Shown here: piece by piece, positions 1 through 40,424 of the stretch | Layout of the letters: the number at the start of each line of letters is the position of its first letter | How positions within the stretch are numbered: position 1 is the first letter of the stretch | Source of the DNA: Phycisphaerae bacterium | GTDB taxonomy: Bacteria; Planctomycetota; Phycisphaerae; Sedimentisphaerales; Anaerohalosphaeraceae | Assembly (NCBI GenBank): GCA_012729675.1 | Contig: JAAYCR010000060.1 | Coordinates: 1 to 40,424 of the forward strand | Direction: 5' to 3' | Length of the DNA: 40,424 nt | Notes under the pieces: generated by a model | Told to the model about the DNA's origin: nothing | Seen by the model: only the letters and a program-made list of their open reading frames with translations | Database searches by the model: none | Position numbers and translations under genes: made by a program

Positions 1-3000
1 AGTTGACGTTAAATAAGTAGCCGCCGCCCCCGGTAAATTTCAGATACAGGTCATGCGGCCCGGCCGCGCCGCTGACCGGGCAGGAGCGAGTGGTCCATGT
101 CTGCCAGCCCCCGGTGTTTGAAACCGCGCAGGTTCCTATCTGCGGACCGGTCAAACTGTCCAGATACAACTCAATATTGCCGCCGCTGGCGTTCGATGCC
201 ACCCTCGCGTGAAATGTAATCGCGCCGCCGAAATCGATGTTGTTGAAAACGAGATAAGAGCCGTTCTCGATATATCCGACATTTTGGCCGCCTTCGCTGC
301 TGGACTCGGTCTGGGTATTTGACTGAGTATCGTAATCTTCCGCTTCGATCCGCAAATAGGCCGAACGCGGCGGCACATCTCCATAGGCATACAAAGCCAT
401 CTCGGACAATTGAATATCACCGGCGCCGTTGTTGGCGAGGATATTCAATCGGTAGTACCGGTAAGCCCCCGGCGCTGAAACGGAATACTGCTTTGTCAGT
501 AAACGCGATTCCCAGGATTGCCCGCTTTGAGCATCCAGTGTCGCCCAGTTGATTCCGTCGTTGGAACCCTGAAGCTGCCAATCGCGCGGGTCGCGTCCCG
601 GCTCGTCATTGGCGCTGGACAAATCATAGCGTGTAACCACCCATTTGTTGCCCGGTCCGAAATCATATTGCAGCCACCCGGTCGATCCCAGCGAGGCCCC
701 CGTAAACCATTTCGTAGCGGTCGTACCGTCGAAAGCTTTGTCGGCGCCCTCGTTTGCAGTGAGATGCTCAGAACTGGCGAAAGCCGTACCGCCTGTGGCA
801 CGATTCTGAAACGTCGTACTCGGTACGGCGACTACCGTCTTGGAATAGGCGCTTTCATAAGAGGGCTTAACGGATGAGACGCGATAATAATAACTCGTTC
901 CGTTAGACACCTCCGTATCCGTAAAACCCGGATCAGTCAGCGTCGCAATGAGCGTGTACGGACCGGTAGCCGTGGTCGAACGTTTCAGATGGTAACTCGT
1001 TGCCCCCGCGGACGCCGACCAGTTCACCCACACCCTCGCATTGTCCGGCGTGGCCGTAACATCGACCGGTACCGGCGGCGGCCCATCCAGGGTGGTCGCA
1101 GAGACTTCCGCACTGTCTTCACTGTATCCCGAATCATTGCCTGCCGAAATGACATAATAATAAGTCGTATCGCTTGCCAGAGCCGTATCGCTGTAATGGA
1201 TGGTGGAAATGTCCGATGCAAGTGTTGTATAAGGTCCGCCGCTTACCGTCCCGCGTTTAATCCTGTAATACACGGCCTCCGCAACGGCAGTCCATGTCAG
1301 ATCGATTCGGTTATAACTGATCGCTTCCGCCGCCAGATCAGCCGGAGGATCGGGCAAAATCGGAGTGATCCTGTACGACATACCCGCCTGTGTATCAAAG
1401 GAGGTAAAACCATTCTCCAGTATGGCCGATACGGGCGTATCATCAAGCCGCGTCACAATAAAGATGCCCTTCACGCTGCAGGGCCGGCCGACAAGCGACG
1501 TGATCGTCCCTTCGATAAAGTTGCCGTCTTCCCATGCCAGATCCACCTCAAAGCCGCCGCGTGCCCTTAATCCGCTCACTGAGCCTGTCTGAAAGGCCAC
1601 CGTCGGCAAGGCCGGGAGCAGTTCAATATAATCCAGATGCGATTGCAGCAGCATCTCGGCGATCCCCGAAGTCCCGCCGAAGTTGCCGTCGATCTGGAAC
1701 GGCGGATGCGCATCGAACATATTGATGTATGTGCGCTGCGAATGCAGCAGCATCCTGAGCAGATCATAAACATGATCGCCGTCCTTAAGCCGTGCCCAGA
1801 GATTAATCTTCCAACCCAGGCTCCAGCCCGTTGACAAATCACCGCGTTCGATCAGAACCGTTTTGGCCGCTTCGGCCAGGACCGGAGTTTGTTCAACGGT
1901 TATTTGGTTGCTTGGGTACAGCCCGTAGAGATGCGAAACATGACGGTGATCGGTAATGACATCCACATCCCTGAGCCACTCCTGAAGCTGACCGCGACGG
2001 CCGATCTGCATCGGGGGCAACTGCGCCGAAGCGTCGCTGAGCTGCGTCTGAAAAGCCGCATCGACGCCGAGAATCTCTGCCGCACGGCGAGTGTTTTCCC
2101 ATACATCATACAAAATCTGGCTGTCCATCGTTGTCCCGTCAGTCATCCAGGCGGAATCGCCCGCATACGTGTAACCATGCTCGGGTGACACGGTCGGCGC
2201 CGTCACCAGCCAGCCGAATTCCGGATGCTCGACACTGTAATCCAAAAAAAACTGTGCCGAGCTTTTCATAACAGGATAGACGTCCGCCAAAAAGGCCTCA
2301 TCTTGTGTAAAGAGATAACGTTCCCATAAATGCAGTACCAGCCAGCCGCCGCCCGTAGGCCACCCTCCATACTGGGCGCCGTCAACCGGCGTGGTCAATC
2401 GCCAGATATCCGTATTGTGGTGCAGCACCCAGCCGTCGCAATCATAATGATTTCGGGCCGTAACGGCCCCGGTCACCGCAACCTCCTTGGTCAGTCTAAT
2501 CATCGGTTCGGCCAGTTCGGACAAATTCGCCACCTCCGCCGGCCAATAATTCATTTCAAAATTGATATTGGTGGTATATTTACTGTCCCATGACGGATTA
2601 AGGCTGTCATTCCAGATACCCTGAAGGTTGGCCGGCTGGGTACCCGGACGGGAACTGGCAATCAGCAAATAACGTCCGAACTGAAAGTACAGCGCTGCGA
2701 AATCGGGGTCATTGCCCGCGGCAAATGCATTCCGACGAAGATCCGTGGTTTGGGTTTCATTCGCCGTGTGCCCAAGGTCGATGGATACGCGCCTGAACAA
2801 TTCCTGATGGGCCGCGATATGGTCTTCCCGCATCTGTGCATACGTACGGCTTGCAGCGGCAGCAAAAGTCGCGTCGTTTCGCGCCGAAGGATTGCCGGTG
2901 ACATCATTATAGCTGACAAAATTGGTGGCGATGGCAATTTGAATGGTTACGGCGTTTGCCGCAGCGACCGAAATCGTACTGCTGCTCACATCCAATGTGC

Positions 3001-3736
3001 CGCCTTCATTAAGAATTTTCACGCGGCATTCATAATTCATTCCGGCGGGAACCCCTTCGTGAGAACGGTTTGTTCCCGTCATACGCAACACATTCGGCGC
3101 CAATGCTGTCACCGAAGCGCTCATCGGCGTGTTCATAGCGGCGGTAAAAGAAATACTGCCGGATTGATCCGCCGTGATGCGGACGACGATCAACTGATCC
3201 ACCGGGCTGGCGAAATACTCTCGCGTGTACGTCACACCGCCGGAGGTGTACCGTGTCCGAGCAACCGCCGTATCCAGATCCAATTGGCGGGTATAATCGG
3301 CAAAGGAACTGTGACCGGCAAAATTCAGAGTTATATTGCCGACGGTCTGGTATGCCTGACCATGATGGGTGCCCATCATGTTATTATTATAAATATTTTG
3401 AGCTGTGGTTCGGCTGCCATAAAATATTTCCTGACGTACCTGGTCGAGATAATTCTTCGCCGTCGTACGGGAGGGGTCATTGGGCCGTCCGGTCCATAAT
3501 GTATCTTCATTTAACTGAATGCGATCCGTGACAACATTGCCGAAAACCATGCCCCCCAGTCGGCCGTTTCCAATCGGCAATGCCGCTGTCCATTCGTTGC
3601 CGGCCGCGGTGTTATACCACAATCCCCAGTGACTCAAATCTGCAGGCCGCCCTTGGGCAGTGTTGGCCATTGTCACAAGACACCCGCATAATATCAAAAG
3701 CATACAACGACTGACAAGCAATGTCTGTTTAGCCAT
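1..3736 (-). CDS. GH95 family alpha-L-fucosidase/galactosidase, modular, 3' end outside the window
   Basis: Secreted glycoside hydrolase; an open frame runs from ATG 3736 to the window edge (1245 codons) without a stop. The start has GGGGA about 10 nt upstream. An N-terminal hydrophobic stretch ([13 protein letters not shown]) is the signal peptide. Family GH95 is recognised from [13 protein letters not shown] and [12 protein letters not shown] near residues 50-75, [12 protein letters not shown] (N390, N392), SPEHGY (E519, expected acid) and FQIDGNFGG (D683). After about residue 790 come two fibronectin type III domains (~795-885 and ~886-970), an F5/8 type C/CBM32 domain (~972-1112, [15 protein letters not shown]) and a CBM6-like domain (~1120 to the edge, [12 protein letters not shown]). 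Only the last residues should be missing. It should release alpha-L-fucose or alpha-L-galactose from glycans. A threonine two residues before N390 may bias it toward galactosides (inference). It has no co-directional partner in the window. Confidence 0.9.
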
Positions 3737-3772
3737 GATACTTTTCCCCAAGAGTTTACTTATGTTTATGGT

Positions 3773-3792
3773 GTAAATCCATGCAGATTTAC
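3773..3792. promoter_or_regulatory. 20-bp dyad in the GH95 leader (operator candidate)
   Basis: GTAAATC and GATTTAC form a perfect 7-bp inverted repeat separated by 6 nt (CATGCA), 37-56 nt upstream of the GH95 start codon and downstream of the predicted promoter. The size fits a dimeric repressor site, or a small mRNA hairpin; no cognate regulator is identified here. Confidence 0.35.
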
Positions 3793-3926
3793 TGATTTTC
3801 TTCGATGTGTTTTCCTGACTAACCTGAAATTTTGCATCGCCTCCATAACTTTCTATAACAGAGTCAAATGTTAATCAGTCTTGGCACACCCCATAAAAAA
3901 TGAACAATCAACATCGCAACATCATC

Positions 3927-3954
3927 ATTATAGCATGTTATTTTTGAGATTCAA
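3927..3954 (-). promoter_or_regulatory. Promoter candidate for the GH95 gene
   Basis: On the minus strand a -35 TTGAAT (3949-3954) is followed after 16 nt by a perfect -10 TATAAT (3927-3932). Transcription would begin near 3920 and leave a leader of about 185 nt before the GH95 ATG. Seen directly; activity is inferred. Confidence 0.55.
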
Positions 3955-4195
3955 CCATTTAGTCTGTATTTTCGACGAAATAAAGTCCACGCTTAAAATA
4001 AAACAGTTCCGCCAAGTCTTCTTTTAGACTCCGTTCAATCGCCCCCTCAATTTCTCGCTTATGAATAATGAGCTATCAAGCACTCCGATACGGAGGATTC
4101 TGATAAAAATAGCCAATCGGCCAAAAGAATTCTCAACCCAATTGGACAAGCGGCGGAAGGCGGACTAACGAAAAACAGGGCGGAATGCCGATAAA

Positions 4196-5005
4196 TTGAG
4201 AAAAAGTATAGTTTATTCGGGATTGTGGAAATTGGACGTTTTCGCCTCATTTGAAGAGACGCTGCGGCGGATCACTCCCATGCTGTTGGCCGTACCAGGG
4301 GTGATCATGGGGGTGACGGGGCTTTTTTTATGGCTTGGCGGGCTGCGGGTTCTGCGGCCGTTGGCGGCGTTTGTCGCAGCCGTGTCGGGGTTTGCGTGTG
4401 CCTGGGCGTTTACGAGCCGGGACATGCTGCCTTTGGTGAGCCTGACCGTGATCCCGGCGGCGATTGCATTAATTGTGGATAAACCCGTCGTGGTACTGCT
4501 GGCCGCAGTGCTGGCGGCCGGGGCGGTGCTGGCGTATCCGCTGTTTTCGGATGTCGGCTTGCGACAGGCCGTATATGACCAAGTAGGGCCTGTGCCGACC
4601 GCCGAGGATAATGTGCTATTTGAGGCCGAGACATATCTGGAAACAGTCCGGCACTGGGCAGTCGCATGGGGCAAAGGATATTGGGCCGAATTGGCTGACG
4701 GCTGGAAAATTGCGGCGCTGGCCGCGGCGGTTGGGGTCGCCGTGGCGGGGATCGCGGCCTGGCGGTGGGTCTGCGCACTTACATGTGCGACGCTCGGCAC
4801 GGTGATGATTATGCTCGGACTGACGGCGGTGGTGCTGTCGAAGGGGACGCAGACGATCCCCTACCTGGCGGACAAACAGCAGTATGTCTGGGTAACAATG
4901 GCGGGGATGATCGCGGCCGGAGCTATCTTTAATCGGCTGCTGTGCCCGGTGAAAGTAAACACGAAAAAATCCAGGGACTCTCACGAAAAGGGAGATCAGA
5001 AATGA
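4196..5005 (+). CDS. Multi-pass membrane protein, DUF4203/TMEM198-like (first of a coupled pair)
   Basis: Function unknown. The protein (269 aa from TTG 4196; ATG 4280 would give a shorter form) has about seven Gly/Ala-rich hydrophobic segments, interrupted near residues 120-165 by a polar stretch (PTAEDNVLFEAETYLETVRHW). The layout GLRVLRPLAAFVAAVSGFA resembles DUF4203/TMEM198-type proteins (weak resemblance by eye). It is related to the next gene: ITPMLLAV..GLRVLRPL matches ITDLSWLH..GWRIFRVL, and TLGTVMIMLGLTAVVLSKGTQ matches GLGGSIIMMVGVLALVYQYETQ. That similarity begins upstream of ATG 4280 and so supports a start before it. No clear Shine-Dalgarno site decides the start. Its TGA overlaps the next ATG by 4 bp, so translational coupling is likely. 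Confidence 0.7.
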   Translation: MRKSIVYSGLWKLDVFASFEETLRRITPMLLAVPGVIMGVTGLFLWLGGLRVLRPLAAFVAAVSGFACAWAFTSRDMLPLVSLTVIPAAIALIVDKPVVVLLAAVLAAGAVLAYPLFSDVGLRQAVYDQVGPVPTAEDNVLFEAETYLETVRHWAVAWGKGYWAELADGWKIAALAAAVGVAVAGIAAWRWVCALTCATLGTVMIMLGLTAVVLSKGTQTIPYLADKQQYVWVTMAGMIAAGAIFNRLLCPVKVNTKKSRDSHEKGDQK

Positions 5006-5688
5006 TGAATCCGATACTTTTGGCACAAATAGAAGCGTCACAGAACAGCCGTGACTTTCACGGCGAGGCGCTGAATTTCATCTGGCAGCAGATTACCGAT
5101 CTAAGCTGGCTGCACGCGGTGGTCGCGATTTCTGTCGGAATCGTATATATGCTGTACGGATGGCGGATATTCCGCGTGCTGGTGGTGATATGTTTCGGTT
5201 TGGCCGGGATGTTCTTGGGGATTTTTGCCGGGGGGCATTTCGGTTCATCGATCTGGGGCGGCCTAACGGGTTTGGTGCTGCTGGCGGTTGTTTCCGTACC
5301 GCTGATGAAATGGTGCGTTGCGGCCTTGGGCGCGGTGGCCGGCGGCGCGCTGACCGGGGCGGTGTGGTATGCCTGCGAGCTGCCGCTGGATTACATCTGG
5401 GCCGGCGTGATCATCGGCGTCGTGGCCGGCGGGCTGATGTCGTTTATTCTGCTCAAAACATCGGTCATGCTGTTTACCGGCCTGGGCGGCAGTATCATTA
5501 TGATGGTGGGGGTCTTGGCGCTGGTGTATCAATACGAAACGCAGGTGCTGAACCCACCGACGCAGCATATTTACAATTCCGTATATTACAATCAATGGTT
5601 TTTGCCGGTGGTCGTTATTCTGCCGACGATTATCGGGATGATCATGCAAAATAGCTTCATCAAGCACGAACGCGACTGGGAAATCTGA
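5002..5688 (+). CDS. Multi-pass membrane protein, paralogue of the preceding gene
   Basis: 228 aa, starting MMNPILLAQIEASQN. The chosen start is ATG 5002, with GGGAG about 8 nt upstream and a 4-bp ATGA overlap with the preceding gene. About seven hydrophobic helices begin at residue ~35 and are rich in Gly (GGHFGSSIWGGLTGLV, GAVAGGALTGAVWY), with a loop near residues 175-200 (YETQVLNPPTQHIYNSVYYN) before the last helix. The N-terminal stretch of about 33 residues is polar. The family is not identified with confidence; the repeated GWRIFRVLV/GLRVLRPLA element suggests the DUF4203/TMEM198 type. The pair may form a heteromeric membrane complex (inference from coupling and paralogy). Confidence 0.75.
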   Translation: MMNPILLAQIEASQNSRDFHGEALNFIWQQITDLSWLHAVVAISVGIVYMLYGWRIFRVLVVICFGLAGMFLGIFAGGHFGSSIWGGLTGLVLLAVVSVPLMKWCVAALGAVAGGALTGAVWYACELPLDYIWAGVIIGVVAGGLMSFILLKTSVMLFTGLGGSIIMMVGVLALVYQYETQVLNPPTQHIYNSVYYNQWFLPVVVILPTIIGMIMQNSFIKHERDWEI

Positions 5689-5880
5689 CCCGAAAATCGC
5701 ATATGGGATGGGAATACGTGAGGAGATGAATCGACAATAAAAGTATTGGGATAAACACCTAAAGACGCGAGTGGATGTTACGTTTACTGAAGGCAAGCTC
5801 CCCAGAAAAAAAACTGCCGATGAAAGGATAACGGATTAATGGTTATTCATTCATTACCAACGTCGCCGATGCAATCAGGA

Positions 5881-5922
5881 ACAAGCCAAGTACGGCGGGC
5901 CGAGCAAACGCTGTCAAACGCT
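5881..5922 (-). repeat. Dispersed repeat R1, copy 1
   Basis: Read on the minus strand it shares TTTGACAGCG, CGGCCC and CTTGGCTT in the same order and spacing with 39914-39953 on the plus strand. The copies are imperfect, at roughly three-quarters identity by eye. Confidence 0.55.
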
Positions 5923-6081
5923 AAAGACAGGGGATAGTTTTCGGTTGCGGAATGCCCTGTATTAATGGTCGAACGCGCAGGTTCGCCCCTGTGGTTTCTA
6001 AGCACTCCATCATAAAACTCAAAATAAAGCACGATTCTGTTTGACAAACACAAAACTTACCACCTTAATACCCCCCCCGCA

Positions 6082-6177
6082 GCACGGACATCTTGGCCGT
6101 GGCTCGTAGCATGGGCATCCTGTAAGAACTGGAGGAAAAATGAAAAAACATTCCGACATCCTGAGTTCTGTGTTCTG
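6082..6177 (+). repeat. Dispersed repeat R2, copy 1
   Basis: It begins with GCACGGACATCTTGGCCGTG and ends with GACATCCTGAGTTCTGTG plus TTCTG. The same two blocks, in the same order, occur at 40227-40302 with a few substitutions and a shorter middle. The first block is a near-palindrome. Confidence 0.6.
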
Positions 6178-6438
6178 GCGGCTGGAAGCAGGAAGCGGGA
6201 AGCGGGAAGCTGAAAATGAACAAACGACCCCAAATTTCTCATATGCAAAAACCATAAAGTCTTATTCTAAAAGTGTTTACTGATAACCGACAACTGTTAA
6301 CTGTAAATAAACGAACCCAAATTGTTGCCCCGAAAAATATTCTCACAGACAGAGCAGATGACAACTCAATATTTCTTTGTCATTTTAGCCTGTGACGGAT
6401 AGACTGGCCGCTTTTACCGGCTAAATTAACCAACAAAT

Positions 6439-7866
6439 ATGGATAAACCCGAATATAAACCTGATATCTCTGACGGCGGTGTCCCGGTCGTTCGTGACCG
6501 CGGCCTCGACCTCCGTCTGCGTACCCTCAACGGTACGCTCTGGCGGCTGACGTGGCCGGTCATCGTTGAAAATATGCTCTTTACGATGGTGCATATCGCC
6601 GACACGCTGATTACCGGCTGGCTTCGGGACGAGCGAATGCTGGCGGCGACGGCGTTGGCGGGGCTTTTGACATTTTTAATGAATGCCCCCTTTATTGCGT
6701 TTGGCGCGGCCGCAAATTCGATTGTCTCACGCTCGTGGGGCGAATTGGATTTCAATGCCGCACGTCGGTGCGCCGGGATTACCGTCGGTCTGAGCATTGC
6801 ACTGGCGGCCGTCCTCTCTATTGTCGCCTGGCCGTTTGCCGATACCGTCGTCCGCCTCCTCGGCGCCGACGATCAGGTTGCGCCCATCGGCGGCCGCTAT
6901 CTGCGGATATTGCTGCTCAGTGGTTTTTGCGGCTACCCGATGATGATCTCCAACGCCGTGATTCGAGGCACCGGCAACACCCGCACGCCGATGCTTATCG
7001 CCGGCCTGATGAACGGCGCCAATGTTTTGACCAGCACCATTCTGGCGTTTGGCTGGCTGGGATTCCCCGAAATGGGCGTCTATGGCGTGGCCTGGGGGAC
7101 AGTCATCGCACGCAGCGTCGGCTTCGCCTGTTCGGGCGGGTATTTGTTTCACAGCCGCGGCATCGGCGTTGCGACGGCTTATTTGATCACCCTCGAACGC
7201 AAATTGATGGCCCGTCTATGGCGTTTGGCGTGGCCGCTGCTGACCGAGCGAATGGGCAGCTCGTTCGTTCATCTGATTTTTATGCGGCTGGTTGCCGGGT
7301 TGGGGACGACCATCCTTGCCGCCCACCAGATTACCCTGCAGGTCGAGTCTCTGGCGTTTATGCCCGCATGGGCGTTGGGCATCGCTGCAACCACCATCAC
7401 CGGACAGGCCATCGGTGCAAGGCTGGAGCATATCGCCGAGGCCGCCGTCAGAAGGATGATGATGCTTGCGACAATCGTGATGCTTTCGCTTGCGCTGCTG
7501 TTTGTGGTCTTCGGCCCCAATATCGTTCACCTCTTTGGCGCAACGGACGACGTAATCGCGCAGACCGCCGTCGCCATCCGCATCTCCGCTGCCGAACTCC
7601 TCTTTATGGCCTGGACATTTACTATTATGGGCGCCCTTCGCGGCGCCGGCGACACAGTCTCTCCACTGATCGTCGGCTTGGCCAGTACCCTGATTTTTCG
7701 CCTCGGCGGTACCCTGCTGCTGGCCTACGTCTTTGACCTCGGACTGCCCGGCGTCTGGATCGCGACCGCGGTGGACTGGGCGGTGCGCTCGGTAGGGCTG
7801 GGGATTTTCTTCGCGCGCGGCGCCTGGAAACGACTTCACGAACAGGAAAAACTCCGCTTCGGATAA
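6439..7866 (+). CDS. MATE family multidrug/cation exporter
   Basis: Inner-membrane antiporter of the MATE (MatE, NorM/DinF-like) family, expected to export organic cations or other toxic compounds using an ion gradient. 475 aa is a usual length. The two-fold repeat of six helices is visible: LWRLTWPVIVENMLFTMVHIAD (~35-56) opens the first half and LWRLAWPLLTERMGSSFVHLIF (~258-279) opens the second. GAANSIVSRSWGELD and RGTGNTRTPMLIAG are typical of the first half, and MGALRGAGDTVSPLIVG of the second. The N-terminal ~30 residues are polar. The start is ATG 6439, with no clear Shine-Dalgarno site. It converges on the pseudouridine synthase gene with a 16-bp gap. The substrate cannot be told from sequence. 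Confidence 0.9.
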   Translation: MDKPEYKPDISDGGVPVVRDRGLDLRLRTLNGTLWRLTWPVIVENMLFTMVHIADTLITGWLRDERMLAATALAGLLTFLMNAPFIAFGAAANSIVSRSWGELDFNAARRCAGITVGLSIALAAVLSIVAWPFADTVVRLLGADDQVAPIGGRYLRILLLSGFCGYPMMISNAVIRGTGNTRTPMLIAGLMNGANVLTSTILAFGWLGFPEMGVYGVAWGTVIARSVGFACSGGYLFHSRGIGVATAYLITLERKLMARLWRLAWPLLTERMGSSFVHLIFMRLVAGLGTTILAAHQITLQVESLAFMPAWALGIAATTITGQAIGARLEHIAEAAVRRMMMLATIVMLSLALLFVVFGPNIVHLFGATDDVIAQTAVAIRISAAELLFMAWTFTIMGALRGAGDTVSPLIVGLASTLIFRLGGTLLLAYVFDLGLPGVWIATAVDWAVRSVGLGIFFARGAWKRLHEQEKLRFG

Positions 7867-7882
7867 AACGGCGCCGTGTGGT

Positions 7883-8695
7883 TCACGTCTCGATAAACGC
7901 CAGCGGCTCGCCGTTCATAATGCGTTCCAGATCCTCAGGTTCTTCGAACGCACTGATATGGATCGACGGGCCGGTGTGCTTGGCCAACAGCTTGATGGCC
8001 GACAGAAAATTCTTGTCCGGCCGTGCCACAAAGGTCTGATAGCCGGCGTGTTCGTCTGCGCCGATAGGGATCGCCAGTTGATACGCATGCAGCGTCAGCC
8101 GTTCGATCAGCGGGGGTTCCTCCCGGCCTGATTTGGGGCGATAGTCCTTCTTGAACGCCGAGAGCATCAGCGGCGTTGTCTGGTGGCCGTATATCGGATC
8201 GATTGCCAGCGGCATCCCGCGATGGGAAAAATGAACACGGATTTGATGCGTCCGGCCCGTGATCGGCTGAGCCGCCACCAGCGCCGGGCCGCCAAAATCC
8301 GCCAGCCGCCGCCACAGCGTATGCGCCGGTTTACCCAGCCGCGGATGAACATGCATCGCTCGCGGATTTCGCTGACTCCGCGCGATCGGATCCTTGATCG
8401 AACCGCACGCCTTAATAACCGGGCCTTTGACAATGGCCAAATAGAGCTTATTGACCAGCCGTTTGGCGAATAGCCGCGAATACCGGCTCTGCGCATCCCG
8501 ATGTTTGGCGATCAGCAAGACGCCCGACGTTTCCTTGTCCAGCCGATGCACCAACCGAAACGGCTCGGCCGGGCCAAGCTGCGCATTGAGCAATTGCAGC
8601 ACATCCGCCTCGCCTGTCCGATCCGCCGTCACCGACACCCCCGTCGGCTTATTGAGAATCAGTATATTCGTATCTTCAAACAATATCGGCAGCAT
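7883..8695 (-). CDS. RluA-family RNA pseudouridine synthase
   Basis: Converts a uridine in rRNA or tRNA to pseudouridine. 270 aa from ATG 8695. The family signature HRLDKETSG lies at residues 50-58 with the catalytic aspartate at D53, and the C-terminal part of the fold shows PITGRTHQIRVHFSHRGMPLAIDPIYG. There is no S4 domain, so it is closer to RluA/RluC catalytic-domain-only members. An upstream in-frame TTG at 8758 would add 21 residues and overlap the ymdB-type gene by 3-4 bp; I prefer the ATG because the domain begins right after it (ILFEDTNILILNKP). It is probably last in an rny-ymdB-pseudouridine synthase unit. The exact RNA target is unknown. Confidence 0.88.
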   Translation of the reverse strand: MLPILFEDTNILILNKPTGVSVTADRTGEADVLQLLNAQLGPAEPFRLVHRLDKETSGVLLIAKHRDAQSRYSRLFAKRLVNKLYLAIVKGPVIKACGSIKDPIARSQRNPRAMHVHPRLGKPAHTLWRRLADFGGPALVAAQPITGRTHQIRVHFSHRGMPLAIDPIYGHQTTPLMLSAFKKDYRPKSGREEPPLIERLTLHAYQLAIPIGADEHAGYQTFVARPDKNFLSAIKLLAKHTGPSIHISAFEEPEDLERIMNGEPLAFIET

Positions 8696-8754
8696 ATCGT
8701 TCCGTGTTATTGTGTGTCTCAATGTCAAAGGGTTGGAGTCAACAGTCGGATATT

Positions 8755-9606
8755 TCAAAATCCGTTACAAATGTCCGGCCGGCCGTCGTCGCTGTCATAG
8801 ACAAGCGTATCGCCGTCGCTTTCCTCGCAGATGACCAGGCGGCGGATATGTTCGGCCTTTTTGGTGTGCGAGTCCACCGTGACCAGAATCGCGTTGATCC
8901 GCACGTCATTGGCGGCGATATCAAACGGAAACGGCATCTGCGTGCGAAACGCCTTGACCACACTTTCGGCGTTGCGTCCCAGCACCGAATCGTGTGCCCC
9001 CGTCATCCCGATATCCGTAATGCAGGCCGTCCCTTTGGCGGTGATCCGTTCGTCAGCGGTCATGACATGGGTGTGTGTGCCGAACACGCAGCTTACCTTG
9101 CCGTCCAGGTAATAGCCCATCGCCACTTTTTCGCTGGTCGCCTCGGCGTGTACCTCGACAAACAGAATATCCGCCTCATTCCGCAGCCGCGGCAGCAGCG
9201 CGTCAATCTTGGCGTAGGGGCAATCCGCCGGCTTCATATAGATGCGTCCGATCAGCGTTACGACGCCGACCGTTGCACCTCTGGATGTCTGATAGATCGC
9301 GGCGTCCTTGCCTGCCGAGTACGCCGACAAGTTGGCCGGGCGGATGATGTTCTTTTGGGTCTCCAGCGTCGGGATGATGTCTCGTTTGCGATAACAGTGG
9401 TCGCCCAGCGTGACCAGATGCACACCGTATTTGCACAGCTTGTCGTAAATCTGCGGCGTCAGACCCGATCCGCCCGCGGCGTTTTCGGCATTCGCGATGA
9501 CGCAGTCCACCTCCAGTTCCTCAACCAGACGCGGCAATTTGTACGAGAGAATGCGCCGGCCGGGACGACCGACCACATCCCCGATACACATTACATTCAC
9601 TTTCAT
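8755..9606 (-). CDS. ymdB: YmdB-type (TIGR00282) metallophosphoesterase
   Basis: Cytoplasmic dimetal phosphodiesterase of the B. subtilis YmdB family, known to hydrolyse 2',3'-cyclic nucleotides and to be encoded beside RNase Y in many bacteria. 283 aa, the usual length. Visible metal-site motifs: CIGDVVGRPGR (residues ~7-17), ANAENAAGG (~38-46), LGDHCYRK (~67-74, where many homologues read GNH), EVHAEATSEK and GTHTHV. The start ATG 9606 has a strong AGGAG. It lies 54 nt downstream of rny on the same strand, consistent with co-transcription and a shared role in RNA turnover. Function is inferred from family knowledge. Confidence 0.9.
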   Translation of the reverse strand: MKVNVMCIGDVVGRPGRRILSYKLPRLVEELEVDCVIANAENAAGGSGLTPQIYDKLCKYGVHLVTLGDHCYRKRDIIPTLETQKNIIRPANLSAYSAGKDAAIYQTSRGATVGVVTLIGRIYMKPADCPYAKIDALLPRLRNEADILFVEVHAEATSEKVAMGYYLDGKVSCVFGTHTHVMTADERITAKGTACITDIGMTGAHDSVLGRNAESVVKAFRTQMPFPFDIAANDVRINAILVTVDSHTKKAEHIRRLVICEESDGDTLVYDSDDGRPDICNGF

Positions 9607-9620
9607 ACGAGCTCCTTTCC

Positions 9621-9662
9621 AATTGACGATTGTTTATTGGTTCACATAGTCAATCGTCAATT
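9621..9662. repeat. Perfect 12-bp inverted repeat overlapping the rny stop codon
   Basis: AATTGACGATTG (9621-9632) and CAATCGTCAATT (9651-9662) can pair across an 18-nt loop between rny and the ymdB-type gene. The arm at 9662 includes part of the rny TAA (9661-9663). It is AT-rich with no U tract, so it looks more like an mRNA stem or a repeat word than a terminator. Confidence 0.6.
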
Positions 9663-11241
9663 ACCTGGCGTATTCAATGCAGCGCACTTCGCGCAGCAGA
9701 GTCACTTTGATTTCGCCCGGATAGGTCATTTCATCTTCGATCTTCTTGGCGATATCGCGAGCGGTCTTGACCGCCGAATCGTCGTTGATCTTCTGGGCGT
9801 CAACGATCACGCGAATTTCACGTCCCGCCTGAATGGCAAAGCTGCCTTCGACGCCTTCGAAAGCATTGGCAATTTCCTCAAGCTTTTCAAGCCGTTTGAT
9901 GTAGCGTTCCAGCGTCTCACGCCGGGCGCCGGGGCGGGAGGCGCTGATGGCGTCGGCGGCGGCGATCAGCGGCGTATAAGGATTATCCGCCGGAATATCG
10001 CCGTGGTGGGCCTCGACCGCATTGAGAATGATCGGCGACTCCTTAAACCGACGCAGGAAGTTGGCCCCGATATCCGGGTGGCCGCCTTCGATTTCACGGT
10101 CCATCGCTTTGCCGATGTCGTGCAGCAGGCCGGCGCGTTTGGCGATGGAGCCGTCCAACCCCAGTTCGTCGGCCATGACCTGGGCCAAAAACGCCACTTC
10201 GACGCTGTGCCGCAGGACGTTCTGCCCGTAGCTGGTGCGGTAGTGCAGTGCACCGAGCATCCCGATGATCTTGTTGTTCAGGCCGCGGACATCGACTTCT
10301 TCGGCGGCTTCTTTGCCGATCTGGATGACCCGGCTGTGTACGTCTTTTTTGGTCTGGTTAGCGACCTCTTCAATGCGGGTCGGGTGAATACGCCCATCCT
10401 GAATCAGACGCTCCATACTCAGACGAGCGACCTCGCGGCGGATGGGGTTAAAACCGCTGACGACAATGATGCCGGGGGTGTCATCGACAATCACGTCAAC
10501 ACCGGTCGCCTTTTCAAACGCCCGAATGTTCCGTCCCTCGCGGCCGATGATCCGACCCTTCATATCGTCACTGGGGATATCCACCATCGAAACACTGACT
10601 TCACAGGTCTGCTCGGCGGCGTATCGCTGAATCGCCAGATTGATGATTTCTTTGGCTTTTTCCTCGGCCTGCTCCTCGGTCTGGGCAACCTTACGCTGAA
10701 TCAACTGACCCATTTCGCGGTCGCACTCTTCCTCCAAACGCTGGAGAAGCAGTTCGCGGGCCTGTTCGACATTGAGCGAGGTGATTTTCAGGAGTTGATT
10801 CTTCTGCTGAGTAATTAAAGAGGACAACTCTCTACTTTTCTCTTGATTCACCTGAAGTTGATGCGAGGCCTCTTTTTCGATTTCATTAACCTTGCGTTCG
10901 CGTTGCGAAAGTTGTTCGCTTCGTCGTTCGACTACATCCTCGCGTTTGGAAAGCTGTAATTCCTGAGTGCGAAGCTCTTTTTCTTTGGAAGAGGTCTCGG
11001 CGGAAAACTGCTCGCGTTTTTTGATCATTTCTGAAGCCGCATCGAGTTTGGCTTCTTTGATGATGGTCTCGGCCTGTTTCTTGGCCGTCTCGACGCGAGC
11101 GTTCAGTTCCTGTTCAAATGCTTTCGCACGTGCTTTGATGACGATCTGCTGAATGACAACAACCAGCAAACCGCCGAAAACTAACCCCACAATGATCCAC
11201 AATACGACCAATGGGCCGCCACCTTGAGCAATAATGTCCAT
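9661..11241 (-). CDS. rny: Ribonuclease Y
   Basis: Membrane-anchored endoribonuclease that starts mRNA decay. 526 aa, the usual length. One transmembrane helix lies at ~8-32 (PLVVLWIIVGLVFGGLLVVV), followed by a long charged coiled coil (~35-200), a KH domain (~215-280: GRIIGREGRNIRAFEKATGVD) and an HD domain (~330-430) with LLHDIGKAMDREIEGGHPD, and a C-terminal region ending EIKVTLLREVRCIEYAR. The start ATG 11241 has AAGGGATG upstream. The ymdB-type gene follows. About 490 nt upstream lies a sigma70-like promoter followed by a hairpin-rich segment, which may be an rny leader or a separate RNA. Confidence 0.96.
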   Translation of the reverse strand: MDIIAQGGGPLVVLWIIVGLVFGGLLVVVIQQIVIKARAKAFEQELNARVETAKKQAETIIKEAKLDAASEMIKKREQFSAETSSKEKELRTQELQLSKREDVVERRSEQLSQRERKVNEIEKEASHQLQVNQEKSRELSSLITQQKNQLLKITSLNVEQARELLLQRLEEECDREMGQLIQRKVAQTEEQAEEKAKEIINLAIQRYAAEQTCEVSVSMVDIPSDDMKGRIIGREGRNIRAFEKATGVDVIVDDTPGIIVVSGFNPIRREVARLSMERLIQDGRIHPTRIEEVANQTKKDVHSRVIQIGKEAAEEVDVRGLNNKIIGMLGALHYRTSYGQNVLRHSVEVAFLAQVMADELGLDGSIAKRAGLLHDIGKAMDREIEGGHPDIGANFLRRFKESPIILNAVEAHHGDIPADNPYTPLIAAADAISASRPGARRETLERYIKRLEKLEEIANAFEGVEGSFAIQAGREIRVIVDAQKINDDSAVKTARDIAKKIEDEMTYPGEIKVTLLREVRCIEYAR

Positions 11242-11349
11242 TTTTTGTCATCCCTTCTTGGCAAACTTTATGCGTAATTGATTGTTTGCCGAATTCGTGC
11301 AGGAAGTGCCAGCAGAACAAAAAGAAATGGACAAAAATGGGCTTTAGAG

Positions 11350-11730
11350 ATAAAAAATGCGCAAAACCGCCGCTCGTCCCGGTAGATTATTCATCCATCC
11401 GAGCCATAACTCTTTTAAACTAGGCTGTTTGCGGCATCGTGCCATGTGTTCTTCCAGTTATCGACCCGTTCCTGACTTTCCTTGCCGGCGGGTCACTGTC
11501 ACACTTTCTTATCCCATCATTTACTTGACCATGTTCATCGACTCGTTCGGATTCTGGACTTGGCGGACATTGTTTTGCCCTATCCGCCTTTCGCCCCACC
11601 GACCGACAATCGATGTTCTCAAAGCTCTGCGTACAACCTGCATTCAGCAAATTGTTTTCTCGACCGGCATTGTTCATCAATGCCGACATCGACTTTCCAC
11701 TATTACAGACGGCTCGTTTTCCAAAGAGCC
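11350..11730 (-). ncRNA. Candidate structured RNA or long 5' leader upstream of rny
   Basis: About 380 nt with no credible protein, placed directly after a promoter at 11737-11764. Read on the minus strand it holds several local hairpins: GGCTC/GAGCC (11726-11730 with 11711-11715), an 8-bp CGGCATTG/CAATGCCG stem with a 5-nt loop (11665-11685), GGCGGA/TCCGCC (11562-11588), GACCCG/CGGGTC (11463-11494) and a small GGCA/TGCC stem (11433-11443). A T6 run at 11351-11356 may mark the 3' end. GGAAAGTC occurs twice. I checked by eye for RNase P, tmRNA, SRP and 6S signatures and found none complete. It could be a regulatory leader of rny. Confidence 0.4.
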
Positions 11731-11736
11731 ACCCTC

Positions 11737-11764
11737 ATCATACACTATCGTCCTTTTTGGTCAA
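11737..11764 (-). promoter_or_regulatory. Promoter of the rny-upstream RNA/leader
   Basis: TTGACC (11759-11764), 16-nt spacer, TATGAT (11737-11742) on the minus strand, followed by GAGGGTGGC at the expected start point. It closely resembles the promoter at 28156-28182, including the downstream GGGTGGC. Confidence 0.55.
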
Positions 11765-12158
11765 GTAAAAATACTTAAAGAATCAAATTGGGCACATTCT
11801 GTTCTCAAACTAAGCCAACTCTTTAGTGCCGCCTCAGCGACACGAATGCCAAGCTTTTTGGCCGTGTCAATCCCGAAGGTATCCTAAGTAATGTCGTCGT
11901 TCCAGTTGTTCCACAGCGTCGCTCCCTGATGGGCGCTGGGTTTGCCTCCGACGGCCATCACCTCAAAGCTCTGCATCGCGGTCAGAATCTTTTCGATGAC
12001 CAGTTCCTGCCCGCCATTTCGGAATGAACCGACGCCGATGATGAGAATCTTATCCTCCAGCCTGACCGTCTCGGCGACTATTGCCGATTTCGCAACCATG
12101 CCCGCCGCTGCAATCCCCGCCGTATTGATGAATGCTCGTCTGTTGATCTGCTTGTCAT
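11761..12158 (-). pseudogene. Remnant of a Tat-exported flavodoxin/NADPH-dependent FMN reductase-like gene
   Basis: ATG 12158 has a good AAGGA, but the coding frame that follows is shifted by one base: only two bases separate ATG from the frame reading KQINRRAFINTAGIAAAG, a twin-arginine signal. The frame continues KILIIGVGSFRNGGQELV and ATLWNNWNDDIT and then meets TAG at 11884-11886. After the stop the same frame still reads DTFGIDTAKKLGIRVAEAAL, matching the usual C-terminus of the family, and ends with TGA at 11761-11763. The region between the N-terminal KILIIG strand and GSFRNGGQE appears deleted, since family members are about twice as long. So there are one frameshift, one nonsense codon and a probable internal deletion. 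It is the last member of the ars-type operon. Family assignment is by motif memory. Confidence 0.7.
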
Positions 12159-12195
12159 TTTATTTTCCTTGTAAAAGTAGCATTCATTCTTAATT

Positions 12196-12813
12196 TTACA
12201 GTAGTTTGACGCCATAGATCATCGTTAGGCAATAGAAGATTCCCGCGGCGATGAAGATCATACCGGCACCGACGCGTACCCACCGCTCGACCACGGACAA
12301 TTTGTCAAACGTCCTGGCGACATACTGGTTGGTAAAGACCATCAATATCGCAAACACGATCACCGGCAGCGCGGTGCCGACGCCGTACAGGGTCGGCAAG
12401 GCCAGCATCGACCCCTGTGCCGCGGCCAGCGGAATCAACAGCAAAAAGAACAGCGCCGCCGAGGCCGGACAAAACGACATCGCAAAAATAAACCCCAGCG
12501 CCCCCGACCACCACAAGCCGCCCTTGGCCGCCCGCTCCTGCAACCCCACCCCGGCCAGCGACAGCGAACCGGGCAGATTGAGCATATCGCGTAAGATCAT
12601 TCCCAGCACGATCAAGATCGGCCCGATGGCCATCAGGCCGTACTTTTGAAGCACATTGGACAACGTGCTGCCAGCGGGTATCCGGTCTTTCAGAATCCAC
12701 AAAATCAATACGCTTAGACCCACATAGGCGACGGTTCGCCCGACTGCATAGACCATGCCGCTGAGCAGCACAAACGCTGTCAGCACTTAGCTGATTATTG
12801 CTTTGGCATTCAT
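12196..12813 (-). pseudogene. ArsG-like permease (CcdA/DsbD superfamily), broken at its 5' end
   Basis: A start with AGGGAG and ATG at 12813 reads MNAKAIIS and then an in-frame TAA (12787-12789). The same frame continues VLTAFVLLSGMVYAVGRTVAY to 12196. The body (196 aa from GTG 12786) has about five hydrophobic helices and the motif SFCPASAALFFLLLIPLA plus YGVGTALPVIVFA, typical of the ArsG/aromatic-arsenical efflux and CcdA-like group. The usual N-terminal helix with a Cys-Pro pair (SPCPLATN-type) is absent, so about 25 residues seem deleted at the stop. Reinitiation at GTG 12786 could make a truncated protein; activity is doubtful. It lies between the two other broken genes. Confidence 0.65.
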
Positions 12814-12847
12814 CGATAAAACTCCCTATTGGGTTACAAATGAAAGA

Positions 12848-13777
12848 CTATTTGACGCCCATCTCGGCAAGTTTGGCCGTGATCTGTTCGCGGCTCATTG
12901 CCCCTTGCTCTCGAGACGCTTCCTTGCCTTGGGCGTCATAAAAGAGCAGCGTCGGGTTGCCGCACACGTTATAGCGTGCTGCCAGAATCGGGGCGGTATT
13001 GGGATTGAGCGTAACGACGTTCAGCTTGTCGTCGAACTGCTTGGCGACCTCGGCGAGAATAGGCCCGGTCGCATCCGGACAGCAGGGGCTTTCGGCATAG
13101 AACATCACCAGCGTCGGCTTGCTGTTTTGTCGCGCCTTGTCCAACGGATTGTCTTTGGCGGCGACAGACTGCTCCTTTGTCCACGTATCGGCAACTTCGA
13201 TGGTCATTTGTTGGCCGAGTTTTTTAATGTAATCATTCACAAATTCCTGCTTTTTCTGCTGCGTCAGATAGTGGGCTATCTGCGGCTGAATGCCGTCAAA
13301 CGGCGCGCCTTGGAAAAGGTGCGGGTTCTCATCATAAAATACCTTTTGCTCGTCCAGGTCGGCGGTAACATCCTTCGTCAGTTGGTCGAACAAGGTGTTA
13401 ATCAACTGTGCTTCGCTCATCTGTTCAAGGTTTTGCGTTTGGCCGTTCAGAGTTTTGCGTGCGGCAATCGTCAGCAGTTAGCCCGCCGCTTCCTGTTCCA
13501 GCACATAAAACTTCTCCTTTTCGATCATCGCCTGTACCTGCGGCGACTGCTGGGTGATCGCATTGTCGATCTCCGCCAGTTTGATTTCCACACCCTCGGC
13601 CTTGAGCAGTACGCCGTCCGGAAGGGCTTTCGGCTGCGCATAGGTCAGGGATCCCGACGCCAGATTCGGATACAGCGCCTCGACCGTCTTCTTTTCGGCT
13701 TGCTCGGCCTGTGCAACTCCCATTGCCGATAATACCAACACCGCCGCCGCTACCCGATAACCTTGAAATGCGTCCAT
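12848..13777 (-). pseudogene. Secreted thioredoxin-like protein interrupted by an in-frame TAA
   Basis: One frame runs from ATG 13777 (GGAG 6 nt upstream) to 12848, broken only by TAA at 13478-13480 (codon 100). Protein sense continues on both sides: KFYVLEQEAAG, stop, LLTIAARKTLNGQTQNLEQ. The intact form would be 309 aa: a signal peptide (AAAVLVLSAMGVAQA, residues ~9-23), a helical region (~60-200) rich in Gln/Glu and resembling SurA-N-type chaperone helices, and a C-terminal thioredoxin fold (~205-309: PTLVMFYAESPCCPDATGPI, ARYNVCGNPTLLFYDAQGKE). The active site is odd, with adjacent cysteines (CCPD) instead of CxxC. The downstream piece could be made from ATG 13420 but would lack an export signal. 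Confidence 0.7.
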
Positions 13778-13813
13778 AACATCTCCACTTTTGATTGTTA
13801 GTTTCAACTCAAT

Positions 13814-13848
13814 TTATTCATTAATATCTGTGTTAATCCGTGTCTGAG
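13814..13848. repeat. Spacer word of the GTGTTAAT type
   Basis: ATCTGTGTTAATCCGTGTCT on the plus strand resembles ATCAGTGTTAATTAGTGTTA near 40391-40411. Here it overlaps the 3' end of the thioredoxin gene. Confidence 0.45.
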
Positions 13849-14276
13849 AAACTAAAGCCCAACTCCGTCCACTTGGCCAAAATATCGGCTTTGGACAATA
13901 TCCCCTCATGGCGAAACAGTTCTTTGCCGGACGGCGATACAAACACCTGTGTCGGAATGCCTTCGATAGTGTACTTTTTCGCCTCGTTCTCATGGGTGAC
14001 GACATCGACAAATATCACATCCAGCGAACCGGCATAGTCGGCCGTGAGTTCCTCGATAATCGGCTTCATTATCTGGCAGGGAATGCACATCGTCGAACCC
14101 AGCTCCACCAGCCGCGGCAGACCGGAAGGATTGTCGTACATCCGTTCATTCGCCGCAATCGGCGCGTGCAGATGCGAGGTCGGCGGACAGCAGGACGACG
14201 CCCCACCCCGATTGAGCACCACTAACGTCCCCACGCCCATCATCACCGCCGCCATAATGACTATCTTCACATTCAT
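13833..14276 (-). CDS. Membrane-anchored/periplasmic thioredoxin-family protein
   Basis: 147 aa from ATG 14276 (GAGG 7 nt upstream; an in-frame TTG at 14288 is less likely). One N-terminal hydrophobic segment (VKIVIMAAVMMGVGTLVVL, residues ~3-21) acts as anchor or signal, followed by SSCCPP and a thioredoxin fold with STMCIPCQIMKPIIEEL (redox CxxC) and the cis-proline region IEGIPTQVFVSPSGKELFRHEG. It is likely a thiol-disulfide reductant outside the cytoplasm that serves the neighbouring permease/arsenic system. The C-terminal SDTD and stop are encoded within a spacer word (GTGTTAATCCGTGTCTGAG on the plus strand) that recurs at the window end, so the original C-terminus may have been altered. 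Confidence 0.85.
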   Translation of the reverse strand: MNVKIVIMAAVMMGVGTLVVLNRGGASSCCPPTSHLHAPIAANERMYDNPSGLPRLVELGSTMCIPCQIMKPIIEELTADYAGSLDVIFVDVVTHENEAKKYTIEGIPTQVFVSPSGKELFRHEGILSKADILAKWTELGFSFSDTD

Positions 14277-14285
14277 CGCTAACCT

Positions 14286-14312
14286 CAACTGTTAACTGTT
14301 CACTGATAACTG
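14286..14312. repeat. Spacer word of the AACTGTTAACTG type
   Basis: CAACTGTTAACTGTTCACTG followed by ATAACTG fills the gap between two thioredoxin-like genes. CAACTGTTAACTG recurs exactly near 6291-6303, also beside an ACTGATAAC word. Confidence 0.5.
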
Positions 14313-14314
14313 CC

Positions 14315-14548
14315 TCACAGCAGTTTCTTGATTTCATCGGGCGAAGCGACCTTGCCGACAATTTTGACTTGGCCGTCAATCGCCAGCGCCGGGGTCATCA
14401 TCACGCCCATCGCCATAATGTCATTGATTTGTGTCACTTTTTCAATCTGGCATTCAACGCCCAATTCCTTTGCTGCCGCCTCAGCATTCTCGGCCAGTTT
14501 TTTACACTTGGGACATCCGGTCCCTAATATCTGTATCTTTTTCATCAT
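14315..14548 (-). CDS. Small redox-active thioredoxin-like protein (TM0996/MTH895 family)
   Basis: 77 aa, cytoplasmic. The family signature is IQILGTGCPKCKKLAENAEA with redox cysteines C12 and C15, and the thioredoxin cis-Pro is in MMTPALAIDGQVKIVGKV. Tandem ATGs at 14548 and 14545 follow AGGAAC. Such miniature glutaredoxin-like proteins are commonly encoded beside COG0701 permeases and ArsR regulators. Gap to the permease: about 50 nt, filled by an AT-rich word array. It likely hands electrons or bound metalloid to the permease system (inference). Confidence 0.9.
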   Translation of the reverse strand: MMKKIQILGTGCPKCKKLAENAEAAAKELGVECQIEKVTQINDIMAMGVMMTPALAIDGQVKIVGKVASPDEIKKLL

Positions 14549-14562
14549 TCAAGTTCCTGGAT

Positions 14563-14605
14563 ACATTTCACATTTGGCATTTAACTTTTGACATTTAACA
14601 TTAAA
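14563..14605. repeat. Spacer word array of the CATTTGACATTTAAC type
   Basis: On the plus strand the words ACATTTCACATTTGGCATTT and AACTTTTGACATTTAACATT follow one another as imperfect ~10-12-nt repeats, starting at the permease stop codon (14601-14603) and filling the gap to the next gene. Confidence 0.5.
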
Positions 14606-15908
14606 ACGCCGCGCCATAAATCAACCCGCTAAGCGTCGCCATCACGACCACCAGCGTCACAAATACAATCGTCTTTTGCGTGCCCATCACCGAGCGGATG
14701 ACCAGCATATTCGGCAGGCTCAACGCCGGCCCGGCCAAGAGCATCGCCAATGCCGGGCCTTTGCCCATGCCCGCCCCGATCAGTCCCTGCAAGATCGGCA
14801 CCTCGGTCAGCGTCGCAAAATACATAAACGCCCCGGCAAACGCCGCGAACAAATTCGCCCACAGGCTGTTACCGCCGACGGCCCGCTCTACCCATTGCGA
14901 CGGAATCAATCCCTCGTGGCCAGGCCGTCCCAGCAGCGCCCCGGCCACCAGCACGCCGAAAAACAGCAGCGGAAGTATCTGCTTGGCAAACGTCCACGTC
15001 GCGGAAAACCACTCCTGCGGCTCGCCCTTTTGGGTGGCCGTCATCCACGACAAGCCCATGACCCCGGCCGTAAACGGAATCATCACCCACATCCCGTCAA
15101 TCGGCAGCAACAGCGACAGAACCACCACCGGAACCACCGCAACGCCGATCTTCCACCACGGGATCGCAAACCACAATGCCAATATCACCGCCAGCGCCGC
15201 CGACAACACACCCGTCACGACCCACTTGGCCGAATGGATACTGTGCCACAAGCCCGATTCCTGTTGCGAAGCGCCCCAGTTGGCAAACACCAGCACGCCG
15301 ACCATCACGGCAAAAAACACTGCGTTCTGCCACAATGGACGTGTTACTTCCGGTTCCGGCATCCCCATCTGGCCGTTGGCCTTTTCCAGTTCCTCTTTGC
15401 GATAGATAAAGTGCATCGCCAGCCCGATGACAATGCTGAACACAATTGCCCCGACCGCACGGGCGATGCCCAACTCCTTGCCGAGGATTCGGGCCGTCAG
15501 GATAATTGCCAGCACATTAATAGCCGGGCCGGAATACAAAAACGCCGAGGCGGGGCCAAGACCTGCACCCATCTTGTAAATCCCCGCAAACAACGGCAGA
15601 ATCGTACACGAACAGACCGCCAGAATAGTTCCCGATACACTCGCTACGCCGTAGGCCAGCACTTTGTTGGCTTTTGCCCCCAGATATTTCATCACCGCCG
15701 CCTGACTGACAAAGACGCCAATCGCCCCGGCAATAAAAAAGGCAGGAATCAGGCACAACAAGACGTGCTCTTGTGCGTACCACTTGACCAGATGCAACGA
15801 CTCCATAATCGCGCCGTCAAACCGCTCACGGCCAACCGGCAAAAAGAAGCACCCCAAAAACACCGCGACAATGACGGCCAGTTTTTTCCATTCGGATTTA
15901 TTATCCAT
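14601..15908 (-). CDS. COG0701/DUF318 permease, ArsP-like
   Basis: 435-aa integral membrane protein with two halves of about four to five helices each. The start is ATG 15908; a TTG directly upstream is possible. The first half shows IPAFFIAGAIGVFVSQAAVMKYLG and the cysteine pair in LAVCSCTILPLFAGIYKMGA (about residues 117-119). The second half shows LLFFGVLVAGALLG and EVPILQGLIGAGMGKGPALAMLLAGPALSLPNMLVI. A polar cytoplasmic loop lies near ~170-190 (YRKEELEKANGQMG). Family members export organoarsenicals or other metal(loid)-linked species. The position just after an ArsR regulator and before thioredoxin-like genes supports such a role; the substrate is uncertain. Confidence 0.9.
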   Translation of the reverse strand: MDNKSEWKKLAVIVAVFLGCFFLPVGRERFDGAIMESLHLVKWYAQEHVLLCLIPAFFIAGAIGVFVSQAAVMKYLGAKANKVLAYGVASVSGTILAVCSCTILPLFAGIYKMGAGLGPASAFLYSGPAINVLAIILTARILGKELGIARAVGAIVFSIVIGLAMHFIYRKEELEKANGQMGMPEPEVTRPLWQNAVFFAVMVGVLVFANWGASQQESGLWHSIHSAKWVVTGVLSAALAVILALWFAIPWWKIGVAVVPVVVLSLLLPIDGMWVMIPFTAGVMGLSWMTATQKGEPQEWFSATWTFAKQILPLLFFGVLVAGALLGRPGHEGLIPSQWVERAVGGNSLWANLFAAFAGAFMYFATLTEVPILQGLIGAGMGKGPALAMLLAGPALSLPNMLVIRSVMGTQKTIVFVTLVVVMATLSGLIYGAAF

Positions 15909-15919
15909 CAAGCCGTTCT

Positions 15920-16240
15920 CTACGAAAGAAGTGACAAAATCGCTTGACCCTGAATTGCCTTTTCTTTAAGGCACGCCCCGAGTGCATCGACAAACCCCAA
16001 CACGCACGGCGTCCGGATGCTGTAAATGACTTTGAGGCCCTGTTTTTCCGAGGCCAGCACCCCGGCCGAAACCATCACGCTCAAGTGCCGCGAGACATTC
16101 GACCTTTCCGACCCCGCGGCATCGGCAATATCACAGACGCACTGCGGCCCGCTGCGTAAAAAGTCGAGAATTGCCATCCGAATGGGGTGCCCAATCGCCT
16201 TGGCCACCATCGCCTGCTGTTCATATAGTATCTGTTTCAT
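15920..16240 (-). CDS. ArsR-family metal(loid)-responsive repressor
   Basis: 106-aa winged-helix repressor. Residues ~10-60 carry the domain: AKAIGHPIRMAILDFL, then CVCDI (C34, C36; the usual inducer-binding site in ArsR) and the recognition helix GSERSNVSRHLSVM. Further cysteines are C79 and C90. It starts the operon, 11 nt ahead of the permease gene, and should repress its own promoter until arsenite, antimonite or a related ion binds the cysteines. The start is ATG 16240. A dyad and promoter lie just upstream. Confidence 0.93.
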   Translation of the reverse strand: MKQILYEQQAMVAKAIGHPIRMAILDFLRSGPQCVCDIADAAGSERSNVSRHLSVMVSAGVLASEKQGLKVIYSIRTPCVLGFVDALGACLKEKAIQGQAILSLLS

Positions 16241-16268
16241 CCATAATCCCGTCTATGAAAGATCAATC

Positions 16269-16306
16269 TATGTGTCTATCTAATCACATACTCACATATT
16301 TGTCAA
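16269..16306 (-). promoter_or_regulatory. Promoter and ArsR operator candidate
   Basis: On the minus strand TTGACA (16301-16306), 17-nt spacer, TTAGAT (16278-16283). The inverted repeat TATGTG/CACATA (16269-16274 and 16285-16290, 10-nt centre) overlaps the -10, with a further CACATA at 16293-16298. Overlap of a dyad with the promoter is the usual arrangement for ArsR autoregulation. Confidence 0.55.
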
Positions 16307-16361
16307 TAGGTTCAGACAAAAAAAACTGAATTAAATCGTTAAACAAAAAACGATCGAAATA

Positions 16362-19166
16362 CTACTGAATCGGCAGAATCGTTACCGGGGCGATGGCCTC
16401 GAGCGGCTCCTTGAGGGCGGCCGCGTCGCCGACGACCACAATCGCCAGGTTGTCAGGGTGGACGATCTTCTGCATGATGCGAATGCAGTCATCCGCCGTG
16501 GCCGTCTCAATGGCCTCAAAGAGCCTTGCAAGGTAGTCGCGGCTGAGGCGCTGCGATTCGATCATCCACAGGTCGCGGGCAATCTGCTGCGGCGTTTCGC
16601 GGTTTCGGGCAAAGCTGCCCAGCAAAAAGCTGCGCGTCTGGTCAAATTCGCTCTCGCTCGGCGGGACAGTTCGAAGGTCGCGCACAAGATCGCCGATGAC
16701 CTCAATCGTTTCAGCGACGGTTTCATTGCGGGTAAAGGTGATGATCTCGAATGTGCCGGCCATCGCCAGCGGCCTGAACCCGCCGTGCGCGGCATAAGTC
16801 AGGCCGCGTTTGACGCGAACCGCATCGTTGAGTCGGCTGTTGAATGAGCCGCCGAAATAATTGCCCGCGATCAGGCTGTAAAAATAATCCGGCTGCTGGC
16901 GGCGGGTAATGCCCAGATGCCCCAGGCGAAGCTGCGCCTGGACGCTGCCGGGACGGTCGATCAGCGTGATCTGCGCCGACTGCGGATCGGGGATATCGGG
17001 AAGCATCAGGCCGACTTCAACCAAATCGGTTCGCCACTGACCCAGATACGTTTGCGCCAGTTCAACCGCCTGCGGCAGAGTGATATCCCCCGCAAAAATC
17101 AGCGTCGCCTGGTCCGGCCGCGCAAACTTGCTCCACCACAGCTTCAATTCGTTCGGCCGAAGCTGCCCAAGCGTTTCCGGCGTGCCATTGACCGGACGGC
17201 TGTACGGATGATCGCCGAAAACAGCTCTGTTAAACCCATTGTCCGCCAGATACGACGGGTCTTGACGGCGGATTTGCAGCGAGGTGATCTCCTGATTGAG
17301 CAGCTTGGCGAATTCCTCGGCATCAAACGCCGGCTCAAGCACCACCTCGGCCATCAACTGCATCCCCCGGTCAACCTGCTCGGTCAGACAGTCCATCGCG
17401 ATGATCGCGGTGTCGTGGTCAGCCTGGCCGGTCAGGCCGATGGCGTAATGTTCAAGCAATCGGGCCAATTCGGCCTCGCTGTGCGTGGTTGTGCCGCGTG
17501 TGAGCATCGCCAGCGTCATCGCCGCGGTGCCGGGAAGCCGCTCCGTCCACGCGCCGCTGCGAAACCCCAGCATTGCCGAGACAAACGGCGTCTCGTGATT
17601 GGAGACTACCAGCACCGTCAGGCCGTTGGGCAGTTCGGCTTCCTCAAACGGCAGGTCAAAGACCGAACTGCCGGAATCCGCAAACGGAGCCGTGTCGGGA
17701 AAGGACGGCGGCCGCACCACACCCTTGCGTCCCGGCGGCGGCGACACCACTTCCGGCTCGGCGGTGATCGGCGCCGCGTCGTCATCGAGCCGCGCGCTGC
17801 GCATACCGTCTTCGTTTCTCTTGATGATAAATCGGAACACGTAGTCTTCCTTGAGCCATGTTTGGGCGACGCGCTGGACATCTTCGGGAGTAACCGCTCG
17901 AATCTCGTCCTGCACGCGATTGATGCGCGACACGTCGCCGACTGTCACCGCGGCGTTTCCCACAAGCTGCGCCTTGTTCTCCACCGTCAGGGTATCGGTG
18001 ACGACACGTTTAAGCAGTTGATTGCGAGCCTTTTCCATCTCGTCCGCTCGAACGCCCTGCGTTTGGATCGCTTCAAGCTCTTCGGCCAGCGCCGCCAGCG
18101 TGGCCTCGTAGTTGTCAGAGGTCGGCGGCAGCGTGGCGCTGATGGAAAACAGCCCGGCCTGCTGGAGATTGTATGTCCAGCTTCCGGCGTCCACCGCCTT
18201 TTGCGTCTCGGCAACCAGCCGGCGATACACACGGCTGCTGTTGCCGCCGCCGAGAATCTCGCTGAGAAAGTCCAGCACCATCTCATCCGGATGACCGGCG
18301 GGAACAGTCCGCCAGACCCGCATCACACGCCCGGCCGGGGCGTTCGCATCGTCGATGACAATCGTGCGGGCGGCGCTGGGCTTTGGCTCTTCTATCGCGA
18401 TGCGCGGCGGTTCGGGGCCGGCGGGAATCCAGCCGAAATACTGCTCGGCCAGTTGCTGTGCGTGTTCGTGTTCCACCGCGCCGACGATAATCAGCGTCGC
18501 GTTGTTCGGCAGATAATGCCGATTCCAGAACGCCCGCAGGTCGGCAACGCTGGTGGCTCTCAGATGGGCGATATTACCGATAGGCATCCAGCGGTAGGGA
18601 TGTTCGGTGAACAATTCGGCAAACACTCTCTTAAACACCGTGCCGTAGGGCTGGTTTTCGCCCATCCGCAATTCCTCTTCGACGACCCTGCGCTCGGTAT
18701 CGACATTCTCCTGATTGATCTTTAAAAACGCCATACGTTCGGCTTCCAGCCACAACGCCAGCTCCAACTCGGCGGCCGGCAGTGTTTGGATATAGACGGT
18801 CTGGTCAAAGCTGGTGTAGGCATTGGTCGTGCCGCCGACTTTTTGTATCAGGTCAAAGTGCTCTTCCGGCCCGACGCGATCGGTGCCGAAAAACATCATG
18901 TGCTCGAACATGTGGGCGTAGCCTTGCCGATCCGGCTGTTCGTCTTTGGAGCCGACTTCGTACCAGACCTGCACCGCCGCAATCGGCGACGAGAAATCTT
19001 CCAGGGTGATCACGCGCATTCCGTTGTCAAGCGTGATCTGGCGATAATCAAACGCCGGAGCGGACACAGGGCCGGTGGTTTCAGAACGGGGACGGTCAAT
19101 GCAGCCGCCAAGAGCCATAACCAGGCTCAGCGACACGGCCAACCAAAGCAACAGTCTGTGTTTCAT
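16362..19166 (-). CDS. M16-family (pitrilysin-like) zinc metallopeptidase lipoprotein, double-length
   Basis: 934 aa. The signal peptide ends in lipobox LGGC (C22), so it is probably a lipoprotein. Two M16 units are fused. The first has the inverted zinc motif HMFEH (H85, E88, H89) and the third ligand in ERRVVEEELR (~E163-E165). The second begins ~510 (ELPNGLTVLVVSNHETPFVSA) and lacks HxxEH, as is normal for the inactive half. It should degrade peptides or misfolded proteins in the cell envelope. The start is ATG 19166. It lies 30 nt after the glyoxalase-II-like gene on the same strand. The substrate is unknown. Confidence 0.93.
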   Translation of the reverse strand: MKHRLLLWLAVSLSLVMALGGCIDRPRSETTGPVSAPAFDYRQITLDNGMRVITLEDFSSPIAAVQVWYEVGSKDEQPDRQGYAHMFEHMMFFGTDRVGPEEHFDLIQKVGGTTNAYTSFDQTVYIQTLPAAELELALWLEAERMAFLKINQENVDTERRVVEEELRMGENQPYGTVFKRVFAELFTEHPYRWMPIGNIAHLRATSVADLRAFWNRHYLPNNATLIIVGAVEHEHAQQLAEQYFGWIPAGPEPPRIAIEEPKPSAARTIVIDDANAPAGRVMRVWRTVPAGHPDEMVLDFLSEILGGGNSSRVYRRLVAETQKAVDAGSWTYNLQQAGLFSISATLPPTSDNYEATLAALAEELEAIQTQGVRADEMEKARNQLLKRVVTDTLTVENKAQLVGNAAVTVGDVSRINRVQDEIRAVTPEDVQRVAQTWLKEDYVFRFIIKRNEDGMRSARLDDDAAPITAEPEVVSPPPGRKGVVRPPSFPDTAPFADSGSSVFDLPFEEAELPNGLTVLVVSNHETPFVSAMLGFRSGAWTERLPGTAAMTLAMLTRGTTTHSEAELARLLEHYAIGLTGQADHDTAIIAMDCLTEQVDRGMQLMAEVVLEPAFDAEEFAKLLNQEITSLQIRRQDPSYLADNGFNRAVFGDHPYSRPVNGTPETLGQLRPNELKLWWSKFARPDQATLIFAGDITLPQAVELAQTYLGQWRTDLVEVGLMLPDIPDPQSAQITLIDRPGSVQAQLRLGHLGITRRQQPDYFYSLIAGNYFGGSFNSRLNDAVRVKRGLTYAAHGGFRPLAMAGTFEIITFTRNETVAETIEVIGDLVRDLRTVPPSESEFDQTRSFLLGSFARNRETPQQIARDLWMIESQRLSRDYLARLFEAIETATADDCIRIMQKIVHPDNLAIVVVGDAAALKEPLEAIAPVTILPIQ

Positions 19167-19196
19167 TTGTTCTCTTTCGATTGCAGGTTAAAAATG

Positions 19197-19940
19197 TTAA
19201 AAACAATCTTTTCGCCGACGCAGTTCCGCAAAAACCGCCACCGGGTCGTCCAGACCGATAGCCTTTCGGATGGACGGCTGGTCAACCCGTAAAAAAGGAT
19301 TGCACTGTTTTTCCTGCCCCAGCGTTGTCGGCACAAACTCCTTTTGTGTACGCACAAACCGGAGCATTTGTTTGAGGGCAGCGTTGTCCGGCTCAAGGGT
19401 CAGGGCAAATCGCACATTTTCCTCGGTGTAATTGTGGCCGGGACAGAGCCGCGTCTGGTCCGGCAGAGCGGCCAGCCGCTGCAGCGAGCGGTACATCGTC
19501 TCGGCCGAGCCTTCAAACAGCCGCCCGCAGCCGCAGGCAAACAACGTATCGCCGGCATACAACACGGGCGATTCGGCAGGACACATGCAGTAATAACAGA
19601 CGCCGGTGGTCGTGTGGCCGGGGGCGGCCATGACGGTAATCGTCCAGTCGGCCAATACAAGCGAATCTCCATCCTCAACAACAGTATCCGTGCCGTCGAT
19701 GCGTTTCGAATCGGGGCTATAGACCTTACAGTCCCATCTCTTTTGCAACGCCGCCACGCCGCCGATATGGTCGGCGTGATGATGCGTCACCAGAATATGC
19801 GTCAGTTCGAGCTTTTTTTTCGCCAGTGCCGCCGTCACGCAGGCGGCCTCCGAAGGATCGACGCCCCAGCACTGCCCGGCGCTGTACGGGTGCAGATAAA
19901 CCCAATTATCCCAATTCGCATGGACGGCAACGATGCTCAT
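19197..19940 (-). CDS. Metallo-beta-lactamase-fold hydrolase, glyoxalase II-like
   Basis: 247 aa from ATG 19940; an upstream in-frame TTG at 19970 is less likely because the domain starts at MSIVAVHANWDNWVYL. The zinc motif THHHADH is at residues 52-58 (H53, H55, D57, H58), followed by APGHTTTGVCYY, YAGDTLFACGCGRLFEGSAE and LCPGHNYTEENVRFAL, which follow the hydroxyacylglutathione hydrolase (GloB) order. The C-terminal QEKQCNPFLRVDQPSIRKAIG resembles the GloB tail. It probably hydrolyses thioesters such as S-lactoyl adducts in the cytoplasm. A terminator-like hairpin separates it from secDF, so it may have its own promoter. Confidence 0.85.
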   Translation of the reverse strand: MSIVAVHANWDNWVYLHPYSAGQCWGVDPSEAACVTAALAKKKLELTHILVTHHHADHIGGVAALQKRWDCKVYSPDSKRIDGTDTVVEDGDSLVLADWTITVMAAPGHTTTGVCYYCMCPAESPVLYAGDTLFACGCGRLFEGSAETMYRSLQRLAALPDQTRLCPGHNYTEENVRFALTLEPDNAALKQMLRFVRTQKEFVPTTLGQEKQCNPFLRVDQPSIRKAIGLDDPVAVFAELRRRKDCF

Positions 19941-19974
19941 AAGCAGCAGTCTAATCTCTTTTTGCGGCAAAGAA

Positions 19975-20012
19975 AAGGCCGGTCGAAAAAAAATTCCGCC
20001 CGGCCTTATTTT
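19975..20012 (-). terminator. Terminator candidate after secDF
   Basis: An 8-bp stem AAGGCCGG (19975-19982) / CCGGCCTT (20000-20007) with a 17-nt loop. On the minus strand it is followed by TTCTTT and on the plus strand by ATTTTT. It lies about 25 nt after the secDF stop codon. Confidence 0.55.
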
Positions 20013-20030
20013 TACCGTACATCGTAATCG

Positions 20031-23000
20031 TTATTTATGGTCGTTTTTCGGCGCGCCGATCAGCAGAATCGGCGAGGCAATCGCAATCGACGAATACGTA
20101 CCGACCGCGATCCCGACCAGCATCGCAAACGTAAACCCGCGAAGGCCTTCGCCGCCCCAGATGTACATAACCAATACGACGATAAAGGTCGTCAGCGAGG
20201 TCAGCAGCGTCCGGCTAAGCGTCTGGTTGATGCTGTCGGTTATTAGCGTCGGCGTCAGCGTCGCCGACTTGCCGCGATTTTCGCGGATGCGGTCAAACAC
20301 GACGATGGTGTCGTTGAGCGAGTAACCGATGATCGTCAAAAACGCCGCGATCATTTCAAGATTGATCTTGAAATCGCCGATCAACAGGGCATTGCCCAGC
20401 GGCCTGTTTGCAATATAGGTACAGGCCGTGATGATGCCCAGCGTGATGCAGACGTCGTGCACCAGGGCCACGATGGCCGTGATGCCGAACCGCACCGAGC
20501 CGAACCGCACCCAGATGTAGCCGACGATACCGATCAGCGACAGAATAATCGCCTTCCGCGCCTGCTGTTTGGCCTTGGTGCCGATGGACGGGTCGATCTG
20601 CGTGACGCGCGACAGCGATGTTTCCAGCGTCGCGGCGTTGACCAGTTTGGTGCGTTCGTTGCTGACGAACCGCTCCCATTCATTGTCGTCCAGTTCGCGA
20701 TACCCCGCTTCCGGGTGTACGCTGACAAAGACAAATTGTGTCAGGCGTTCGGTGGGCGCCGGTTCGAGCAGCGTTTCGTCCAAAATATCATAGCGGTACC
20801 ACGCCAGATCCTGCATGTCAGGCTTGAACCGAATATCGCGGATGCGGGCATCTAGTTCGCGCGCCTCGACAGGGTTGCTCAGCGTGCAGATGAATTTGAC
20901 CCCTCCCAGGTAGTCGGCCAGCAAGGCCGCTTCGTCGGAGTCGGGCAGGATGCGTTCTTCGGCGACGATCTCAATGCCGAGATTTTCCCGCACAAACAGA
21001 TAATCCTTGAACGCCTCGCGTACCGCCTCACTGACGATTTCATGCACGACCGGTTCGCCGACAACTGCATCCTCGCTGAAGGCCTCTTCAAGAACCTCCC
21101 GCACCGCGGCCACGTTAAACCGAGTGGTGGACACTTCAAAGACCCCGTCGCCTTTGGCCGTCACTGTCAGGCCGTCCAGCCGCTGGCCGGTTTTCTCGCT
21201 GGCCTGACGTATCCGAGCCAGCACACTGTCAACCACCGGCGCCGCCTCGGGATCAAACGTCACCAGCGCAGTGGTGATATTGGTCTCGGTCGTAAAGATT
21301 TCAAACTGTCGCCCCGAGGTTCCCACTTCATTGACCCGCGCCGCGGCCAGCGCCATATTCCCGATCGAGCTTGCATACTCGCTGAAGCCTCGCTGTACCG
21401 AAGCGCGATCATTGTACGGCGACCCTTCTTTCAGGTCGATCTGCACGCTCGTGCCGCCGGTAAATTCGATGTCGTATTTGCTGTTGGTCGCCTCATCCCG
21501 CAGGAAGAACACGCCCAGACCGCCGATGACCAGTACCGCCGAAATGCCCATAAATATCGGCCGCAGTGCCATCCAGTTGATCGAGACATTTTGGAACATC
21601 CCGAACATCGGCAGCGGCCCTGTCAGCAGGCGCGTTCCGGTCAAAAAGTCAAAGACGACGCGCGTCACAAACAGCGCCGTAAACATACTGGCCAGAATAC
21701 CGAGCATCAGCACAATGGCAAAGCCTTTGATCTCTTCCGACGCGGCCAGATACAAAATGGCCGCCACGCCGAAGGTCGTTACGTTGGAGTCAAAAATCGT
21801 ACTGAACGCCCGCGCGTAGCCGTTGGAGATCGCCGAGCGAATCGTCGAGCCGCGTTTCTGCTCTTCGCGGATGCGCTCGTAAATCAGCACGTTGGCGTCC
21901 ACGCTCATACCAATCGTCAGAATCAACCCCGCGATGCCCGGCAAGGTGAACGTCGATTGCCGCATCGCCATCACGCCGAGTACGAACAGAATGTTCAGCA
22001 TCAGCGCCATATCGGCAATCGCCCCGGCCAGCATATAATAGACCAGCATAATGGCCGCCACCGCCGCCAGACCGATCAGCCCGGCGCGAATTCCCTGACG
22101 CAGGTTGTCGGCGCCGAGGGTCGCCCCGATAGTGCGTTCCGAGATCGGCACTTCGCTCAGCCGCGCCGGGAACGAACCGGCGTTGAGCTTGTTGACCATA
22201 TCATCGACTTCGGTCTGAGTGAACCGACCGGTAATGACGCCTTGCGAACGGATGGCGCTTTCGATATTCGGCGCCGAAATGGCACGGTCGTCCAGCAGGA
22301 TGCACAGCGGCCGCCCGATGTTGGTGCTGGTCAACCGGTGAAACAGGCCGGCGGCTGTTTCGTCAAAGGTAAAGACGATGACGCGGCGTCCCTGCTCATT
22401 GATGGTCGGATAGGCACGGCGGAGTTTCCACTGCCGCTCACCCCGTTGCAGCATCGATTCATTGGGCTGATTGGAGGCCAGGACATAGGATTTGTCACCG
22501 AATATACCGACGATGCCCAACCCTTCGTGCCAGGCCTGGGGGTTTTCAATCTCAACCCACACATAGCGGCTGTCGGAGGCCTGCTTGGGGCCTTTGGTCC
22601 CCAGTGCTTCGCGATAGGCCAGGAGTTCTTCGCGATTCCCTTCTTCCCCCGTCGGCAGGATGCGAAATTCCAGAACGCCGGCGCCTTTGAGCATTCGCTT
22701 GAGGTCTTCCGGGTCGTCCAGCCGTCCGCCGACGACGTTGTAAGCGTCATACGCAGCGACCACCGCCTCGATTTTATCCGCCCGGCCGGGGAATTGGGCC
22801 TTCAACTCGTCGAACATGGCCCGGCGACTGGCCGAGCCTGATGGCATATCCAGAACGTCGCGCATCTGGTCGATGTTCAGGTTCAGCGTTTGCAGGTTCC
22901 GCACCGCGTTGTTCCAGCGTGCGTTCAGGCCGTCCTGCGGGCGGGCCAGTTCATCGACAATCGGCGACCAGCGCTGATACAGCGAGATGTAGTCGTCGAT

Positions 23001-23726
23001 CAGGTCTCTCGCCTCGATTTGTCGGGGGCTAAGAGCGCCCTCTATGACAATATCAGTATCGAGGACAACTTTGGTGATGTAGGCTTCAATTTCTTCACGC
23101 TGCTTTTCCCCTTCCAGTCTGGCCCACTGGAGGATGTTGGATTGCATCGCCTCGTAGTCCAGTCCAACCGTCTCAAACTGTTCCCGCAGCGTCTCCATTT
23201 CGGCGGACAACGTATCACGCATCTCCTGATGCTGCTTGCGAAGATCGAAAATTTCGGCCATCGATTGCACCGTTTCCAGACGTTCCGGATTGCCGCGGGC
23301 GAAGGCCTCAAACTGCTGTTGTCGAGCCGCCGGTTCAAGATTCAGCGTCTGCCGGACGCGCATCAGGTTGATGTTTTCCTCTTCCAGCGTCATCAGCGCC
23401 GTTTCATACGCCTCGCGACGCCGCTGGGTGTCGGCGCTGGCCAGCGGCAGACGGATCTCAATCCGTGTATCGCCCTGCGGACGCATCTCAATATTGGCCA
23501 CGCTGGTCGGATCCACGCGCCGCAGCAAAATCGGGATCATGTTTTGGGCCAGCCCCCTGCGCTCCTGCCGCTCCAGTCCCGTCACGTCGATCTCATAGAC
23601 CAGACTGGTACCGCCGGCCAAATCCAGACCCAGCTTGAGTTTCTCGTGCGGCGGATACACATATATCGCCGAGACAACGATCACGATAAGAATTAAAACG
23701 ATCTTCCAGATGAGGTCTTTAGGCAT
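20031..23726 (-). CDS. secDF: Fused protein translocase SecDF
   Basis: 1231 aa from ATG 23726; an in-frame upstream start at 23822 is unlikely because it would overlap YajC. It pulls exported proteins across the inner membrane using the proton gradient. SecD part: first helix ~5-22, KLGLDLAGGTSLVYEID, periplasmic region with GRPLCILLDDRAISAPNI, then a helix bundle ~540-690 (GIAGLILTIGMSVDANVLIYERI). SecF part: helix ~725-742, YDIEFTGGTSVQIDL, then ~1055-1231 with VALVHDVCITLGI and IIGYSLNDTIVVFDRIRENRG. It is far longer than a typical fusion (~750 aa) because of a charged, partly coiled-coil insert in SecD (~90-290) and a large soluble region between the SecF first helix and its bundle (~770-1050). 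It follows yajC by 46 nt. Confidence 0.96.
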   Translation of the reverse strand: MPKDLIWKIVLILIVIVVSAIYVYPPHEKLKLGLDLAGGTSLVYEIDVTGLERQERRGLAQNMIPILLRRVDPTSVANIEMRPQGDTRIEIRLPLASADTQRRREAYETALMTLEEENINLMRVRQTLNLEPAARQQQFEAFARGNPERLETVQSMAEIFDLRKQHQEMRDTLSAEMETLREQFETVGLDYEAMQSNILQWARLEGEKQREEIEAYITKVVLDTDIVIEGALSPRQIEARDLIDDYISLYQRWSPIVDELARPQDGLNARWNNAVRNLQTLNLNIDQMRDVLDMPSGSASRRAMFDELKAQFPGRADKIEAVVAAYDAYNVVGGRLDDPEDLKRMLKGAGVLEFRILPTGEEGNREELLAYREALGTKGPKQASDSRYVWVEIENPQAWHEGLGIVGIFGDKSYVLASNQPNESMLQRGERQWKLRRAYPTINEQGRRVIVFTFDETAAGLFHRLTSTNIGRPLCILLDDRAISAPNIESAIRSQGVITGRFTQTEVDDMVNKLNAGSFPARLSEVPISERTIGATLGADNLRQGIRAGLIGLAAVAAIMLVYYMLAGAIADMALMLNILFVLGVMAMRQSTFTLPGIAGLILTIGMSVDANVLIYERIREEQKRGSTIRSAISNGYARAFSTIFDSNVTTFGVAAILYLAASEEIKGFAIVLMLGILASMFTALFVTRVVFDFLTGTRLLTGPLPMFGMFQNVSINWMALRPIFMGISAVLVIGGLGVFFLRDEATNSKYDIEFTGGTSVQIDLKEGSPYNDRASVQRGFSEYASSIGNMALAAARVNEVGTSGRQFEIFTTETNITTALVTFDPEAAPVVDSVLARIRQASEKTGQRLDGLTVTAKGDGVFEVSTTRFNVAAVREVLEEAFSEDAVVGEPVVHEIVSEAVREAFKDYLFVRENLGIEIVAEERILPDSDEAALLADYLGGVKFICTLSNPVEARELDARIRDIRFKPDMQDLAWYRYDILDETLLEPAPTERLTQFVFVSVHPEAGYRELDDNEWERFVSNERTKLVNAATLETSLSRVTQIDPSIGTKAKQQARKAIILSLIGIVGYIWVRFGSVRFGITAIVALVHDVCITLGIITACTYIANRPLGNALLIGDFKINLEMIAAFLTIIGYSLNDTIVVFDRIRENRGKSATLTPTLITDSINQTLSRTLLTSLTTFIVVLVMYIWGGEGLRGFTFAMLVGIAVGTYSSIAIASPILLIGAPKNDHK

Positions 23727-23772
23727 AATTTCGTTTCCGTAAAAAATTAAGCTTGCAAGTGGTTCGATTTGT

Positions 23773-24156
23773 TTATTCGGTTTTACCTTCGCCCAGCACC
23801 GTCGCGACCGCCGAGGGCACAATGCGCATCTTGGTATTCGTGGCTTCGTCGATCTTCAGGACGATCTCGTCATCCCGCACGTCCAGTACGGTGCCCAGAA
23901 TCCCGCCGATAGTCCGCACCCGGTCGTTCTTTTTCAGAGCCGCGACCATCTGTTTATGCTGCTGCTGTTTCTTTTTCGGGCCGCGGAACATAATCAGGAA
24001 AATATAGACACCCAGCACGATGAACATGACGAGCATCAAAGGGTTTTGCGGCGGCGGCCCGGGCTCTTCCGGCTTCACTGGCGCACCATTTTCCTGCGTT
24101 GTCGTTGTGGTTGGCGCCGGAGCGTCTTCCATTGTAATAATAGTGTCTTCGTTCAT
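23773..24156 (-). CDS. yajC: Preprotein translocase subunit YajC
   Basis: 127 aa. A Thr/Pro-rich N-terminus (~1-38) precedes one helix (NPLMLVMFIVLGVYIFLIMF, ~39-58), then RGPKKKQQQHKQMVAALKKNDRV and a small beta domain (RTIGGILGTVLDVRDDEIVLKI). That is the classic YajC layout, with an unusually long N-terminal extension. The start ATG 24156 overlaps the tgt stop by ATGA, so translation is probably coupled. It partners with SecDF, encoded next. Confidence 0.94.
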   Translation of the reverse strand: MNEDTIITMEDAPAPTTTTTQENGAPVKPEEPGPPPQNPLMLVMFIVLGVYIFLIMFRGPKKKQQQHKQMVAALKKNDRVRTIGGILGTVLDVRDDEIVLKIDEATNTKMRIVPSAVATVLGEGKTE

Positions 24157-25292
24157 TGGGTCATCCCTTCGGTCGTCAGTTCAACTTCATTTTTATGTTT
24201 TTCGACAAAGGCCGAAGCCCAAGTGTCGAACGTTTCCTGTTCAATCTCTGTTCGTATCGTCTGCATCAGACGCTGATAATAACTAATATTGTGCAGCGAC
24301 GCCAAAATCGGTCCGAGCATCTCGCCGACATTGAAAAAATGCCGGATCGCGCCGCGGCCAAACATCCGGCAGGCCGGACACGGACACCCGGCCTCAATCG
24401 GTCCGGTGTCGCGGGCATAGACGCTGTTTCGCAGCCGCATCGGCCCGTCGTCCGTAAACGCAAAGGCGTTGCGTCCGTTTCGCGTCGGCAGCACGCAGTC
24501 GAACATATCCACGCCCGCCCGCACCGCCTCGACAAGATCGACCGGCATCCCCACGCCCATCAGGTAGCGGGGTTTATTCGCCGGCAGCAGCGGGGCCGTA
24601 TGCCGCACCGTGGCAACCATCGCGTCGTGCCCCTCGCCGACGCTCAAGCCGCCGATGGCATACCCGTCAAAGTCCATCGGAATCAGGGCCTCACTGCACC
24701 GGCTTCGCAACGTCAAATCCACGCCGCCCTGAACAATCCCGAACAGCATCTGCCGCTCGTTGGCGTGGGCGTCTTTGCACTGCTGCGCCCACCGGATCGT
24801 CCGGGCAACCGCTTTTTCAAGCCGCTCCTGCGGACACGGCCACGGCGTACACTCATCAAAACACATAATAATGTCTGCGCCCAGTCGATTTTGCGTATGC
24901 GTGGCGATTTCGGCGTTCAGGAAAATCTTAGCCCCGTCTATATGACTGGCAAATTCGACGCCGTCATCGCCGATACGGTTCAGTGTACTGAGCGAAAATA
25001 CCTGATAGCCGCCGCTGTCGGTCAAAATCGGACCGTCCCACCCCATCAGCCCGTGCAGGTCGCCCAGCGCTTCGACCGTCTCGACGCCCGGACGCATCAG
25101 CAGGTGATACGTGTTGGCCAAAATAATCTGCGAGCCGGTATCGTGAATCTGCTGCGGCGTCAGTCCCTTAACCGAGCCGCGCGTCCCGACCGGCATAAAC
25201 GCCGGCGTCTCCACCGCGCCATGCGGGGTGGTCAGGCGTCCGCGACGGGCGGCGATGGTTCGGTCCTGTTTGAGCAGTTCAAATCGTTTCAT
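24153..25292 (-). CDS. tgt: Queuine tRNA-ribosyltransferase
   Basis: 379 aa, the usual length. It exchanges guanine-34 for preQ1/queuine in tRNAs with GUN anticodons. Visible motifs: PAFMPVGTRGSVKGLTP, LTDSGGYQVFSL (D92, general acid/base), GIVQGG, IGGLSVGE, MFDCVLPTRNGRNA (nucleophile D265), and the zinc site CPCPACRMF followed by a downstream His in LLASLHN-type position (ILASLHNISYYQRLM). It overlaps the SpoIID-like gene upstream and yajC downstream by 4 bp each; tgt-yajC-secDF is a very common order in bacteria. Confidence 0.97.
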   Translation of the reverse strand: MKRFELLKQDRTIAARRGRLTTPHGAVETPAFMPVGTRGSVKGLTPQQIHDTGSQIILANTYHLLMRPGVETVEALGDLHGLMGWDGPILTDSGGYQVFSLSTLNRIGDDGVEFASHIDGAKIFLNAEIATHTQNRLGADIIMCFDECTPWPCPQERLEKAVARTIRWAQQCKDAHANERQMLFGIVQGGVDLTLRSRCSEALIPMDFDGYAIGGLSVGEGHDAMVATVRHTAPLLPANKPRYLMGVGMPVDLVEAVRAGVDMFDCVLPTRNGRNAFAFTDDGPMRLRNSVYARDTGPIEAGCPCPACRMFGRGAIRHFFNVGEMLGPILASLHNISYYQRLMQTIRTEIEQETFDTWASAFVEKHKNEVELTTEGMTQ

Positions 25293-26575
25293 GGCGCTGC
25301 ACTGGTTTCAATCGTTACCAACCGTGACGCTGGATAATAAAAAGACAAAATCTCGCGATAGCTGCGTCCTTGTCGGGCTTGTCCCTGTGCACCGCACTGA
25401 CAAAGCCCCACGCCGTGGCCGAAACCCCGACCATTTTCAAACAACAATCCGTCTTGGCTCTTGGTCATTGTGGCCAAGATGCTTTTGAGTCGGCGACCCG
25501 TCGGGTCCAGCGACAAGCGAAAATCTTCGCCGCGCAGCGTACTTGTTCGTCCGTTGGCGCCGGTCAGCCGCACTTGGGTAATGCGTCCTGCCGCACCTTC
25601 CCGAATCACATCTACATCCGTGATCCGCTCCAGCCGCTGCAGCGAGGCATACCGCATCATCAATCGCTCCGAGACCTGGTCCATCGAGTAAAACACCGGT
25701 TCCCAGAAAAAATCTCTGTGTCGGGCCACCGATTCGCACCACGGACAGGCCACGCCCGGCAGCGGCACAAGATCGTCACCGAACACATATCGGCTCTCTT
25801 CGGTGTGTCCGCCGCAGGACGAACTGTAATAGGCCGGGAACACCCACTCGTTGCCGTTTGCGTCCGGCCCGATCAGGATCTGGCCGGTCGTGTCAAGCAC
25901 GGCCTGTCGCACCCGCGAATTTTCCGCCGATAGCCCGCTATACATCTGATTGGCCTGCGTTCGCGCAATGTCCCAGTCACGCCCCGCCCCGAATCGATGC
26001 TGAATCGAAAGGCAATATGTCCGGGCGGCAACCGCTTGGGCCTTGAGCGCTTCCGGCTCCCAATAACTGTGCATCTCGGCGCCGATGACACCCAGCAGAT
26101 AAGACTCCAGCGGGACATAGTTGACAGCCATTACGCTTTCGCCGTCGTCATTCATCAGCAATTTCAGATTCCCGCGGAACCCTTCGCCGTTGAGGACAAA
26201 ATAATACGGGTCGTTGGGGACCAGCAGCACCTGGCTGCTAAGCAGATGTTCGCCGACGCGGATACGTCCGTCCGTCAGCTCCATGTGCAGTGCTGTGCTG
26301 TCCGAAAAATCAACCACCTCGCCGTTGCCGATTCCTTCGGCCGTGAATCCGGCCGGCGTTTCCAGCGTCCATTCTCTTAGATTGCCAAAGAGCAAAACGC
26401 GAACCCATGTCCGCTCCGGACTGTCGATTCCGACCGTCGGGGTCACGGCGTCGCGTTTTTTACATCCCGTTATCAAGACGGCCGCTGCGATACAAACCCA
26501 CAATCCCGCCCAACGCGGCACCCTGCGCCGGCTGCGGCTCATCTTCAACGCTTTTATTTCAGTCACAACATTCAT
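25289..26575 (-). CDS. SpoIID/LytB-domain lipoprotein (peptidoglycan-active candidate)
   Basis: 428 aa from ATG 26575; ATG 26542 would give a shorter, more typical lipoprotein n-region. The signal is RRRVPRWAGLWVCIAAAVLITGC with a lipobox cysteine near residue 40. The SpoIID domain spans ~150-420: VPLESYLLGVIGAEMHSYW (with the conserved Glu), EALKAQAVAARTYCL, YYSSSCGGHTEES, VACPWCESV and GRGFGHGVGLCQCGAQGQA, ending ILSFYYPA. SpoIID proteins cleave denuded glycan strands as lytic transglycosylases; here the role is probably cell-wall remodelling in a non-sporulating cell (inference). It sits between the TPR/alphaCTD gene and tgt. Confidence 0.9.
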   Translation of the reverse strand: MNVVTEIKALKMSRSRRRVPRWAGLWVCIAAAVLITGCKKRDAVTPTVGIDSPERTWVRVLLFGNLREWTLETPAGFTAEGIGNGEVVDFSDSTALHMELTDGRIRVGEHLLSSQVLLVPNDPYYFVLNGEGFRGNLKLLMNDDGESVMAVNYVPLESYLLGVIGAEMHSYWEPEALKAQAVAARTYCLSIQHRFGAGRDWDIARTQANQMYSGLSAENSRVRQAVLDTTGQILIGPDANGNEWVFPAYYSSSCGGHTEESRYVFGDDLVPLPGVACPWCESVARHRDFFWEPVFYSMDQVSERLMMRYASLQRLERITDVDVIREGAAGRITQVRLTGANGRTSTLRGEDFRLSLDPTGRRLKSILATMTKSQDGLLFENGRGFGHGVGLCQCGAQGQARQGRSYREILSFYYPASRLVTIETSAAP

Positions 26576-26609
26576 TCCCGCCGCGCCGGACAGTGGGCGC
26601 AGCGCCGGT

Positions 26610-27905
26610 TTAGTCGATCTTTCGCAGGGTCAATCCAAACTTCGCCAGTTTATCTTTGATTTCGTTGAGGCTGGTCACGCCGAAGTTTTTGCACCCCAGC
26701 AGTTCCGATTCGGTTTTGCTGACCAGATCGTAAAACGTGTTAATCCCCAGCCGCGACATCGCCCGCCGCGCCCGGACGGTCAATTCTAGATCCTCAATCC
26801 CTTTTTGCATCAATTCCGCATTGGCTTCCTGTTCGACCTCGTCATCCGGTGTGTCCTCATTTTTTTCTTCCAGCGCCATGCCCAGCCGCAGGTTTTTGCT
26901 ATCCAGAATCTTTTTGATCTCGACCAGGCTCGTTTCGCCGAAATTCTTATACGCCAGCAGTTCGGTCTCCGACGTCCGCAGCAGATCGCCCAGCGTGCAA
27001 ATATTCATTTTCTTGAGACAATTTCGGCTCCGTACCGACAGTTCAAAATCGGTTATCGGAATTTCGAGAATCTTTTTATGCCGATCCCGGCGTTTTTCCC
27101 GTTCCTCGTCATAAATCATCACACGAGAGCTTTGTATATCCCCCAGGTACATTGCCGCCTTCTGATGGTTCGGGTGCGACGCCAGAACCATTCGCACGCA
27201 CGCCTCGGCCTGATCATATTCCGCGCGGTCCTCGTGCATCACCGCCAGATTCAGCAGGGCATTAACCATCGGCGGCACCCGGCTTGCCAGCCGCTTATAG
27301 TACATCATCGCCTCGTTTTCGTCCCCGCGAAGATCACAGGCGTAAGCCAGTTGGAAGATCGCCTCGTCGTGGTTCGCGTCCAGTCCCACCGCTTTTTCAT
27401 ACTGTCCGACCGCCTTTCCATACTCCCCGGCCGCGTCAAAAAGTCGCCCCCGCTGATAATGATAGGCGGCGCTGACATTCTCGAAATTTGCGCACGCCTT
27501 CATCTCCTTTTCCGCCTTGTCCGCAGTCTGAGCGCAGCGCCAAGTCTCGGCCTTTTCCAGCGAGACGGTCAGGGCATCGGCGCCAGCCTTGCCCGCCTTA
27601 CCAAACTGCTCAATCGCCGCGTCAAATGCCTTGAGCCGGCGGCTGATCGTCCCCATCGCCAAAAATTTCTGGGCACAGTCCTTTCCTTTTTCCAGTTGTT
27701 CCGCCGCCGCTTTATAATCTCCGCATAAGAACAGCCCCAGCCCGACGGTCAGGGCGTCCTTCTGTTTGTCAATTTGAGCACGAAACGCGATACGGTTGCG
27801 TTCGCTGGCGTTGACAATGCGGCCGAGCTTTTTAATATCTTCAAAGCTGGGCAATGTTCCTTCGAACAGTTTAACAGGTGCCTCGGCCAATGATAATGCT
27901 GCCAT
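26610..27905 (-). CDS. TPR protein with two RNA polymerase alpha C-terminal-like domains
   Basis: 431 aa, no signal peptide. Residues ~50-260 form TPR-like helical repeats (AYHYQRGRLFDAAGEYGKAVGQYEKAVGLD, EAIFQLAYACDLRGDENEAMMYYKRLA, NALLNLAVMHEDRAEYDQAEACVRMVL). Two alphaCTD/HhH-like domains follow: ~293-353 (ITDFELSVRSRNCLKKMNIC, LLAYKNFGETSLVEIKKIL) and ~370-431 (IEDLELTVRARRAMSRLGIN, LLGCKNFGVTSLNEIKDKL). They closely resemble RpoA C-terminal domains, yet no alpha N-terminal domain is present. It may bind DNA, RNA or transcription factors as a scaffold; the function is unknown. The start is ATG 27905 with GGAG upstream. It heads the spoIID-tgt-yajC-secDF series, with two promoter candidates upstream. 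Confidence 0.85.
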   Translation of the reverse strand: MAALSLAEAPVKLFEGTLPSFEDIKKLGRIVNASERNRIAFRAQIDKQKDALTVGLGLFLCGDYKAAAEQLEKGKDCAQKFLAMGTISRRLKAFDAAIEQFGKAGKAGADALTVSLEKAETWRCAQTADKAEKEMKACANFENVSAAYHYQRGRLFDAAGEYGKAVGQYEKAVGLDANHDEAIFQLAYACDLRGDENEAMMYYKRLASRVPPMVNALLNLAVMHEDRAEYDQAEACVRMVLASHPNHQKAAMYLGDIQSSRVMIYDEEREKRRDRHKKILEIPITDFELSVRSRNCLKKMNICTLGDLLRTSETELLAYKNFGETSLVEIKKILDSKNLRLGMALEEKNEDTPDDEVEQEANAELMQKGIEDLELTVRARRAMSRLGINTFYDLVSKTESELLGCKNFGVTSLNEIKDKLAKFGLTLRKID

Positions 27906-28030
27906 CTTTTTTGGACTCCGAAATTTCTGATTTCTCGTTAATTTAGTTTCCCGAAAATCCCGCCGTTACGGTTCGTATCCAAGCCGTTTAGAGGAATTTT
28001 GAGGTACTTCTACATCAATTTAAACGAGGC

Positions 28031-28058
28031 ATTATATACAACTTCAAAACTTTTGCAA
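28031..28058 (-). promoter_or_regulatory. Promoter candidate P2 of the TPR/alphaCTD operon
   Basis: TTGCAA (28053-28058), 16-nt spacer, perfect TATAAT (28031-28036) on the minus strand. Confidence 0.5.
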
Positions 28059-28155
28059 TAGGAATTTTCAAGACAAAAACATATCTTCTATCTCGAGTTT
28101 AGGGACGGTTATTGATTACCACGTGCAGATACGGAACAGGTAAAGCCACCCTGTC

Positions 28156-28182
28156 ATTATACACTGCTGGAAATACGGTCAA
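28156..28182 (-). promoter_or_regulatory. Promoter candidate P1 of the TPR/alphaCTD operon
   Basis: TTGACC (28177-28182), 15-nt spacer, TATAAT (28156-28161) on the minus strand, followed by GACAGGGTGGC. It shares GTGTATAATGACAGG exactly with 39802-39816 and most of its layout with 11737-11764. Confidence 0.5.
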
Positions 28183-28251
28183 CTTTGGCGGCCAGAATTA
28201 AGTCGTTTTCGTGCAGGCCGCCGACACCGTCCAGCACTTGCGCATACAAAA

Positions 28252-28288
28252 GGACTGGATCGCATGTGTGCCATCCAGCCCCTTTTTC
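28252..28288 (-). terminator. Terminator-like hairpin downstream of the FlgM-like gene
   Basis: GGACTGGAT (28252-28260) pairs with ATCCAGCCC (28273-28281), with one mismatch in 9 pairs. T runs flank it on both strands (CTTTTT on plus, CCTTTTG on minus), so it may work in both directions. Confidence 0.6.
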
Positions 28289-28329
28289 GCTGAAGATACT
28301 CCGTTAGGGTCTATCCGCCATCCGTGGCT

Positions 28330-28599
28330 TTATATCCCTTCGCTGAGCAGTTTTTCAGCTGCCGCTTCCAGCGCGCGTTGATTGAACAGTGTGCCGTCGG
28401 CCAACGCCTGTCGTGCCTGGGCGACAGCATCCCGGCCGTCAGGCTCGACAAGTGCCTTTTCCAGTAGCTTCTCAAGGCCTTTGCCCAGTTCAATGCCAGG
28501 ATCAGCAGCCTTTGTGGCGTGTTGTCTTTCTGTTTGGGCCGAGCCTTTAAACTCGGCGACCAGCGGCGAAATCAAATTGTTATAAGCATTTATCTGCAT
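28330..28599 (-). CDS. Small protein, FlgM (anti-sigma-28)-like
   Basis: 89 aa starting MQINAYNNLISPLVAEFKG. The C-terminal half DAVAQARQALADGTLFNQRALEAAAEKLL resembles the sigma-binding helices of FlgM (pattern: short helix, A-x-G-turn, A-E-x-L-A-x-x-L-L). The rest is polar and probably disordered, as in FlgM. There is no flagellar gene in the window, so the assignment rests on this short similarity. The start is ATG 28599 without a clear Shine-Dalgarno site. A hairpin terminator follows. It is divergent from the BioF-like gene. Confidence 0.55.
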   Translation of the reverse strand: MQINAYNNLISPLVAEFKGSAQTERQHATKAADPGIELGKGLEKLLEKALVEPDGRDAVAQARQALADGTLFNQRALEAAAEKLLSEGI

Positions 28600-28805
28600 T
28601 TTTAAGCCAATTTTTCAGGTTATTATTGCATTTTCAATACTATTTTCGTGGGTTTTTCTGATTTCTTAAGTATTTTTCCAAATTTTTTTGTTTCATCGTG
28701 AAATATATACTATATGTAAGGCCGTTGCGACCCTTTGAAGCACAGATAACACAAAACAGAATTTTAAAGATATTTAATTTCAGAAAGCGAAAGCAAAAAA
28801 GAGCA

Positions 28806-29987
28806 ATGTCGTCGCCTATTAATATATCCAATTTCGAGTCCATTTCCGATGAGCTTGATCGACTTAAAACAGAGCACCTGATTCGGCGGTGCGACTGCGT
28901 TGAATCGGCGCAGGGGCCGCGGGTGCGTCTGGCCGACTGTACGGAAAAGGTGCTGTTTTGCAGCAACAATTATTTGAATCTGGCCGGGGACAACCGGGTC
29001 ATTGAGGCGGCTGTCGAGGCGATGCGGGCGTATGGATTCGGTGCGGCCGCGGCCCGGCTGGTCAGCGGGACGATGCGGCCGCATATCGAACTGGAAGAGA
29101 AAATGGCCCGTTTTTTGCGGAAAGAAGCGGCCCTCTATCTGCCCAGCGGCTGGACGGCCAATCAGGCGCTGCTGACTGCGCTGCCGCAAAAGGGCGACCT
29201 TGTACTGATCGACCGTTTTGACCATGCGTCGATTATTGACGCCGTGCGCGCCGGACAGGCCGAGTTTCGCACGTATCGGCGCGACCGGCCCGAACGCCTG
29301 GAGCGGATGCTGGCCGAGGGGGGCTACAAACACGCGTTCATCGTCACCGAAAGCGTGTTTTCGATGGACGGCGACACGGCCGACATCAAGACACTGGTTG
29401 CGCTCAAGCGGCGATACGGCGCGATCTTAATCGTCGATGAGGCGCATGCGTTAGGTTGTATAGGGCCGAGAGGGGCCGGTCTGTGCGAGGAGATGGGGGT
29501 TTTGGACGAAGTGGACATTATTGTCGCTCCGCTGGGCAAGGCCGTGGCGGCCACGGGCGGGATCATTGCCGGGCCGCGTGTGGTCATCGACTATCTGGTC
29601 AACAGGGCACGTCCCTTTATCTATACGACTGCCTGTCCGCCGGCGATTGCAGCCGGGGCGGCCAAGGCCATCTCTATAATTGAGGCTGAGCCGGAGCGGC
29701 GCCGGCGACTTAACGACGCGGCGGCCCTGTTGCGGGCGCGGCTGACGGCGATTGGACTGGATATTGGACAGAGTACGACGCATATTGTGCCGGTTGTGCT
29801 CGGAGAGGCTGAAAAAGCGATGGCCGTGTCAAAGTCGCTTTACGAGGCCGGTTATTATGTGGTCGCCATCCGCCCGCCAACCGTACCGCCCCGGACCGCA
29901 CGGCTGCGCATTTCCGTCCAAGCCGACCATGCGCAGGCGCAAATAACGGGATTATGCGAGGCACTGAAAGCTATTTTGAAGAGTTGA
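28806..29987 (+). CDS. PLP-dependent alpha-oxoamine synthase, BioF/KBL-like
   Basis: 393 aa, a usual length, from ATG 28806; an upstream in-frame start at 28698 would add an unconserved Lys/Arg-rich stretch. It joins an amino acid and an acyl-thioester with loss of CO2, or runs the related KBL reaction. Motifs: FCSNNYLNLAGD (51-62), ARLVSGTMRPHIELEEKMARFL (83-104), the pyridine-stacking region FDHASIIDAVRAG (138-150), VDEAHALG (210-217, D211 to the ring nitrogen) and the Schiff-base lysine K245 in VAPLGKAVAATGG. BioF usually reads G(S/T)GGSRL where this reads GFGAAAARL. No biotin genes are adjacent, so a role in biotin, threonine or lipid metabolism cannot be decided. Confidence 0.82.
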   Translation: MSSPINISNFESISDELDRLKTEHLIRRCDCVESAQGPRVRLADCTEKVLFCSNNYLNLAGDNRVIEAAVEAMRAYGFGAAAARLVSGTMRPHIELEEKMARFLRKEAALYLPSGWTANQALLTALPQKGDLVLIDRFDHASIIDAVRAGQAEFRTYRRDRPERLERMLAEGGYKHAFIVTESVFSMDGDTADIKTLVALKRRYGAILIVDEAHALGCIGPRGAGLCEEMGVLDEVDIIVAPLGKAVAATGGIIAGPRVVIDYLVNRARPFIYTTACPPAIAAGAAKAISIIEAEPERRRRLNDAAALLRARLTAIGLDIGQSTTHIVPVVLGEAEKAMAVSKSLYEAGYYVVAIRPPTVPPRTARLRISVQADHAQAQITGLCEALKAILKS

Positions 29988-30186
29988 CCGGCGATTTCCG
30001 AGTGTGTAATAGAAGGCGCTTGCTGAAATATTTCATTGCGTTCTTTTCCCTTGAAAGGTAGGATCAGCAATTTAATGTCTATTGTGGATTTGTTCGCGTT
30101 GGCAAAGCATCCTGGTCTTATGCGGGTTGGGAGAAACCGTGATTGTATCTTATCAGAACCGGAATGAAGACTTTTTGGGAGATATA

Positions 30187-32418
30187 ATGATGTTTTGTAA
30201 ATGCATTATAATGGGTTTATGTCTGACAGCATCGGCGGCATTGGCGCAACAAAGCAATCGCGTGGACCTCGGACGCTTATCGACCGGATCAAGCGTTTCA
30301 TTTGTCAGAACCGCGGATGGCGAATGGGGCATCGGAATCTCCGGGGGCGCCGCCCCTGGCCTGATGCAGCGACAGCCCGCGCAGATTGAGGTCTTCACCG
30401 ATGAAGAGAATATCCGTCACCTTGCCGCCGGATACAAGACCATCGAGAAAACAGCAGTAGGCGTCACGGCTCAGGCTGAAATTCCTTATGCTGAAGGGGT
30501 CGTCTTTCACGTCCATGACCGCTGGAGTGCTGACGGAGCTGCCATTTCCGTCAGCCGAAAGGTGGACATCACAGGGAAGGCGTCCGGCGGATTTTATTCT
30601 TCCGTCAGCCTGACTATCGATCCTTCCGTTATGTGGTCGGACATTGACTTCATGGCGCCGGGTACGATTTACGGGGATCCCACGTATAATGGCGAGCGTG
30701 CGGTTGGAGGGGTGCGTAACCATGAAGCCCGGAATTTCCAAATGCGGGAGGATGTCCTCTCAGCCCCGCTGTTTGCGCTCTCATTTAAGAACGGTTCTTC
30801 CATTGCCGTGCTCAATCCAGCCCCGCGCGGTGATACAACGACAGCCGAGACCCGACTTTCTCAACCGGTGATGACCGATGCACGGTTTCAGTTCGGTGCT
30901 CTCGGGGCCTGGCAGACGGACGACAATCCGGTCGAGTTTGGTTTCCGGTTTCCCGGCACGGTGAGCAGTTCGGCAGGCATGCGCGGCGCCCCGGCAGGAC
31001 AGAGATGGACGCGGCGGTATCACCCGATTGCCCCAGAGACAGACCACAAATTCCAGGTAAGTTTTCGCTTTGGTCAGAATGAATCATTCCCGGAAGTGAC
31101 TCGGAATGCATGGCGGTGGGCATGGAACACGCTGAATCCGCCTGTTATATATACTGATATCGAGCAGATGCGCACGGTTTTATTAGACCACTTGGCCGCC
31201 CATGCAGCAACTATAGACGGCCGAACCGCCATCCCGTTTGTGCTGAACACGATCACGGATGAGCGGCAATGGAACTATACCATGGTGGCGATAGGATTTG
31301 TGGGCAAGAACATCGAGTGCGCAGACCAGTTGCTGCGTGAAGGAGATCGCGATAGCACCGAACGTGGACAGATGATGCGGCAGACAGGTCTGGCGATTAT
31401 CGCGTCCCTGATCAAGGCACTTGAGAAGGTGCCGCTCATTGGGACCGGCTATGACCTTGCCACCGGAGGGCCTTGGACGGGGGATCACCAGGAATGGGTG
31501 GCCCCCTGGCTGCGGAATGCGACCGAAGGGATGCGGGTATTGATGCACGCATACCGTCGAGAGCGATCGCTCGGCCGTGAACATCCGGAGTGGTTTAACT
31601 GGGTCAAGTCCTACGCGGATTGGCTGATCCAGCAGCAGAGACCGGACGGGTCGTTCCCGCGCCGGTGGAAACCGGGAAGCAGCGAGGTCGAGGAGTCATC
31701 GGGAACGTCGAGCTACTGCCCCGTGCCGCTGCTGGTCATCATGAGCGAAGAGACGGGCGATCCGAAGTATAAAGAAGCGGCCATCCGTGCGGCGGAATAC
31801 GTATGGACCAACTGGGGATACAAGGGGCTCTTTATCGGCGGGACTATCGACAATCCGAACATCACTGATAAAGAAGCCGGGATGCTCAGTTTGGAAGCGT
31901 TTTTGAGTCTCTACGAATCAACGAAGGAACCCAAATGGCTCCAGCGTGCCCAGGTCGCGGCGGACTTCACTGAAAGCTGGATCTGGATATGGGACGTGCC
32001 GATGCCGCTGGACGCAGAGGATTCCGAACTGCACTGGAAAAAGGGCGTGCCGGCGCTGGGATTCCAAGGCATCGCCACAGCCCACGCCGGCAGTGTGGAT
32101 CAGTACCTGGATTGGTCTGTGCCCACCTACGCAAAACTGTATAAACTGACCAACGATGAGCATTACCTGAATGTGGCACGGGTGCTGCTGCATAACACCA
32201 AATCGATGGTTGCTCTGCCGGGACGCCAGTTCGATCTGAAAGGAATCGGGTTTCAGCAGGAAGGATGGCGTATGGGGCCGGGAGGATCCGGACGCGGCGT
32301 CGGCGGGCATCGCTTTTGGCTGCCGTGGATTTCCGCCAACCACCTCTACGGCATAACAGGCATGGAGGAATATGACCCCGCTCTGTATAAAAGACTGTCC
32401 GTCAAGCCCGGGATGTAA
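30187..32418 (+). CDS. Secreted alpha-helical-barrel protein, probable glycan-active enzyme of unknown family
   Basis: 743 aa from ATG 30187 (GGGAG upstream; the frame is open from 30082). The signal peptide is MMFCKCIIMGLCLTASAALA. Residues ~25-330 look beta-rich (FHVHDRWSADGAAISVSRKV, TRRYHPIAPETDHKFQVSFRF). Residues ~340-730 look like an (alpha/alpha) barrel with regularly spaced helices and aromatic-rich loops: SYADWLIQQQRPDGSFPRRW, EESSGTSSYCPVPLLVIMSE, DKEAGMLSLEAFLSLYEST and GRGVGGHRFWLPWISANHLYG. A beta-sandwich followed by a helical barrel is common in polysaccharide lyases and several glycosidases. I cannot name a family or catalytic residues. An esterase gene follows by 77 nt on the same strand, and a GH127 gene lies opposite. 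Confidence 0.75.
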   Translation: MMFCKCIIMGLCLTASAALAQQSNRVDLGRLSTGSSVSFVRTADGEWGIGISGGAAPGLMQRQPAQIEVFTDEENIRHLAAGYKTIEKTAVGVTAQAEIPYAEGVVFHVHDRWSADGAAISVSRKVDITGKASGGFYSSVSLTIDPSVMWSDIDFMAPGTIYGDPTYNGERAVGGVRNHEARNFQMREDVLSAPLFALSFKNGSSIAVLNPAPRGDTTTAETRLSQPVMTDARFQFGALGAWQTDDNPVEFGFRFPGTVSSSAGMRGAPAGQRWTRRYHPIAPETDHKFQVSFRFGQNESFPEVTRNAWRWAWNTLNPPVIYTDIEQMRTVLLDHLAAHAATIDGRTAIPFVLNTITDERQWNYTMVAIGFVGKNIECADQLLREGDRDSTERGQMMRQTGLAIIASLIKALEKVPLIGTGYDLATGGPWTGDHQEWVAPWLRNATEGMRVLMHAYRRERSLGREHPEWFNWVKSYADWLIQQQRPDGSFPRRWKPGSSEVEESSGTSSYCPVPLLVIMSEETGDPKYKEAAIRAAEYVWTNWGYKGLFIGGTIDNPNITDKEAGMLSLEAFLSLYESTKEPKWLQRAQVAADFTESWIWIWDVPMPLDAEDSELHWKKGVPALGFQGIATAHAGSVDQYLDWSVPTYAKLYKLTNDEHYLNVARVLLHNTKSMVALPGRQFDLKGIGFQQEGWRMGPGGSGRGVGGHRFWLPWISANHLYGITGMEEYDPALYKRLSVKPGM

Positions 32419-32495
32419 AAGGAATACCTATGAGTTTTTAGCTTTTAACGCTGTGTACGATACAAGAATCAGCACACCGTGAAAGGAACCCCTGT

Positions 32496-34058
32496 ATGTG
32501 CAAAGGAAATTTTTTAGTTGCGATGTTTGTACTTCTGACAATTGGCTGCGCCCTCGCTCAGCAGCCCGAACCGGTCAGCGTCGAAGGCGGACGGCTGCAG
32601 GGAATCTCCGAAAATGGATTGACCGTTTATCGAGGTATCCCGTTTGCCGCTCCTCCGGTGGGCGAATTGCGTTGGCGCCCGCCTCAACCGGCAGCCAAAT
32701 GGGAGGGCATACGGCAAGCCGCAGAGTTCGCTCCGGGACCGATACAGGGGGGAAATCCGCCATCGGGCAAGAGCGAAGATTGTCTGTACCTGAATGTCTG
32801 GACCCCGGCCAAATCCGCAGGCGACCGTATCCCTGTACTCGTCTGGATCTATGGCGGCGGTTTTGGCGGCGGGGCCACCTCCGAACGCAATTACAGCGGT
32901 GAGAATCTGGCCGCAAAAGGCGTGGTGCTGGTCAGCATTGCCTACCGCGTCGGACAACTTGGATTTTTGGCACATCCCGAATTGAGTGCTGAAAGCCCGC
33001 ATCGCGTGTCCGGGAATTATGGTTTGCTGGATATGATCGCCGGTCTTCAATGGGTACAGAAGAATATCGCCGCGTTCGGCGGTGATCCGGATAAGGTGAC
33101 GATATTCGGTGAATCGGCGGGAGGAATCGCCGTCAGCATGCTCTGCGCATCCCCGCCGGCCAAAGGGCTGTTCCACGGGGCCATTTCACAAAGCGGCGGC
33201 TCGTTCGGACCGCCGCGACTGACGACCTTTCCCGGCGAGAACCTCAAACGCCTCGCCGATGCGGAACGCTCCGGAGAGGCGTATGTCACGAGCGCGGGGG
33301 TCTCGTCCATCGCGGAATTGCGAAAGATCGATGCGAACAATCTCCCGGGCGGCCGGGGAGTGGGCATGTCGTGGCCGATTATCGATGGTTGGGTGATTCC
33401 CGATGATCAGTACAAGCTCTATGAGGCGGGCCGCTTCAATGACACGCCGATTCTGGTAGGCTACAACTCCGACGAAGGTGCGAGTTTTTCTCCGCCGCGT
33501 ACACCGCAAGCGTATATCGAAAGCGTTAACGAACGCTACGGCCCCTTTGCGGAAAGGCTTCTCAAGGCCTATCCGGTGGGTTCCGACACAGTCCCGAAAA
33601 CCGCTCGCGACTTGGCCCGTGACGCGGCGTTCGGCTGGCACACATGGGTGTGGGCGCGTCTTCAGTCCAAAATGGGCAAATCCAAGGCCTACTTTTACTA
33701 TTTCGATCAGCATCCGGACTACCCGGCCGACTCCCCTCGGGCCGGTTACGGCTCCCCCCACGGCCAGGAGGTCGCCTATGTCTTCCAGCATCTGAACCCT
33801 TCGAGTCCGCAGACAACCAAATCAGATCTGGCGATCTCCGAAGCCATGGCCGTCTATTGGACCAATTTCGCCAAATACGGACATCCCAACGCTGACGGAG
33901 TCCCTGAATGGCCGGCGTTTAGCGATGACAATCCGGTCGTGATGCACTTTCGCCAGACACCTCAGTGCGGCCCGGTACCCGATGCCGAATCCCTAAAAGT
34001 TCTGGATGCCTACTTCGCGTGGCGACGGACGCCGGAAGGTCAGGCATGGGCAAAATAG
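32496..34058 (+). CDS. Secreted type-B carboxylesterase
   Basis: 520 aa. The signal peptide is NFLVAMFVLLTIGCALAQQ; its lone cysteine (C18) sits in IGCAL, so a lipoprotein is possible but not favoured. Alpha/beta-hydrolase of the COesterase family: GIPFAAPPVGELRWRPP (~47-63), SEDCLYLNVWTP (93-104), oxyanion YGGGF (119-123), nucleophile S207 in GESAGG, SDEG acid region and the catalytic His in GSPHGQEVAYVF. It would remove acyl groups such as acetyl or feruloyl esters from glycans or other esters. The start ATG 32496 has AAAGGA. It is probably co-transcribed with the preceding barrel protein. Confidence 0.92.
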   Translation: MCKGNFLVAMFVLLTIGCALAQQPEPVSVEGGRLQGISENGLTVYRGIPFAAPPVGELRWRPPQPAAKWEGIRQAAEFAPGPIQGGNPPSGKSEDCLYLNVWTPAKSAGDRIPVLVWIYGGGFGGGATSERNYSGENLAAKGVVLVSIAYRVGQLGFLAHPELSAESPHRVSGNYGLLDMIAGLQWVQKNIAAFGGDPDKVTIFGESAGGIAVSMLCASPPAKGLFHGAISQSGGSFGPPRLTTFPGENLKRLADAERSGEAYVTSAGVSSIAELRKIDANNLPGGRGVGMSWPIIDGWVIPDDQYKLYEAGRFNDTPILVGYNSDEGASFSPPRTPQAYIESVNERYGPFAERLLKAYPVGSDTVPKTARDLARDAAFGWHTWVWARLQSKMGKSKAYFYYFDQHPDYPADSPRAGYGSPHGQEVAYVFQHLNPSSPQTTKSDLAISEAMAVYWTNFAKYGHPNADGVPEWPAFSDDNPVVMHFRQTPQCGPVPDAESLKVLDAYFAWRRTPEGQAWAK

Positions 34059-34105
34059 AGGGTAACGTAAGATCGGCAGTGATAGCTATTCGAACACGAT
34101 TATCC

Positions 34106-34129
34106 GGATAGTGTATTATTCCACTATCC
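34106..34129. repeat. Hairpin at the 3' end of the GH127 gene
   Basis: GGATAGTG (34106-34113) and CACTATCC (34122-34129) pair around an 8-nt loop that contains the GH127 stop codon, between convergent genes. There is no T run, so it is a weak terminator candidate at best. Confidence 0.4.
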
Positions 34130-36563
34130 ATTCTTGTATGCCGGCGGAGACATTTTCACGAAAGGTTACTTCCAGCCGCAGAGCGCCTGTGGTGACGGGT
34201 TCAAAGCCGACGCGGTCGAAGGCGTCGCGGGTGACGGGATAAGGGATCAAGTTGTTCACCGGCTTCCATGCGCTGCCGTCACGATACAAGACTTTCCACG
34301 ACCGCGGGATACGGCATTCGCCGCGGCCGGTGTCGTCAAACCAATAGACCGATACGGCCGAGACGGTCTTCGTCCCGACAAAATCGTACTGAATCCATTC
34401 GGTTGTGCCCATTCGCGGCCACCAGTGGAAAAATCCCTGTTCGTGGTCGCCGGAGCTATTGGGAATCAACTGGTCATTGACATACTCCAGCCGGGTGTCA
34501 CCGACAGTGGTCAAAAACGAAGTGCTGACCTTGCTTTGTGAGGCGATAGTGTCGGCAGGCAGCAGTGCAGCGGCCTGTTCGGTACGCGGCAACCAGACGG
34601 CCATCGGTGTGCGGCCGCGATGCGCCCAGGCATAATACGGGATGGCCGAAAAGGCGCGGTCGGTTCGGGCGACAGCCCCCCCGCCGCCGCGACGAAGTTC
34701 CAGCGCGGTACCCTTGATAACAGTCACGCCGCCGAGCAGGTCGGGCTTGTATTCGGTCGTCAGGGCCGCAATGTCGGACAGCATCAGGTTCAGCACCCGC
34801 CCTCCTTCGACATCGACGCCCTCAATGCAATAGACCAGCGGGCCGCGCTGCAGGGCGACTTTGCCGACATTGTTCGCGATGCGCTCGTCGCATACCACGC
34901 GCTGCACGGGCATCGGGATATCGAGCCTGACCGTATCGCCGGGCTTCCAGATGCGTTCGATGACGGCGTAGCCGTTGATGGGTACGATCTCCATCGGGTT
35001 GCCGTTGACGGTCAGGGCGAGCGTGTTATCGGCCGGGTGCATTACCGCATACAGAGTGCTGGGTACGGGCTTGTTCCTCGCCCAGCCGGGAATGCGAAGG
35101 TGCAGGGCGAAACGGCCTTCCGCCTCGGGGGCAACCGTCAGTGCCACTGCGCCGCTGCGGGGGTAGTCGGTCGCCTGCGTCAGTTTCATTTTCTTCCCGG
35201 CGGCGGTTAACTCGGCATCGCCGGCGGCGTACAGATTGACATAAACGGCGCTGTCCCGCACGGCATAGGCATAACCGGGGATCGAAGCCATGAAGCGGCT
35301 CAGATTGCTCGGACAGCACGCACAGCCGAACCAGGGCTGACGCCGATGTCCGGCGGCGCTTTCAAGCGGATTGGGATAGAAAAAGCTCATCCCGTCCAGC
35401 GCAACGCCGCTGAGGACGTTGTTATACAACGACAACTCCATGACGTCGATGTAGTCGGACTTACCGTGCAGCAGGAACATCCGGTGGTTCCAATAGACGT
35501 TGGCGATGGCGGCGCAGGTTTCGCAGTAGGCCGTGCGATTGGGCAGCTCATAGTTGTCGCCGAAGGCTTCGCCGGAGCCGCGGGCGCCGATGCCGCCCGT
35601 GAGGTAGAGTTTTTTCTCGGCGACGTTCTCCCAGATCGTATCGATGGCCCTCAGGTAGTCGGCGTCACCGGTCAGGGCGGCGACATCGGCCATGCCGGCG
35701 TACATATAAGCCGCACGGACGGCGTGGCCGACGGCTTCGGCCTGTTCGACGACGGGTTTGTGGTCTTGGGCGTAAGGGCCGTAAAGGCGGCGGCGGTCGG
35801 CGTTGCGGCCGCGCATATCAAGAAAGAACTTGGCCTGATCGAGGTATTCGCGATTGCCGGTGGCCCGGTAGAGCTTGACCAGTCCCAACTCGACTTCCTG
35901 ATGGCCGGGCGGATCGATGCGGCCGTCGGGGCGGAATTCGCGGACGAGCAAGTCGGCATTTTTGATCGCGATGTCCAGAAAATTGCGTTTGCCGGTGGCT
36001 TGGTAATGCGCCACGGCGGCTTCGTACATGTGGCCGGCGTTATACAGTTCGTGACTGTTGCCCAGGTTGTCCCAGCGTTCTTTAGTGTAGATGCAGTTGA
36101 TGTGACGGCCTTGGTCGCCGGCCCGTGCGGTCCAGGCGGTGTAGAGGTAGCCGTCGGGTTCCTGAGCGGCTGCGATGAGGGCGATGAGTTCATCGACGTA
36201 GGCGTCCAGCGCGGGGTCGGGACGAACCATCAAACTGTAGGCGGCGCCTTCGATGACCTTATAGACGTCGGTGTCGTCAAAGCCGAAATCGCCGACCCAT
36301 TGTTTGTCGGATTGGCCGGCGGCCACTTTGAAATTTTCCACGCGGCCGGTGTCTTCGCATTGTTTGAAGGCAAAGGGGATGGTGGCGGTGCGGTTGGTCT
36401 CGATGCGCGGCAACCAGAAGGCGTCGCTGAAATGGACCTGCGTAAAGGGAACAGGCCGGAAAGGATAGTCGCGTTTCTCGGGTTCGGCGGTGTCCGCAGC
36501 GGCAGAAATCCCCAATGAACAGAGTAGCGGCAGGATCATAGCGGCATTGAAAGTCGTACGCAT
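34116..36563 (-). CDS. GH127-family beta-L-arabinofuranosidase-like enzyme with F5/8C domain
   Basis: 815 aa from ATG 36563, chosen because AAGGA lies 8 nt upstream; in-frame ATGs at 36569 and 36608 are alternatives. The signal peptide is MRTTFNAAMILPLLCSLGISAAA. The DUF1680/GH127 barrel covers ~35-560: VPFTQVHFSDAFWLPRIETN, YLTGGIGARGSGEAFGDNYE, then YCETCA (E348, C350) and GCACCPSN (C416, C417), matching the Glu-Cys3 zinc site of HypBA1, where one of the paired cysteines is the nucleophile. The C-terminal ~680-815 is an F5/8 type C-like domain (TEWIQYDFVGTKTVSAVSVYWFDD). It should release terminal beta-L-arabinofuranose from arabinan or glycoproteins outside the cytoplasm. It lies downstream of the ECF sigma pair, same strand. 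Confidence 0.92.
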   Translation of the reverse strand: MRTTFNAAMILPLLCSLGISAAADTAEPEKRDYPFRPVPFTQVHFSDAFWLPRIETNRTATIPFAFKQCEDTGRVENFKVAAGQSDKQWVGDFGFDDTDVYKVIEGAAYSLMVRPDPALDAYVDELIALIAAAQEPDGYLYTAWTARAGDQGRHINCIYTKERWDNLGNSHELYNAGHMYEAAVAHYQATGKRNFLDIAIKNADLLVREFRPDGRIDPPGHQEVELGLVKLYRATGNREYLDQAKFFLDMRGRNADRRRLYGPYAQDHKPVVEQAEAVGHAVRAAYMYAGMADVAALTGDADYLRAIDTIWENVAEKKLYLTGGIGARGSGEAFGDNYELPNRTAYCETCAAIANVYWNHRMFLLHGKSDYIDVMELSLYNNVLSGVALDGMSFFYPNPLESAAGHRRQPWFGCACCPSNLSRFMASIPGYAYAVRDSAVYVNLYAAGDAELTAAGKKMKLTQATDYPRSGAVALTVAPEAEGRFALHLRIPGWARNKPVPSTLYAVMHPADNTLALTVNGNPMEIVPINGYAVIERIWKPGDTVRLDIPMPVQRVVCDERIANNVGKVALQRGPLVYCIEGVDVEGGRVLNLMLSDIAALTTEYKPDLLGGVTVIKGTALELRRGGGGAVARTDRAFSAIPYYAWAHRGRTPMAVWLPRTEQAAALLPADTIASQSKVSTSFLTTVGDTRLEYVNDQLIPNSSGDHEQGFFHWWPRMGTTEWIQYDFVGTKTVSAVSVYWFDDTGRGECRIPRSWKVLYRDGSAWKPVNNLIPYPVTRDAFDRVGFEPVTTGALRLEVTFRENVSAGIQEWIVE

Positions 36564-36631
36564 TGTCATATTCCTTTTTTGGCTGAGATTAACCGTACGT
36601 TTTGTCATTTTCCTTTATTTGCTGAGGTTAA
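36554..36631 (-). repeat. 39-bp tandem duplication containing the GH127 ribosome-binding site and start codon
   Basis: Two adjacent 39-nt units (36593-36631 and 36554-36592). Both read, on the minus strand, TTAAyCTCAGC, then AAAGGA, ATGACAA and CGTACG, with about seven differences. Each contains a Shine-Dalgarno-like AAGGA and an ATG. 39 nt is 13 codons, so the ATGs at 36608 and 36569 are in one frame. Confidence 0.8.
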
Positions 36632-36769
36632 CTCCCTAATCCATCTTTTGTCAATCAGTATTCGCCGGAAGAAAGAAAATTGTATGCTGCTTTAAGCCCC
36701 CCCCCCTCCCTTTCATAGACGACATTGCAATGCTTTTATATCACAATTCATATATTTTTTATAGACATC

Positions 36770-36789
36770 CCCAAATCATCTTGTTTGGG
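36770..36789. repeat. Small hairpin after the HEAT-like gene
   Basis: CCCAAA (36770-36775) and TTTGGG (36784-36789), 8-nt loop, just past the stop codon. No T run directly follows, so termination is uncertain. A run of C bases near 36697-36706 lies further downstream. Confidence 0.3.
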
Positions 36790-36800
36790 AGAGTAAATCG

Positions 36801-39230
36801 TTATAGTCTTTTCCCCGCCAGGTATTGCTCGACATAATAGCGCCATGCTTCGATCTCTTTATCCTGCTGGCCGCTGAATTGACTAGGGTTAAAAGGAAAA
36901 TCCATGCCGGTAACTTCCTTAAGCATGCGGTATGCTGCCTCTCTTGTTACCCGGTCTTTGCTGCTCAACTGATCAACCAGAATTCGAAGTATTTGGGCTT
37001 CATACTTATCAACAAAAGAGGAAGAACATATATATCCCCTGTCGCCGGGTTCCAGGCCGTGACGCATTCTTTCAAGCATGAGTGCATCCATTTGCGGCGA
37101 TTCCAAATAGGACATGGCCGATTGAAAAACTCCGCCTGCCAAGTCATAGTGCCAGCGTATCTCGATCTCGGGCAGACTTCGATGTGTATTTGTCACAAAA
37201 TAATCCAATAATTCGTAACCCGTATAGTCCCCAAGGTAATACAGAGATATTGCTGCTAAGATTCTTATATGAATATCATCGGATTGATAGATCTTTTTTA
37301 GTTTCGGTATTGCGGATTCACCTTCCAGGAGGGCCAATGCCAGAACCGCATTCTGCTGCAAATGATTAATACTGAATGGGTGGTAGCCGCCCAGCAGGTC
37401 CTTGGTTTGGTAAAGGGAATCAAGGAGCTCTTCATCAAGATAATATTCGATTGCCGGCAAAGCCGTGATATCGCCGCACGTCCCTAAAAACTTAATAATC
37501 GGCGCCCGTCTTCGCAGCTCTTTATTGAACTGATTCCAATTTTCAGCTTCTATCGGAGCCAGTAAATCATTCATACCGGTATCAATTGCCTCCAGGTATT
37601 CACCGCATATAAAGAGGGCCTCCAGCAAGTCGCCGGTTACTTCTTTTTGCAAACACTCATGGAGAACCGGTATAAAAACGGGGTCAGCAAGCCGGGTTAT
37701 CAGGGATGGCCCCGCCCAATGACTTGTTACATGTTCCTGCAAAAAGGGGATAAATTCTTTATCTTCATGCCTGAGATAGTCTCTCATCGTATTAAAAACG
37801 CGATTCAAATTTGATTCCGTCGGGTCCTGTCCATAGTTCTCGATTGCCTCTGAAATTTCGAGCTTATGATCCGTTAATTGCATTTGCGGATTTTCTGAAA
37901 TTACAGGCGAAACAGTTTCTTGCAGGGCTGCTTCCTGCAATTTATTTTGCATATCACGGGTTGGATATTCAAATATGGACTTATTGAAAACAGAATCGGT
38001 ATTCATGTTATTCTCAGACAGTGAAATGACTTTCTCGATACTTTCCCTGTCGTTCAAGTATATGAGCAGGTCGAACGCCTTTGTTATATATGCGGCATGA
38101 TTCTTGACCTCAGAATGGTTATAATCATAGGGCTGATTATTTTTCCCCGGATAATTGACCTGCACAGAGTGGTATTTCTCAACACTGTTTACAATGAGAT
38201 CGCCAATATCCGGAACCTCAGGCAGTGTCAATAAGTATTCCAGTGCGAGCCAGCTTTCAGTGAAAGAATGACTTTGGAATTGTGCAATCCGGTATTCCAG
38301 GACATCTTCAGATGGCTCTAATTCTTCATGGATTACTTCATAGGTATCGATCAGGAAATTCCATGCCTGGCTTAACGAAACCGGTTCGTTTATAAAATTG
38401 CTTACGATTTCGTTCTCTGCGTCAACCGGATAAATACCCTGCTGATACGGCAGCATCCAGACCCTGTCACCGTCCTGTTTCAGAAGCAGCAGGTAACTTT
38501 GACCTTCCTGTACAAGATCGAGATTTCTCGTGTTTATTATCGGTTGCAGAATAAGCTTTTTGTCTGCATTGACGGCATCGGGGGGATACATTGAGTGAAC
38601 ATCCACCTCGACATCTGCCCGAATATTCGATGAATAATGTTCTTCATGTATACGTCGTTTCTCCAGAATGGCTTTTTTAAGGTCGGTGACATCAAGTTCG
38701 ACTTTTTCGACTTTACCGAAAATAATGACATTGGCGGCCTCTACCATTTCAGTAACAGGGGGGAAAACCAATACAGCGAGTTGTGCACTATCCGCTTGCA
38801 GACCGACAGAACCAGCATTACGAATTTTCTCGGCAAGAGCCAGAATTTCACGGGCAGGGATTTTATTAAGCTGACTTTTAAGGGCAGCTTCCACTAAAAT
38901 GCTGTCATAGGGACTTTCGGCCAAGTCATTGTGAATTTTAATGATCTCTTCGACCGGCATTTGTGCAAGCTCGGGGGGGATTTGAATTTCTTTGTTACTC
39001 TGCCAATAGAATAATGAAATACCTGTGGCAATCAATACAATCGCCGCGGCGATGAATTTTATTCGTTTCGTGTGCATGATATAGCTCCCTATCGTCGTGT
39101 CAGAAGCATGCTGTCCGCACTGGCTCTGCTGAAGCTTTAAGGCATCATCAAAAACCTTGCTCCGCATCTCTGAACGTGGTTTGACTTCAAATTGTTTAAC
39201 GAGTTTTCGAGTTTCTTTAAGCGATTTCAT
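36801..39230 (-). CDS. Single-pass membrane protein with HEAT-like repeats, putative partner of the ECF sigma factor
   Basis: 809 aa. The N-terminal 58 residues are charged and probably cytoplasmic (ETRKLVKQFEVKPRSEMRSKVFDDALK), followed by one helix (RIKFIAAAIVLIATGISLFYW, ~56-77) and a ~730-residue outer part. That part is acidic and mostly helical; the last 350 residues show HEAT-like pairs (PSLITRLADPVFIPVLHECLQ, AVLALALLEGESAIPKLKKIY, IRILAAISLYYLGDYTGYELL). No enzyme motif is seen. It overlaps the ECF sigma gene by 4 bp (ATGA), the usual place for an anti-sigma factor, but the N-terminus lacks a recognisable ZAS zinc motif (HxxxCxxC). It may be an atypical anti-sigma/sensor or an envelope protein under that sigma factor. 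Confidence 0.7.
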   Translation of the reverse strand: MKSLKETRKLVKQFEVKPRSEMRSKVFDDALKLQQSQCGQHASDTTIGSYIMHTKRIKFIAAAIVLIATGISLFYWQSNKEIQIPPELAQMPVEEIIKIHNDLAESPYDSILVEAALKSQLNKIPAREILALAEKIRNAGSVGLQADSAQLAVLVFPPVTEMVEAANVIIFGKVEKVELDVTDLKKAILEKRRIHEEHYSSNIRADVEVDVHSMYPPDAVNADKKLILQPIINTRNLDLVQEGQSYLLLLKQDGDRVWMLPYQQGIYPVDAENEIVSNFINEPVSLSQAWNFLIDTYEVIHEELEPSEDVLEYRIAQFQSHSFTESWLALEYLLTLPEVPDIGDLIVNSVEKYHSVQVNYPGKNNQPYDYNHSEVKNHAAYITKAFDLLIYLNDRESIEKVISLSENNMNTDSVFNKSIFEYPTRDMQNKLQEAALQETVSPVISENPQMQLTDHKLEISEAIENYGQDPTESNLNRVFNTMRDYLRHEDKEFIPFLQEHVTSHWAGPSLITRLADPVFIPVLHECLQKEVTGDLLEALFICGEYLEAIDTGMNDLLAPIEAENWNQFNKELRRRAPIIKFLGTCGDITALPAIEYYLDEELLDSLYQTKDLLGGYHPFSINHLQQNAVLALALLEGESAIPKLKKIYQSDDIHIRILAAISLYYLGDYTGYELLDYFVTNTHRSLPEIEIRWHYDLAGGVFQSAMSYLESPQMDALMLERMRHGLEPGDRGYICSSSFVDKYEAQILRILVDQLSSKDRVTREAAYRMLKEVTGMDFPFNPSQFSGQQDKEIEAWRYYVEQYLAGKRL

Positions 39231-39769
39231 TGTGTCGCCTCGCTGTTTATCAGTGACCTTAATTTGTCCATCCCGTACCGGTAACGGCTTCGGATCGTAT
39301 TGACAGAATGCTCTCTTAGCCGGGCGATTTGTGTAAACTTCATATTCCCCTGCAGGTGAAGAACAATCACTTCCTTTTGCTCATAAGGAAGCTGCGACAG
39401 AGCCCGATTCAGAATACTTGTTTCCTCTTTTTGAATCGCCAGCAGGACCGGTTCCAATTCCGGCGATTCAAACGTGTCGCTGTCGTCCAATGTTCCCGGC
39501 TGCCGCTGCGTTTTTTTGATCCTGTTGCGGGCCAGGTTGGCAACACATACGGCCATATACGACTTGAGATTTCCATCGAGTTGGATTCTGTCGGCGGACG
39601 TAACAAACGAGACAAAAAAGTCATGGAGTACATCCTCTGCCGCCGCTGTGTTATTTAAAAGAGCCGTCGCGACTGTCAGCAGGTAGGCACTGTATTTGTC
39701 ATAGATCTGCTCCAGCGCTTGAGCTGAACCATGCTTAAACTTCCATAAAAGCACTTTGTCTTCGAGCAT
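39227..39769 (-). CDS. ECF-type RNA polymerase sigma factor
   Basis: 180 aa, sigma-70 family group 4. Region 2 is at ~10-80 (ALEQIYDKYSAYLLTVATALL, AAAEDVLHDFFVSFV, LKSYMAVCVANLARNRIKK) and region 4 at ~120-172 (ALSQLPYEQKEVIVLHLQGN, FTQIARLREHSVNTIRSRYRYGMDKLR). A Glu/Asp-rich linker lies at 90-115. The start ATG 39769 has GAGGG. It directs transcription of a small regulon; the downstream overlapping membrane protein is the likely regulator, and the GH127 gene further downstream on the same strand is a possible target (inference). Confidence 0.94.
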   Translation of the reverse strand: MLEDKVLLWKFKHGSAQALEQIYDKYSAYLLTVATALLNNTAAAEDVLHDFFVSFVTSADRIQLDGNLKSYMAVCVANLARNRIKKTQRQPGTLDDSDTFESPELEPVLLAIQKEETSILNRALSQLPYEQKEVIVLHLQGNMKFTQIARLREHSVNTIRSRYRYGMDKLRSLINSEATQ

Positions 39770-39801
39770 TAATCCCTCGCCGGCTTCTTCACAATGATCA
39801 T

Positions 39802-39816
39802 CCTGTCATTATACAC
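39802..39816 (-). promoter_or_regulatory. Promoter -10 word upstream of the ECF sigma gene
   Basis: GTGTATAATGACAGG on the minus strand, identical over 15 nt to 28150-28164. TATAAT lies at 39808-39813. There is no TTGACA-like -35 at 16-18 nt; GAAACG (39831-39836) is at 17 nt and resembles an ECF-type -35. The start site would leave a short leader of about 30 nt before ATG 39769. Confidence 0.4.
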
Positions 39817-39913
39817 ACAATCCTGACAGCCGTTTCAGTCTATATTTTATTAAGTTTTTGTAACATTTTAGTGTCGTAGGATGGGCTTCGCCCACGCCGG
39901 AGTGTTCAAGATT

Positions 39914-39953
39914 GCATTTGACAGCGTGGGAACGGCCCACCCTGCTTGGCTTT
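39914..39953 (+). repeat. Dispersed repeat R1, copy 2
   Basis: GCATTTGACAGCG, then AACGGCCCACC and CTTGGCTTT, matching 5881-5922 read on the other strand. It is preceded at 39882-39894 by the hairpin TGGGCTTCGCCCA. Confidence 0.55.
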
Positions 39954-40226
39954 ACAGAACCATGATTTGTAAAGGTTCAGCCTTCAGAAATTCTCTCTGC
40001 ACACCAAAATCTGAATATTCCTCATTCTCTTTCTCCTTATTGAGTTGATGCCGGTTTCTAATTTGTCCTCTTTCCTGATAAGACGCGCCGGAGAGACATT
40101 ATGGTACATACTATTTCAACGAAAACCAAAAAATTTCGACCCAAACCGGCAATACCCCCCCTTTCGTACTTCCCCCTCCCCGCCTCTTGCCTTTTCACTT
40201 GTATTATGGTATAATACCCACCCGTG

Positions 40227-40302
40227 GCACGGCCATCTTGGCCGTGAACCGAAGTAGCAAAAAATGAACAAATAAACTCGACATTCTGAATTCTGTGTTC
40301 TG
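40227..40302 (+). repeat. Dispersed repeat R2, copy 2
   Basis: It starts GCACGGCCATCTTGGCCGTG, with a perfect CACGGCCA/TGGCCGTG stem, and ends CGACATTCTGAATTCTGTG plus TTCTG. Same orientation and order as 6082-6177. Confidence 0.6.
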
Positions 40303-40390
40303 TCCCCAACCCAACTCAAAACTAAAATCTACGAACGATGAACTACATACTATGAACTTTGAACGACCTCTCCCTTCTTTCCTCCATAAA

Positions 40391-40420
40391 TCAGTGTTAA
40401 TTAGTGTTAATTTGTGGCTA
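40391..40420 (+). repeat. GTGTTAAT word array
   Basis: ATCAGTGTTAATTAGTGTTA followed by ATTTGTGGCTAA: three imperfect copies of a ~10-nt word, related to 13814-13848. Confidence 0.45.
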
Positions 40421-40424
40421 AAAC

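Follow-up and report, generated by a model that had tools for sequence, protein, structure and literature searches.

The DNA upstream of the RNase Y gene (rny) in the window, the whole 40,424 nt stretch of contig JAAYCR010000060.1 from a Phycisphaerae bacterium that was analysed, is probably the 5' leader of the rny mRNA, equipped with its own strong promoter and acting as a cis-regulatory, two-state translational switch of the Sedimentisphaerales, with RNase Y as its likely signal. The element is a new RNA family, missing from Rfam 15. RNase Y initiates mRNA decay in many bacteria, and most of what has been established about its control comes from Bacillus subtilis. This conserved and covarying leader provides a testable planctomycete case of a ribonuclease governed by the structure of its own mRNA.

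The rny gene (9661..11241, on the minus strand, as are all of the leader features described here) encodes a protein of 526 aa with RNase_Y_N (Pfam, 3.3e-35), KH_1 and HD domains. Directly downstream of rny is a YmdB-like phosphodiesterase gene (8755-9606; Pfam 1e-96), and this neighbouring pair is also known in Bacillus. A minus-strand ORF of 71 aa with no Pfam match is present at 11884-12099. The TTGACC-16-TATGAT promoter described by the first-pass annotation is present at 11764-11737, the motif scan placing the -35 TTGACC at 11764-11759 and the -10 TATGAT at 11742-11737, with a spacer of 16 nt. It is of the sigma-70 type. From the predicted transcription start to the last base before the start codon the leader is ~488 nt long (11242..11729), based on its sequence and on the leaders of relatives.

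Folding and sequence identify a GGCTC...GAGCC hairpin at the 5' end (11711..11730). This is followed by a variable 5' domain, in which the perfect 8 bp stem with a 5 nt loop that had been reported previously was seen again in the sequence (CGGCATTG ATGAA CAATGCCG, 11665..11685). The sequence of this hairpin is absent from all rny leaders of relatives and the hairpin is therefore not conserved. A 23 nt exact match to 11664-11686 is found at 1501-1523 of L012, from the genome of another family, where it sits inside a longer perfect inverted repeat unlinked to rny; the match is either due to chance or a shared terminator-like sequence. Next to the core domain (11536..11615) are a local hairpin, P2 (CAATTTGC/GCAGGTTG, 11634..11654; folding and sequence), and the 5' strand of a long-range helix, P1 (11616..11652), the distal part of which is excluded by P2. 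The 3' strand of P1 (11284..11327) is overlapped by the anti-Shine-Dalgarno strand TTTTTGTCCATTTCTT (11322..11337), both having been located by cognate pairing tests and the latter also by comparison of the two states. A local hairpin evident in the sequence, GGCAAAC...GTTTGCC (11260..11290), lies immediately 5' of the ribosome-binding site, which is contained in the Shine-Dalgarno (SD) arm AAGAAGGGATGACAAAAA (11242..11259; pairing tests and sequence).

The description of this region as ~380 nt of structured sequence without a believable protein was borne out. The 386 nt concerned fold at -128.5 kcal/mol, versus -107.0 kcal/mol for shuffled sequences (z -3.9, 0 out of 100), and whole leaders from 22 dereplicated species have a mean folding z of -3.4, compared to -0.3 for the rny coding sequence. 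The longest ORF in the leader (89 aa) has no Pfam match and no leader ORF common to the relatives was found. The T6 run is present (11352..11357), although it is not the end of the element: the terminator scan found no terminator-like hairpin there, and partner strands are present beyond it at 11337-11284. Because a conserved partner strand is located beyond the T6 run and the structure extends as far as the ribosome-binding site (11259-11242), a 380 nt RNA ending at T6 is not supported. The first-pass annotation had suggested either a small RNA or an RNase Y leader. The leader is well supported, as all genome-wide matches for which the following gene was checked adjoin rny on its upstream side and conserved pairing extends into the ribosome-binding site, while a separate small RNA is disfavoured because the conserved pairing runs past the T6 run to that site. 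A processed fragment may be generated from the leader.

The expectation that the element belongs to no known RNA family was correct as far as Rfam is concerned. There were no matches over the window at the gathering threshold nor at E <= 10, and none over 20 relatives at E <= 0.5. No tRNA or tmRNA was found in the window. Identity with 6S RNA (RF00013), RNase P RNA (RF00010) and tmRNA (RF00023) was rejected, there being no match in the window and the real ones being on contigs C46, C89 and C23. Within open-licence PubMed Central, no paper on this RNA was found.

At the DNA level, the region was found in 12 of 59 related genomes, including the window's own, with one of the 12 being the 23 nt hairpin match away from rny. 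Since this search reached so few genomes, a 149-position covariance model of the core, R1, was adopted and scanned over whole genomes, so that the location of the matches was not imposed. R1 has a single match in each of 28 of the 39 genomes of the window's family, including 18 of the 19 of high quality, with one further match elsewhere in the order. All 29 matches are directly upstream of rny, and none of the genomes scanned has a copy elsewhere. A TTGAC promoter is present for every one of the 29, with 322–381 nt from GGGCGAAAGG to the ATG. Promoter to start codon distances are 461–538 nt in 28 of these leaders, with the start codons of L018 and L024 set by hand; in the exception, L035, the distance is 405 nt and the transcription start has been assigned to a closer TTGAC. 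One family genome missed by R1, G009, was recovered when a broader model, R2, was applied to the rny upstream region. In G008 and G032 the contigs stop within the leader, and the other family genomes lacking an R1 match have no rny match or a partial gene, in a search that left out G005, G021, and G059. In family f2, R2 had matches at E <= 0.01 in 9 of the 10 upstream regions, and it also matched family f6. It found no match in the rny upstream regions of families f3, f4, f5, and f7. Using fast filters, R2 found nothing outside the order in 397 class and 392 phylum genomes, and nothing at the rny loci of other Phycisphaerae. The rny-anchored searches therefore carry the leader into other families of the Sedimentisphaerales, and none was found beyond this order.

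Conservation and covariation in relatives were both found, as had been called for. The core domain consists of a CATCGAT...GTCGATG helix, an internal loop, and a terminal stem. Across 27 sequences, the core helix has 95 two-sided changed cells versus 33.8 (34 +/- 6) when shuffled, with slid controls giving 14–38, and 89.7% of its cells are paired. The internal loop within this covarying helix is near-invariant, with GGGCGAAAGGC facing GNCAAGUCC; in the window it has GGGGCGAAAGGCG on the 5' side (11585..11597) and CGCCAAGTCC on the 3' side (11556..11565). On the 3' side of the core, for example in L013-L022, there is a conserved GUGGAUAAA/GUGAUAAA stretch, made up of a G followed by A/U-rich sequence, resembling reported RNase Y sites. 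A possible pseudoknot, UCC..GGCA..GGA..UGCC, can also be seen there by eye in the same leaders. RNAalifold results from the full-length alignment were uneven outside the core, and cognate and non-cognate duplex tests were used instead.

P1 joins the strand just before the core with a strand 40–110 nt before the start codon and is 19–35 bp in length, being 30 bp in the window with an energy of -36.5 kcal/mol (with 11327-11284). Among 22 dereplicated species, cognate P1 strands pair at -31.7 kcal/mol versus -25.1 kcal/mol for non-cognate strands, and 0 of 20000 permutations reach the cognate value. For the SD and anti-SD strands the values are -15.4 versus -13.5 kcal/mol (14 of 20000 permutations), energies that gain from the pairing of purine-rich with pyrimidine-rich strands regardless of function. 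As a positive control, the core helix gave 4 of 20000. For six control regions elsewhere in the leader or coding sequence the counts were 579–8638 of 20000, with the best of these indicating that some relatedness is left in the permutation tests.

The 3' strand of P1 also pairs with the Shine-Dalgarno region, which makes the two pairings mutually exclusive. The anti-SD strand has at least 4 nt in common with the P1 3' strand in 24 of 28 leaders (median 8 nt), so that two exclusive conserved pairings, one of them over the SD, are present as in a translational RNA switch. The other four show hardly any overlap between the two pairings, with no nucleotide used by both in L032 and L041. When each state is forced, the median energy gap between them is 4.7 kcal/mol across the 28 leaders. 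In the window, the P1 state is at -170.0 kcal/mol versus -167.6 kcal/mol for the SD-hidden state, and in the unconstrained ensemble it is the SD-hidden pairing that is preferred (mean probability 0.62; P1 0.00).

Despite having no R2 match, most of the f7 leaders keep a promoter 500–620 nt before rny and both of the P1 strands. The cognate test, run separately for f7 P1, gave 0 of 20000 permutations. For its covariation score, calculated on the 16 leaders minus three with poor motif matches, 91% of cells are paired and 3 of 500 shuffles reached the observed value. The f7 rny leaders (e.g. L068-L080) are even longer and have conserved blocks of their own, GGATTGTGGGTTGTCCCGTA, GAGTGAAACGAAATCTG, and GAAAAGGATTTCGTAATTCAC.

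These features suggest a model with two states. In the first, the 5' strand beside the core would be held in P1 by the strand 40–110 nt before the start codon, leaving the SD largely free. In the second, P2 would replace P1 and the released 3' strand would pair with the Shine-Dalgarno region, turning translation off. Such a switch would be expected to operate in cells, presumably with the conserved core as its sensor. The most likely signal, by analogy with B. subtilis, Staphylococcus aureus, and the RNase E of Escherichia coli, would be RNase Y itself: by binding or cutting the leader, surplus enzyme would lower its own synthesis. RNase Y would in this way control its own message, as the first-pass annotation had considered. 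A ligand or another protein would suit the near-invariant internal loop just as well as RNase Y. A more ambitious proposal, a possibility that falls short of being probable, is that this is a new, order-wide class of RNA in which the core senses RNase Y or the RNA-decay load and toggles between the long-range helix and the SD-hiding helix as a dedicated RNase Y feedback switch.

An unlikely alternative is that the GGGCGAAAGGC/GNCAAGUCC loop binds a metabolite or ion and that this riboswitch sets the same translational switch. A near-invariant loop within a covarying frame and an alternative pairing that hides the SD are both as expected for this. Riboswitches usually precede several genes of one pathway, whereas rny alone is controlled in every match checked, and 460–540 nt is long for a riboswitch. 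The strong promoter kept in all 29 leaders, the high degree of structure, and the T6 run in the window's genome could instead indicate a stable small RNA acting in trans, either separate or processed from the leader, with rny merely downstream, in the way that 6S RNA is upstream of another gene in proteobacteria. This is improbable, given that the P1 3' strand is past the T6 run, 40–90 nt before rny, that the anti-SD strand and the SD arm covary, that no copy occurs away from rny in the genomes scanned, and that RNase P RNA, 6S RNA, and tmRNA are elsewhere in the genome.

The leader might also be passive, its structure protecting the mRNA or offering cleavage sites as bait for RNase Y, with the SD alternative being incidental. 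Cleavage along the whole of the B. subtilis leader, described in PMC10303841, is in keeping with this. The arm immediately 5' of the start codon also takes part in the covariation, something that bait would not need, and the exclusive states are nearly balanced, making a passive role unlikely as well. That the hairpins arose by chance, or that this is a decayed coding region, is barely credible. The 8 bp hairpin itself would suit such an origin in not being conserved, yet the family-wide matches, cognate pairing, core covariation, and fold stability of the leaders contradict it, as does the lack of an ORF common to relatives for a coding region. The two-state leader is the preferred reading.

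Membership of rne5, the Rfam name of the E. coli rne 5' leader, or of the rne-II motif, which adjoins an RNase E gene on its upstream side, was rejected because neither covariance model matched and the downstream gene encodes RNase Y, not RNase E. Like the E. coli rne leader, this is a long structured 5' UTR before the gene of the main decay-initiating endonuclease, yet there is no match in sequence or structure and the enzyme family is different. The E. coli leader is a feedback sensor of RNase E (PMC10303841 and its reference 54), working by RNase E binding at a leader stem-loop and mRNA cleavage, and is not known to use an SD switch. The rne-II motif (RF01756) is likewise a conserved structured RNA before a ribonuclease gene, in this case from the Pseudomonadales (PMC2864571), and differs in phylum and enzyme, with no Rfam match between the two. 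In B. subtilis, RNase Y autoregulates via its own mRNA, including the 5' UTR, and the same gene's leader is part of this. According to PMC10303841, it is much shorter, at 164 nt, and is controlled by cleavage, RNase Y cutting all along it and the early coding region (the first ~100 nt of the ORF); most of the control is in the coding region, and the passages on this leader report no conserved switch. A candidate RNase Y site has been reported in the S. aureus enzyme's own transcript (PMC4608709). With translational riboswitches the leader shares alternative pairings by which the Shine-Dalgarno sequence is hidden or exposed; unlike them, it matches no known aptamer and has a single downstream gene. 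As a conserved structured leader before the gene of a decay endonuclease, it has the structural character of a ribonuclease autoregulatory leader and is analogous to the RNase E leaders, not homologous. The RNA and its place before rny appear to be new, while the class of mechanism, a ribonuclease leader with an SD switch, is already known.
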